Source of the DNA: [Phialemoniopsis] sp. UDSM-2020
Taxonomy: Eukaryota; Ascomycota; Sordariomycetes; Thyridiales; Thyridiaceae
Length of the DNA: 64,000 bases
Direction of reading: 5' to 3'
Assembly (NCBI GenBank): GCA_018873225.1
Contig: JAEILZ010000003.1
Span: 1,860,001 to 1,924,000, forward strand
Both the position numbers and the translations under genes were made by a program. Shown one piece after another: positions 1 to 64,000 of this stretch. How positions within the stretch are numbered: the first letter of the stretch is position 1; each line of letters begins with the position of its first letter. The notes below the pieces were generated by a model. The model worked only from the letters and a program-made list of their open reading frames with translations, was not told the origin of the DNA and made no database searches.

Positions 1-2
1 AG

Positions 3-860
3 ATCACCGAGGAAGCTCTGGAAGTGGTCAAGAGCACAGGCGCCGACTCCCTCGTCGCCATCGGTGGCGGGAGTACGACCGGTCTGGGCAAGGCTCTCAG
101 CATCCGGACCGGTCTCTACCATATTTGCATCCCCACCACCTACGCCGGCAGTGAGGTGACGCCCATCCTCGGCGAGACGCAGGGAGGCCTCAAGAAGACC
201 CGATCAGATCCTAAGATCCTGCCCGGGACCGTCATATACGACGTCGACCTCACGATGACCCTGCCGGCGTCTCTAAGCGCCACTAGTGGCGTCAACGCTA
301 TCGCGCACTCCGTCGAGGCCCTCTACGCCCAGAATGGCAACCCCATCATCAACCTGCTCGCACAAGAAGGCGTCCGGGCCCTCGCCGCCGCGCTCCCGGC
401 TATAGTCGCCGATCCTTCCTCGCGCGAGGCCCGCTCCTCAGCCCTCTACGGCGCCTGGCTCTGCGGCATCTGCCTCGGCAACGGCGGCATGTCTCTGCAC
501 CACAAGCTGTGCCACACGCTAGGTGGGACGTTCGACCTGCCGCATGCCGAGACGCACACCGTCGTCCTGCCTCACGCCCTGGCTTACAACGCGCCCAAGG
601 TCCCGCAGGCGATGAAGATGCTCGCCGATGTGTTGCCCGGCAGCGATGGCGATGCCATCCACGGGCTGAATCTGCTGTTGGACAAGCTTGGCGTCAAGAG
701 GGGTCTGAAGGACTTTGGTATGAAGGAGGGTGACGTCGACAGGGCTGCTGAATTGGCTACGAGCAATGCGTATCCGAATCCACGAGACCTGGAGCAGGGT
801 CCCATCCGGGAGTTGATCAGGGGGGCTTGGGCAGGAGAAAAGGCGAGAGCCGATCTGTAG
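3..860 (+). CDS. Maleylacetate reductase / iron-type alcohol dehydrogenase, 5' end outside window
   Basis: The frame is open from the window edge, so the N-terminus is missing and about 285 C-terminal residues remain; the family is usually near 350. Visible are a glycine-rich dinucleotide-binding loop (AIGGGSTTGLGKA), the PTTYAGSEVTPI segment, and metal-ligand style histidines in NAIAHSVEALYA, MSLHHKLCHTLGG and LPHAETHTVVLPH. These fit maleylacetate reductases of the iron-containing alcohol dehydrogenase superfamily, which reduce maleylacetate to 3-oxoadipate with NAD(P)H in the cytosol during aromatic (resorcinol or hydroxyquinol) catabolism. No intron is needed in the visible part. The neighbouring gene runs convergently and ends 190 bp downstream. 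Its upstream partners, often intradiol dioxygenases or salicylate hydroxylases, would lie outside this window. Confidence 0.88.
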   Translation: MTEEALEVVKSTGADSLVAIGGGSTTGLGKALSIRTGLYHICIPTTYAGSEVTPILGETQGGLKKTRSDPKILPGTVIYDVDLTMTLPASLSATSGVNAIAHSVEALYAQNGNPIINLLAQEGVRALAAALPAIVADPSSREARSSALYGAWLCGICLGNGGMSLHHKLCHTLGGTFDLPHAETHTVVLPHALAYNAPKVPQAMKMLADVLPGSDGDAIHGLNLLLDKLGVKRGLKDFGMKEGDVDRAAELATSNAYPNPRDLEQGPIRELIRGAWAGEKARADL

Positions 861-1048
861 CATGACCGTGCACCGCGCGAGATGATGCTTCCGGTGATTG
901 CTTTCTCGAAATTGGACGCTTAATTGCATCGCTGTGTGGTCTATGGAAAACAGAGGTATCTAATGCTAAAATCGGCGCCGTATTCTCCATGCTGCGTATC
1001 ATACCACCGTATATCATACTTCATACTTTACTACGCGAGTGTTTCCGT

Positions 1049-2101
1049 CTAGAGGGTGAGGAAAGCGCCGATGGCGAGCGTGGCCAATGCGAGGACTGAG
1101 CCAGGTGCCATCAAAGCGGCACCATTCGTGCCGTTATCACCCGAGCCATCGTTCATGTTCTCCCTGCCCCTGGTGCTCTCATCCTTGATCTCCAGGCAGG
1201 CAATCTGTGCTTGAGCATCTCCGCCTTCGGGATAGACGACCGTGAGGATGGGCGTGATGTCATGAACGATATCTAGGATAGTGCCGGCATACAAGTCCCC
1301 CTGAGAGTACTAGTCAGTTTCTGTTCATCTTCCAAAAAAAATGTATGTTTACACTCACAAGAGTCGACTCTGTCTCAACAAGAGTCAGATCGCTGGACTT
1401 GTTCGGTACGGGCCAGCAGTTCGAGGTGGAGTTCTCGCTCGACGAGATGGGCTTCACGGCAGTAGGTCCGGAGAGTGCTAACGAGAGGTTCATTAATTCA
1501 AGTCCGAGAAAAGTACTGTGCGCGAAGAATCTCGAAAAAACATACCCTTTACCGTGATGTTACTCCACTGCTTGTCATTAGTCGGAACATAATCCTTGCA
1601 GGCATCGTCCAGGTTCTCTTCCAGGTCCGCCTGCAGCTTCTGGCAGGTGTCATCCGTAGATTTGCCGGCCTTGAGCGCCGTGACACGCTTCAGCAGAGCG
1701 TCAGAGCACTCCTTGCTCATGGACTTGCCGCAGCTACCCTCCGACGCCTGGGGCTGGTCCTTAGCCTTGAAGCCTTCCAGGAAGACAGCGCAGGCGGGCG
1801 TGCTAAAGTTGGAGCCGGACGGCGTGCCGAGGTAGAAGGTGCGCTCGTACGTCCGGTTCGGCCTCGTCTCGATGGCTCGGAACCCTTCCACCCACGAGAG
1901 CCCCTGCGGGAACCCGTCCGCCGTCGGCAGCGCCACGGCGCCGACGTTGACCAGCGTCCTGTTAACAACTGTGCACTCGTTGATCGCTGTGTTGCCTGCG
2001 ACGGGGCAGTTGACGTCGGCGCAGCTCAAGACATCACCGAGCGCCGGCGACGCGGCGACGAGCGCGAGGGCAAGTATGGAATTGGACGAGAAGCGCGTCA
2101 T
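1049..2101 (-). CDS. Secreted GPI-anchored protein of unknown function
   Basis: I do not recognise a named family. Three exons (2101-1546, 1477-1359, 1300-1049) splice in frame to 308 residues. The donors are GTATGT and GTGAGT and the acceptors TTAG and CAG. The start encodes a signal peptide (MTRFSSNSILALALVAASPALG). The mature part has paired cysteines (SCADVNCPV, NECTVVNRT, STPACAVF, EGSCGKSMSKECSDA, DTCQKL, DDACKDY) and several N-glycosylation sequons. The last 25 residues are a small-residue and hydrophobic tail (GSVLALATLAIGAFLTL) after an Asn/Gly-rich stretch, as expected of a GPI-anchor signal. I infer a cell-wall or plasma-membrane surface protein. It is convergent with the maleylacetate reductase. 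Confidence 0.8.
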
Positions 2102-3904
2102 GTTTGAGTTGATGGGTGTCTCTGTGATTTGTGATGAGTACGAACAAATTACGGTACAGAGGTGAAGGAGCAGAGGAGATGCGATGTTAATAACCTGTCG
2201 TGCTGTGCCGTCGCGCCGAGAGTAAGATTGAAGAAAGGAGGCATCCGTGAGACTGACATCATAACGCTACGCTTTCCGGCCCAGTAGTTAACCTTAGTTG
2301 ACCAGAGTTAACCATAAATAACCAATTAGGCTTTGAAAACTGGGGAATCGGGGCATTGACGTCTTGGCGGTAACATGAGCCTCGATCCTTCGGATATGAA
2401 GGCACGAGAATGGTGGCGCTGTGATGACTGCCAAGCTTTGATGGGTCCCCGGAAACATGACCGCCCGTTTGTCGCTGCATTATTTACCTTTTCTTGATCT
2501 TTGGTCACAGCTGACAGATGTTCTTCTTATCGATAGCAGCAGCGCAGGACTATCGAAACGACGAGCCGAATTGTTTCTTACGGAGTGAGTGTCAGAAATG
2601 TTGACGGCTTTGGATCAATCTCTACCCAAAATACTAAGAAATAGATGATCCATACATTCTTAGGCAGTGGGATAATCTTGGGTAATCAGTAAAAAATTGA
2701 GGTACATCGAAAAGGCAAACCGGCAACTAATCTGTTCGTCTGTCACCCACTTGACAGCCTCTGTATGAGAGCACATCGCCACCAAGCGGCAGTGCTGAAA
2801 GGGTGCTCCACTCAAGAACATGCTTCTTCACTGTCGGCTTCGCCCGATCTATGATCTGCACCGTCCCCACCTCTCAATCAGTGAGCTGGAAGTGTCGGGT
2901 GTGATTAATGGTTGCGCTCAAAGTTTGGTGATGCCGATCAAGAGTGAGCCTCATGCAACCAAAGTCCGTCCCGAATATCACGGAGCGTGCATTACTAGCA
3001 AAAAGTCAAGGACGGCGCAGAATATGCCTTGTTATGGAGTTGGTGCCTGGTCTCCGCCTCTTGAGTAGCAAGCTTCCCAGCACAAAACAACGGCTGCCTC
3101 CGTTCATACAGACTCGGTCTCAGTTCCACACTAGAGTATTCAAAGGATCGCGATGCTTTTCATCAGGTGTTGTGGGCAATCCTTTCGATTCGCCGTCGTT
3201 CTAGGTGACCAGCTTGGCCAAATATACAGGCGTCCAGCGATGCTACGATGTTTCGCTCCACTGAGATCGCTACCACCTGACGTTGGATTCGACATTCCTA
3301 TTTTGGTCTGGGCGTGAAGAAAATGTCTTTGCGCTACCAAGCTTTGGTGGGTGGCACTGGCTTTATTCTCGGGAGGCTTGCCTCCATTGCCAAACGCGGC
3401 GTCCACGGGACGACGCAAATTGGCCATTTTCCGGGTTTGGGGCGCGCCAAGAGGTTGTCAGACGGGGCTCGCTTCCGATGGCATCCCGGTCCCCAGAGTC
3501 GATCCCACCAATGGCTGGAACCTCCCGGCGCACCAGACCACCAAAAGGCCATTCACGTAATGTTCTTGACGCCGGTCAGGCCTCGACGGCCCCGGATTTG
3601 GACGCCATCTTCCGGGGTACGTGTAAATGACAAGGCCCACTGCATGCAGCCACCTGGGGGCTAGATTATGACTGAACCGAGAACCTGGGTTGTATCGAAG
3701 CAACATGCGGATGGTCTCTGCGTCCGTTCGCCCTTTATGTGCTGAGAAGCCGGTGTTACCGCCGCGCGTAGAGACCGAAAGTCCGCATCTCCGTGTCAGG
3801 AAGGGCAGACTATTTAGAGCGTGGCTCTTTCCCTCACCTTGCTCTTGTTAGGCTAGACAACAAGCCAGGCCTGTCCCTCTCCAGTCTTTTCTTCAGCAGT
3901 CATC
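2102..3904. other. Gene-free stretch between the GPI protein and the LPMO
   Basis: This 1.8 kb must hold the divergent promoters of the flanking genes. Both strands are open for about 350 bp near 3283-3664, but the translations match no family I know and have no start or splice context. I see no tRNA, repeat array or transposon protein. Confidence 0.6.
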
Positions 3905-5081
3905 ATGAGGTCAGGTGTTTTCGCCGTTCTGGCGGCCGTAGCCGTCAGGCAGTCAGCTGCACACGCTATCTTCCAAGAGCTTTGGGTCGATGGCGTGGAC
4001 ATGATACGTTTTCCCGCGATGCATCCTTACTGTTGTGGCTTTGGGCTAACTTACTTAGCACGGTGGTCAATGCGGAAGGATCCCGTACTCGAACAATCCC
4101 ATCACAGATGTTACCTCCAAGGACATCGTATGCAACTCCGGACTCTCGTCGGCCACTGGAAAGTGCGCTGTCAAGGCCGGCTCAACGTTGACTGTCGAGA
4201 TGCACCAAGTAAGCTTCCCATCTCTACATTCCCTTCCACTTGACATTGAGTTACACTGTCAGAGACTAATATCAATACACTACAGCACGCGGACCGCGGC
4301 TGCACCGAGGAAGCCATTGGCGGCAAGCACTACGGCCCCGTGACCGTCTACCTGTCCAAGGTGGCCGACTCGTCCACCGCCGACCCCTCGGCCGGCGGCT
4401 GGTTCAAGATCTTCGAGGACGGCTGGGCCAAGGTGGCCGGGAGCTCAAGCGGCGATGACGACTACTGGGGCACCAAGGACCTCAACACCTGCTGCGGCCG
4501 CATGAGCGTCAAGATCCCCACTGACATCGCCGACGGCGACTACTTCCTGCGCGCCGAGGCCCTCGCCCTGCACACGGCCGTGTCCCCGGGCGGAGCCCAG
4601 TTCTACATGACGTGCTTCCAGCTCACGGTCTCGGGCGGCTCCGGCAGCGCATCCCCGGCGACGGTCAAGTTCCCCGGCGCCTACAGCGCGAGCGACCCGG
4701 GCATTCTGATCGACATCCACTCCGCCGTCAGCAGCTACAAGGTCCCCGGCCCGGCTGTGTATTCCGGTGGCACCACCAAGAAAGCCGGGTCTGCTTGCAC
4801 CGGCTGCGAGAGTTCGTGCAAGCCAGGCTCCGGACCGTCGGGTACCGTCACTCCCGTTCAGCCGACCCCCGGAGGCGGTGACAATGGTGGCGGCGGCAAC
4901 GGTTGCTCCGTTGGCAAGTACCAGCAGTGCGGCGGAACGGGTTACACCGGCTGCACGACATGTGCCGTAAGTCAACACTCAATGACTGATCTAGTGGAAG
5001 ATTTTCTAACTGATGATTGTGCTTTAGTCTGGATCAACATGCAGTGCTGTCTCACCACCGTACTACTATCAGTGCGTGTAG
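3905..5081 (+). CDS. AA9 lytic polysaccharide monooxygenase with C-terminal CBM1
   Basis: A secreted copper enzyme that oxidatively cleaves cellulose or related glucans. Four exons (3905-4003, 4059-4208, 4286-4966, 5028-5081) give 327 residues. A signal peptide of about 19 residues is followed by the obligatory N-terminal histidine (HAIFQELWVDG). The second copper histidine is in GGKHYGPVTVYLSKV (residue 98). The outer-sphere LHTA and the Gln/axial Tyr motif AQFYMTCFQL are all present. A Ser/Pro/Gly-rich linker leads to a family 1 cellulose-binding module (QQCGGTGYTGC...STC...YYYQCV) over roughly residues 290-327, split by the last intron. Introns 2 and 3 are canonical. Intron 1 fits perfectly at its 3' end but begins ATACGT instead of GTACGT (see separate entry). 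Catalytic residues look intact. Confidence 0.9.
4004..4058 (+). other. Intron 1 of the AA9 gene with a non-GT donor
   Basis: The 55-nt intron has a good branch site (GCTAAC) and TTAG acceptor. Removing it joins residue 33 (VDGVDM) to HGGQCGRIP in frame. Its first six bases are ATACGT, one base from the usual GTACGT. The only in-frame GT alternative is GTGGAC at 3995, which would delete the three residues VDM. Another GT at 4008 would frameshift. Confidence 0.6.
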
Positions 5082-5551
5082 AGTTACACACAAGCATCGG
5101 GGATCGGATTGCCCCTACGATTCGAGGCTCTGAGTGTATCACTGCCTAGGCCTGTGAAATGCCCGGGGCTTCTTCCTTAGGGAAAGATAGTCGTATCACA
5201 ACGAAGTGGCCTATGCTAGCTTATGATGATCAAAATACTAATGCATGGATGAATCTGAATCGTACTCGCTAGTTAAATGCAAGTGGGTGTGTAATTGAAC
5301 GACGCTACTGTTCGTAGTCTCCTTGATTCTTGATGCCCGGCTTTGGCCATAGCCGAGACCAAGCCCGCTACATCATGAAAACAATGTGGGGTAGCTTCAG
5401 AAGCATCTCGGCCTCGACAAGCGAACCCCAGGACGGACAGCGATGCTATTCATGCTCTTCCATATACCAAAGATGACGATTCGCTTGTGCCCTGGCTCCT
5501 TACGATAGTTCGAACTCGAAGTTTGGGTGATGCTCTCGTGTCTCTCACACA
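5082..5551. other. Gene-free stretch between the LPMO and the tannase pseudogene
   Basis: Holds the LPMO 3' region and whatever remains of the esterase promoter and N-terminus. The signal peptide and first part of a normal tannase cannot be recognised here in any frame. Confidence 0.5.
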
Positions 5552-7245
5552 ATGGCGATCACGATTCACCAGGCGCTGGGACAGGCATTTGGGGCAGACT
5601 CACAAATTCGAATTCTCCATGTGCAGGCATTCTCTGCGGGGGAAAGCCTCGTCCCTTCCTCCGAACAAGCAAACGAGGAGAGCAAAAAGGTCTCTCGCGG
5701 GGTCACGCTGGTGAAGCTCTTCCTGCGCACCACAGGGCCAGCTCCAGAATTCCCATCTCCAAATGCAGGCACCGATGTCGGCATGGAGATATGGCTCCCA
5801 GAGCCAACAGCATGGAATCATCGAGTTCGCTGCCAGATCCAGGGTGCCTTCATGGGAGACGTACGAGTGACTTCTTCGCGTCACTTCTCGCTCCCGATCT
5901 GCACTGATCTCTGGAGCGGCGAGATAGCCTCCGAACTGGGCTACGTAGTCGCCACGACAGACGGCGGCCATGCTTCGGCCAACATGGAAGACTTCAGCTA
6001 CCTCATGAACGAAGATGGGTCCATCAACTCTGAAGGCTGGAGGAATGTTGCCTATGAGGCCACGCATCTTCTGGGCATGAAGACCAAAGAGCTTGCGAAG
6101 GCTTACTACGGGGATCCGGCATCCTCCTCATACCTCTACGGGTGCTCGAGTGGTGGGCGCGCCGCCTATCACTCAGCCAGAAATACCCGGAGGACTTTGA
6201 CGGGCTTCTAATCGGTGCCCCGTCACTGAACCAGTCCCTCATCTTTCCCTCGCTGCTTCATCCGATCATCGTGGTCCAGAACGATCTTGGCGGAAAGGAC
6301 TTCACAGAAGATCAACTTGAGGAGGTTTCAAAGCGAGCGATTGCAGCCGGGGACACCGTGGTGACTGGGAGTCACGACGATTACATTACAGACTGGGAGT
6401 CAAACTCATATGACCCGACAAAGGATCCATCTGTCCTCGTCGTGTCGGAGGGTGGCTCTTGTACGGAACCTTGGGCTCTAACTCTGGCACAGGCAGAAGC
6501 CATCAACAAGATCTGGTATGGGCCGACACTCGACGGAACAGCCCCAGACCCGAAGGAGGACAACGGTACTCGTTGCTCTCGGCGCAGCAACCACCTCTTC
6601 TGGGGCAAGATACGGGGCACCCGAATCGACTACACGATAGTGGCGCGGGGTGCGGCCACATCACTCCTTGCGCTTGCGCACAAGGACTCGAGTCTCGCTT
6701 CGCCTGGTTGGAAGCACCCCACTGGCAACGGTCGTGACGCCTGGAGAACCTGGACTTACAAGCAGTTCGCGGACGCCATGCTCAAGTGCCAAGCCATGAA
6801 CGACAGCTTTGCCAACATGGACGCCGATGAACCTGCGCAGATGACGCACATACAATAGCGCGGTGTCAAAGTCCTCACTTACCACGGCCTCGCTGACACC
6901 GTGACGAACCCACAACTCTCCATCAACTTCTACCGCAGGTCGGCAGATCATACGGGCGGCATACAGAAGACTCAGGACTTCCACCGCCTGTTTCTCATAC
7001 CTGGCATGGGTCATTGCTTCAGGGCCCGAGGGTGTGTCGGGACAGTGAACCCTCCGATTCCTACCCTGGAAGAGTTGTTTGCCGCCCTTGCAGCTTGGAC
7101 AGAACATGGTGTGGCGCCTGATCGCTTGATCGCCCATAGCACGGATGGTCAAACCTCGAGGCCAATTGTTCCCTATGGTGGCAAGCCTAGTTGGCCAAAG
7201 TATATCGGGGGAGACGTAAACGTCGCATCTAGCTTTGAGGCTTGA
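5552..7245 (+). pseudogene. Tannase/feruloyl esterase family, frameshifted and nonsense-interrupted
   Basis: Intact members are secreted serine esterases of about 520-560 residues that release phenolic acids from tannin or plant cell wall. The first segment (5552 to about 6170) contains EIWLPEP, GYVVATTDGGHAS and the nucleophile motif YLYGCSSGGRAAYHSA. Homology then continues as QKYPEDFDGLLIGAPS one frame over, equivalent to a one-base deletion near 6170. The second segment runs to an in-frame TAG at 6856-6858. After it, the same frame carries the catalytic Asp region (VLTYHGLADT) and the His/Cys motif (LIPGMGHCF), ending at 7245. No signal peptide is visible upstream. All catalytic motifs survive, so inactivation looks recent. 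An intron cannot explain either lesion because family similarity is continuous. A sequencing error could explain one lesion, but less easily both. Confidence 0.85.
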
Positions 7246-7776
7246 TTGCTATTCTTACCTGAAATGTACTTTTAGTGCACTGTGAATGAGCCGCCGGGGC
7301 ATTCCCTATTCACAAATCATAGCTCCTTGAATCACACACTTCATTCTCACTTTCCTCTTGATATTAGACTTTGTAAAGTCTCTCGACTCCAAGAACAGTG
7401 CATGACAATCCTGGTTATTCGCGTCACGAGATGGTTGGCCTGAAACGCGTGTTTGCTCTTCTTCAAGTGTATTGGGAAGAGTCAGTAGTTCGGAGCTAGT
7501 CTCCTGAAGTGGATACCTGTGCTTAGCACCACCCTCCCTTGCCAGTCTCGGCTTTGGATTCGGCTTTGGTCTCGGTCATGGAATGGACCCACAGCGTAGC
7601 GCTCGCCCATGTTTTGAGGGGTATCACCGGCACACGCTCCCTCCAACGACCTCAGCCGAAGTCGTTTGACCCGGCAGTGCAATACTCTTGTCTCCTTTTA
7701 AGTCCTCTACCCCCGGTCCCCATACCCGGATACCAGGAAACTCAAGGACCAATATCCCTCGCAAGACAGGATAGTC
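7246..7776. other. Spacer upstream of the Zn2Cys6 regulator
   Basis: Presumed 3' region of the esterase and promoter/5' leader of the regulator. Nothing else recognised. Confidence 0.5.
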
Positions 7777-10199
7777 ATGGAGTCGGTTTCGGCTCCATTG
7801 GAGGAGCCCGGAGCCACCTCTGGCGAGAGCCCGAGACGACGGCGGCCGAGGGCGACGGCATGCGAGCGCTGCAACCAGAAACGCATTAGGTGCGACGCGT
7901 CCACTATGGGCCAGCCGTGCTCCAACTGCCGCAAGGCGAAGCACTCGGAATGCCGACTTATTCGGTCCAAGCGGACAAGGTCAGTTGCCCCCCTTCTTAC
8001 ACTCCATCTTTGGTGGCGCATCAGGATGATTTGGTCTCAAGGCGTCTTTAGAACACGGGAATTCTGATTATGAGTTGCATACAGAGGCGCTTCCGGTCAG
8101 TTTATTAGTCATCGTGGCGATTCAGAGGCAGTAGTGTCATCATCTCCGACGCATGAGCAACCAGTCCTCGGAGCCTCGACTGCTCAACAGCCATTGCCAA
8201 AGGAAGCGCCCACAAAGTCGAACCAGGAGCCTGTGTTTTCTCTAGACTTTGACAGAATTCACGACGAAGATGGCTCACCAATCGTCGCCGAAGTCTCGAG
8301 AAGGGAGCGGGAAACAGAAGCAACGCCGATTACCATGCCCTCTGGCAGAGGCCACACGCAAAGCCACAAGGGTGGCCGAACTCCATTTATAGGAGAGAGC
8401 TGGTTCGCGACCTTTCTTTCCAACAATGCCGCCCCACGACATACTGCTGTGCGTCCACATGTTGAGGCAGTAAGTAGCAGTGACGAAGGTGGTCGGTCAC
8501 GACCCCCAGAACCCCATGACGACGGTGCACAACTACCAAAGGCCAACGTACCTGCACTACAAGACGTTACGCCGCAACATCTAAAGCAACGTCTTATTGA
8601 GTCCTACTTTTCTCTGTTTCACTCATACTGCCCCATCGTGGACAAGTCGTCTTTCTTGTCCTCCGTCGAGGACGGCACTGTTTCACCAACCCTGCTTCAG
8701 TGCGTGCTGTTCGTGGCTACAACCCAGTGTGATCCATCCATTTTTCATCTCCTTGGTTACAATACACGCATGGACTGTGGCGATGAGTTCTTTGCGCGAG
8801 CCAAGAGATCATTCGAATCTGACAACACTTCCGAACGCGTGGCAATGCTGCAATCTTCGTACCTCTTACACTACTGGTGGGGACAACCTACTGCGTTTCG
8901 TGATTCTCTGTGGTGGCTGTCCTCAGCCATCAGATCTGCGCAATGTATGGGAATGAACAAGAGTACAAAACGGAGCGGGATCTCTCCAGAGGTACAGGCC
9001 CAGTGGAAAAGGATTTGGTGGTGTTTATATGTAAGTTTCGACTATGTAAATTGCCTTCCTTGACGCTCTGGTGCTGACCAATTCAGATTCGAGACAGGCA
9101 AATAGCCTTCGCTATCGGTGTGCCCATGATCATCAATGACCTAGAGTGCGATGTGGAAGATCCTACCCCGGAAGACTTTCCGGACGAGAGCCCGGAGACC
9201 GCCTACTACATGATGGGCCAGGCAGCACTCAATCGTACAGCATCGGTCTTATTCCTCGACTATTGCTCCCTAGCTCGACTGCATCTTAGCAACGACCCGG
9301 ACACTCGGCATTGTGCACAGCAAGCCATCCAGTCAACGCTAGGGAAATGCTACGACGAGCTGCCAAGACTACCCCGAGGTGACCGCCGTCATTACCTCTC
9401 CCTTACCTTAGACATGTGTTATAAGTGAGCTTCGTCATGCAACACCCGAAATACTTATGGCCTGATGTGCTAATATTCTCACCTAGTTTCTTTGTAATTC
9501 ACCATCACCAACGAGTACAGGGCCCGCGGCCAGAAAGCGAGATACATCCCGACGATGCAGGGTTTATCCTCGACGCTGCTGATAATATCACGCGGTTAGT
9601 CGAAGATGCTATGATATACTGGAGCCCAAAATACCTCCCCATGATGTGGTAAGTGAATGGCGTGGAAAGGTGGATTGGAGACGCGGACTAACCTAGAATC
9701 ATGGTGAAGGGTCACCGCTATCTTCGCTGCAATGAACGCTCAGTACGCCGCCATGCGCAAAAGCTCTCAAAACCGCGAGTTGCTCCGTGCCAAACTGCGA
9801 TCCAGTCTCATTGTCCTTAAGCAGTTCGAGCACTATTACATCATGGCTCGCTGGGTGCGGATCCTCTGGACCAACGTACTTGATAGGTCAAGTCACGAGA
9901 AGAACCGGTTCAAGACCGTCCAGCGGATGCAGATATATCAGAATGAGGGGGCACCCTTGGACACAAACCTTGACCCTGGATCGCTTCAGGAGTACTCAAC
10001 CCCAGCATCCTCGACCAACACAAACTATGATCCGACAAGGATTCCCTTGGTCGATCCGGACTTCTTTGGGGAGGATCGATCGCAGATTACCTCGTGGGTT
10101 ATTGATGACTGGTCGGGTACCTTTGCTTTAGATGGATATGTTGGGCATGTTGACTTACCCATGCCTAGCACTTGGAATGCTGGAGTGTCAAACTTGTAG
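7777..10199 (+). CDS. Zn2Cys6 transcription factor with fungal-TF (MHR) domain
   Basis: A nuclear DNA-binding regulator. Five exons (7777-7979, 8085-9030, 9087-9424, 9487-9648, 9710-10199) splice in frame to 712 residues. The N-terminus is basic (RRRRPRATA) and carries the binuclear zinc cluster CERCNQKRIRCDAST...PCSNCRKAKHSEC with its six cysteines. The middle region (about residues 190-420) has the fungal-specific TF signature: LIESYFSLFHSYCPIVDKSSF, then QWKRIWWCLY and IRDRQIAFAIGVP. The type resembles regulators such as cutinase or acetamidase activators, but the target cannot be told from sequence. It lies directly downstream of a dead esterase and upstream of a dead sugar-transporter remnant. 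I infer it once regulated them. The reading frame is intact. Confidence 0.88.
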
Positions 10200-11079
10200 A
10201 TATGCCAACAATGCTATCTTATTTCATTGACCCTTCTACGAAGCTGCACTAAATCTGAAGAGGTATTGGTCTATCAAGACCAAGGTAGCACGACGGGGAA
10301 TTTTAAGAGCACGACTTCGGGGAAGTGAGGTATACGATAGCGCACCATCATGATTGGAAACCCCGTCCTGGAGATACACTAAGCAGAGTGCCCCCGGAGT
10401 TTTAATGTCAGGAAATTTGAACTCCATTCGCGGCCTCGTACCTGAGGAGCGGCGGCGTCGTTACATGTAACCGCCACAACGCACGCAACGGCGTACTGTA
10501 GTCTCGAGCATTTTAAACGCCCATAGAGCTTCAAGGACACACACACCTTGTCTAGCATGCCAAAAGACACTGGTTTAGACAGTGGCGAATTGCTAGCGGG
10601 CTTCGGTGCTCGGGCATGGTGCTGTTTCGATTCGGCCGTGGTCAAGTGCCTAGTGTTAAGCTATTGCCCCGGACTTCCCCGCAACCAGATCTTCTGGGGG
10701 AAGGAGGATTCCCTCGAGGATCTGTCCCAGCCTCGAAACACATGCGTAATTTTGTAAGATAATCAGTCAGGGCTCACATCGGTCTACAAACATGTGTTGA
10801 TCCCTCCTCTCCAAGTCGTGTCTCGGCTCCCTGCAACCCATCTACATGTACATCTAGCCTAGAAAGCACACCGCAAACATGCCTCCACCAAGCTCTTGTG
10901 CTTCCCAGGGCGATGAGATCTCTGAAGGTCTGCGGGTGAGCGATCCACGTGACACCATGTATCACCTTCGCCACAATAGACGTCTTATGATAAGATCGCA
11001 TTCTCCTCGCTGTGCACAACCGACCTCGTCATTGGAGGACTGGGATCCGCCGACTGGGATCCGCCGATGCTACGAGCCC
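10200..11079. other. Gene-free stretch 3' of the regulator
   Basis: Contains a 7-bp stem, 4-nt loop hairpin at 10266-10283 just after the regulator and a perfect 14-bp tandem duplication (GACTGGGATCCGCC twice) near 11038-11066. No credible protein is seen. The right end may include unrecognisable 5' parts of the transporter remnant. Confidence 0.45.
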
Positions 11080-11698
11080 TGTCGTGGTTAAGTGCATTAC
11101 CGCCTTTTCGCTCATCTTCGCCTTCTTCAGTGTCACCTTCATGGGTCTACTGGTGTGGTTGAATGCCGCCGAGTTCTCGACCGCCCGGCTGCGAAACATC
11201 ACTACCGTCTTCACCTTCTTTTCCTTCTCGGTGTCGTTGCTTGCCACTGATTACAGCATTCCTTGCATCACCAACGCTGATGAGTAAGTTTGTTTCCGAT
11301 TATTACTGTCATCACGGATCAGTCTTCACAACAAAGTGGTTCGACAAGTGACTAAAGCCAATAATGTATCCGCAGGGGGAGACCTCGGCCCCAACACGTA
11401 TCTCACCTTTGCGGGAGTCATGGGAATGTCCTTAGTAGTTGCATTCTTCTACTATCCCGAGATCAAGGGATGAACCCCAGCCGAAATGGACGAGATGTTT
11501 GTAGCGCGCCTGCCGGCGCGAGCCTTCAAGAGTAGGTCAATCCGTCTGAGAACACGAGACATAGGAGATCCATCGCTAACACGGTTTCCAGGGCATCTGT
11601 GTACGCACGTCGCAGAAAATATCGAGATCAAGGTCATTCATAGAGATGTAGCTGATGAGCTTGAGGTTGTCAATGAGCCAAGGCCGGTTGGTGCTTGA
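11080..11698 (+). pseudogene. 3' remnant of an MFS sugar transporter
   Basis: Only the C-terminal third of a hexose/maltose-type porter is left. It shows a membrane segment followed by AEFSTARLRNITTVF (the family's AE-P/S-xRLR motif), then GDLGPNTYLTFAGVMGMSL, then YYPEIKG followed by TPAEMDEMFVARLPARAFK. An in-frame TGA at 11471-11473 replaces the usual Arg after KG (CGA to TGA is a single C-to-T change). Splicing the obvious intron (donor at 11284, acceptor ending 11375) leaves the two parts one base out of frame. The N-terminal two thirds, including PESPRW, cannot be found upstream. I conclude a truncated, inactive copy. Confidence 0.75.
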
Positions 11699-12108
11699 GA
11701 TAAACACGGTTGACAGCACTTAGGCCTTATCTGTGCAGTTTGAGTATGTGCCAGTGGCCTTACTGCGATCTATAACATTTATATAGTGCTATGCTACGAT
11801 AGTTCCTTTATTCACCGTGCATTTTCAGTCTTGGATCTTAGTTTCTTGTTTTACAGAGTTGGCCATGTCCTTGATTTCTTGACCATCGGTGCGAAGCAAA
11901 GCACCCAGCTCAACTTCCTCGCCCCACTTTTTCCTTCACCCAAGTCCGAAATTTTTCAGAGCGCAGACTTCTCGTACCATTTCAATAACAGTCGATGAGA
12001 GCTCGCGCAACTACGTGCTCGAAATGCTATCAGCGTGGCAATGACAGGCTCGATTAGGAAAGGAATACGCCTCTTCACGAAGGCATTTGAAGGTCTTCGG
12101 CTTTGATC
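11699..12108. other. Spacer upstream of the RWD protein
   Basis: Pyrimidine-rich in places (11900-11990), as expected of a fungal promoter or 5' leader. Nothing else seen. Confidence 0.5.
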
Positions 12109-13041
12109 ATGGCCGCCAATACGGCAAGCCAGCATGCCTTGCCGAAGGACCTCATGGAGATGCAGCTCGGTCAGATTGACCTCCTGGTGGCCATGTATGC
12201 TCCAGATGACGCAATCAGGTTGAGCGACGCTTCGTCAGCCCAGATCGAGGAACTGAGAGCTTGGTGCGAAGGCGATGACACAACAACAGCACCAGCCGTC
12301 GAGGCCAGTGTGAACCTGCTCTTGACCTTAGCACTCTCTGATTTGGGAGATGCCGGGAGCAAGGAGCCGCGAGCTCTTCAGTTGGATATTGGAGTACCTG
12401 TGACGTTCTCAGCCGGGTTAGATGCGGACACCGAGGCCTTGACCGAGCCTCCGAAGGTCAAAGTCAGAGCGTTGCAACCCGAGTGGATGAGCAAGGCGGA
12501 TGTCGCGCGACTGAACGAGGAAATTCCTGACGAGGACTTGTTGAGTGTCGTCGAGCACATCAAAGAAGCAGCATTGGTACACCTCGACACAGCACAAACA
12601 CAGCGGACCGCTAGTGAGGTCGCCGGCGCCGGCGCACGCGAACCCCTCGTGCGCGTGTGGTTCTATTTCCCTTCCATCAGCACGCGATCCAAACGCGACG
12701 ACCTGATCAACAACGCGCCTAGGTACGGCCTGACGGGCTTCCTGCTGGCGGGCAAGCCGGGCATCATGTGCCTCGAGGGCGGCGCGCGGGCCATCGACGA
12801 CTATATGAAGTTCATCAAGACGGAGAGCTGGGGCGACATCCCGCCGCAGCACAAGAAGGTCAGCGAGCGGTACCGGGAGACCGGTCCGGACTTGGCCCGG
12901 GCGTTCACGGACATGCAAGAGATCACGGACGTGTTGGGCGAGAGGAGAGGGGAGCGGGCAAACCGCAATGACATGAAGGCGTTGGAGGCGTGGCTCCATC
13001 AGCACGGTGTCGGCGAGGCCTTTTCCAGGATTCTGATATGA
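12109..13041 (+). CDS. RWD domain protein with C-terminal DUF1115
   Basis: Single exon, 310 residues from ATG at 12109. An RWD domain, a ubiquitin-conjugating-enzyme-like protein-interaction fold, spans roughly residues 10-160, including MEMQLGQIDLLVAMYAPDD and the YP-region equivalents. The C-terminal part (from about residue 180) reads VRVWFYFPSISTRSKRDDLI, GLTGFLLAGKPGIMCLEG and YMKFIKTESWGDI, the pattern of DUF1115 found in RWDD2-type proteins. The molecular role of this family is not established; by family it is probably a cytosolic or nuclear adaptor. The gene is tail-to-tail with the enolase, only 85 bp between stops, so the 3' UTRs probably overlap. Confidence 0.85.
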   Translation: MAANTASQHALPKDLMEMQLGQIDLLVAMYAPDDAIRLSDASSAQIEELRAWCEGDDTTTAPAVEASVNLLLTLALSDLGDAGSKEPRALQLDIGVPVTFSAGLDADTEALTEPPKVKVRALQPEWMSKADVARLNEEIPDEDLLSVVEHIKEAALVHLDTAQTQRTASEVAGAGAREPLVRVWFYFPSISTRSKRDDLINNAPRYGLTGFLLAGKPGIMCLEGGARAIDDYMKFIKTESWGDIPPQHKKVSERYRETGPDLARAFTDMQEITDVLGERRGERANRNDMKALEAWLHQHGVGEAFSRILI

Positions 13042-13126
13042 TCTGGGCTGGAGTAGCCAGGAGGACAATCTGAGGCTCAAAGGAACTGAACATCTTGATT
13101 ACCTGTTTGCGACACTGTATAGCTCA

Positions 13127-14664
<1,538 letters not shown>

Positions 14665-15543
14665 GTGCGAGCTGTCGTTTGCGGATACGACCAAAAGATC
14701 ATTTGGAATCCAAGATCAGGAAATCCGAGTCACTCCAAAACCACCCGAAGTTTTATCGACGTACCAGCTTTGTTGGCCCAAAGATCGTATGACGGCGATG
14801 GCCCAACATATCGCCGGCTTACCCGTCACAGCCCTCTTAGCCGGTTGGGTATTGAGTCACTTTCTAATTCCCCAATCACATCATATCCTTCCTTTAACTC
14901 TCCTACTACCAATTCCTAAGATCTCCTGCCGTCTTTACCGGGTATAAATGAGTGCCTTCCTTTCCGCAACTCGACTCCTGCTGTATTTTGCCCTGGTTCA
15001 CGCTCCCATGCTCGGAGCCGGCAGGACCAAACGGCATTGCCTACTTCAAAACCACTGATTGACTCGGGCTTTCATTTCGACAGCATACTCAAAAGTCGGG
15101 TCATCAAACCCTCCGGCCGAGCCAATGATTGGACCAGAGCTTGCTCGCCATGTCTCCTGCCCCATGCCTTGGCACCATTTCCTTGTAGATGAGTTGCTGC
15201 ACTGCGCGCAACGCAGTCCTCTAAGCTATCTTCCTTTTCTACAGGATTATCGACGACACGGGGATCAGTAAGTCTCTAACTATACTTCTTGATCCGGCCT
15301 CTATGCTAAGTCCGGGTCCTAACGGCAGGTGCGGATGGTGCGGAGAGAGCCGGGGATCGGAGTGGGTACGACTCCGGCCAATCGGCCGCCCGTCCACTTT
15401 TGACTCATCTTTGGCCGACGGCTTTCCACGGACGATTGGAAAGCTATAAATTGAGACTCCCCGCATCTCACAACTTTACTCCGTTTTGTTCTAAGTTCAG
15501 GTAGTGGTCGTAACGCGCACAACACACACACGGGCGGCGCATC
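14665..15543. promoter_or_regulatory. Divergent promoter region, enolase / MFS carrier
   Basis: The enolase starts leftward and the MCT-type carrier rightward from this 879-bp gap. A TATAAA lies at 15445-15450, about 94 bp before the carrier ATG. No other conserved element is evident by eye. Confidence 0.5.
15445..15450 (+). promoter_or_regulatory. TATA box of the MCT-type carrier
   Basis: TATAAA, 94 nt upstream of the ATG at 15544, in an otherwise GC-richer promoter. Confidence 0.5.
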
Positions 15544-17068
15544 ATGTCTTCAAGCGTTCAATCACTCATGCCAAGGGCGCACCTTAGTGGCCCCGCAGAT
15601 GGCACTGAGATCGAGATGGCTAGTGGTCTTGACAGCAGGATGGAGCCTCAAGAGGGCGCTGTAGTGGCCACGGCCAGCCCGGCCAGTGAGCACGCAGAGG
15701 TCGAAATTTCCACATGGTAAGAGACATAGGCCCTGCAGCACCGAAGCGCATCTAATTGTACCTAGGAAATCTGTGAGTATCGTCATAGCGTCCTTCACCA
15801 TCGTATTCATCTGCTGTGGTCTCAACTTTGCTTTTGGTGTCTACCAAGCGCTGTTTGAGCAATACGCCCAAGAACCAGGCACGCCTTTCACTGGCGCCAC
15901 TCCAGCCCAGATCGACTTGATCGGCTCTCTTGGTATCTCCTTCATGACCATCGGGGCACCCTTCGTCGTCGCATGGGCGAAGCTTTTCTCTCCCCGCCAT
16001 GTTTCCTTCATCGGAGGCCTGGTCTTTGGCCTCTCCTTGATCCTAGCCAGCTTCGGCACGAAGCTGTGGCACTTCCAGATCACCCAGGGCGTTCTCCTTG
16101 GCGTTGGAACCTGTCTCTCATACATGGTCGCTGTCACGATTGCGCCGACGTGGTTCACGACCCGCCGAGGTCTCGCCATGGGTATCATCCTCTCCGGCGG
16201 CGGTGTCGGAGGTCTGGCCTGGGCACCAGCGATCACAGCGTCTATCGACAGCATCGGCTTCCGCAATACCCTCCGACTGACCGGCGCAGTGTCTGCCGCC
16301 TGCGTAACGGCCGTGAGCATGGCCATGGGCTGGGAGCCTGCTACCAGGAGGCTCCTCGAGGCCGAGAACGCAGCGCGGACATCCAGTCGCGCCTCGGGCA
16401 TGTTTAAGGTGCCCCTGCTCGACCTCCGCGTGGCGAAGAGCCGCAAGTTTGTCGCCCAAGCCCTGGGCGCCATCCTGCACGCCGCAGCCTACTATACCCC
16501 GGTGTTCTTCTTCGCCTCGTACGCGCGCACGCTCGGCTACAGCATCACCGCGGGTGCCAACTTCATCGCCATCAGCAACGCGTGCAATGCGATCGGAAAG
16601 ATCGTGATCGGCCACCTCGCGGACAGAGTCGGTCGGCTGAACCTCCTATTTCTGACGACGCTCATGAGCGCCGTCGTGACGATCTGCTTTTGGCTGCCCT
16701 CTACGCTGTACGACGACAATGCCAATGCTCGGAGCCTGTTTGTTGCGTTCACGGTGTTCTACGGCATCTTTGCTAGCGCCTACGTCGCGCTGTTTCCGAC
16801 TAGCCTCATTGAGCTGTTTGGCACGCAGAATTTTGCGTCAGTGAATGGCGTCTTGTACATGGTCCGAGGCATGGCGACCATGATTGGCACTCCTGTCGGC
16901 GGTGCCCTGATTCGCACCTCGGCAGCAGGCTTTGGACCAAAGACTTATGAAGGCATGTCCGTCTTGGTCAGTGTGTTGCTCTTTGGTGCAGCGGTAGCCG
17001 TCTTGTGGGTTCGCGCGGAAGCCATGATCTCACACGATGGGACAAGGATGTGGAAGTGGAAGCAATAG
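15544..17068 (+). CDS. MFS transporter, monocarboxylate-porter type
   Basis: Two exons (15544-15716 and 15766-17068, 49-nt intron) encode 491 residues. An acidic cytosolic N-terminus of about 55 residues is followed by twelve predicted membrane segments. The first is IVIASFTIVFICCGLNFAFGV, then FGVYQALFEQYAQ, GSLGISFMTIGAPFV, TWFTTRRGLAMGIILSGGGVGGLAWAP, and IGKIVIGHLADRVGRLNLL in the second half. The TTRRGLAMG and GGGVGG motifs are typical of the fungal MCH/monocarboxylate porter family, many of which have no demonstrated substrate and some of which sit in secondary-metabolite clusters. It is divergent from the enolase. A link to C3 carboxylate flux is tempting but is only inference. Confidence 0.88.
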
Positions 17069-17182
17069 ACTGTGTAAACCACTACCCAATTGTATTATAC
17101 TTATGTACTATACGACCTTTCCAGTGTGCAAAAGCGAATAATCGCAATACGGTGCAGATATAACGAGCTTGAGTATCAGAGT

Positions 17183-19263
17183 TTACATATGCTCGGCGTG
17201 TTCCTCAGTTGACTTCTCCAGAATGGCCCTGTCCATCTTGGCTCTCTCCTCGGCGGTAGCGTTGCTCAGATCAACGACGACCTTGTCGCCGAAGATAGCA
17301 TTGATCTCCTCAAGTGACATGCGGGCAGTCTAATGAATGAGGATCAGTCTCACGGTCTTTCGAAGAATTTGGTTGCCGGCTAATGATACGTACCTCAGGG
17401 ACAAAGAAGTAAGTCAGGACAAATGCCACGAACGAGCAGCAGACGAATACGAGATAAAACTTCCATCTGCAGGAGCATTGTAATCAGTAACCCAATACCA
17501 ACAGAGCCCAACTAGATCAGTGTAGACTCACCCAATAGTCTGCATAGCGGTAGCAGCGGGCGTGAGGAAGGCGATCGACGACACATAGTAGACGAACAAG
17601 CCCAGAGCCATACCCTTGGCACGGTACATAGTCGGGAAGATCTCGGCGCAGTAGACGAAGGCAGTGTTGTCGATAGCCAATCCGTATCTGATGCCAGTCA
17701 GTCATGCAAAGGGTAACCAGGAATCTGAAGCACAACTGAACACGTACATGGTGACAAAGAGGAAGAGGAAGAACACAGCAGCGGCATTACCGCCCTTATT
17801 ATCCGAGCCAGCGAACTTCGAGACCAGAGCCGTCTCGCACGTCATGACGATTGTAGTACCAAGGAAGCCGATGACTTTTCAGCACAGACACTAGAGTCAG
17901 CCATGTACAACTTCGAGCTTGTCTGAACCAGACAATGCCACTTACAAAAGAGTGGTCTGCGGCCCACTTTGTCCATGATAAATGCTGCGATGATGTTGAC
18001 CGAGGCACCGACAACAACGTAAATAGCGTACATAAGCAGCGGCATGCTTCCAGTCATGCCGAGACCTTGGTATAGAAGCACACCGTAGTCTAAAATATAA
18101 GGTCAATGGAATCATTCTGACACCTTAAGCGATGGTTGAGCTTACTGTTGATGACAAGAGGCCCACAAGATTGGCCACCTAGCAACACTCCGCAGCCTAG
18201 GAGGATTCTTCGCCGGAGAGAAGGCTTCTTGAACATATACCACATCGACAGGTCCTGTTGGCGATCATATTCGATCTGCTTCTTCATTTGGTAGAACTCT
18301 TCACGTGCTTGCATCTGTGTATCGTCGTTCGGGTCGTGGTGGAGACGCTCGGTGATAGCCCAGGCCTCATCGGCACGGTCTTTCCAAAGCACTGGAACAA
18401 ACAGGAATTAGTTCCCCATTCGTTGAATCCATCAATAATTCAATATACTTACACCAACGTGGAGACTCGGGAATCCACGGAGAGCCGACTAGGAGGACCA
18501 AAGGGAAGAGGCACGAGATCGCCAACGGGAACCTCCATTGGAAGGTCTCGTTCGTTGCAAAATATGTACCGTATCCCACCCTAGTCACCAAAAGAATTAG
18601 CAAAGCGCTTCAGGGAAAAGCTAATGATTATGTGCATACCAGCTCGACAAGAAATAGCCAATGACGAGACCGACAGCGTTCTGCCCAGCCAACAGACCTC
18701 GGCGGTGCGGAGGAGCAACCTCGGAAAGGTAGATCGGCGTGATGGTGATGCATGAACCGACGCCGATACCCTGCAACAGGCGCACAACTACGAGCATTGG
18801 GATGTTTGCGCTGCCTGTGACAAGAGCCTAGACAAATCGACAATCAGCAACCATCCAGTGAGCACCGGTTTGAATATGGAACCAACTTACACCCCCGATT
18901 AGACTAAGAGCACCCGCATACATGATGGTGTACTTTCGACCGATCCAGTCAGGGAGCCAGGCGATGGAGAGGGCGCCAAAGGCAGCGCCGGCGGAGAAGA
19001 GCGCATTGATGGCGCCTAGAATGGAGGCCGTGTAGTCGGAGCCGGGACCCTCCGGAGCCAGGTTGAAGTATTTGTAAAAGCCCGGCTGGCCAATCGAGGT
19101 ACTGAAGACGGAGAAGGCATAACCATAGGTTAAGCTGCTCAGTGCTACGAAGAGCACGATCTGGGTAGCGAGGCGCGCGTGTCAGTTGACCTGCTGGAGA
19201 CTTGTGGAGCCTCGGACGGATGAGACCACTTACAGAAAGATTATATCGCGATGTTTTAACCAT
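17183..19263 (-). CDS. MFS sugar porter (SP family), ten exons
   Basis: A plasma-membrane sugar transporter of 502 residues. The exons are 19263-19234, 19160-18891, 18827-18640, 18580-18453, 18391-18146, 18089-17946, 17874-17748, 17687-17532, 17466-17394 and 17329-17183; all junctions are in frame with good donors and acceptors. Family motifs: AFGALSIAWLPDWIGRKYT in the first half, RLLQGIGVG, PPHRRGLLAG, WRFPLAISCLFPL with PWIPESPRWL, DKVGRRPLF, AEIFPTMYRAKGMALG and the C-terminal FVPETARMSLEEINAIFGD. The substrate cannot be assigned. Its 3' end faces away from the RiPP locus. It shares the strand of the precursor gene, 1.2 kb downstream of that gene's stop, but as a sugar uptake type it is not an obvious export partner. 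Confidence 0.9.
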
Positions 19264-20440
19264 CTTGACTTGTTCAGGTCATTGACTCTTGCGGTGATCG
19301 ATCGCGTATCTCATGGAATAAACAGAATGCAGGCATTGTAGGTGACGCGAAGGGGGATCATGGTCGCCCTTTAACTTCTCCAATTTCGTCTTTTCTTGGC
19401 GCTAGGGATAAAGTTGCCATGATCTACACTGGCCTAGCCAGCGTGACAGCTATCTGATGGTTGGGATAATGTTATCCTTTGGAATCAAGGTGGTTTTAGC
19501 GTCAGGCTCTCCGCATCTGCCTTTACCCCACGGGGGCAACGTTCGACGGATCCAGGCCTAGCGCGTCATTGATTCGTGTGGAGAGCTGTCCGAGTCCGCA
19601 CAGCGGTGAGACTCTTCCTTCTGTCGATGACGCAGATACACTTGTGTAAAATGGCATGGCCATTCTGTATGAGCTACGAGCATGCCTCTCCTATAGGCAC
19701 GCAACGCCTGTGACTTTGGTGTGCTTCCACAAAGGAGCGATTACGCAAAGTCAGGGCGCAGTGGAATGAGTTGGGGTGACTGTGCTTGGCAAACAGGGCT
19801 GGGGTTGGAAACGTCAACATGCTTCCCAAGGTGCCGGACAAGGATTACCGACAGCTTGGGACAACCACCCATTGGCCAAACTGGAAGCTCTGTTTGGGGT
19901 TGATGACATCCTCAACATGGGGAAAGTATGGGTTATCATTTCCGTGCGCTAAGATCTAGCCCCCATGCCGCTGGTGGGAGTGGGAGTGTGTCGCGTGGTG
20001 GTCTAGGCTTGTCACTCTAGATTTGTCTTGGCACACCACCCCCGAAGCAAGACCCCTAAATATGGGGTGATCACTAATTCACAAAGCTTTCCTACTAGCT
20101 CGAGAGGTTGCTAAATAACAGACGATGTCGTGGCTGTTGGCCGAGATATTGCGGAACATCTCTACCGATTGAACAACTCTTCGATTCTGGCGCCAGTTCT
20201 TTGAACTAATTTCTCACCGTGGTGAACAGCATATGCACGGAGCATTGGAGGGTCACGCGGCTTTGCTAGAGCATTGGTACGGCTGACCCGGAGGGCCTGG
20301 GTGTGTTACACAAATGACAACTGGATGCTTGTTGAAGTTACCTAGCCTACTCAACCAGCCTTTGCTATTGACCCAGAGGAGGATCTTCTCCTGGGAAATC
20401 AGGCAGGTAGCACCTATGTAAGATGATAGGTGCTTGTAAA
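19264..20440. other. Gene-free stretch between the sugar porter and the RiPP precursor
   Basis: 1.2 kb holding the porter promoter and the precursor 3' region. No ORF with family similarity, repeat array or RNA gene seen. Confidence 0.55.
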
Positions 20441-21084
20441 TCAGGCCTTGTCCTCAGCCCTCTTTCCCCAGGCTCCGTTGCGAAGCGCGGCATCCTCGGA
20501 TACCTCCCTCCCCCAAGCACCATTTCGGAGCGCGGCGTCTTCAGCCCTCTTTCTGCCCCAGGCGCCATTACGAAGGGCCGCATCTTCAGAGACCTCCCTT
20601 CCCCAAGCACCGTTACGGAGAGCCGCGTCTTCAGACCTCTTGCCCCACGCACCATTTCGAAGTGCCGCATCCTGAGATGCTTCCTCTCTGCCCCAGGCCC
20701 CATTGCGGAGCGCAGCATCCTCGGCTCTCTTTCCCCAGGCACCGTTACGAAGCGCGGCGTCCTCTGAGACTTCCCTGCCCCAGGCACCGTTTCGCAGGGC
20801 AGCGTCCTCAGCCCGCTTTCCCCAAGCGCCGTTGCGGAGTGCTGCATCCTCGGACACCTCCCTGCCCCAAGCACCATTGCGCAAAGCAGCATCTTCGGAC
20901 AAACCCTAACATCCTCCAGGTTAGCTTATTGATATGGCTAGGTCCAAGTGCTCGAGTCTTAGGTAGACTTGTGTTTGTGACTACCTCGAATCGGATCTAG
21001 TAGGTCAAGACTTACGGCAGTCGGTGCAGCCATACCGGTGGTGGCCAGGGCAATGGCGATAAAAGTAATAAACGAGGTCTTCAT
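20441..21084 (-). CDS. Secreted repeat precursor peptide, putative RiPP (dikaritin/KEP-type)
   Basis: Two exons (21084-21016, 20905-20441; donor GTAAGT, acceptor TTAG) encode 177 residues. Exon 1 is a signal peptide (MKTSFITFIAIALATTGMAA). Exon 2 is almost entirely ten copies of DAALRNGAWG, each preceded by SE, AE or SQ. Separators alternate strictly: GRE(V/EA)S after copies 1, 3, 5, 7 and 9, and GKR or GRKR, a dibasic Kex2 site, after copies 2, 4, 6, 8 and 10; a short AEDKA tail ends the protein. Kex2 digestion would therefore yield five dimeric peptides. The copies are identical in the decapeptide but differ at many synonymous codon positions, so the peptide itself is under selection. Secretion signal, Kex2 sites, perfect repeats and a divergent UstYa oxidase gene match fungal RiPP precursors. 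The core is not one I recognise. A secreted signalling peptide is the alternative. Confidence 0.88.
20453..20898 (-). repeat. Ten in-frame tandem repeats of the core decapeptide
   Basis: Units of about 42-48 nt encode DAALRNGAWG plus separator. The higher-order period is two units (GRE separator, then GKR separator). DNA identity between units is clearly lower than protein identity because of silent changes. Confidence 0.9.
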
Positions 21085-22044
21085 TGTGAAAAGAACGGTT
21101 GATATTTCAGGGTGAGAGTCCAAATACAACAATTGTTTTTATAAGAGACTTATTCAGATGATAAGGAAATGCGAGGTGAGACTGCTGGCATCCCAGCCCT
21201 TATTATAGTATTCTATCATGTCCCAAGTCACTGCCCAAAACCCCCTTAGCGGCTGACGAGCAGCCTTCGATGTTAGGCCAAACTGCCGTTCGTAGCCTGA
21301 ACTTGACACACAAGGCCTTCGTATTCAGTTTTTCAGCGATCTACAACTGTGTCACATTCCTCTTCAAGCTGCCTCAGCGTGGATCGTCGCCTCGACAAGC
21401 CTATCAAACATCGACAGCTCCCAGCATTGTGTCTCGTTGTCAAGAGGGCAGTACATACACACTGAGCTACCACCGCAACCATCGTCCAACTCGATGTATT
21501 CTTAAGTGCCTGTTCTGCAATTCTCCACTACTTAGGGTCTTCGCCTGAGTCATCAAAATAGACTGATTGGCTGACACATAGAGTCACGATATCTCTTGTT
21601 TATCCCATCCGATGGCCCGCTGCACGCAACCCTCTCGGGATCTGGGTTACATATTCTACCTACGCTTTTTGGTAGGTGAAAAAGACTGTGTGTCCCACCC
21701 CACTCGTGATGCTGGCCATCGAAGGTTCGATGATGTCGTAAAGAGATCTCAAGTGTCGTGTGACATACCTCTGTTGCTGCTTCAGGAAGGTAAGATCGCA
21801 GAGATACTCAAGCCGCGATTCGCGACATGCACAAAAGACGACGCCAAGCTGATTGTATGCATTGTCTCGTCATCGCGGAGCACACTGCCATGTATGGCTT
21901 GGTCTTCTGAAATAGTATACTTGCATTTGTTCATTCACACCCAGTATCATAGCATTCCCTCTTCGATGACGGCGGAAGTCTTTCGAGTATTCCTCCAAAG
22001 TTCTTGTCCTATTTTTGTTGCACTACCATATTTCGAGTATCATA
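21085..22044. promoter_or_regulatory. Divergent promoter region between RiPP precursor and UstYa gene
   Basis: 960 bp separate the two ATGs, which point away from each other, so both genes could be co-controlled from here. A TATA element for the precursor lies at 21136-21143. No protein-coding similarity was found inside. Confidence 0.55.
21136..21143 (-). promoter_or_regulatory. TATA box of the RiPP precursor gene
   Basis: Reads TATAAAAA on the minus strand, 52-59 nt upstream of the ATG at 21084. Confidence 0.5.
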
Positions 22045-23134
22045 ATGGCGACTGATAGTCTAAGTGAGCCGCTCATTGAGAAGGAGAACGCAGAGTCTGT
22101 TAGAAAAAAATCAACGAGCAAGCCATTCAAAATTCTCTTCATCTTCCAAGTCATTACACTCTGCCTCCTACCAGTACTGTACATTCTAGGCTTCAAGGCA
22201 GGCTCCCGACAGCTGCCCAAGTTACCGACTCATCGTAAGTTCTTTCCCTCACTATATCACGAAGATGTGCAGAAACGTGGTATTGACTAGAAAATCAAGC
22301 CATAACCAAAGATGCGTTCAAGCTCAACCTCCAATCTCTGGACGACGCCTTCGACGTGAAAGACCCTGAGAATATGAGGTTCAAGGGGCTGCCGAGGCCT
22401 GAACTCGACGAAGCCTGGGAGGGCTTGCTGAAGCGTATGACAGTTTGTGACAGGCGAAAGGATCCCCTGAGGACTAACATGAATTATTTATCCAGACATG
22501 AACATACGTGTCCACCCTGACGAGGCACGCCAGTCCTCCAATTTCACTTCCGTCGAGCTCAATGATGGCACGGGCGACTTGCACGCTATGCCCACTGTCT
22601 TTCATGGACTGCACTGCTTAGTAAACCCCACCCATTATCCATGCTCTGTCCGGGATACTGAAGCCTAATTTGATTTTATCAGAAAACGATCCGCGAATAC
22701 TTCTTCCCCGAAGCCTACCCCGAAAGCTGGGAGCAGTTCAAGCCCCCATTCCCAGGTGGTATCAGTCGGCATATGGATCACTGCATAGAAAAGTATGTTT
22801 CCACACCACTTGCTGCGCCCAACCTCAATACTGACCTATAATGTAGTCTACGTCAAGCCCTGATGTGCCAGGGAGACATGGCATTGTACACATACGAGTG
22901 GTTGCCAGATCAGGAGGAGCCGAATGTAGTCACTGGGATGCAACACGTCTGTGCGGACTTCGGCAGCATACTAGAATGGTCCGAGAAGCGAAGCTATTCG
23001 ATCTACGATGGCCTATTGCAGAATCCGTATCGAGGTGAGACATGGTCCCCTTGAGCAGATCGCAGAGTCAATGGACTGACGCGTGGATGACAGACTACAC
23101 ATGGGACCCCCATGCCTGGGACCATGACCACTAA
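22045..23134 (+). CDS. UstYa-family (DUF3328) oxidase
   Basis: UstYa proteins are membrane-anchored, probably copper-dependent oxidases. They install C-O or C-C macrocyclic links in fungal RiPPs such as ustiloxins, asperipin, phomopsins and victorin. Six exons (22045-22234, 22291-22434, 22496-22620, 22683-22792, 22847-23034, 23094-23134) give 265 residues. A short cytosolic N-terminus precedes one membrane helix (about residues 30-50, ILFIFQVITLCLLPVLYIL). The lumenal domain carries both diagnostic HxxHC motifs, HGLHC (148-152) and HMDHC (183-187). Between them lies the family segment TIREYFFPEAYPE, and after them SLRQALMCQGDMALYTYEW. The gene ends in a His/Asp-rich tail. It is divergent from the repeat precursor. 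Only one UstYa copy is in the window. Confidence 0.92.
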
Positions 23135-23876
23135 ATTTCAAGCAGCGGCTAGCAACAGCAAGACGAAGAGAAGCAGCATCTGTGACATCGCGCTTGTCAG
23201 GCCACAAGGGACCAGGCGGCTTGGAGGATACAAAACATGGGCAATATTGATCAAAGCTAGAAAGTGGAGATCTACGCACCCCTGCTTGAGATCTGTTCAA
23301 TTCCCGACAGCCTGCCCCTGGGTACATACTTGCGAAGGTTTTATGGTCTGTAATCACCTACGTGTTGACTGAATAAGGAGGTTAATTATCATCAATTGTG
23401 GATTAATAGAAGACATTTTGCCCACATCGTAAGCACTAGAAAGCTGTCCAAAAGCGCCAGAAGATCCGGTAGCCTGGGTAGCTATGAAGTTGAATGAACG
23501 AATCCACCATAGATGCGTCGGTCTGGCACCCACGTGTCAACGCTAGTCCTTGATCCTCCATCCACCTCTCCATCAATCACCCTCATTTGAGCTGAGAATC
23601 GAGACTTCACATGGGTTGACCACGTGGTTTTGATAAGATCTCCACAGCTTCACGGCTATGATAGATCTGACAAGCTTTCCGAGAACCCCCTCTGCCCTCT
23701 CCCCGAAGTGCCAAAAGTGGTTCCCATAGATGTTGAAGTCGTTCACATCCACCGGTTGTAAAAGAGGAGCACAACGCTATGCGCCCGAGTATAAAAGCCA
23801 GGCCAGATTGGCTATGTTCTCCGTAGAATCCTAGTAGTTCAATTTTCAAGTGTGAGTCGAAACAATCGTTCATAAC
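23135..23876. other. Spacer between UstYa and SurE-like genes
   Basis: Contains the SurE-like promoter with a TATA element at 23790. Nothing else recognised. Confidence 0.5.
23790..23797 (+). promoter_or_regulatory. TATA box of the SurE-like gene
   Basis: TATAAAAG, 80 nt upstream of the ATG at 23877. Confidence 0.55.
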
Positions 23877-24842
23877 ATGAAGTCTTTCCTTACGGCTTCG
23901 CTCCTGGTCCAGGCCGCCCTGGGCCTGAACATCCTGCTCAACAACGACGATGGCTTCGGCGTCTCCAACATCCGCGAGTTCTACCGCCTACTCGTCGCCT
24001 CCGGCCACAACGTCTACATGGTCGCCCCAGCCGACCCCCAGTCCGGCCAGGGCGGCCGCATAGACTTCGCCACCTCGCCGGTGCTCGACAAGCCGACGCA
24101 GTACGACCTGATCCCGTCCGGCGCGCCATCCCTGGGCAAAGACCCGAACGACGACCACATCTGGTACTACCGCGGCACGCCGGCCGCCTGCACCATGGTC
24201 GCCCTCGACTACGTGCTGCCCAAGTTCGCCAACTTTTCCGTGCCGGACCTGTTCGTCTCGGGCCCCAACTTTGGCAACAACGTCGGCACGTTCGCCTTCA
24301 CGGGCTCCGGCACCATCGGCGCCACCTACACGGCCATCCAGCGCAACGTACCCGGCATTGCTTTCTCGGCCGCCAACCTCAAGGACTTTAGCTACAAGAA
24401 CATCACGACCGACGGCACGGACCCGGCGACCCTGGCCGCGGTGCAGGCCGTCCGCTTCATCGACACGGTCGCGCGCAAGGCCACGCCGGGCCAGCGCATC
24501 CTGCCGCTGGGCTACGGTATCAACGTTAACATCCCGGCCCTCGGCGACGCGTGCAAGCAGCCGCCCTTTGTGCAGTCGCGGTTCTCGGGCGGCTCCGGCA
24601 TGCCCAAGATGGTGTACATCGAGACCTCAGGCCTGATGCAGTTTGCCGGAGGCGACATCCTGGGCTACATCAGCGAGGGCGCGAACCAGTGCTTCAACGG
24701 CGACTGCGCGCTGCCCGGCGAGAGCGTCGTCGTCAAGGGCTGCTCGACTGCCGTGACTATCTTCACGGTCGACTACGACGCGCCTGCCAACGACAAGACC
24801 GCCGCAGTGCAGAAGCTGTTTACGTCTGAGTGCGGTCGCTGA
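23877..24842 (+). CDS. Secreted SurE-like acid phosphatase/nucleotidase
   Basis: Single exon, 321 residues. A signal peptide (MKSFLTASLLVQAALG) is followed at once by the SurE fold: LNILLNNDDGFGVSNIREFYR with the metal-binding Asp pair, VYMVAPADPQSGQGG with the conserved serine, and FVSGPNFGNNVGTFAFTGSGTIGAT with the conserved asparagine. SurE proteins are metal-dependent phosphatases acting on nucleoside monophosphates. Fungi have secreted versions of unknown biological substrate. Codon use is very GC-rich compared with the adjacent UstYa gene. Position beside the RiPP pair may be coincidental; no known dikaritin pathway uses SurE, so I do not count it as a cluster member. Confidence 0.88.
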   Translation: MKSFLTASLLVQAALGLNILLNNDDGFGVSNIREFYRLLVASGHNVYMVAPADPQSGQGGRIDFATSPVLDKPTQYDLIPSGAPSLGKDPNDDHIWYYRGTPAACTMVALDYVLPKFANFSVPDLFVSGPNFGNNVGTFAFTGSGTIGATYTAIQRNVPGIAFSAANLKDFSYKNITTDGTDPATLAAVQAVRFIDTVARKATPGQRILPLGYGINVNIPALGDACKQPPFVQSRFSGGSGMPKMVYIETSGLMQFAGGDILGYISEGANQCFNGDCALPGESVVVKGCSTAVTIFTVDYDAPANDKTAAVQKLFTSECGR

Positions 24843-25148
24843 GAGGAATATCGGCATTGACTAAAGACGCACGTGGCATCACAATGGCTACTTTATCATA
24901 CTTCAGGGAAATATTCATGGTAGATATGAAGATGTTGCATTCCAAAAAGAGATGTGCCGCCTATGCAGAGTTCGCCTCGCGGCAAGTTCTAGAGTTCATG
25001 ACTTCCAAAAAAAGAAAAGAGATCGCTCGACTTAAATGGACAGGAAAATAAGCAAGAAAACAAGAAAAAGAATCTTTGCAGCCAAAATCGTTATGCCGGT
25101 TCGCTCTTATCTATACCTCCCTCCCTCCCTTCTTTCTGTCATGCTTTC
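24843..25148. other. Convergent 3' spacer between SurE-like and amidoligase genes
   Basis: About 300 bp carrying both 3' UTRs. An A-rich tract (25003-25076) and a CTCCC repeat (25117-25132) are the only features. Confidence 0.5.
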
Positions 25149-26603
25149 TCATTGCATGCAATCGTAATTCGTGCGCACTTTGTTCAGCAGCGACTCGCTG
25201 TCGGACGCCTCGACCCCGAGCCGGCGCATGAACTCGGCGAACTCGGCGTCGAGCGGCGCGGCGCCGTCGTCGCAGTCGTAGCCCCCGGCTCGGCTCAGCA
25301 GGTACTTAACCACGTTGACGAAGCGCGCCTCGTGCTCCGAGGTCGCCGTCTCGGCGAGGGTACAGCACACATTCACCCAGGCCAGGATAAGGTCTGCGTC
25401 GAGCGTACCCTCGAGCACGCGGAACTCGATGGTGCGGGGCCCCGTCCGCGCGCGGTCGTCCTCCTCGCCGAGCGCGCTGAAGTTGAAGCCGAGGCGGCGG
25501 TACTGCCGCTCCCGGCCCGACAGCAGCTTGCCGAGCTCGACGGTCGAGGTCGTGAGCCAGATGGCCTTGAGCGCGTCGTGCTGGTCGGCGTCCTCGACGC
25601 CGAGGCGCCGCCAGGCCGCGGCGAGGTACGACTCGAACTCGTCGCTCTGGTTGGTGAGGAGGTGCTGCCGGAAGTCCTCGCCCTTAGCGAGGCTCAGGGC
25701 CAGGCGGCTGTGCTTGCGCAGCTCGGCGCCCCAGGTGTAGATGTTGCGGAAGTTGGGCGAGCGCGGGTCGCGGATCTTGCGCAGGACGGGCTCGGCGAGC
25801 CAGAGCAGCGTCGCGAGGCGCTTGAAGGTGAGCAGGGTGAACGGCAGGCCGTCGTTGCGGCCGACGTGGACGTGCACGTCGCACGTGTAGTTGACGGTGG
25901 CGCGGTGCGGGTAGCGCACGCTGTGCACGACGTCGCGCACTGCCTGGGGCACGGCCGGGTCCTTCCACCACAGCTTCGGGGAGCACAGCTCGAGCGGGAC
26001 CCAGAGCAGGTCGGCGCAGCGCAGGTCGACCTCGACGGGCTCGGCCGAGTTTGCCTTTTTCACGATCCAGTGCGTCTGCCAGAACTCGCGCTCCTGCCGC
26101 TTCTCGTCCTGGATCTTGTGGATGGTGATGGCGCGCTTCTTGCCGTGCACGCGGATACTCTCGGCGATATCGCTGTATGCGTCACGGTGCAGCTGCGCGA
26201 TGGCCTGCTGGTCACCGCCGACGGCGGCGCCGCTGGTGGTGGTGGCGTCGGAGGACCGGTGGCGCGGGACGAGGAACTTGAACTCGAGGCCGGCGCAGAT
26301 GTCGTCGGCCGTGTCCACGACGGCGGCGCCGAAAGATGCGGGGCGCTTAGCCTCCTTGGGGACGGGGCCTGTCATCATGCGGCCTGCATTGGTGGGCGGC
26401 ACGGCGGCGGCGGTAGCAAGTGCAGCGGTCATCGGCATGTGCAGGGACAGGGTCAGGGACGAGGGCGGCGGCGGCGGCTGCTTGAGCATTGGCATTGGCT
26501 GCATGTGCCCTGTTGCTGCTGCTGCTGCTGGGGTCTGATGGAGGTGCTGCTGTTGCGTAACCGAAGCGACTATATACTCGGCTTTCCTCGACAGCTTTGT
26601 CAT
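25149..26603 (-). CDS. Putative amidoligase (glutamine-synthetase/GCS-like fold)
   Basis: Single exon, 484 residues from ATG at 26603. The first 100 residues are low-complexity (QQQ, poly-Ala, poly-Pro). The catalytic region starts at CAGLEFKFLVPRH, where the family has a G-x-E-x-E-F strand. It continues with LLWVPLELCSPKLW, the Cys/His motif TCDVHVHVGR, FKRLATLLWLAEPVL, and TIEFRVLEGTLDADLILAWV near the C-terminus. These are the hallmarks of the putative amidoligase family, predicted to join carboxylates to amines using ATP. Fungi carry many paralogues of unknown substrate. It ends convergently with the SurE-like gene. I do not see why it would be part of the RiPP pathway, though amide formation on a peptide is chemically conceivable. 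The upstream ATG choice is uncertain because of the low-complexity N-terminus. Confidence 0.8.
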   Translation of the reverse strand: MTKLSRKAEYIVASVTQQQHLHQTPAAAAATGHMQPMPMLKQPPPPPSSLTLSLHMPMTAALATAAAVPPTNAGRMMTGPVPKEAKRPASFGAAVVDTADDICAGLEFKFLVPRHRSSDATTTSGAAVGGDQQAIAQLHRDAYSDIAESIRVHGKKRAITIHKIQDEKRQEREFWQTHWIVKKANSAEPVEVDLRCADLLWVPLELCSPKLWWKDPAVPQAVRDVVHSVRYPHRATVNYTCDVHVHVGRNDGLPFTLLTFKRLATLLWLAEPVLRKIRDPRSPNFRNIYTWGAELRKHSRLALSLAKGEDFRQHLLTNQSDEFESYLAAAWRRLGVEDADQHDALKAIWLTTSTVELGKLLSGRERQYRRLGFNFSALGEEDDRARTGPRTIEFRVLEGTLDADLILAWVNVCCTLAETATSEHEARFVNVVKYLLSRAGGYDCDDGAAPLDAEFAEFMRRLGVEASDSESLLNKVRTNYDCMQ

Positions 26604-29600
26604 CTTGATACGTGTGCTGAAACGGAAGGGATATCTGGACTGTGATATACGGCTCTGAGTCGGAGATATCAGTCTGGTCTTGACTTATAAGCCCGGTGCA
26701 TGACGGTTTGTGGGTCGGTTCCGGAAAGACCGTACCGCGGTAGTGTGGCTCTTGGCCCTCGTGTCGTTGGTGTGGGGATTTGGCACGGATGCGGGACGGC
26801 GATTCTTGGGGTAGTATATGACTAGGAGGAGGAGGGTGAAAGAGATGGAGAACAATGGGTGAGTATGTGCGTATGTGTGAGTGGTAGTATAGAGAAGCAG
26901 TACTTGCAGCAAAAGCAGCAGGCGGGCATGGGGCAGCTGGAAAAGAAAGAAGCCGGACGACCACGACGCAGACTCGCAGGAAGACGAGCCTCGACTTTTT
27001 GAAATAAACGAGAAAATACTCACGCTTTGTCTGCAGGTTTGCAGACAGGCAGGCGACGAGAAGGGCAAGGCAGTGAGTTGGATGACAGGCCGGGGCGCAT
27101 TGGCCCTCCCGAGCCGACCGATATTAGCAGCAGCGAGCGGCCATGGAGGCCAGCATAACGGGCGGGAGGGCGGACGGATGTTGGTTGGCGGTGGAGCTGC
27201 GGGGGACTAGAGGAACGAACGGCTGTTGGGTTGGTCGTCTGGAGTGTGTGTGGAGGAGAGGAGAGGAGAGGAGAGGAGGCGATTCGGCGTTGGGCAATCG
27301 ACACACCACACAGTCTCTCCCGTAGTAGACAAGTTCTACATACATAAGCCAGTGACCAAGAGGGTCGGAGGGCGCTCTTCTCTGGCCATCCAATGTCTGT
27401 CACTCTGGTGTGTGTCTGCCCGCCGCACCATCACCCGGCCACGTCAACCAGCGAGCTAGCAAGCAGGCAAGCAAACAGGGTGAGCAGCTAAGCTAAGCTG
27501 ACCTGACCTGACCTGGCTTCCTCTCTGCAGAGCAGAGGGCCGTTGGCCGATGACTGTATGCCCTCGTCTTGCTTTGATAGTCACTCTGGCTGTGGATGAT
27601 GATGTGTGTAGCTTGGGAGCTGCAGCGACACGCAATGCCAAAATGCTGGTACCCCCACGCTTGGCGGAAACCGGAAATCGTCGGGTGGTACCGAACCCTT
27701 CTTGAAAAGAACCGTTGGCAAACCAGACCCAAGAAAAAGGACCTGAGGAAATTCCTCGATTTCGTCAATGCTCTCGGACGGGACCCAGAATCCCAGGTGA
27801 GCAGCGATCGAGTCGGTCAGTGCGTGTGTTTCCAAAACGACAGGTCATCGTCGTCAGGTGCTCCGGCATGGAGGAGGGCAAAGCACATCTGTTGGTTCAT
27901 CAATGTGTCCCCAAAAGAGGGGTTTGAAATGATGGATGAAGAGGAGGAGGAGTAGCAGTAGCCGCAGGAGAAGGAGAGAGGTGAGGGGAAAAAGACGCCC
28001 CAAAATCCCAATCGCATCAAATGAGAACATCAGGAATAGCTCTCTCCTCACTCCCTCGCCCATTCTTTGTCATTGCGCAAAAGATAGGGAACATCCCAAA
28101 CGGGAATGGTCGTCGGCTCTGGAAACGTCCAAACGCCGGCTGCTGAACCAAGGTTCCATCGCTATTTTTGAGGCAATTTTAGCAAGCCAAGCTATGTATC
28201 AGGATAACGAATTCGACGTTTGCACGCCCGCAGTGACGTGCGCACGACAGAGGTACACAAGATGCCTCCTGCTACACGTCTGATCGCCCCCCCTCGTCCC
28301 TCGTCCTTCCATTGATCAGCATCCGATCCAGCACAACATTGAGTCCCCCGTCCTGTAGTGGTTGTCGTCCGACATGTCTCGAGGACCACGTGTTCTGCCG
28401 TGCCTCGCACGAAGTTCGACGATGCATCCTGGGCGGACATGGACCTCGCAATCCCTGGTCGTCTCGTCTGGCGATGGTGGATTCGTGCCTCACTCCATGT
28501 CACTCCCTCACCTGTCGTCATCAGCGATCACATGTCATGCCCATCCTAGGCCAGCCCAACGACTGACCATCTCTATCTGGTCGTCTCTTCTCATACCCTC
28601 CTCATACGCCCGACAGCCACCGGTTTCCCTGTCGTTCCCTACTTCCCACTAATGCCGTGCCATGGCTTATGCCGCCATCTCATCTATCACAAATGACATA
28701 CCATATGACAGCCGACACCCGCACCTCCTCGACGATAGGCTCTGTGCCCGGGCGCTACCCAGGCGGCTCCCGGTGCGGAAGGCCAGACCAGCCCTTTGCG
28801 CCAAGTGGTGTTGCGATGCTTGCGAATTATCGCCAAAGCGGCCCGAAAGGTCTGGCCACCCTCAAGTGCCACCATCTCTCCAATTGACCACTTCCATCTG
28901 GCACGATATTGGAGTAAGCAACCATCATTCAAACCGGTAGTGGTCTTTGTGACACCGTGATATAATCCGGGGTCATCGCATCCGCGCGTGGAAGCCCTTC
29001 TAGGATCCCAGATCTCGATTCATGCGTGCTGCGTCACATCATCCAAGCGCGCAATATCAAGACCGAACAGCAACTGATAAAAGTTCATCTGTACTTTCTT
29101 CCTCAATAATCCCATCGACATTCATAGCGTTCCATTCCTACTACCCTGCGAAACATCGAAAGGTTGCCGTGGATATCCGCTTTCCGTCCCAACCCTGGAA
29201 TCCTGGTATGGAGCATTGCGCAACCTTGGTCGAGCATCTACGGTTGTTGCAGATCTGCGACATGTTGATTTGTCCGAGAGCGTCGACTTTTCCGGGTCAC
29301 TCGAAAAAATCGAGAATTCGATTCCGAGTCCCGAACAAGACCACCATCTCTGTGTGCCATTGTGACGGTCCATGATTGGTACTGTTGGGTGCCTAGTTCG
29401 TGATATCACACGTCTGACAATTCCGCAGACAATTCCCTGCTTTTCTTTTTCTCGATCTGGGGACAAATTCTGCATGACAGACTTGCGGCTGACACACGCC
29501 TCGTCGTCTGACGAAGATCTAAAGAAGGCCTGGCTTGCACAATGTCGGAAGCTGTCATCGAACGGGAGTGGCTGACTTGTGTCTCTGCCACCCGACAGGC

Positions 29601-31472
29601 AGTTTTCGACATGACGCCAGATCTACACTAGACGATCGCATAGACATTCAAGAGAGGAAGGTCACAAAGGAGCTACGTTCAGGTGGGGGTTCATCACAGA
29701 ACATGGAGCTTGTCACCCCCAACTTCTTACTAGTCGATATGACCTCCAGGGCTGAACAGGGTCAATAGTCCTCCGTGGGGTGAATCGCGCATAGCCACGG
29801 TGTGCGGACAGACTGTGAAGATGCATCAGTCTCCACCTAGAAAAGACCCTTGGCCAAAGGAAAAGTGTCGTCGGCGCACGGCATCATGCTGTGATTTGCT
29901 TTTGCGATATGTGCATCGATCTGCCCCGTCAGACGCAAAAGGCTTGCATAAGTCGCAAATCGCGTCATGGAGCGGACAGACCCTAGCCCAGCTGGGGGAT
30001 AGACAGCAAAAGGAGAGGAGAAAAAGCAAATATCACATCCGAGACACCTGTCAGAATGATAGAGTATGGTCACATGGCGCGTAAACATAGTTTGAGGCGT
30101 CTGCCAAATTGAATGGAGATAACACGCACGCAAGGCAATCGACGTCAGTCAAGACCCAACCCATGGGCTGACCTCATGTCCTGCATATCCAGGCTGCAGA
30201 GCTACCAATGAACATCCACGTTGCTGCCGGGGTTGTGGTGAACATTGCTTTTTCCCTATCTCCGGATTTGTATCAATGGCAAGCAGTTGGGCCAGTGCAT
30301 CGTGCGCTTGTCTGGTCCCCAACCGCCCGTCTTCACATCCAATTGACACAAGACATGTCAGAGCCAGATGCCAACTGTCAGCGCTATAGCTTCACATGAT
30401 GGCTAACACCTCGAGAGAACTGGGCTTTCCTTGTCTACGGTTGCATCATAGTGTCGAAATGAACATGATCCGCCTGCGCTGTAAGACATCGGCATGCCAC
30501 TACTGCAGGTTGCGCCCTGTGTCGTGGTCCAAAATCCGGGATACCAGACGGAGACCATGCTCGCAATGATTGGCCAGCAGACATAAAATTCAGGGTATTT
30601 TGGTACCTAGCGACCGGCCAGTCGGCATCCTGGGTTGACACAAAGTGCATTTTGAAAGTCAGTCTCGGTGTTCGGCTCGACCGGCGATATCGGTCATGTC
30701 AAGATCGAAAAGCGTCCTGACATTGGCGGCTCGCATAGTTGTCTCCTTGACGTTGAAGACAGCGGTCAACAGCAGCTTCCGGGCTTGCAGCTGTGCAACA
30801 GATGCACACATGTTGCAGGTTGCCGTCGATCGGAATCGCGGAACGTGCGATGGTGGCAGGTGTCAAGCTGCCAAAGATGATACTTCGTATTGGGTGCGCA
30901 CGGGTACGCACCGCAAAGTATTGCAAAGCATGAGCGTGATGAATAGAAATGGCATGATGGAACGATCAACTTCAAGTGATTTATTTCTGTGCATCTAGGT
31001 ATGGTCCGGTTGTCGGAGTTGTGGACGGAGAGACAAGGGAGCAGCTTACATGCCTCATCAGACCACGAACCTTCACCAACAGAAGCGGAATATGAACACA
31101 GCCGGGAGTAATACTGCCACTTACGGCCATAGATGGTAGAAAATTCGGGATCCCGTCCGCTCTCCCTTAGACAAGCTGCCAATCGCCGAATCAGTACTCA
31201 GGTCGGTGACGACTGGGGAATCCTCGGTGCTGTAAGTTTTTGCCTTTTCCTTTTGCCCATCTGTTGCAATATTGAACGATAGAAGCCCGCAAGTAAAGAA
31301 AGAGGCTTGCTTTGTGCACCAGTCAAGTCGCAAATCCTGTGAAACATGAAAATGGAACGGGGCATGCCTGTCAACGGCAACGCACCTAGCCGTCATCGTT
31401 GAGGTGTAACCCGTCACAGCATAATGATCTGATTGCTCGCGGTACCGGACTCCTTTCCCCGTCGTGCTAATA
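26604..31472. other. 4.9-kb gene-free stretch
   Basis: The left kilobase (26604-27600) is pyrimidine-rich on the minus strand and suits a long promoter/5' leader for the amidoligase gene. It includes a GGAGA microsatellite (27252-27279). Further right, several ORFs of 60-120 codons exist on both strands, but none shows family motifs, signal peptide plus intron structure, or codon bias. I see no tRNA, transposase, reverse transcriptase or terminal repeats. An unrecognised lncRNA or species-specific gene cannot be excluded. Confidence 0.5.
27252..27279 (+). repeat. GGAGA microsatellite
   Basis: About five perfect copies of the pentamer GGAGA in the presumed leader/promoter of the amidoligase gene. 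Confidence 0.8.
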
Positions 31473-33864
31473 TCATACATCGTAGAGAAACAATTCCGGA
31501 TTCCCAATTCCGTCAAACGATATGCCCGAGATGAACTCCTCCCACATCTTCCATGACTCATCGTCGATACCGTCTGCCGGCATCGCCCCAGTCACCACTT
31601 GGTCAGACGTATCAAAAGTCAGATTGCCGATCGATGACTGATCACCCTCCCAGAACTGAGGCTGCAGCGTCGCCGGTGTAGCGAGAGAAGCAGCGGCCGA
31701 CGCCCCTCCGACCTCGGAGCCATCAAGGTCGCCCGCGGGAACATTAAGCCCGGGCGTCGCGCCGCCACCCGTCGCCAACAGCGACTCTACCCGCATCCGC
31801 GTCCGCCGCATCAAGTTCTCGAGCGGCGGATGTGAAGTGACGGCCCCCGCGGCGGCCATGGCGGCCCGGTGCCGTGCGTACGCCGCCTCGACGAGCGGCC
31901 AGGCGCGCCCCACGAGCCCCGCGTCCGTGCAGGCGCAGCACCCGGCGAAGGCGAGGGCCAGCGCGTGCCAGGGGATGTTGACGCACCAGCGGTAACCCTC
32001 GCCGCGCGGGTCCGTGTGCATGAGGTGCGCCTCGTCGAGAACAGTGAGGGTCAGGCGGAGGAGCTCTACGCTGTCGACCGGAGGAGCAGTGGCAGGAGTG
32101 TTGGTAGAGTTTTGGGTCATGCGTGACGGTGGTGACGGCCGGATTGGGCAGAGGGTGGCTAGGTTTGACGCTGCTCTTAGGAGCTGGATGTTGTGGTAGG
32201 TGAACCAGGCGTATGTCGATGCGTCTGGGTCGCAGTAATGGGAGAGGTGGTCTAATTGGCGGTCGCATGTCTCAAGCAATGTTTGCCGTGTTTCTGTAGA
32301 GCTTCCTAATTTTGATATGGTGGTGCCGTCCGGCAGGCTTTGTCCTGTTTGTATCGTCGAAACAGCCATGCGACCAAGCGGTAGCGCGTAGTAAGACATG
32401 AGTGAGAAGGATGTGTCCGTCAGCGCTTCTTTATCTGTCATGAGCACCGTTGTATTCGTGTCAAAGTCGTCATCGTCGATGTTCGCTGGGAGAGCCAACA
32501 CTCTGCCATCATCTTCGATAGAATTGGTGAGCGGTGATGATCGTTGCCCGAAGCACACCTGAAGGTCGAGCACCGAGAGATAGAACCATAGCCGTTTGCG
32601 CATCTGGTCGTCAAAGAAGTTGAAGTTCTCCGGCTTGTTACCATCCAACGAGGTGGGAAAGCATATGGGCCTTGCCAGTCGGACGGCCAGAGCGACAAGT
32701 GTCCAGACTGGCCGACTTCGCTCTGCTGCTCTTCGCGCCGCCTGTCATCGAACGCGCTCATTAGTAGAGCAACCGCGATGATCTTGAGAAGTACGTACCA
32801 GATACAAGACGAATGCTTGCAAGACCGTCATGTCTCGTGTCGCAAGTAGCTCGGCAGCATCCAGAGCCGCCTCACACGCCCTTCGGCATTTTGCAACCAT
32901 CTCAGACTTGTTGGTTTTAAATGAAACCTCGCACTGATTCTCCGTCATGCTGTTGGCGGCAGAGTAGCATATTGCTGCTGCGAGGGCTTGAGTTGCGGGA
33001 TGGCCTGTCGGGTACTTCAAATATGACTGCCCCTGCATTATCCATCTAGTCAAGGACGGACGATGCAGGACCTTGATGATGGGATCAACCTGTTTGAGAA
33101 AGATCTCACACAGTATTCTCGACGCCTCTGGGTTGCAGACCGAGGTTGCAGCACCCTCTGAGCCACCAAGGCTAAGCAGCAACATGCCACCATCAACTGA
33201 ACTCGGAGTATACGTGGGCTGGTAGGGTTTGGATGTCACGGCTGGACCTCCACTGATCTCTCTTCGAAGTTCACGTATCTGTGACCAGCTTAGTGGGCAT
33301 TGCTGTGAGCAGTGTTCATTGACTGACCTCTTTGGCTAGACTGCTCCACGACCCATCGTCTTGTAGTGACGATATAGACGGTGCGTACGTGGGACTGATA
33401 GCTGACGGCACCGGCTGCTCTGAAGCTAGGCTCGCTGGCGTATAAACGCCTCGTGAAATTGGTTGGACTCCCTAAACTGAGTCAAAGACCTGCTCTACCC
33501 TTCAAACGCTTAAGCTTACATGGTTCACAGGAGATACTATCTTGGCGCTCAAATTCTCAATGAGCGTTTCCAGCTTATGGACGCGATCGGCCAGGCCTTG
33601 GTCGTCAGATGAGGTCGTGTTGTCGCCAGCTTGTTCGGGCTGTGGCGGCGGCGACGGGACTTGCGAGCGCTGTGCATGTCGGCCCCTTGGATGTCGGAGG
33701 CGACGCACCGGGATGCATCTGGCGCCCGACGAGATACAATTGGCGCATGGCTCCTGTTTGTCGCACTTGACCTTGCGCGTACGGCAGAGCTCGCAGCTGA
33801 GCTGCGGCGCTGTCGTCCGGGTGTTCCGGCGGCGGCCTTTCTGGCCTGAAGTTTCATCTCCCAT
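31473..33864 (-). CDS. Zn2Cys6 transcription factor with fungal-TF domain
   Basis: Four exons (33864-33520, 33471-33328, 33278-32799, 32741-31473) give 745 residues. The zinc cluster near the N-terminus reads LSCELCRTRKVKCDKQEPCANCISSGARC with six cysteines. A coiled-coil-like stretch follows (RVHKLETLIENLSAKI). The fungal-specific TF domain covers roughly residues 200-480, including ILCEIFLKQVDPIIKVLHRPS, the helix ending TRDMTVLQAFVLYL, and DDQMRKRLWFYLSVLDLQ. The C-terminal part is Ser/Thr/Ala-rich with an acidic end (DDESWKMWEEF), a plausible activation region. A longer upstream reading frame exists, but MGDETSGQKG at 33864 is the first ATG in a sensible context. It is divergent from a DHA1 transporter 503 bp away, so it probably controls that gene. 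Confidence 0.87.
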
Positions 33865-34367
33865 GCCGAATACTGCGTAGAAATATTTTGATGTCAAGTA
33901 CGACTGGGCTGCCTTGGCCGAATGCAGAAGTTGTAGGTTCTTCTCGCGCCGGAATGTGACGTGCAAGATGCTAAAACCGAGCTCGGCTTTTGAGCAGTAA
34001 CAAAGAGTGGGAACCACACCCAATCCATGACTCGATGATTTTTGATCATAAGTAGTGGCATCCGTTTTTGAGACTAGTGTGATAATTGAGGTAGCCCAAT
34101 GACATTGAAGGTACTTTAAGTACGTACTTTGGAGCTAAAACTTTGGACTGTGTCAAAACCCGTCAAAAGCCGATTTCTACCGCCATTACAGCGCTCGATA
34201 TCCGTCTTCGGGCTTTACATTCCCTGCAAAGCACGGCGTGCCTTCGGGTCAAATTTTACACTGAGCACGTTTCGAATGTATATAAAGATCTAGACAATGT
34301 CTGCCAAGGTCAATGATGACATGCAAACCACCTTTTGTTATTGTTGTGTAGACAGTTCGACCAAAAC
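33865..34367. promoter_or_regulatory. Divergent promoter between Zn2Cys6 regulator and DHA1 transporter
   Basis: 503 bp between the two ATGs. It contains a perfect 12-bp palindrome AAGTACGTACTT at 34118-34129 and an everted CCG-N4-CGG pair at 34202-34211, the kind of half-site pair bound by Zn2Cys6 dimers. A TATA element at 34279-34286 serves the transporter. Confidence 0.55.
34279..34286 (+). promoter_or_regulatory. TATA box of the DHA1 transporter
   Basis: TATATAAA, 82-89 nt upstream of the ATG at 34368. Confidence 0.55.
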
Positions 34368-36057
34368 ATGTCTGAAGCAACCACCTCGGCCGATCCTGGG
34401 ACCAAAATCTCAGGAGAGATTCCACCCGGTCAAGAAGATAAGACAACAGAGCATCTCCAGTTCGAAGACAAGCAACATCGCGATGTAGAAGCAGGTACTC
34501 CAGCGCCAAGCGACACGGAAAAGCCACCCACCGATCCGAACCTTGTAACATGGGACGGCGAAACAGATCCGGCCAACCCCAAGAACTGGACGACGAAGCG
34601 AAGAATGATCATCACGGTCCTAGTGTCCTTGTTCACCTTCATGTCTCCGATCTCGTCGTCAATGGTCGCTCCCGCACTCTCGAAACTCGGAGAAGACCTC
34701 GGCATGCACCAACAGTTGGAGGTCGAGATGGCCTTGTCAATCTTTGTCCTCGGCTACGCAGTCGGCCCTCTATTCTTCGGGCCCATCTCTGAGATCTACG
34801 GACGGTATCGCATATTGCAGCTGAGCAACCTGTTCTACTTGGCGTGGAATATCGGCTGCGGCTTCGCCCAGAACAAGGCCGAGTTCTTTGTGTTTCGCTT
34901 CCTGGCTGGTATTGGCGGCAGCGCGCCGCTGGCTCTTGGAGGAGGAGCTATCAGGCAAGTTTCCTGGGATGTTCTTGATTGACAAGGCTTTATTAACACC
35001 GAAGTGTAAAGTGATCTATGGAGACCCGAGGAACGCGGCAAAGCCGTCGGCATTTACAGCATGGGACCCCTTCTAGGCCCGGTTCTAGGCCCGGTCTGCG
35101 CCGGGTTCATCGCCGAGAGGACGACTTGGCGCTGGTGCTTCTGGTCCACGAGCATCGCAGCCGGCGTCGTCCAGCTTGCGGCATTCCTCTGGCTGGAGGA
35201 GACGTACGCGCCAATCTTGCTGAGGAGAAAGTGCGAGCGCTTGATCAAAGAGACTGGCAACGTCCAATTGCACACTGGACCGGAATCGGCGAAGAAGCTC
35301 TCGGAAACCCTAGGCCCGGCCCTGATCCGGCCGACGCGGATGATCGCCACGCAGCCCATCGTGCAGCTCATCGCGCTATACATGGGGTACCTCTTCGGTG
35401 TGATGTACTTGGTGACAGTGACCTTCCCCGTGGTCTGGACTGAGGTGTACAACGAAAGCCTCGGCATCAGCGGCCTGAACTTCATCTCGCTCTTTGTCGG
35501 CGCGGTCCTTGCTGTCGCGATCAGCATGATGGCTGTGGATAAGCTGTATAAGAGACTGAAGGAGAAGAACAACGACGTCGGTCGTCCGGAGTTCCGTGTG
35601 CCGTCCATGTTTGTAGGCTCGACGCTTGTTCCAATTGGACTTTTCTGGTACGGCTGGAGTGTCCAGGCGCGGGTGCACTGGATCATGCCCAACATCGGCA
35701 TCGCTTTGTTCACCGCCGGCGCCTTTGTCTGCCTCCAGGCGATGCAGGCGTATACGATCGACAGCTATTCTCGATATGCTGCTAGTGGTCTTGCCGCCGC
35801 TACGGTGCTGCGGAGCTTGGCCGGGTTCGCCTTTCCCCTTTTCGCACCGTATCTTTACAAGGTAAGATCTGCCTCGGAAAAGAGACGAGCAAACCAAAGA
35901 AGAGGAAAGAGAAGACTGACATATCTAGGCCCTCGACTATGGCTGGGGAACTAGCGTATTGGCGTTTATCAGCATTGGTATTGGTATCCCGGCTCCGGTC
36001 TTGTTTTACGTCTTTGGACCGAAGCTGCGAGCCATGTCGAAATATGCTGCCGGGTGA
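34368..36057 (+). CDS. MFS transporter, DHA1 (polyamine/drug-proton antiporter) type
   Basis: 521 residues from three exons (34368-34954, 35012-35861, 35929-36057). The first intron has a GC donor (AG|GCAAGT) and AAAG acceptor; splicing restores GGGAISDLWRPEERGKAVGIYSMGP in frame. The family signature WDGETDPANPKNW precedes the first helix. The segments MVAPALSKLGEDL, FVLGYAVGPLFFGPISEIYGR, VFRFLAGIGGSAPLALGGG and GPLLGPVLGPVCAGFI follow, typical of twelve-helix TPO/FLU1-like proton antiporters for drugs, polyamines or secondary metabolites in the plasma membrane. It is divergent from a Zn2Cys6 regulator, the usual efflux-pump/regulator pair. The 3' end is convergent with a kinase gene. Confidence 0.9.
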
Positions 36058-36351
36058 TGAAATCCCTTTCAAGAGGGGGTAAAGCCATTATGTCGGAATG
36101 GTATACTTCTTCATATAGTTTCGTACGAGCTGAAGATATATCACAGGATTCTAAACCTCGTACTTGAACGAATAAGACGCAACTTGACATTGGGATGCCC
36201 ACTTGGGTCAAGTCGAGATCGTTGAGTACATGTAATACAATCATTAGATACAGATACAAATCCCCGCGCAAGCATTGTGATGTAAATCTTGTGTTGGGAA
36301 GAGTAACGTGGCATTGTATTCATCTCATCAAGCCCGAGAAGGTTGCTCAAG

Positions 36352-37583
36352 TCACAGGTCTTGATGCGATTGTAGATAGGGATGACTGGCTATGTCCGTT
36401 GCGCTGAGCCGGTGGACGGGGTCTATTGAGAGCATTCCTCTCAATAGTTGCAGCAGCGTACCTCTCTGGTCCTCCAAGATTTGCGGGCATTTGTCCTTGA
36501 TCTGCCTTTCCAGGGCTCTTCCGGGGGTGAAGCTTGGGTCATACCAGAAGTCTTTCTGTCCGAGCTCCAGGCGGCGCTCCGCCTGATTGATGAATTGGCC
36601 TTCCCATTGGGCCGGAAGATTGCCCAATGTGTCAACGATAGTTCCAATCAGGAGATCCAGCTGGTCGAAAATGAGAGGGAAGAGAATTCGAGAGGTATAA
36701 AGTTCGAAAAGGACACACCCTAGGCTCCAGACGTCACTTGCTTGTGCCTGTAGGGATCCAAAGCAGAGTTCTGGGGCGAGAAATGACCGAGGAATACCTA
36801 GTATCTCGGATGGGGGATTACTGCTGCGGAAGGACAGGCCGAAATCGACAATACAAGCCTGGCCCGAAAGCAGCTTAGGATCTAAGCTCCTGAAGTTGAT
36901 CCCTGCCACGACTTCTCTTGGAGCCGCCGCTGGCGAACCATCCATGCGCAGCAACTGGGTCTTCCTTGGAGCTCCTAGGTAGCGATATACCTCGGAATCA
37001 GTCCAGTTAGCGACATCGTGCAAAGCAAATAGCACGTTGTTGTGAGTCAGGTCTATCGAAATGCGTTAGCGTGAAGGGAAAAGTAATGTTTGACAGGAAA
37101 TAGCTTACCGCCATGGCACAGCCCTGCCCTGTGAATGAATGAAAGCCCTTCGCCTAAGTGACGTGAGGCTTTTTTCATGAAAGGTGTTGATAGTTCCATC
37201 CGACGCAGATGATTGAGACTTGGTCCTAAGACAGGTAACACCAGGCAGGAGTGGGAACCATAAGGACCAGAGATGTTGAAGTGGTCATGTACAGACAATA
37301 CACTTGGATGTGTGCCCTGAGAGTTCATCAGGTAAAGGAGTGTCTCCAGTTCTGTCTGCGGTGCATCTGCGGCCAGGATCTTCAGCGCATAGAGTTTCTC
37401 ATCGGTCGTGTTCCTTGCTAGCCATACTATCGAAAAACCCCCACAGCCAAGCTTGTGTAGGATTCTATATGTGTCCTTGATGACATCTCCAAGATAGACG
37501 GGAAGAAAACCGCCCTTGTGATATCTTTCGACATCTTCGACATTGTCAAGGTCATCGGGCCACTGATATCTTTGAGGCGACAT
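36352..37583 (-). CDS. SRPK-like serine/threonine protein kinase
   Basis: Two exons (37583-37109, 37052-36352) encode 391 residues, essentially only a kinase domain. The start of the domain is preceded by YHKGGFLPVYLGDVIKDTYRI, characteristic of SR-protein kinases. The glycine loop is LGCGGFSIVWLA, the ATP-binding lysine is in YALKIL, and the catalytic loop, completed across the intron, is CHGDLTHNNVLF (HGD rather than HRD, common in this group). The metal motif is VDFGLSF and the APE region is FLAPELCFG. The spacer that splits SRPK domains is short here. Filamentous ascomycetes have many such lineage-expanded SRPK-like kinases with unknown targets. All key catalytic residues are present, so it is probably active. 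The N-terminus might extend further upstream by an unseen exon. Confidence 0.87.
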
Positions 37584-39752
37584 ATCGGATGAGACAGCAG
37601 CAGACTTGCTGGTCAAGCGTTAGGGGAACATACCGATTGAGGAGGTCCACTCTAAGTTTGCCCCGCGGCTGGGAAGTGAGATAGCTCTACGAGCAGCTAA
37701 CTCGCCGATAAACAAGTGTGCCTGATAGGTCCAATTCACCGCCCAGGCTCTGGCGTAGCTATGGATCCTCACCCAAAGGTCTTTCTCTGATATACATGCT
37801 GAGGCAGCCTTCCGAGCATGCGTGTTTGACCTCGATACGGACCCCATCCTTGACGTATCAAGAGAACAAAAGAAGGAGAGAGAAAAAAGAGAGAGGAGAC
37901 GTGGTCTGCCTTCGCCTTACCTGATATGGCTTCTCTTATCTCCATGCTGGAAGGGTGGGAGGATAATGCTAGGATGGGACTTCTACAGCACCATGTACAG
38001 TATGTACACCTTCGGAATTGTAAATTTTCCTAGCTTCATCTCTGTATCCCTATGATATTCGTTTTAAGATTCCAGATTCAAGAATATTTAATCCGTCGGG
38101 ATGAGATGACCAGAGGCGATAGGGAAGTTAGAGCGCTCCAAGAAGAATGTCTCACCAATGTCCTTGCTGGACGACGGTACAAACTCCCAATCCAATAGAA
38201 CCACCGCAGCTGGATCTCGCGCGAAATGTGGACGAGGCAGGGTGGTATCTGTCAGGGGCTGTTGGGTTCAATGATCCCGATCCGCTGGCTCGGTCAGGGG
38301 CAACACGCAGATGCAGATGGGAAAACAGAAGGCGGGAGCCCCTAGTACCACAGGCCAGTGGGCTGAAGGCTGTCTCCAAACCTCCAACTCTCACCAGGTA
38401 GCCCGAGCGGGAAGGGCTGGAGCAATCTGGGGTAAAGAGGCCGACGGGTAATACTCTCTTTCGAGTTGGAGAAGCGATGGATATTTGGATACTAACCTTC
38501 AGCGTGGCGTTTTTGACACGAGACGGAGAATTTCATCTGGTGTAGACGTAAAGGGTGGTGTGTTTCGATGTGCCGACCGTTGAGTGATGGCGCGAGGCGT
38601 GAGCACTGTCGCAGCCATACACACGCAGACAGGGCTTGGCATGGGTTGGAGAGCAGCACTGAACATTGAAGTCTCTCGTCTCGGGGCAACATCGCGTCGA
38701 AAAGGCGGGAGGGCCAAAAAGCCAAGGCATGCAATTGCCGGGTGTGCGGCCGCTGCGCCAGTAAACGACGACAGTGGCGGCAGGGGTGGTGGGTTAGTGA
38801 TCTGGGGAACCCACAGCAGCGAGCACTGCGATTCGGGGAATATTTCTAGTGGATCGACCTCCCGTTTCTTGCTAACGTTTTTAGTGCCTTTTCTTCTCCG
38901 CAGAAACACTAGCCAGAATTTGGGGTACCGGACATCTCGAGTTTGAATCTTACGGCATGGATGCATCACAACGACAGAGACACACCTCCTGATCCATTCA
39001 CTCTACTGCCAATTGACCTGGCTCACCCTTGGCTTGCCACCCTGTCCCCCCTTTTCATACCGTCCCCCGCATCACACTGGATGAACTCCCCGTCACGCTA
39101 ACCCCCCCAGCATGGCCAAGAACAGCATTAAAGCTTGCAGAGAGCAAGGATACAGGGACAAATAAACTCGGCCCATGATGGAGACGCGGGCAGCCCAGCC
39201 CACCTAAAATGCCAAAAGTATTCACCGGGCGAGTAACCTCCACATGCAACATCCGACGGGTCTGGGAGTCTATGGTCGTATCCATGGATCGCAAACCCTA
39301 AATGCCCGCCGCTGAAAGCGATACAAAACAAACGGGCCGAAACCTGCCAGGTACCCCGGGGAACGTGCCATGCCTGCATACAAATTCTGCACTCGAGCAT
39401 CCTCCTTTCGAGGTATCCCACAGGTAGATATTCTCTCTCATCCAGTTCCCCATGAGGAGAGATGACCCTGTAGTGGATTCGGGGTGATCCTCAACACGAC
39501 CTGCCTTTTTCATCACGACGGTGATAAAGCTCGCCTCTTCCCCTCCTCCAGTTTTCTGTTGAAGTGCCTCTGCTCTCGCTCTTCATCCTTTTCGCCTCTG
39601 GTCAAGCACCGACCACGCTCTTCAGCTGCTTCGACAATTACCCAGACCTTGGAGCATCACTTGCCCCTCGTCATTGTTACTGTCGGCACGTGCTAGATCT
39701 CAGACGCTCCTCCTCAATATCAAAGGACAGAATTGTCGCGCCCACCTACAAG
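37584..39752. other. Gene-free stretch between kinase and FucP-type permease
   Basis: 2.2 kb with divergent promoters. The part nearest the permease (39480-39750) is CT-rich and looks like a transcribed leader. A 75-codon minus-strand frame (37620-37847) could be an upstream kinase exon, but no in-frame splice is convincing. Confidence 0.5.
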
Positions 39753-41382
39753 ATGGGCTTCAAGGACTTCGCCAAGAAGCGCGGCCTGGTCATTTCGGAC
39801 CACAAGACCACGCGCGCTGCTGAGCTAACCCTGCGCGAGTCCATCTACCCCATCTGCCTCGTCACCATCCTCTTCTTCCTCTGGGGTTTCTCGTACGGCC
39901 TGCTCGACACGCTCAACAAGCACTTTCAAAACATCCTGGACATCAACAAGGCTCGTTCCTCTGGTCTGCAGGCTGCTTACTTTGGGTGAGTGTCTCTATC
40001 ATCCCCATGTCTCTCAGAAGTATCGTGCTCTAACAATCGCTCTCGACTCGCAGCGCCTATCCTCTTGCTTCGCTCGGTCACGCTGCCTGGCTTCTCCGCC
40101 ATTATGGCTACAAGGTCGTCTTCATCTGGGGCCTTTGTCTCTATGGTAAGCCTTCTCACTCGCACTCGGCCGGCGCTCCATGCGATTCGAACGGCGTGAG
40201 CATATTACCTCAGACTCCCTTGCTGACCGCATAACTTAGGTCTCGGTGCTCTGCTAGCCATTGCTGCCATCAAGAAGGCCAACTTTGGCGGCTTCTGCGT
40301 CTGCATCTTCATCATCGGCAACGGCCTCGGCTCCCTCGAGACGGCCGCCAACCCCTACATCACCGTCTGCGGCCCGCCCAAGTACTCCGAGATCCGCATC
40401 AACCTGTCCCAGGCCTTCAACGGCATCGGCACCGTCGTCGCCCCCGTGCTCGGCTCCTACGTCTTCTTCGCCTTCGACGACTCCCGCGCCCTGGCCAACG
40501 TGCAGTGGGTCTACCTCGCCATCGCCGTCTTTGTCATTCTGCTCGCCATCGTCTTTCTGTTCTCCACCATCCCCGAGATCACCGACGCCGACATGGCCTT
40601 TCAGGCTGCCGAGACGCACGCCGGCCAGGACGACAAGCCCCTGTGGAAGCAGTGGAAGCTCTTCCACGCCGCCTTTGCTCAGTTCTGCTACACGGGTGCC
40701 CAGGTCGCCATTGCCGGGTAAGTCAAATCCATTGCAGACCTCCCACCGAATAAGGCATGACCACTAACCCGGACACAGATTCTTCATCAACTACGTCGTC
40801 GACACGACCACCTTTGGCGACGCCGACGGCTCCAAGTTCCTCGCCGGCGGCCAGGCCTCCTTTGCTGTCGGCCGCTTCGTTGGCGTCATTATCATGCACT
40901 TTGTCCGCCCGCGCTGGGTGTTCGGCATCTTCCTGACGGGCTGCATCATCTTCATCGCCCCGACCATCACGCAGCGCGGCAACGCCGGCATGTCCTTCCT
41001 CTACGTGTGCATGTTCTTCGAGTCCATCTGCTTCCCGACCATCGTCGCGCTCGGCATGCGCGGCCTCGGCCGGCACACCAAGCGCGGCTCCGGATTCATT
41101 GTTGGTGCCGTGCTGGGCGGCGCGTGCGTGCCGCCGCTGACGGGTGTGGCTGCCGATGCGCACGGTACGGGCAAAGCTATGATGGTGCCGCTTGTGTTCT
41201 TCGTTGCCGCATGGTCGTATGCTCTGTGCGTCAACTTTGTACCGGCCTACCGTGACGTCGCCGATGCCTTCACAACGGCCGAGGTCGGCCTGCACGGACA
41301 CCACGATAACGTTGCTGACGGCGAAGGCGCCGTTGTTGTTGATGAGGAGAAGGGTACGGGTGGTGTCCAGAAGGTTGCGTAG
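39753..41382 (+). CDS. L-fucose permease-like (FucP/FHS family) MFS sugar transporter
   Basis: 468 residues from four exons (39753-39985, 40054-40145, 40240-40717, 40779-41382). The first helix region reads YPICLVTILFFLWGFSYGLLDTLNKHFQ, the FHS-family signature. It continues with AYFGAYPLASLG, GYKVVFIWGLCLYG and FIIGNGLGSLETAANPYITVCGP, the last a near-diagnostic FucP motif (GxGxxxxETAANPY). RINLSQAFNGIGTVVAPVLGS follows. In bacteria such proteins are proton symporters for fucose or glucose/galactose; fungal members are taken to import monosaccharides but few have been tested. It is tail-to-tail with a GH79 enzyme that would release sugar acids from plant or proteoglycan polymers, so a shared nutritional role is plausible. 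Codon use is strongly GC3-biased, suggesting high expression. Confidence 0.9.
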
Positions 41383-41924
41383 ATTGGACAGTTCTGGGAG
41401 TGAGATGAAAGTGCACTGCGAGGAAGAGCGACAGATGAGAGGGGAGAGACTACGTCCTCGTGGCCCTCTGAGGTACGCGATGCGACACAGAAGAGGCAAG
41501 CACATAAGAGCGAGGCTGTGCAAGAATGGATATGAATGACGATCAATCTCAAGGTGTAGGGTCGAGCCTATTCAGGCATGCAGCCTAGTATAAAAAGACA
41601 TCCCTATTTATGAGGTTACAAACTCTTTCCAAATTGTCCTCCGACACGAGCTAAATGTTGTCTAATTATTTGAAGCCCAGCTTCCACGATGGAGGCGAGT
41701 TCGTACACTTCCTTTTCATGACACTGTCGAGAAGACACAATGAACACATATACCCGTGTTCAGAATACACTATGATGGTATCCAATACTGGATCACTGGC
41801 ACGATGAGAAGATATCCACATCCCCAATACCTTAGGACGTCCTAAACCTTAGTCCTAACCCACGAGATAAATGTGAGATGTAGAATTTGAAAGGATTTAG
41901 CTTTATTCTCTATCCTTTGACTGT
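41383..41924. other. Convergent 3' spacer
   Basis: 542 bp containing the 3' UTRs of the permease and GH79 genes. Nothing else seen. Confidence 0.5.
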
Positions 41925-43679
41925 CTATAAGAGCATCATGGCAGCCACTGGGAGCAAAAGAGCCAGAGGCTGCAACCCGAATCTCGTACTGCCAGCTTCC
42001 ACCGTGCCATTCGATCCTCGAGACGTATCCTTAAAGTCTAACAACACTGCTTCCGAGTCCGGCACACGCACAGAGATGCTCCGGTTTGCTACCCTTACAG
42101 TCTCGCCCACGGTGACATTCTCCAGCCTCACGGGCTTCCCATTGTCCAATTCCATATTGTAGCTCCACCCGTCAAACGTGATGCCCGTGATAGCATCGCT
42201 GCCATTAGCCCGCAGCCTCCGGACCGCCACCTCGGCCCCGTCCGCCAGGTCCACCGCGACCGTAAAGTCTCGCACCGGCCTCTCCACATCGTTCAACTCC
42301 GGCCCGCCCTGACCCCGGGCCGTATAGTTGTACTCGCGCATGTTGACCAGCATCACCCGCGCCAGGCGATCCTCCGCATACGCGGCGTACGCCACGTCCC
42401 ACGGGTTTCCTTTGCCCCCCGCAAGCGGCACCTGCGCTACGTCGACGGGCGTCTTGCTATTATCCCCGACAAACGCCGCGACGGCGACCTGCCCGTAGTA
42501 CGGCGCCTTGGTGCCCCGGGCCACGCGCTCCGTGTCGACGGGCTGCCACGGCTGGTACCGGTAGTTGGTCCCCGTGTGCATGTGCGACCTGCGCACCCCC
42601 CTCGCCGCGATGTACAAGTTGAGGTCCACCGTCCACAGCGCCGCGCCAAAGGCGTTGGACAAGCCTGGCGAACCCTGTAGCGCGACCGAGTTGTGCTCCG
42701 AGAAGGTGAGCGGCAGGTCCGCGTTGACTTTCTTGTACAGGTCCAGCACGTAGTCGGCCGCCAGCTTCGTGCGCGTGTGGTTGAGCAGCGTGCCGGACAG
42801 CGTCACGGGGCCCAGGGCGTTGTCGATGTAGTTGTGCAGGCCGTACTGCTTCACGTTGCCGTAGGTGCTGTTCTGGCCGAGGGACCACACCTTGGCAAAG
42901 TCCGGCACGATGCGGTCCTTGTTGTCGGCGTACTGCGGCCGCGTCATGATCTGGATGTTGATCATCGAGGGCGCGACCCAGCCCGCGAAGGCGTCCCCGC
43001 GCTGGCCCGGGCAGTGCTCGCCGACGGCGTCCTGCACGGCGAGCGTGCCGTTGAGCCACTCGCGTACGTAGGCCTCCTCGCGGTAGTCGGAGCCGCGAAC
43101 CGAGTACTTGCCCGAGTTGGGGAAGCCGTTGGGCTCGTTGCCGTACTCCCACACCTCGACGGCGTCGTCGCCCATGAGCGAGCACGCGGCCTCGGCCGTC
43201 TCGAGCAGCGAGCTCCAGGCGTTGGAGTACCCGTTTCCGCCCATGTTGAGCCCGTGCGAGAACGTGTACCCTTCCAGGACCTTGTAACCTTCAAAGAACG
43301 ACGGGCCGATCTGCAGGTTGTCCGTCGGGTAGTCCTTGGAGCGGTCTGTGTTGTAGTCGCCGCGGATCTGGGCGTCGGCGAGCGAGGCGTTGTAGGTGTA
43401 GAGGTCCTGCGTGTTGCCGCCGACGCGGATGTACATGTTCTTGCCGGCGAGGGCGGCGAGGTTGTCGAGCAGGTTGCGCGAGAAAGCGTTGGGGTGGCTC
43501 AGGTTGCCGGCGTAGTCGGGGAAGCAGGCGAGCTCGATGGACAGGGTGAGGAAGCCGTCGCCCGGCCTGCCGGTCTCGAGGCCCGACGGCGAGGTTGGCA
43601 CGCGGAAGGAAGACAACTCCTGGGCTACTGCGAGGGTTGCAGCGCCCAGGAGGGATGGTATCGTGAGTAAGGACCGCAT
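41925..43679 (-). CDS. GH79 family beta-glucuronidase-like glycoside hydrolase, probably GPI-anchored
   Basis: Single exon, 584 residues from ATG at 43679. The signal peptide is MRSLLTIPSLLGAATLAVA. The barrel domain shows FLTLSIELACFPDYAG and the NMYIRVGGNTQD strand, the acid/base motif VWEYGNEPNGF and the nucleophile motif LTFSEHNSVALQG, as in GH79 enzymes that remove 4-O-methyl-glucuronic or glucuronic acid from arabinogalactan or related glycans. A C-terminal beta-sandwich (from about residue 440) carries DVAYAAYAEDRLARVMLVN. Several N-glycosylation sites and a hydrophobic C-terminus (LQPLALLLPVAAMMLL) after a Ser/Gly-rich stretch suggest a GPI anchor, giving a cell-surface enzyme. The gene is tail-to-tail with the FucP-type permease. 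Confidence 0.88.
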   Translation of the reverse strand: MRSLLTIPSLLGAATLAVAQELSSFRVPTSPSGLETGRPGDGFLTLSIELACFPDYAGNLSHPNAFSRNLLDNLAALAGKNMYIRVGGNTQDLYTYNASLADAQIRGDYNTDRSKDYPTDNLQIGPSFFEGYKVLEGYTFSHGLNMGGNGYSNAWSSLLETAEAACSLMGDDAVEVWEYGNEPNGFPNSGKYSVRGSDYREEAYVREWLNGTLAVQDAVGEHCPGQRGDAFAGWVAPSMINIQIMTRPQYADNKDRIVPDFAKVWSLGQNSTYGNVKQYGLHNYIDNALGPVTLSGTLLNHTRTKLAADYVLDLYKKVNADLPLTFSEHNSVALQGSPGLSNAFGAALWTVDLNLYIAARGVRRSHMHTGTNYRYQPWQPVDTERVARGTKAPYYGQVAVAAFVGDNSKTPVDVAQVPLAGGKGNPWDVAYAAYAEDRLARVMLVNMREYNYTARGQGGPELNDVERPVRDFTVAVDLADGAEVAVRRLRANGSDAITGITFDGWSYNMELDNGKPVRLENVTVGETVRVANRSISVRVPDSEAVLLDFKDTSRGSNGTVEAGSTRFGLQPLALLLPVAAMMLL

Positions 43680-44362
43680 TGTGAAGATTATGAGCACGAG
43701 GGTGCTAGGAGAAGTCCTTGATTAACAATAGAATTGCCATTGATCAACACAATACCCAGCTCTTATATAATTATGCTTAATTGCCTCCTCCCCATGTTAG
43801 TTGAAGGGTGTGGTTTTCCCGACTTCCCCACGCCAAGAGCCGCCTGGGCTATCCCGCAGTCTAATGATTCATCTGAGGATGCGGAACCTGGCGGCTTCAT
43901 CTCATCTGCGTTAGTATTCTGACCATCATCAACCGCTCCGCGGCGCGAACCCCTGCAGCAGCGTGTTGACTAGGAATCATCTTTTCCCCCCTTTGCGGCC
44001 GCCGGAACAATATCTCCAACATTGGGTAACCGATGGTGCAAGCGATGCAGGGCAGTCTGCGGGGTCTCCGCGTCTGACAGGTGTTCCGGCTACCGACGAG
44101 TGGAGATGACACGAATGGGAGAGGACGATTGCAATTCGATCTTTCTTCCTGTTTCACGAGGATGGTTCGTGTATTGATATTTCTAACAAGAATATGTATG
44201 TGACAGTGCGCCCGCTCGTATCGTGGCAACGCCCAAAGACCTTATGAAGACCAAGACCATGCGATGCTCCCTCCTTGAGATACACCAACGCCAATGCATG
44301 CATGCAGAACAAATGAGGCTAACTCCCCAACACAATAATATGACTACCCCATCCCATCTCCT
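43680..44362. other. Promoter region of the GH79 gene
   Basis: 683 bp. A TATATAA element is at 43763-43769, minus strand. The rest also holds the 3' UTR of the neighbouring secreted-protein gene. Confidence 0.5.
43763..43769 (-). promoter_or_regulatory. TATA box of the GH79 gene
   Basis: TATATAA on the minus strand, 84-90 nt upstream of the ATG at 43679. Confidence 0.5.
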
Positions 44363-45022
44363 TTATGCGGCCGAGCACTGAACATCCTGCGCAAAGTCGT
44401 GGTTGGAGGCGGCGTCGGCGGGCAGGTCCTCGAGCTCGGCGCACTGGGGCTCGAGGGTGATGGCGGCGCACAGGTCGGGCACGGCCTCGCCGGCGTAGGC
44501 GTACTCGAGCACGACGAACTCGGCCTTGTAGTACTCGACGACGCGCTTGCAGGCGAGGAAGGTGCCCTCGCCCTTGAGGTTGACGAGCTTGCCGCCGTCG
44601 ACGGTGACGGGGCTCGACTGGCCGACGTTGACCGAGACGCCGTGCTCGTCCGGGTGGGTGGGCGAGTAGGCCTGGTCGGCGGACTGGACCGAGATGCCGT
44701 AGGGGTAGAACGGGGTGCCGCCGTCGGTGAGGACTTGTTGGGAAGCGTCAGAGGAGGAAGAGGTGCCGTTGAGGTACCAGACGCGGGCTAGGGTACCCGG
44801 CTCGCCCTCGCCGGCCGAGGGGTCGCTGAAGACGGCGATGTTGAGGCCGGCGCCGGTGTGCGCCGTGTTGAGCTGCCAGCCCGTGACGGGTGGGTCGAGC
44901 TCGCAGGCCGGGTCGGTGACCTTGGCGATGAGGGTGAAGCCCTTTGAGGTGTCGCGGCGGGCGAGGGGGCTGGCCGAGGTCAGGGCGGCGAGGCCGAGGG
45001 AGAGGAGGGTCTTGGAGTGCAT
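44363..45022 (-). CDS. Secreted protein of the DUF7907 / IgE-binding-like type
   Basis: Single exon, 219 residues. The signal peptide is MHSKTLLSLGLAALTSASP, with a possible Kex2 site (LARR) just after it. The mature protein starts GFTLIAKVTDPACELDPPVTGWQL, a pattern I associate with a family of ascomycete secreted proteins annotated as DUF7907 or as IgE-binding-like. It is beta-rich by composition and has four cysteines (PACEL, FLACKR, DLCAA, QCAEL) plus one near the end (DVQCSAA). No enzymatic motif is visible. The function is unknown; an extracellular or wall-associated role is inferred from the signal peptide only. Confidence 0.78.
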   Translation of the reverse strand: MHSKTLLSLGLAALTSASPLARRDTSKGFTLIAKVTDPACELDPPVTGWQLNTAHTGAGLNIAVFSDPSAGEGEPGTLARVWYLNGTSSSSDASQQVLTDGGTPFYPYGISVQSADQAYSPTHPDEHGVSVNVGQSSPVTVDGGKLVNLKGEGTFLACKRVVEYYKAEFVVLEYAYAGEAVPDLCAAITLEPQCAELEDLPADAASNHDFAQDVQCSAA

Positions 45023-46881
45023 CTTCGGTACGGTAGGCTGTGCGGGGATGTTGGTGGTGGATGATTAAGGTGTGGCTTGCAGATTTGGGGGGTTCAGGCC
45101 GTGGGGATTGGAGACTGAGGCGAAAGTTAAGCTCGAACAGAGGAAGGATGCTCGTTAACTATTTATCATTCGAGTGCCGCAGCTGAAAGATCGTAGGCAG
45201 GGATGTGATGCAATGAGAAAAAGGATACGAAGCTCTCTCGTAGAATTTCGTCCCAAATGCGAGCAGTACTGCAGGTCAGGACAGTGTATTGTGTCGATCA
45301 CCAAGGATCGCTGTGTGCCGGATGCCGACGCGGGCGAGTAGCCTGGCTGCCTGGGAGAGAGCGCACCAAGCAGGTTGATCAATGGATGACGATGTTTCCT
45401 CCCTCCAATGCAAGTTCAGGGTCCAAGTCCAGGCGCCAATACGAGATTTTAGGGCGAGTGCAGATCTCTCAAGCTTATTCCCGCCCTGTGACCTGCGCAG
45501 CGGCGCGCGGTATTACTGCAAATGGGGTTCAGCCTGTCGCACGGGAACACTTTATTTGGGAGACAATTGATCCAGGGGGTGCATTTTCCCGTGTTTGCTT
45601 TCAGACCAGTCGCTGCGGGCCGCCGACCATGTTTCTTTTGCTGAGGTGGATGAAATGCTAGCCACGACGTCATCAAGGACCCTGATATTGAATTGACTTC
45701 ATCGACAATCGACACTTGGTCCTCTTTTCTTTTGGTAGGCCGTACGCTACGGTCGCGGCCGTCTCGCCAGTGTAGCTCATAATCTCCATCTTACACTGCA
45801 ATTGTTTACGCATCCCTCTGGAGTGTAAAAAAGGGTCTCTGACGAAAATCTGGACCTCGAAATACGGGTCAAGACATGCATTGTCCCAGTCTTTTTACTT
45901 TATTTCAGTGCTTACCCCAGTATGACGGCATGAATACTGTCTGTCGCTGAAACAGCAACGAGCCGGCAGTGCGACGTAGCACGATCTGGCCGTCTTTGTT
46001 TGACATCAGCTTTCCTCTTGACTCTGTCCATCACCCCGCTGACGTTTGCAGTGGAGATTCAGCAGCATCGCCGAACGATCCCATCGTCAATATCGCGCTG
46101 AAGACAACATGCGCAAATCAACGTGGGCAATCGTCGTGCTCCGCCTCGTCAAAGACCCGACCTGACCCAGGATGAAACGATATTTCCCCTTTCTATGAAA
46201 TGCCGCATGCTTTTCTCCCTGTCGATCCGTCAAATTCTCCGGGTCTCCATTCTTTGGCGACATGGATTCAGTGCTTGCCAAGACCGACCGCGCAAGCAAG
46301 GAGGTTGCGATCGGCCGCGTCTGCGAATGTGTGCGCTCCACTGGGGAAGCATGCATGCCTCCACGGCAGCAAAGACGCCGAAGAGTGGTCAATTGAGGTG
46401 CGTGTGTGCGATCTGATGGGTACAAACACATTACATAAAGCTTGAGGCCCTGCCTGTTCGCGATCTGCCCGTGGTCTGGTCTATGATGGTGTTTTTCATT
46501 TTATCATCTTTCGCATGTACACAAGGACGAGTGTGTTTAAAAAAAAAATGAACGTCTGCATCTCACAAATTCTAAACAATAACAACGTTGACGAGTGAAG
46601 GTCAGTGAGGTCCTGGACTCAATCTCACTCGGACGGGTAGCACTGTATTCCACAAGCTTTATATAATCAATCATATATTCAATAAGACAAGTACATAGCA
46701 GCCCATTATCGTGACCATGCCAACGTGAGTAGAGAATAGTCGCCGAGAAAGCTGAATTCAAACATCTCCTCGCTGCGCCGACCCGTGAACTGCAAATCTT
46801 TCACTAGCTCCAAGCATTTCCGAAGCCCATATCCCAAGGCAGCGACGGCCGCTGAGTCTCCCCAAGGCAAGTATCAGCCCG
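45023..46881. other. Gene-free stretch
   Basis: 1.9 kb with no supported gene. It must contain the promoter of the secreted protein to its left. Short ORFs on both strands lack any family feature. Confidence 0.55.
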
Positions 46882-47273
46882 TCACATGGCGCACATGTCG
46901 CTGACGGTACCGGTCTCGTTGCCGCTGATGCTGATGCAGCCAGCAATGCAGAAGGAGTTACCCGCAATGGCGCCCTGGCTGTCCGTGCAGCGGAAGAGGG
47001 TCTTGAGCAGCTGGGCGTCGTTGAGCGGAGGGATCGACGCCGTGCCGTTGACGGCGCTGGTCAGCTCCTCGATGGTGTAGCCTGAGTTAATATATATCGT
47101 CAGCTATGTGATCTGTACAAGAAAGGTTCACGGGGCTTACCGTAGTGCTGCATCATGCTGAAGCCGCACCGGTACTCCTGGTAGATGCAGGGGTCCACAA
47201 AGGCGTTGGCGGTCGGGGTGAAGGCCAGGAGGGCGGTGGCAGCGAAGCTGGCGATAGCCTGAGTGAACATCAT
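46882..47273 (-). CDS. Small secreted cysteine-rich protein (effector-like)
   Basis: Two exons (47273-47141, 47081-46882) give 110 residues. A signal peptide of about 24 residues ends at TANA. The mature part of about 86 residues has six cysteines: DPCIY, YRCGF, FRCTD, SFCIAGC and DMCAM, compatible with three disulfides, plus two N-glycosylation sequons (NGT, NET). I know no family name. Size, secretion and six cysteines fit the effector-candidate or secreted-antimicrobial class. The intron (57 nt, GTAAGC donor, CAG acceptor) and the frame-consistent join support a real gene. Either of two adjacent ATGs (47273 or 47270) may be used. Confidence 0.78.
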
Positions 47274-49725
47274 CTTGACTAGTAGTATGGGGTGGGACGA
47301 GCAGGTGAGCACGGAAGGGCACAAGAGGACAGCTGGGCTTTTTAAGGAACTGGTAGAAGGTGATATTTTGCTTGATGAAAGACTGGGGACAGCTCAACGG
47401 ACGAGTGGACGAACTTTATAACCCGGAAACACCCACGCAGCATACACGCATTCAACATGTGTGTTGTATTCTCCCACGTTGCCAACGTGAGAGATAGACG
47501 CTTACTGACATGAGGAGCGGAAGGCTGATGACGTCTAGACCATTCTTTTGCATGGCAAGAGAGAGTCAAAAACACCAAACATCACAGGGAGGAACACAGC
47601 CGTTCCCAATCGTGGATGAACATTGGTGAGGCAGACGTCGATCCTGTCTCAGGGTCGTCTGATTATGGAAGGAAGTGCTGCTGATGAAGACCATTCAAGA
47701 CAGAGGACGAGGTCGGCAGACATCCATCACAAATGCCAACTACCGCTTTGAGAAACCTGAACGTATAGAAGTATGTCGATCAGACAGATTGTCGAAGTGT
47801 CAGACCATATAGGAAATGCTCGACACAAGCACGAGGCATCAGATCCCGGGGTGACATCGCTTAGCATTTAAAGTTTCGCGATCTCGAGGGGGACCATATT
47901 ACCATAGGGACCACCATCTCTTGATGTTATTCGCCCAATGCATCAATAGAGAAGTCGGATCAGCACGATTAGAGGTTGTGAAGCTTATCAGTGTTGCAGT
48001 AGATATAAGCAATGCACTGTAATTCAAAACCCTGGATATCAAGAAATTCACTAAGCAGTATAGAAGCAGACCCCCAAGGTCAGTGACTGATGAAGGACCT
48101 TACTGTTTCCATCAACATGACAATGCAGATCATGCCTTATAGCATCTTGCGGAATGCACAAGAGTTCCTGACAGTGGTGAGAGGACAGATGTGGGGATAT
48201 CAATGCTCCAACAAGCGACGAATGTCTTCGGTATACTCGGTAAAATCCGCCATGATCATAAACAAGATCAAAAAAGAGGTTGAAATATATCTCTTGACAT
48301 GGTTTGTTGGACGACAGTTTGTCCTTAGTTTCGGTTTCCATCAGATGTTGTCGTATCTTATTCAGATTCGATAACTTGCAGTTCAAGTCATTGGAGGATG
48401 TCACACATGGAGTTCCCATCCCAGAGCTGCAAACACAACCACATGCGATACAGCTACCGCCAAGAGCACCCTTTGACGAACTCTAGCATGTGTTTTGTAC
48501 CAATAATCCCAACAAGCCATGCCAATCTTGATTCAGAATTGGTTGAGATCGGCAGCTCTTCGCGAGCTTGTGAACTTGGTTTGACTCAGAGGCACCGACT
48601 CGACGTACTCATTGGTCTCTTACGAGTGTCGTTGTCTTAAAGTCCTCGCTTGCCTATACAAAAACAGCTAGCATGCTAGTATAGATACCAGCGTCGCCGT
48701 TGTAAATATGCCGCAAGAGGCGCCGTGGAATGCCCAGGATGCCGGTGGGTCCGGGTTGTTCCTCGCGGAGAGGGATCCGTACCCGCGACTATTAGGTAAA
48801 GCCTTCACGGGACTCATCCAAGAAGAGACATCAGGAACTTTTTTGAGGTTTAGCAGACGTTTCTCTTCGGGAGCTTGGCCCACTTTACCAGTCAAAGGAA
48901 TTTTGACAGGTGGATGCCACATTCTTGGTACGCCGCTCCACATTCCGACAACCCCTGACAGCGGAACGCGAACAGGACATCCCTTGTATGATCCCTTCCA
49001 GGTGCGGAAAGGCTGGATCATGTCTAAATCAAAACTGGCGATGCTTGAAGAGTATGTCTGGAACCTGCAGTGGGGCGCTGGCATTTGATAGCTCTCCGTT
49101 CATGACTTTGACAGCACTGAGCAACTAAAACAGACTAGAGCCTTTTCGACCATCCAAGAGTTCTGTCTTACCAGAAACGATGCACCAGTGCAGCTGATGT
49201 GCGTCAAGAATGATTGTCCTTATTCTGCCGTGGCAGACTTCAAGTACAGGCCATCTCCCTTCAGCCCAGGCTCTGCCGATGGGGCTTGTCAATTTTTCAA
49301 CCCTCGCTTGTTCTTGCTAGGTTCAGGAAAACATGATCTGACACCAGGACTGCCGATGCTGGTGGTCCCAGCTGCATGCACCAGGCAGTGAAGCATCAAG
49401 CTGACGTGTCTGGGTTGCGTCTAGTGTAGCACGCTGGTCCACCCCCGGATTCTAGGTGGCTGGGCATTGTTGACGTCCCAATGTTGGGGTCCAAACAAGG
49501 TAAGAAACTCAGAGTATAGTACTTGAACCCACCTCCGTTACATCCCACGCGTGGATTCTTCTCCTTCTTTCTCATTTGTGACGGGCGATCATGCCTTTGT
49601 TTTGCAGGTCATTCTGGTCAGTTTACTGAACCGTCGTTCATTCTCTATCATTTCACTTTCTCTGTCACTCGCTTCTTGTCTTACCGAATTGGTTTTCCGC
49701 GTACATTTTCTCGCCCCCGGTGGCC
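47274..49725. other. Gene-free stretch upstream of the collagen-like gene
   Basis: 2.5 kb. Frames open on both strands at 48668-49088 (about 130 codons) have no recognisable motif, and no other structure was seen. The last 150 bp (49560-49725) is CT-rich, as in a transcribed leader of the next gene. Confidence 0.5.
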
Positions 49726-51670
49726 ATGTGGTTACCCACGGAGCTCGCTGCCCTCTGTTGCCTTCTCCAAATTGCGCACGGCGGCAGCATCATAGATAGA
49801 AGCCAACCACCTGCTGTGGTCGTGCCCGAGGCCACCCTTGAGTCGGATGCTCAACGACAGTGAGTTGCTCTTTCATTGTTATCCTGTCCTGACCTCTACG
49901 GTGATAACCGGTCATCTCGTCGCCCACGATACTACCCTTGTTTGAGTAGTGACTCATTCTGTACTGCAGATTACCAGTTCAACAATTCTTATTACAAGTC
50001 GAGTCACCGAGGCGTCCAGGCCGGTGGCTGCGGAAGAGACAGACAACAGCAAGGGCATATGTCTGTCCGGATGGAGTCTGCCCGGTGTGCCAGGTAGCGA
50101 CAGTGTTCACCCTCGTCGGCGATCAGCTTTATGGGGACAAGAAGCTCATAGCGGCCACCACCGGCAAGGAGCAAGAGCCACTCCTCGCTTGCGCCGCCGA
50201 GGCCACCATCAACCATGGGTTCTCAATAGCCCAGGGCTTCCTCGAGTGGAAGAATACAGAAGTCACAAATCCTGACACAAGATTCTGCTTGTCGAAGTCA
50301 AATTCAATACTGGCCCTGTTCAATGCAACGGCCATGCCGCCTGATTGCACGTTGGTCAAGCTGAACTATGTTCCAAGTTGGTGATGCCCCTGATAATCAT
50401 ACGCTTGTACCTCTGCTGACATTCCAAAGTGGACCAGTGTTCTATGCCAGGCACATCACCGATAAATATAGTAATAGAAACAGGAAGCGGAGGTGGCAGT
50501 GTGCAAGCAGGTGGGCAGTCGGGTGGAAACGCACCTCCGACGGTGCAGTGGTCAAGTAGTGGTGCCAATCAAGCGACGTGGTCCGGCTCACCGAATACTG
50601 GAGCAGCACAGCCGGGGTCCGGATGCAAAAGTTGTGCTCAAGGAGCCTCTTGGGGTAGCTCTGGCGGCTCAACGAGCGGCGGTTCAAGTGGGTGGCAACC
50701 AGGCGCTTCCTCTGGCTCCGGATGGGGTGCACCAGGTGGCTCAGGATCGTTTCCAGGCACCCCAGGTACGCCTGGGAGTCCTGGCACGCCTGGCACTCCA
50801 GGAACTCCAGGAACTCCAGGAACGCAGGGCACGCCGGGTGCCACCGGCCAGCAAGGGGCTCAGGGACCGCCTGGCCCTGCCGGTGCACCAGGCGCAGCTG
50901 CATCGCCTGTGCCGGGGCCTCCGGGGCCAGCAGGTGCATCTGGCAAGGACGGAAAGGATGGCCAAGACGGCCAGGATGGGACTAATGGAGCTGCTGGGAA
51001 AGACGGCGCGACCGGCGCCAATGGGGCGAACGGGGTCAATGGAGCCAACGGCGTAAACGGCGTGAACGGAGTCAATGGAGTGAATGGAGTTAACGGCGTG
51101 AATGGGTCCAACGGTGCGGATGGTGCGCAAGGCCCAGCCGGTGCACAGGGACCTGCCGGGCCCGCAGGAGCAGCAGGTGCTGCCGGCGCAACGGGAGCCA
51201 CGGGAGCCACTGGAGCAACCGGGCCGGCTGGTCCACAAGGCTCGGCCGGCCCTCAAGGTCCAGTCGGACCACAGGGTGCGCCCGGAAACGGGTCCCAGGT
51301 CATCGTCAACGGCACCGCTGCTGGATTTACCACCGCTTACGGCTACCTAGGCTGCTACGTCGCAGCGTCTGGAGGAGAGTACGGTCTGAGCCCCCCGACA
51401 GCGCAGGAGGTCGTCACCGTCTCGGTCGACGAGTGTGCAAATTTCTGCTCGGCCTCACCAGGTGGGCGGGCGCGTTACTTCTCGCTTGGCACCGACGCGG
51501 ACGGCAATTCCATGTGCACCTGCGGCAACAACCTGACGGGCTACGACTACGCCCAGATCGGCAGGCCTTTCGACTGCAACCGCCCTTGCAACTTCACGGC
51601 TCATGCCGATGTGTATTGCGGAGGAGATTTTGGAACGGTGCCGCTCGTCAACATGTTTGGGGCTATATAG
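49726..51670 (+). CDS. Secreted collagen-repeat protein with C-terminal WSC domain
   Basis: Three exons (49726-49859, 49970-50376, 50430-51670) give about 593 residues. Exon 1 encodes a signal peptide (MWLPTELAALCCLLQIAHG). A globular region with six cysteines follows, then a Gly/Ser-rich stretch (about 190-285). Residues about 290-467 are a collagen-like domain of some 57 Gly-X-Y triplets, broken once by ASPVP. The triplets change from GTP to GPP/GPA, charged GKD/GQD, a GVN run and finally GAT/GPQ. The C-terminus (about 475-590) is WSC-like: YGYLGCYVA, DECANFCSA, CTCGNNLTGY, DCNRPCNFTA, YCGGDFG. The organisation recalls fungal collagen-like coat or adhesion proteins such as the Metarhizium MCL1 type. 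The first two exon joins are inferred from frame and splice sites; the exon 2 donor (GTTGGT) is weak. Confidence 0.8.
50756..51291 (+). repeat. Collagen-type Gly-X-Y repeat tract
   Basis: About 57 triplets in two blocks, with internal near-identical 9-bp repeats encoding GVN and GAT units, a likely site of length polymorphism. Confidence 0.85.
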
Positions 51671-51908
51671 CATTTGTCTGTTTTATATTGTGACATATGT
51701 GTATCATCAACAACAGCGGGATAGCGTTACTTAAATTTTCAACCTGGCTGTTAGCCATGGGACCCATAAAGATGTGTTGCTAAACAGATGATATAATACT
51801 CTAAAAATCAAACACCATGTTCTATCACCTGGTGAATTCTGGCACCTTTTGAAAGGGCATCTTACTTGCTGATTCAAACCCGCTACTGTCGATAGACTTA
51901 CTCCGGCC

Positions 51909-52651
51909 TTAGACTCTTGCTGCAACTATGCTCAAGTATATACCCCACAATAGTCCTATAAAGTTGAGGAAGACGATACGTCTCTCGACTGGAATCCAGA
52001 TGAAATTGACAACAGACGCGATTGGCCAGATCTTGTAGCCATCGATGATGATTGGCATTGACTCCTGCGGGTGCGGATTTCATCGACGAATTAGCCCACC
52101 GGACCTTCCTCGGCACTTGGGCAACCAACTCACCTTCTTCAGAGTCTCCACAAGCTGTCCACCAGACTGGCCCTTCATAATCCCCATCAGTATCAGGAAA
52201 ACGAATATGTTGACAAAGTGACCGATGGTCATGCAATCTGCAAGCCATTTAATCGCGGTATTCTTCCAATCCAGTCTGGGCTTTGCCTCGTCCCTGTCAC
52301 TCTCGAGCGGTGTCACAGTACCACTGGAGCCATTGCCGTGCAGACTCTTTGTGTGGGTAGGATAGCCAGGGAACTTCTTCTCGAGCCACTCTTGCCACAG
52401 ATAGTTCGGTGGAGCCGTCACTAAAGTGAACGTCATGAAGCGAAGTAGTTCTTCAAGGCTGAATCCCCGACTTTCCTACATCGTTTCACCCAGCAGACTG
52501 GTCAGTGCTCCTCACTCCACAGTGATATTGCCCGGTGACAAGATTGTAGACTTACGCTTTTCCTCGATGCTTCGATGAACTGTGCTAGCAGGTTTGAGAC
52601 TGACGCGAGTGCTGTGGCTTGCCATACCGCCGTCAACATGGGAGACAGCAT
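51909..52651 (-). CDS. Mpv17/PMP22 family membrane protein
   Basis: Three exons (52651-52556, 52475-52134, 52064-51909) give 197 residues. The order of parts fits the family: an N-terminal helix (MLTAVWQATALASVSNLLAQ), RGFSLEELLRFMTFTLVTAPPNYLWQEWLEKKFPG, a helix in CMTIGHFVNIFVFLILMGIM, and the C-terminal signature YKIWPIASVVNFIWIPVERRIVFLNFIGLLWGIYLS. Family members sit in peroxisomal or mitochondrial inner membranes and are linked to membrane permeability and reactive-oxygen handling. The usual W-P-x-x-x-x-x-N-F motif is intact. The gene is tail-to-tail with the collagen-like gene, 238 bp between stops. Confidence 0.87.
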
Positions 52652-53376
52652 CTTGCTGCTCTGTCTAGAAGTTTCAATGGTGACAGTTGGTAGCGAGTGA
52701 AGAGTCAGATACTAGGAAGTACACTTAAATAGGGACATCGGGATTGCCAATGGTATAGATTGTCACTGCGTTCTTGTAATGTTCCGTGTTGATAATTTGC
52801 GTTTTGGCCAACGACTTCTGTCGCGCTAGTGCGGAAAGCTCCGGTCGATGACGGTGGCATTTTGCAGAAGTACACACTTTCCCCGCGCAACTAACCTTAC
52901 AACCCCACGAGGCGGAGTAAAACCTGCCTCCCGCTGTTTATTTACTGAGACACAACCTCTTGTTCAGCAAAGATACCCGAGCGGGATGTATACTTTCAAT
53001 GTCGCGACCTCACATACTGGGTGTTGCACAGCCTCATAGACCTCTGGTGTCGCCTGTCTTTACACTTTTTGACTTCCAATCGTGTAGTGTTGTGACGCAA
53101 AGTTGATGAAAAAGATATGTACCTTTTCTTTTTTGGATTGCTGAATCTGAATATGGTGCATCCGGTATGGTGCTCCATGAATAGATCATTATTTGGTAGC
53201 CTCATCAGGACCAAGTCCGAGGAGGCTGAAAGGTGTAGCTAGGTGATTCGCATACGGCCATGTAGGCATCTGTTTCTATCCGAGCTAACAAAAAGATCCG
53301 GCCTTTTACAATATTGTACACGAAGTTTAGTTTTTACCATTGAATGCCAACTTCTTTCTCCTTCTCCTTCCTAGGC
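52652..53376. other. Spacer between Mpv17-like and Pth11-like genes
   Basis: 725 bp, promoter of the Mpv17-like gene and 3' region of the next. Nothing else recognised. Confidence 0.5.
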
Positions 53377-54702
53377 TCATCGCGGGCCGTGCGTCACGGT
53401 GGTCTGCACAGTCTTGATGATGGCCTCCTCGTCGCTGGCCTCGGAGTGACTCTTCCTCCGGTCGCCCGTGCGCTTGATGTCGCCCTTGGCCTCCGTCTTC
53501 CACCTGACCTCGGCGCCATAGGGGTTATTGCCCAGCTCGAGCTCGTCGATGGTGTCAAAGTGCCGGCGCTTGGGCTGGGAGCTGCCGAAAGTCCGGAGGG
53601 CGTACCGCATGCCGCCGCCCGACCCGCCGCTGGGGCCCTTGTCGCTGCTGTTGTTGCGGCCCGTCGCGTTGCGCGACTCGCCGAGGATCTTGGGCGCGAC
53701 GTGGTTGAGGAAGATGCGGAAGGTCGGCAGCGAGCCGCAGATGATGATCAGGTTGGCCTCGACGATGAGCCACAGCGTTCCTTGCGCCAGGACGAAGGTC
53801 GTGTCGGCGTTCTTGAGACTGGGGATCAGAATGACGAGGCGGGCGACGGCGGCGCCGAGCGTGATGAGACCCGTGCCGAACCACGCAGCGATGGCGAGCT
53901 TCTGCTTCCACGACATCTGCAGGCGCAGGATGATGGGCAAGGGGAGGAGCATGAGCATGATGTCGGTCACGCCGCCCATGATGGCCTGGAGCATGTAGAC
54001 GGGCGGGCGGTCGATGCAGTTGGTTCCGGTGTAGAGGCGGAGGTTCCACGCGGCCTCGATGGGCTTGCATGCAAATTCGACGGAGAACCAAACGGCGGAG
54101 AAGGCGGCGATGGTGATGAAGGCCGTGAAAATGATGGCATAGCGATACCATGTGATGGGCGACAGGCGGTAATAGAAGATGCACATCACGAGCTTGGCGA
54201 GGATTGTTCCAGGGATGACCGTCAAGGTTGTGGCGTGGATCATCTTCAAGAGTTGACATAAGTCAGTGATAAGCCAAGATTTTTCCACTGGGTTAATCGA
54301 AATCTTACCGTTGTCTCCCAGATGGCATCGTCAACAGACATCTCCCAGATATGTACACCGAGTACATTCTGGGTCAAGCAGTGAAGAATCAGAGATTGAG
54401 CAACCGTAGTCAAGACCCATGCTATGACAATCATGTCTTTGCGTGATGGTCAGTGATCCTTATCGCCAGGTCGATGTTGCTGATCACTACTTACAGTCAT
54501 CAATGCGCCATTTACGAAGAACGAACAGTGCCGAATAGACTCGCTGACTCAAGAAAAAGAAAGCAACAGCAAACTCGATGCCAAAAGCCCAGTAACTCGA
54601 GTTGATCGTCGCCGTGTCCCTGAATGGATGCGTAAAGTTGACTTGATATCCCTCAGGGGGTTCCATCAACACCTCGACACCATCAACAATAGGGAACGCC
54701 AT
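53377..54702 (-). CDS. Pth11-like integral membrane protein (fungal rhodopsin-like domain)
   Basis: Three exons (54702-54495, 54436-54309, 54243-53377) give 400 residues. About seven hydrophobic segments are visible: SSYWAFGIEFAVAFFF, MIVIAWVLTTVAQSLI, LTVIPGTILAKLVMCIFYYRL, YAIIFTAFITIAAFSAVWF, LQAIMGGVTDIMLMLLPLPI, FGTGLITLGAAVARLVILI and LWLIVEANLIIICGSLP. The family signatures FACKPIEAAWN, TGTNCIDRP and DIMLMLLPLPIILRLQMSWKQKLA are clear. These are GPCR-like fungal proteins; some act in surface sensing, as Pth11 in appressorium formation. The extracellular CFEM domain of true Pth11 is absent. The long cytosolic C-tail (about 110 residues) is Ser/Gly/Arg-rich with possible phosphorylation sites. 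Confidence 0.87.
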
Positions 54703-57214
54703 CTTGTGTGTGGTAGGGGAGGAGCCGTAGTAAGTCAAAAGCCAATAGGTGCAGGCAAAGCAAACGATGCACAATGGCTCAAGTCATAGAGCTACGCCAG
54801 CGAGCTCCTAACAGAACAATTTCGCTGGACGTACGACAGAAGGGCGAGGAAACGAACGGCAAACCAAAACAACTGTGAAGAACAAGGCCAGCCGTAGGAC
54901 GGGGCTCGAAAAGGAAGAGGCCGTGCTTCTATATCGTGTGGCTGCCGTTCGCCATCGAGTCGAATTGCGGGAGGTTTCCTTCTGCCGCGTCCTTGGCGAA
55001 GCAGGAGATCTTCAGGGGGGGTCACAGTCCAGGTTCATGGAACGGCGAAATGCGACCCTGCAGCCTCTGTCCGTTTCCACTGCCGGGCTGGGTGCCGGGT
55101 CCCGGGACTCTGGACAGGGTCGGACTTGCATGTAACTACAGTATGTACAATGTGCCGCCTGCCTGCATGCTGTAGAATTTGCAACGACCGCGAGACGGCG
55201 GAATAGCTGTTCAGTTCCATCCTGCTGTATTTCGCGGAAACAAGCCGGCACTAGCTCTCACTCTTCGCACGGCAATCTTGGACTGTTTCGAGACGTTTCC
55301 TGTCAACTTGCTTGCTTGAGCGTTGCTTAGTCCCCGACAGACCGCTCGGTGGTCGAAGGGTCTGGTGGGCACAGCGGTCGCCGATCAATTGACTAGTTGA
55401 CTCGTGTTGAGGAAGAAACACCAAGGTCGATGAAAAGTGGTTCTCTGTATGCTGTGCCGTTCTTGGGCATTATCTTCGCCCATGATGAGGCTTGGCATTG
55501 TGGACTACCTGAGAATTATTTGCGCAATAAGTGCACCGTGCTGCGCGGCGTAAGAAGAGGAAAGAGTTGATATGTCAGAAAAGGGCTGCAAGGATTATGT
55601 ATTGATCAACACTCGCTAACGGTTTTGAGGATGCAAGCCTATGCTTAGCCTTACTCTGCAACGGACGCAATCCCCGGAGCCCACAACCTTGAAAACAGGG
55701 GCTAGCACACCAATGAGAGCGTCAGGAGCAAGCACTCCGAAGGTCGACAAGGAAAAAGCAACCGTCTCAGCAGATCTCTTCTGAGAATGGTCAAATGCCG
55801 CGTGGGCGGCATGTTCCTCAAACAAGAAGCACCATCTCCGTAAGCCTCCTCGCCAAGGATATGAATCCAGGTCATCGGGTTGGAAATGCAAGGTGCATTG
55901 TGCATGCAGGAACGAATCAAGAAGCTATTTAATCTAAGTTAGAGTGATGGAAGTCAGCTTGAAGTTTGAATCTCTGAAAAGGCTGGTTCTCACAGAGCGG
56001 GAAAGCTCACGACTTTGTCCAAACAGATGTACAAACTCGGTAGATCAGGAGACTAACGTTCTCGCAGGATTCAAAATGGAGACAATGCGAAGGTGGACCG
56101 GGAAGATAACATTTGGCTCGCGGAAGCACGCCATTCTCCGATTAAGATTGTCTGCAAACCCGGTTCAGCGACGCGTACCCGAAGGTGGAGAGAGCGAATT
56201 AGCCAGGAGACATCTTAGGACTACCAGCATCCTGGCCAAATCGGATTGCAGGCTTATGAAAACTTGTATAGCAACTAGTTACATATAGTCAATTCTGAGC
56301 TTGAACAATGTTACAGTCGCTCACTTGCTTGCTTTTTCGGGCTGTTCATCTTGCAAGTTCGACGTGGCGATTCCAAGATGCGAGTGCGCAAAGGCATTGT
56401 GACGAGAACGACTGTTCATCATTTGTGACGACCAGGAAGTCCAGCACGGTTCAGGCCTCGTTCTGTGCCTGAACCTCGTTACGAGTCCGATGTTCTCCAC
56501 CTGGCTCCGCACGATGATTATGTACATGTGCTTTTCTGGGGAATTCGCTTCTTAGTCTGACTGGGGGTCTTCGTCGCTGATTCTTCACCTGGCTCAAAAG
56601 AAGCAAATACAGCAGATTAACCAAGGAAGATACCTGGTCTGACTACGGATTGTTCTCCTAAGCCCTAGTCGCCAAGGCGAGCTGCCGAAGATCTCTTGCC
56701 CATTTCTCTGATTTAGCTTCAGATACCCCTGCAAGGTCTTGAAGCGAGCTCGAAACCCCGGGCGGCCGCAATATGGCGATCCCCATCGTCGGACTCAGCC
56801 CATGCGTGAGTGGATGCCGATGGATCCTCTCAAGTAATGCCTCTTCTTCATCAAGGTTCAGGCTAACTTACCCGTGGCGAACAGCGGCGCGCGCCGTGCC
56901 TTGCAAAACGGTAAAGACGGCTTGTCTCAAAACCCCAGGCTTTCTCCTTTTCTTTGGCCCACCCGAGCTGCAACCTCTCAACGACACATCCCAGAGGAAT
57001 CGCAGAGGAGCCTGTAAAAAGTAAGCGATCAGCCCTTCTTGCGTGCCGCATGCATCTTCCTTTTTGCAGGTTTCACCATCTGCATGTTTGTGACCGTGCC
57101 TGTCCCATTGTAACGGCGGTCGTCCACTCTTTTTTCCTTTTTGATAGCCATCCTTGGCAGTGATATTCGTTTCTAACCACACCCCGTGGAATATAGTAAT
57201 ACGCAGTATTAATC
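54703..57214. other. Gene-free stretch between Pth11-like and BBE oxidase genes
   Basis: 2.5 kb containing both promoters (the genes are divergent). No supported ORF, RNA gene or repeat was found. Confidence 0.5.
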
Positions 57215-58830
57215 ATGAGGTCCTCGACATTGGTATCCGGGGCGGCAGCTGCCCTCGCCTGTGTGACCGAAGCGGCTTGCAACGGCACCATGACTGACAA
57301 CTGCGTAAGCTTGGACTCGATGTCCATTCCTTTTGGCTGTGGCCAATGGCTAATTCAGACCTTGTACGACAGTGCGATGTCCTCGAGACTGCTGGCCTCA
57401 AGGTCCTCAGGCCAGACACCGTGGCCTACCAGACGAGAGATCAGTCCTACTTCTCCGTCTCGGCCCAGCTGAGCCCCTACTGCATTGTGCAGCCGACCAA
57501 TGCCGCCGAGGTCGCCGTGGCTGTCACCACCCTCAAGAAGACTACCTGCAACTGGGCTGTCCGTGGTGGTGGCCACATGACCTGGGCTGGCGCCTCCAAC
57601 AGTGAGTCTAAACGTGCATGACGAACCGTTCATCCAGTGTACTAACATGTGCCTGTAGTCGATGACGGCGTCACCCTCGACCTGGGCCTGATCAACCAGG
57701 TCAAGTACTCGCCCCTCACCAAGCTCGCGAGCATCGGCGCCGGTGCCCTCTGGCGCGACGTCTACTCGGCCCTCGAGGAGTTCGGCGTCACCGCGCCCGG
57801 CGGCCGCACCTCGTCCGTCGGCGTCGCCGGCTTCCTCACCGGCGGCGGCAACAACTTCTTCAGCTCCGAGGTCGGCCTCGGCTGCGACAACATTGTCAAC
57901 TTCGAGGTCGTCCTCGCCAGCGGCGAGATCGTCGAGGCCAACAGCGTGACCAACCCGGACCTGCACAAGGCCCTCAAGGGCGGCTCGTGCAACTTTGGCG
58001 TCGTCACGCGCGTCGACATGCAGACCGTCGACGTCGTCGAGCTCTGGGGCGGCCAGGTCGTCTACCCGCTCAACACGACCGAGGAGCACATCGCCGCCTA
58101 CGTCCGCTGGGTCGACAACATCCCCAGCTACACCAAGGGCTCCGCCGTCACCTTCTGGGCCTACTCGCCCGGCGCCGGCACCGTCGTCTCGGCCGCGCTG
58201 CAGGACACGTCCAACACGGAGTGGGCCCCAGCCTACGACGACTTCCGTAACATCGGCCCGCAGCTCCAGGACACCATCCGCCACGACAGCCACCTCAACT
58301 TCACGGTCGAGCTCGAGGAGCCGAGCGGCTACCGCCAGATCTGGATCACGCTGACGGGCAAGAACGACGCGCGCTTCATCCGCCGCGCCGTGCAGGCCCA
58401 GGCCGACTTCATCGACTCGTGGAAGGCGACGCAGGACCCGGACTTTCTCAACTACATCACCTTCCAGGCCATGCCCAAGATCCTCTTTGAGCACTCGGTC
58501 GAGAAGGGCGGCAACGTCATCGGCATGGACCGCGAGCAGGACGACGCCATCCTCTTCCAGATGCAGCACATGGTGCGCTCCGCCGAGGCCGAGACCGAGG
58601 CCCGCAAGCAGCTCGTCGCCATGACCCAGGAGCTCCGCGAGTACTACACCGCCGAGGGCATTCGCGTCGAGTGGGAGTACCTTGGCTACGCGGACGGCAG
58701 CCAGGACCCTCTCAGCACCTACGGACCTGAGAACATTCAGTTCATCAAGGACGTCGCTGCCAAGTACGACCCTGAGGAGGTGTTCCAGAAGAGGGTCCCC
58801 GGTGGCTTCAAGATCTCCCACGTCGCCTAG
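57215..58830 (+). CDS. Secreted FAD-linked oxidoreductase, berberine-bridge-enzyme type
   Basis: Three exons (57215-57304, 57373-57601, 57659-58830) give 496 residues. The signal peptide is MRSSTLVSGAAAALACVTEA. The FAD-binding domain shows CIVQPTNAAEVAVAV, the flavin-attaching histidine in AVRGGGHMTWAGASN, LASIGAGALWRDVY, GRTSSVGVAGFLTGGGNNFFS and GLGCDNIVNFEVVLASGE, whose cysteine is positioned as a possible second flavin link. The C-terminal BBE motif is KYDPEEVFQKRVPGGFKI. Such enzymes oxidise sugars (AA7) or secondary metabolites; the substrate is not evident. For exon 2, the CAG ending at 57372 was chosen because it alone gives the right frame and the family's Cys-Cys pair (DNCCDVLETAG). 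An earlier CAG ending at 57357 would frameshift. Confidence 0.88.
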
Positions 58831-59650
58831 ACTAGGTCGTTACTGTATATAGTGTACATGCAATCTCAATCTGTAACAACAATGCCATATTACCTACTTT
58901 CTCTTGCGGGTTGTAGACGATAAGAGACATGTACCTCATAACAGATCAATATAAAACACGGATCCTCTCATTACGGATTTCCTATCTCGTGAGTAGCCCG
59001 GTGCTGTGATTCTAACTTTTGCGGTGAGCGTGTATATGCTTGCACCGTCGGTGAGCCTTATTATGCCACCCCTCTGAAACTTACCATAAAAGCCAAAAAT
59101 AGAACCACCATGCTGACATAGGTCGGCATAATCCGGTTTGCAGATATCTCCCTCCTCCAATTGGAATCGAAGGCTTGAAATGTGTCCCTTCCGAGACTTT
59201 GGGTACCAGCTGCCCAACTATGAAATCGATTTTCTTACTAAATTATAACGTCCCCCCTCTCGGTTCTTCTTGCCGTCTTTTCCTTGGACGCTCTGTTTAG
59301 CTTTATAGCATACGTTCAAGCCAATTACTAAACTCACACATGCTATCTCAAAATTGTGTAGTTTGGCACGCAACAATTTCCTCCTAACCCTCTCTCACCA
59401 CGTTTACATTTTTCTTCTTGGATATCTGTCCCTCGCACAGTACGACGAACAATCAAATCTTGATAGCGTTCAGGATCCGCCATATACCTTCAAAAGCTAC
59501 ACAGTTGCTAGGACAGGTCATCTCGAATGAGTCTGACTAGGCGGACGACGAGCTAGGTGTCTCACACCAAGTACGAAAGGGCATCATAATCTCGCGACAA
59601 GCACGGTGGTTACCCTCCCGAATTGCGCGAAGACACGCAGCATAACATCA
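58831..59650. other. Spacer upstream of the HET-domain gene
   Basis: 820 bp. A minus-strand frame of 93 codons (58936-59217) has no ATG at its start and no known motif, so it is not called. The rest is the presumed HET-gene promoter. Confidence 0.5.
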
Positions 59651-62038
59651 ATGCAAATTCCCATAATCAGCCCCCCGGGTGATCAGAAGCCCTGGATAAA
59701 TTATCTTGATTATGCACCACTTCGAAACCCGACCTCGATCCGACTACTGAGGATCGAAGGATTGGATCGGTTTAGCAACGAGTTCGACTTATACCGCCCG
59801 ATCCACTTTGATCTCGTCACTCAAGATCTGAATGACTCCCCAGAGTTTGATGCCCTATCATACACCTGGGGTAACCCACAATGCCCCCAAGAGACACACC
59901 CATCTCGCCCAGATGCATGGATGTCTCCAGCGTTCGAAATCTACTGCGAAAGCAAGCCGGTTTCAGTGACTGCAAATCTGTACGCAGCCCTGTTGTCTTT
60001 ACGTAGCTGGATCACAAAAGCGAAATGCACCGAAACAAGCTTGGTCAGGTTTGGCGACGCCAGAACTTCTGCACATCGTCAGGCTGTCTCTTGTGCTCAT
60101 CTATCACAACTTATCTGGATTGACCAAATTTGTATCAATCAAAAGGATATCCCAGAAAGAAATGGCCAGGTTCAGCTGATGGGTCAGATTTATAGACAAG
60201 CACGATGTACTCATGTTTGGCTCGGAGGATACGACGATTCTGCTCAGGCTATGTTGGACATTCAAGATCGCTTGAAATTCGTAAATTTTTCTGAGGGCGC
60301 CAAGTATAAGGACTTCAGAATTTTTGACAACAGCAATTACAAGCTCAAGGGCATACCATACATATCGCCACAGCAATGGCTAGGGCTTCATGCCTTTTTC
60401 AACCGATCATGGTTTCGCAGGTCATGGGTATTGCAGGAAGTTGGGCTTTCAAGGAACACAAATTACCTTGTCGGCCTTGCCTTGCTCAACCATTTCTCGC
60501 TTGCGGGGCTTCATATATTTCTTCACGCATCCGGATGGTTCATTCAACTGCTCACCACCGCGGAAGAAACTTCTCCTTGCACGAGAATGCGTCCCAAAAA
60601 TCCCAGCAATCACCTGACCAAGGTCAGTCCATGGGCACATCCCGATCCCAGCTTCTTTACATCCATGAGCATTCTCAAGAATCGGTTGGGCACTGGAGAT
60701 GACAGCATGGAAGTATTTTATACCCCTATATGGCGGGAAATGGACCAAGGGCCGGTCCCTTTGTGCGACCTTATCAGGATATTCCGCTCAAGCCAAACCA
60801 CTGACCCAAGGGATAAGATATATTCTTTAATTGGCTTATCGAAAGAAGCCCTTGGTGGCCAGTTCGTTGAAATCATCCCCGACTACCACAAGTCAGCACA
60901 AGAGGTCTACATCCAGACAGCAAGATGGTTGATCTTGTCCAACCGAAATCTTGATTGCTTGTCCCTGAAAGAAAATGACACTCTAACCATTGTCGAATCA
61001 TTGCCATCTTGGGTACCGGACTTCAGCACCATACCAAATCACAACCCACTCTTCGTTGCGCCGTTAGTGCCCCGGTGGCAAGCAAGTGGAAGAACCTGTG
61101 ACAGTCCTGCCTCTTTTCTCACCGGCGAGGTGATAGAAGTCCAAGGATTGAGAATGGGGTCGATCCAGCTGGTGCATCGATTTACATCAGTTATACTAAC
61201 ACCATCCACATATGAACGATGGCAAATACGGTCCGCCTTGTCGAACGGACTCATTCAGCTTTTGCAATCAGTACGCGAAGTGCCGGTCATCATGGCGCCA
61301 CCAAACACCAATGAGCAAAGCAATCAGATGAAGATTGCACCAGCAATCACAACTTCTCAGTCGAGGTTGGAGGTCTTCTGGAGAACTTTGCTTCATGATC
61401 ATTTTGATGGGATACACCCTGCTCCCGCATTCTGCTTTGAGGATCTTTTTGCAGATATGAAACTTATGCTATGCGCACAGATGGCTACCGCGCTGTCATA
61501 TGCTTCTCAGAAAAGAACTCCCGATGGGAAACACGTGAACTGGAAGGTCTCTAGAGATGCCTTTGGGGAAACCTATACCATCTGGAAGAAAGTCTTGGGT
61601 CTCTGTTCATATGCAATGGAGGGGCAATTCTATCCTCCTGGGTTCGAGGTAATGATGCAAAGACTTGGAGACTCTTGGAATGGCGAGGAGATCATAGCGG
61701 AGGAACAAGTGAGTACGTTCTGTAAATTGGTGGAAGGCAGAGTGCGCAGACTTGCTACTGCAAGCTCTCGACGAGTGGCTGTGAGAGCTAGAGCTATGGC
61801 GTCCAGTATGGGTAGAGCGCTCTTTGTCACGTCTATCGGTCATTTGGGATGTGGCGTAGAATCAGTTAAGAGTGGAGATGAGGTGTGGATACTGGCTGGT
61901 GCTTCTGTTCCATGCATTTTGCGACGAACTCATCACAACCGGTATCGTCTAATTGGCGACACATATATTCATGGTCTTATGCATGGGGAGGCATTGGCGG
62001 CATCTTCAGAACCGATGAGACAAGTTCAATTAATCTAG
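59651..62038 (+). CDS. HET-domain protein (heterokaryon incompatibility)
   Basis: Single exon, 795 residues from ATG at 59651 (the open frame extends 45 nt further up without a better start). The HET domain occupies roughly the first 250 residues: SPEFDALSYTWGNP, the central LIWIDQICINQKDIPERNGQVQLMGQIYRQA with HVWLGG, then RSWVLQEVG. Downstream come the usual DPRDKIYSLIGLS block and the C-terminal GDEVWILAGASVPCILRR...YRLIGDTYIHGLMHGEAL module of many HET proteins. HET domains trigger regulated cell death during non-self recognition and have a TIR-like fold. No NACHT or WD40 module is fused. Codon use is less GC-biased than in neighbouring enzymes, and the following DNA contains decayed ankyrin repeats, consistent with a fast-evolving accessory region. 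Confidence 0.9.
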   Translation: MQIPIISPPGDQKPWINYLDYAPLRNPTSIRLLRIEGLDRFSNEFDLYRPIHFDLVTQDLNDSPEFDALSYTWGNPQCPQETHPSRPDAWMSPAFEIYCESKPVSVTANLYAALLSLRSWITKAKCTETSLVRFGDARTSAHRQAVSCAHLSQLIWIDQICINQKDIPERNGQVQLMGQIYRQARCTHVWLGGYDDSAQAMLDIQDRLKFVNFSEGAKYKDFRIFDNSNYKLKGIPYISPQQWLGLHAFFNRSWFRRSWVLQEVGLSRNTNYLVGLALLNHFSLAGLHIFLHASGWFIQLLTTAEETSPCTRMRPKNPSNHLTKVSPWAHPDPSFFTSMSILKNRLGTGDDSMEVFYTPIWREMDQGPVPLCDLIRIFRSSQTTDPRDKIYSLIGLSKEALGGQFVEIIPDYHKSAQEVYIQTARWLILSNRNLDCLSLKENDTLTIVESLPSWVPDFSTIPNHNPLFVAPLVPRWQASGRTCDSPASFLTGEVIEVQGLRMGSIQLVHRFTSVILTPSTYERWQIRSALSNGLIQLLQSVREVPVIMAPPNTNEQSNQMKIAPAITTSQSRLEVFWRTLLHDHFDGIHPAPAFCFEDLFADMKLMLCAQMATALSYASQKRTPDGKHVNWKVSRDAFGETYTIWKKVLGLCSYAMEGQFYPPGFEVMMQRLGDSWNGEEIIAEEQVSTFCKLVEGRVRRLATASSRRVAVRARAMASSMGRALFVTSIGHLGCGVESVKSGDEVWILAGASVPCILRRTHHNRYRLIGDTYIHGLMHGEALAASSEPMRQVQLI

Positions 62039-64000
62039 CGGTTCATTAGGAAGTATAACTCAAAAGGCTATTTTAATCAAGAAAGTCATAGCTCTATTTG
62101 TAACTGTAATACCAGCAAGTGAATAGATTGATTTCTAAATACAGTCTTTTTGATCTTCGTAGTACCTGAATAGAAGTCTCAAAGACTGAAACCATTTTCT
62201 ACTACATATGGATTGTTACAATGCAGTGATCTTTTTCTATAATTCAGTTGTCTATCTACTAAGCAACTTTCCTACAATCCCTCTAACATTACAACCTACA
62301 ACCTTCAATGAACTTAGTTTCTTCCAGGGCAACTTGGTAAAAGAAAACTTTACTTTGTTAACTTGATGTCTCAAAGTTATTTGACACGGCTTTCAACTTT
62401 AACATACCATTCGTCACCGCATCTTAGCCTAGAAAAGTACAGGTCCTGCTCGAGAAGGGCGCTACCATTGATTAAAAGGACAGGCTTGGTCGGCCACCGC
62501 TGGCTTATACCGCCGGGGTATACCACGGGGCAGTCATGCAGGTTCTGGTCGAAAAGGGCACCGCTATAGACAAAGGATGAGACAGTCGTGCGGTTGCTCG
62601 ATGCCTGCAGAGACGAGGCCGGCTGGAAGTAGCTTACAGCCCCACTACGTGGACCATGACCCCAGAATTTTCCCAGATTCTCCCTGATCGTTACTATAAG
62701 GGTTCAGCCCTTGACCTCTTATCATGTAGCAGTAGTAGTAATACCAAAAGATATTCAATTGAAAAAGAGGAAGGGGTACACATAGGCATATCCGGACACA
62801 GACGGTTACAACGCCATTGCTACAGGCAAGCTCAGGATATTATGGTAGACTCTGGGGCTGCCACCGTGAAGTTCCGTAGGTTGCCTCTGTGCTGCGTTTG
62901 CGTTGTAGCACCATAGAATCGAGTATTACTTAAAGATAGATCAAGCGTAGGATTGGTAAAGGGTAAAGTTCTTGTTTCTATAGAGCTATTGCGGGATATC
63001 ACACCTTAAATGCGCGTCCACTCAATTTGCTATGCGACCATGGCGCATGGCCATGATTGTATGTAACAGCTACCACCTCAGCCGCGTTAGCTTAAAGCTT
63101 GTGAGAGACGTTGAATAAGATAGTCCTAGCCTTAGGTTTTTCATCTGAGAATTTTAAATGACAGTGGTTTAATATCATCCTAGGGATCTTTTGAGCTTTA
63201 TAATGTCAAAGTACTATTGGTGTGAGGATCTAGGGATTAAGATAGTCCTTATTAAAACTTTCTAATTTTATAGAGAACCTGAAATAAGAAAACTCCAAAT
63301 TGAGATTGCCCTCATCTTAGCTTTCTCGCTTCTCTTCTCGCTCTATCCCCCACCTGAATATAACACTACTACCTTTCTAATTAGCTATTATATTCTGCCA
63401 GCTAAGCTACTAGAAAGATAACATAATAATAGATATAAGAGACAGTATTTTCAATAGATCGTATACAAGCATTTAGATAGAAAGGACTATATTGAAGGCC
63501 GTATATAGTATATACTTGGAAGGGCGCTCAAAATGGCTCCCACTCAGGAGTTATTCACGATTCTGGAGCAAGGTGTGTCAGCATTAGTGCAAAGAGTGCT
63601 TAGCACCGGTGCCAGGCTGTGTAGCGCCCGGTGTCTTTCCCAAACTGCGAGTAGAGATCCCGCGGGACCCGACAAGGGTTCACTGACTGGATTCGTGTTT
63701 TATAACAGGGTTGGCAGAAGTGAAACTTCAGTAGTGCAATGTAGTGCAATTCGCTTAATTTCTCATTGCTAGACCGCTCTCTGAGTAGGAGACGCCAGCA
63801 ATTCTATATAGAACAGTGAGGACATTCCAAGCTTCCGCCGTTGAGACGTCATACCCAAGCGTGCCTGCAATACAGCCTGGATCTCGGCAGTCGTTGAAGG
63901 AGTCGATCCCAGTCCTCGAGGCCGCTAGTAAAGATAGCGGAAATGGGGATTCTGTTTCTCAAGATTAGTACAAGATTGAAGAGATAGGCAACGGCAACAA
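62039..64000. other. AT-rich, degenerate right border
   Basis: Apart from the ankyrin remnant at 62443-62640, no intact gene is seen. Base composition falls clearly, especially 63100-63530, which is rich in TA steps and poly-A/T runs and resembles RIP-affected DNA. A 79-codon frame at 63533-63772 has no recognised family. Confidence 0.5.
62443..62640 (+). pseudogene. Decayed ankyrin-repeat fragment
   Basis: One frame reads VLLEKGATID, stop, KDRLGRPPLAYTAG, YHGAVMQVLVEKGTAIDKG, stop, which is the ankyrin pattern VLLEKGADIDAKDxxGRTPLxxAA...HxAVVQLLLEKGA. Stops at 62473-62475 (TAA) and 62578-62580 (TGA) show it is not translated as such. It is about one and a half repeats long; flanking repeats cannot be recognised. 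It may derive from a HET/NLR-type or stand-alone ankyrin protein. Confidence 0.7.

Follow-up and report, generated by a model that had tools for sequence, protein, structure and literature searches.

The locus between positions 20441 and 23134 of the window (the whole 64,000-nucleotide stretch of [Phialemoniopsis] sp. UDSM-2020 DNA analysed here) is, with a probability of about 80%, a two-gene RiPP-type locus, in which a secreted repeat precursor and a UstYa/DUF3328 protein would make a modified peptide. An earlier note on this DNA had outlined the same locus, and its coordinates were exact; the divergent arrangement that it described was also found, with the precursor gene on the minus strand and the UstYa gene on the plus strand. 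This reading is based on the gene structure, on ten identical cores under strong selection, on the UstYa match and conserved motifs of the second protein, and on a head-to-head pairing that recurs at 11 of the 18 UstYa places of the same genome. It also draws on the cyclochlorotine hydroxylase CctR, described as a copper enzyme with a binuclear site that is anchored in the membrane and works through these motifs (PMC12435403).

Precursor gene and its repeated cores

The precursor gene (21084–20441, minus strand) was modelled with two exons encoding 177 aa. In the spliced model, a 69-nt first exon (21016–21084) encodes a hydrophobic putative signal peptide, MKTSFITFIAIALATTGMAAPTA, and a second exon (20441–20905) carries the ten repeats and the stop codon. 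The 110-nt intron between them (20906–21015, GTAAGT...TTAG) had the top score among nine splice combinations keeping the repeats in frame. The signal peptide, recognised by inspection of the spliced N-terminus as expected for a Kex2-processed repeat protein (KEP), is followed by GLSE and then by ten exact copies of DAALRNGAWG (20465–20893, minus strand), found by tandem-repeat detection and by translation. The spliced translation thus bore out the ten perfect copies in a presumably secreted precursor that had been proposed from the letters. Trp is the sole aromatic residue of the core, and Tyr is absent. A signal-peptide first exon separate from the repeats was modelled at six further precursor loci of the same genome.

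Position checks on the minus strand placed dibasic KR sites after copies 2 (20813–20818), 4 (20726–20731), 6 (20636–20641) and 10 (20459–20464), and an RKR site after copy 8 (20546–20554). After copies 1, 3, 5, 7, and 9 there is only one Arg, within REVSE or, in one case, REEASQ. Tandem Repeats Finder gave scores of 450–454 to periods of 87–90 bp (two cores) and 256 to the 45-bp period (one core). Repeats split by dibasic sites, as in KEPs, are therefore seen for five two-core units and not for ten single cores. Of the Kex2-bounded repeats described in the earlier note, the five dibasic sites stood, whereas every second boundary turned out to be a single Arg. Since the dibasic sites occur only at alternate copies, Kex2 alone would yield five two-core peptides, not ten cores. 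Judged from its translation, the precursor appears to be a KEP in which the sites alternate in an unusual way.

At the DNA level, the ten cores had a mean identity of 0.791 (range 0.70–0.90), and at least 20 base changes among the copies were all synonymous, an outcome with a probability of 1.8e-12 under neutrality. Reshuffling of synonymous codons gave an identity of 0.784, with 7.4% of 2000 shuffles as high as the observed value. Because cores identical in protein have nearly randomised synonymous codons, selection holds every copy; the copies are either old or codon-scrambled, and each is kept by selection. The same shuffle test was applied to four other precursors, of which three behaved like the window: L012 (0.836 observed vs. 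0.835 shuffled), L015 (0.819 vs. 0.814), and L016 (0.800 vs. 0.799). The cores of L018 were slightly more alike than the shuffles (0.836 vs. 0.824, 3.5% as high). At all five loci, the identical cores look as if selection acted on each copy, or as if DNA repeats were avoided.

No precursor homolog was found at E ≤ 0.01 among the 7,997 sequences scored in a whole-precursor protein search, nor at E ≤ 10 among 335 in a search with residues 1–60. A weak match (33% identity, E 0.04) was detected elsewhere in the same genome. When the DNA was searched for NGAWG coding sequences with a basic start, six matches were obtained, at this locus only, against three with the reversed pattern as control; four of the ten copies present here escaped this narrow pattern. 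The core string was absent from the literature main texts searched, and the supplementary tables of PMC7329392 or PMC6339444 might contain it. The core had been called unrecognised, and within these protein searches and main texts it was so.

UstYa/DUF3328 protein and related systems

The UstYa/DUF3328 gene (22045–23134, plus strand) was modelled from its translation, Pfam match, homologs, and spliced alignment. It has six exons (22045–22234, 22300–22434, 22496–22620, 22683–22792, 22847–23034, and 23094–23134) separated by five introns of 54–65 nt, and encodes 262 aa. The spliced-alignment script reproduced these exons with a profile that contained this protein, hence the agreement is not independent. 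The family assignment made earlier was supported by Pfam PF11807 (137 bits vs. a cut-off of 25, residues 30–235). Hydropathy and a position check likewise recovered the membrane helix and the two HxxHC motifs named in the earlier note. The predicted helix spans about residues 29–49 (22129–22191), with the hydropathy maximum at residues 31–49. The motifs are HGLHC (22603–22617) and HMDHC (22770–22784), putative copper ligands by analogy with CctR. In an alignment of the window protein with homologs P0001–P0009, the first HxxHC was present in ten of ten sequences and the second in nine, P0007 being gapped. A low-confidence structure model of P0001 (mean pLDDT 48.3) would place a helix at residues 25–51 and both motifs inside helices. 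By these sequence features, the gene product belongs to the UstYa/DUF3328 family and would span the membrane with a single helix.

The homology search suggested in the earlier note, which gave nothing for the precursor in the proteins searched, yielded ten homologs of the UstYa protein at E ≤ 0.001, four of them from a source without organism names. The best was from Cephalotrichum gorgonifer (Microascales; 73% identity, 262 aa, 100% coverage), and others were named Thozetella, Xylariaceae, Xylariales, and Colletotrichum. In a tree that also included the 24 UstYa models from the rest of the genome and excluded P0010 (19% query coverage), the window protein and nine homologs formed one 100/100 clade, with 60–80% domain identity to the window protein. 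The closest paralog in its own genome was the tandem gene of L015 (36% identity, branch 85/88), followed by one with 29%. The precursor beside this paralog reads ...NNAAGWGRKR, resembling ...RNGAWGRKR of the window; the likeness of the two cores is only suggestive. Core–enzyme co-evolution is not claimed, as 6.7% of 300 shuffles reached the L015/window core likeness score and a Mantel test over the 11 places gave rho 0.08 (p 0.32).

According to the text of PMC7329392, DUF3328 proteins are indispensable for cyclising the cores of ustiloxin, asperipin-2a, and phomopsin, all from repeat precursors, with Tyr as the ring residue of these products. Family members also hydroxylate, halogenate, and isomerise (PMC12435403), and serve non-ribosomal peptide and polyketide pathways (PMC12435403; PMC12048977). 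CctR shares with the window protein the family, the N-terminal membrane helix, and the HxxHC(x)nHxxHC motif, but acts on a non-ribosomal peptide. It is described as a dimer anchored by one helix, with the catalytic part proposed to lie in the organelle lumen; each monomer binds two copper ions, the HxxHC residues are required, and a C–H bond is hydroxylated using O2 (PMC12435403).

As a type, the locus is already known, since 1,758 of 7,878 surveyed Kex2-type precursors have a DUF3328 gene among their 15 nearest genes and Trp occurs in 20.5% of the repeats of these precursors (PMC7329392). In that survey of fungi, DUF3328 genes are most frequent directly next to these precursors. The KEPs that have a DUF3328 neighbour (Umemura 2020, PMC7329392) likewise show a signal peptide, repeated cores, dibasic sites, and an adjacent DUF3328 gene; in the window, by contrast, the core was not found in searches and the dibasic sites occur at every second copy only. 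By the newer, enzyme-based definition of dikaritins (PMC12048977), the locus falls among them, since its repeat precursor lies next to the gene of a DUF3328 protein that has two HxxHC motifs. The older five-gene definition (Ding et al., as given in PMC12048977) includes a tyrosinase and several DUF3328 genes, which the locus lacks, and also a methyltransferase and a transporter or peptidase. With the pathways of ustiloxin, phomopsin, and asperipin-2a it shares a UstYa-family enzyme, two HxxHC motifs, and a repeated secreted precursor, but differs in its Tyr-free core, its single UstYa gene, and the lack of tyrosinase or S41 peptidase matches nearby. Plant BURP-domain copper cyclases, some of which use Trp, offer a works-like analogy, being copper enzymes that make side-chain links in ribosomal peptides. 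Their planar histidines are similar (PMC12435403), but the domain is different.

Precursor–UstYa pairs in the same genome

The genome (44.2 Mb, 11 contigs) contained 34 exon-level UstYa matches, which were grouped into 18 places with 25 gene models, the window included; the outer exons of the models are rough, and two models rest on matches slightly under the Pfam cut-off. Repeat ORFs were sought in the window and, at each of the 17 other places, in a surrounding stretch of 9.9 kb. Under the stricter rule, nine places were positive: the window, L012 (repeat EERQILPYKITTFKR), L013 (ALPQVYGAHQLK), L015 (SPDILYNNAAGWGRKR), L016 (VEPAYVWASPGKR), L017 (VRPFYDGHQLAFKE), L018 (ADYIYPIP), L019 (TDADNIWLWKTKR), and L024, a low-complexity ORF with His-His and Lys. 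A looser rule, applied to L014 and L020–L031 only, added L014 and L021. Overall, a repeat-precursor-like ORF was present near 11 of the 18 places, eight of them clear (window counted) and three weaker (L014, L021, and L024), and no repeat ORF was seen in the stretches scanned at L020, L022, L023, L025, L026, L027, and L028. Tyr was absent from the cores at three of the 11 (window, L019, and L024). Gene models with a signal peptide were obtained for nine of these 11 places, the window among them; the L021 ORF also starts with one, which the script passed over because it required two copies of one string.

At all 11 places, a UstYa gene stood head-to-head with the repeat ORF, with gaps of 0.85–1.58 kb at ten and 2.7 kb at L024; the pairs were entered by hand and their ends are rough. 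With random side and strand, the chance of this orientation is one in four per pair, but loci that are related do not count as independent cases. At L015, a second UstYa gene lies in tandem after the precursor, slightly nearer than the head-to-head one.

Three random 9.9-kb stretches served as a small control. Under the stricter rule, they gave three self-similar ORFs (L029), one (L030), and none (L031), of 186–1286 aa, so self-similarity alone is not specific. No short secreted dibasic repeat ORF was seen by eye in these stretches or in the rest of the window. The only window sequences beyond the locus to pass the stricter rule were a collagen-like ORF (50420–51670, plus strand; 416 aa, several tandem repeat periods, no dibasic sites) and two frames opposite it. 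Kex2-type precursors average about 5.3 per strain according to PMC7329392; eleven precursor-like ORFs, or eight clear ones, in about 0.2 Mb next to UstYa genes are far above background.

At L015 (2877–7605), three UstYa-family models surround one precursor with five SPDILYNNAAGWGRKR copies; one of the models has the unusual motifs HVVHC/HTSHC and a match just under the Pfam cut-off. At L016 (2219–9900), four UstYa-family models occupy about 5.6 kb beside a precursor with eight VEPAYVWASPGKR copies, whose ORF reaches the end of the stretch examined, so more copies are possible. At L018 (2018–4966), a precursor with eight ADYIYPIP-type cores adjoins a UstYa gene; its core resembles, without matching, the EDYXI motif described for phomopsin-type precursors (PMC6339444).

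The two genes of the window are separated by a 960-bp divergent region (21085–22044), a possible shared promoter, and their joint expression from it is plausible. In a comparison of ten divergent regions, those of all 11 places but L024, no shared 7-, 8-, or 9-mer stood clearly above 60 shuffles.

Proposed pathway and alternative readings

In the proposed pathway, the precursor would enter the secretory pathway, and Kex2 would cut after KR/RKR to give five peptides in which a linker with a single Arg joins two cores. The basic residues would then be trimmed by a Kex1-type carboxypeptidase to leave ...NGAWG ends. The membrane-anchored UstYa protein, with its copper site in the organelle lumen, would oxidise each core, most likely at Trp, the likeliest target as the only aromatic residue of the core, with a ring centred on Trp as a possible outcome. 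Later cleavage at the single-Arg site may yield peptides of one core, and the product would be exported. Computed [M+H]+ values are 1030.5065 for DAALRNGAWG, 1230.5862 for AEDAALRNGAWG, 1474.6921 for EVSEDAALRNGAWG, and 2842.3615 for the two-core 27-mer. The pathway drawn in the earlier note survived as a Kex2-type repeat precursor beside a UstYa/DUF3328 gene, and was amended in that the Kex2 sites occur only at every second copy.

Several observations count against the two-gene RiPP reading. No homologous precursor turned up among the proteins searched, though UstYa homologs exist in other fungi; Tyr is missing from the core, and a dibasic site is missing from every second core boundary. Over the 11 places, similar enzymes do not go with similar cores, the tandem UstYa gene of L015 is slightly nearer to its precursor than the head-to-head one, and the random control is small.

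Oxidative cross-linking is a step that we infer, because the core is Tyr-free and DUF3328 enzymes also hydroxylate and halogenate. It is possible, if less probable, that the UstYa protein hydroxylates the core, or oxidises it in some other way, but forms no ring, which would compete with the ring step only. CctR as a hydroxylase, the halogenating and isomerising members of its family (PMC12435403), and the absence of the residue of the known rings point in this direction; the indispensable role of DUF3328 proteins in cyclising ustiloxin, asperipin-2a, and phomopsin cores argues for a ring (PMC7329392).

An unlikely alternative is that the locus releases linear unmodified peptides, signal- or pheromone-like, and that the UstYa protein acts on something else. 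To our knowledge, DAALRNGAWG is unlike a Sordariomycete pheromone. Precursors are common without such an enzyme, as 6,120 of the 7,878 surveyed had no DUF3328 gene among their 15 nearest (PMC7329392). The head-to-head pairing at 11 of the 18 UstYa places speaks against unmodified peptides, as do the pheromone-type precursors, which the text of the same survey describes as having no DUF3328 neighbours, with three exceptions.

Improbable as well is that the two genes are part of a larger cluster with their neighbours. The Pfam scan, which covered 21 of the 57 ORFs in the window that reach 170 aa, found beyond the UstYa gene a SurE-family ORF (23856–24842) and an Amidoligase_2-like ORF (25149–26684, minus strand; 35.7 bits, cut-off 22), and a sugar-transporter ORF lies at 18831–19181. 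Among at least two amidoligase and three SurE matches of the genome, however, the SurE of the window is the only one with a UstYa place within 50 kb; the amidoligase count is a lower bound, as the search omitted the weak match of the window itself. Genome-wide, none of 21 exon-level tyrosinase matches is on the contig of the window, the single S41 peptidase match is on a different contig, and the next UstYa matches on the window's contig are over 370 kb off. None of the 28 Methyltransf_23 matches, 28 of 105 candidates having been scored, lay near the window, where a methyltransferase may yet be present. Farther off in the window (4250–6855, plus strand), an AA9-family ORF with a CBM_1 match is followed by tannase/feruloyl esterase matches.

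That the repeat protein has a structural or surface role, working uncut or as large fragments, is very improbable: half of the boundaries have no dibasic site, but the five dibasic sites are at regular two-core spacing and the UstYa gene stands head-to-head.

Within the two-gene RiPP reading, a more specific and doubtful proposal concerns the product. The UstYa protein of the window would belong to a lineage common to several fungal orders and would act on a core without Tyr, either closing a ring centred on Trp or linking one core to another. Since Kex2 would leave two cores on a single-Arg linker, one peptide would carry two Trp-Gly ends that a copper enzyme could join or modify as a pair. 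If true, such a linkage would differ from the rings that ustiloxins, asperipin-2a, and phomopsins form at Tyr.

Should the product exist, its core, with Trp in place of Tyr as the only aromatic residue, would serve as a test of whether the UstYa copper enzymes of ribosomal peptide pathways form rings at Tyr alone. The several pairs in one genome are natural pairs for enzyme–core specificity tests. Their head-to-head arrangement suggests a simple rule for finding unannotated precursors, testable in other fungi.
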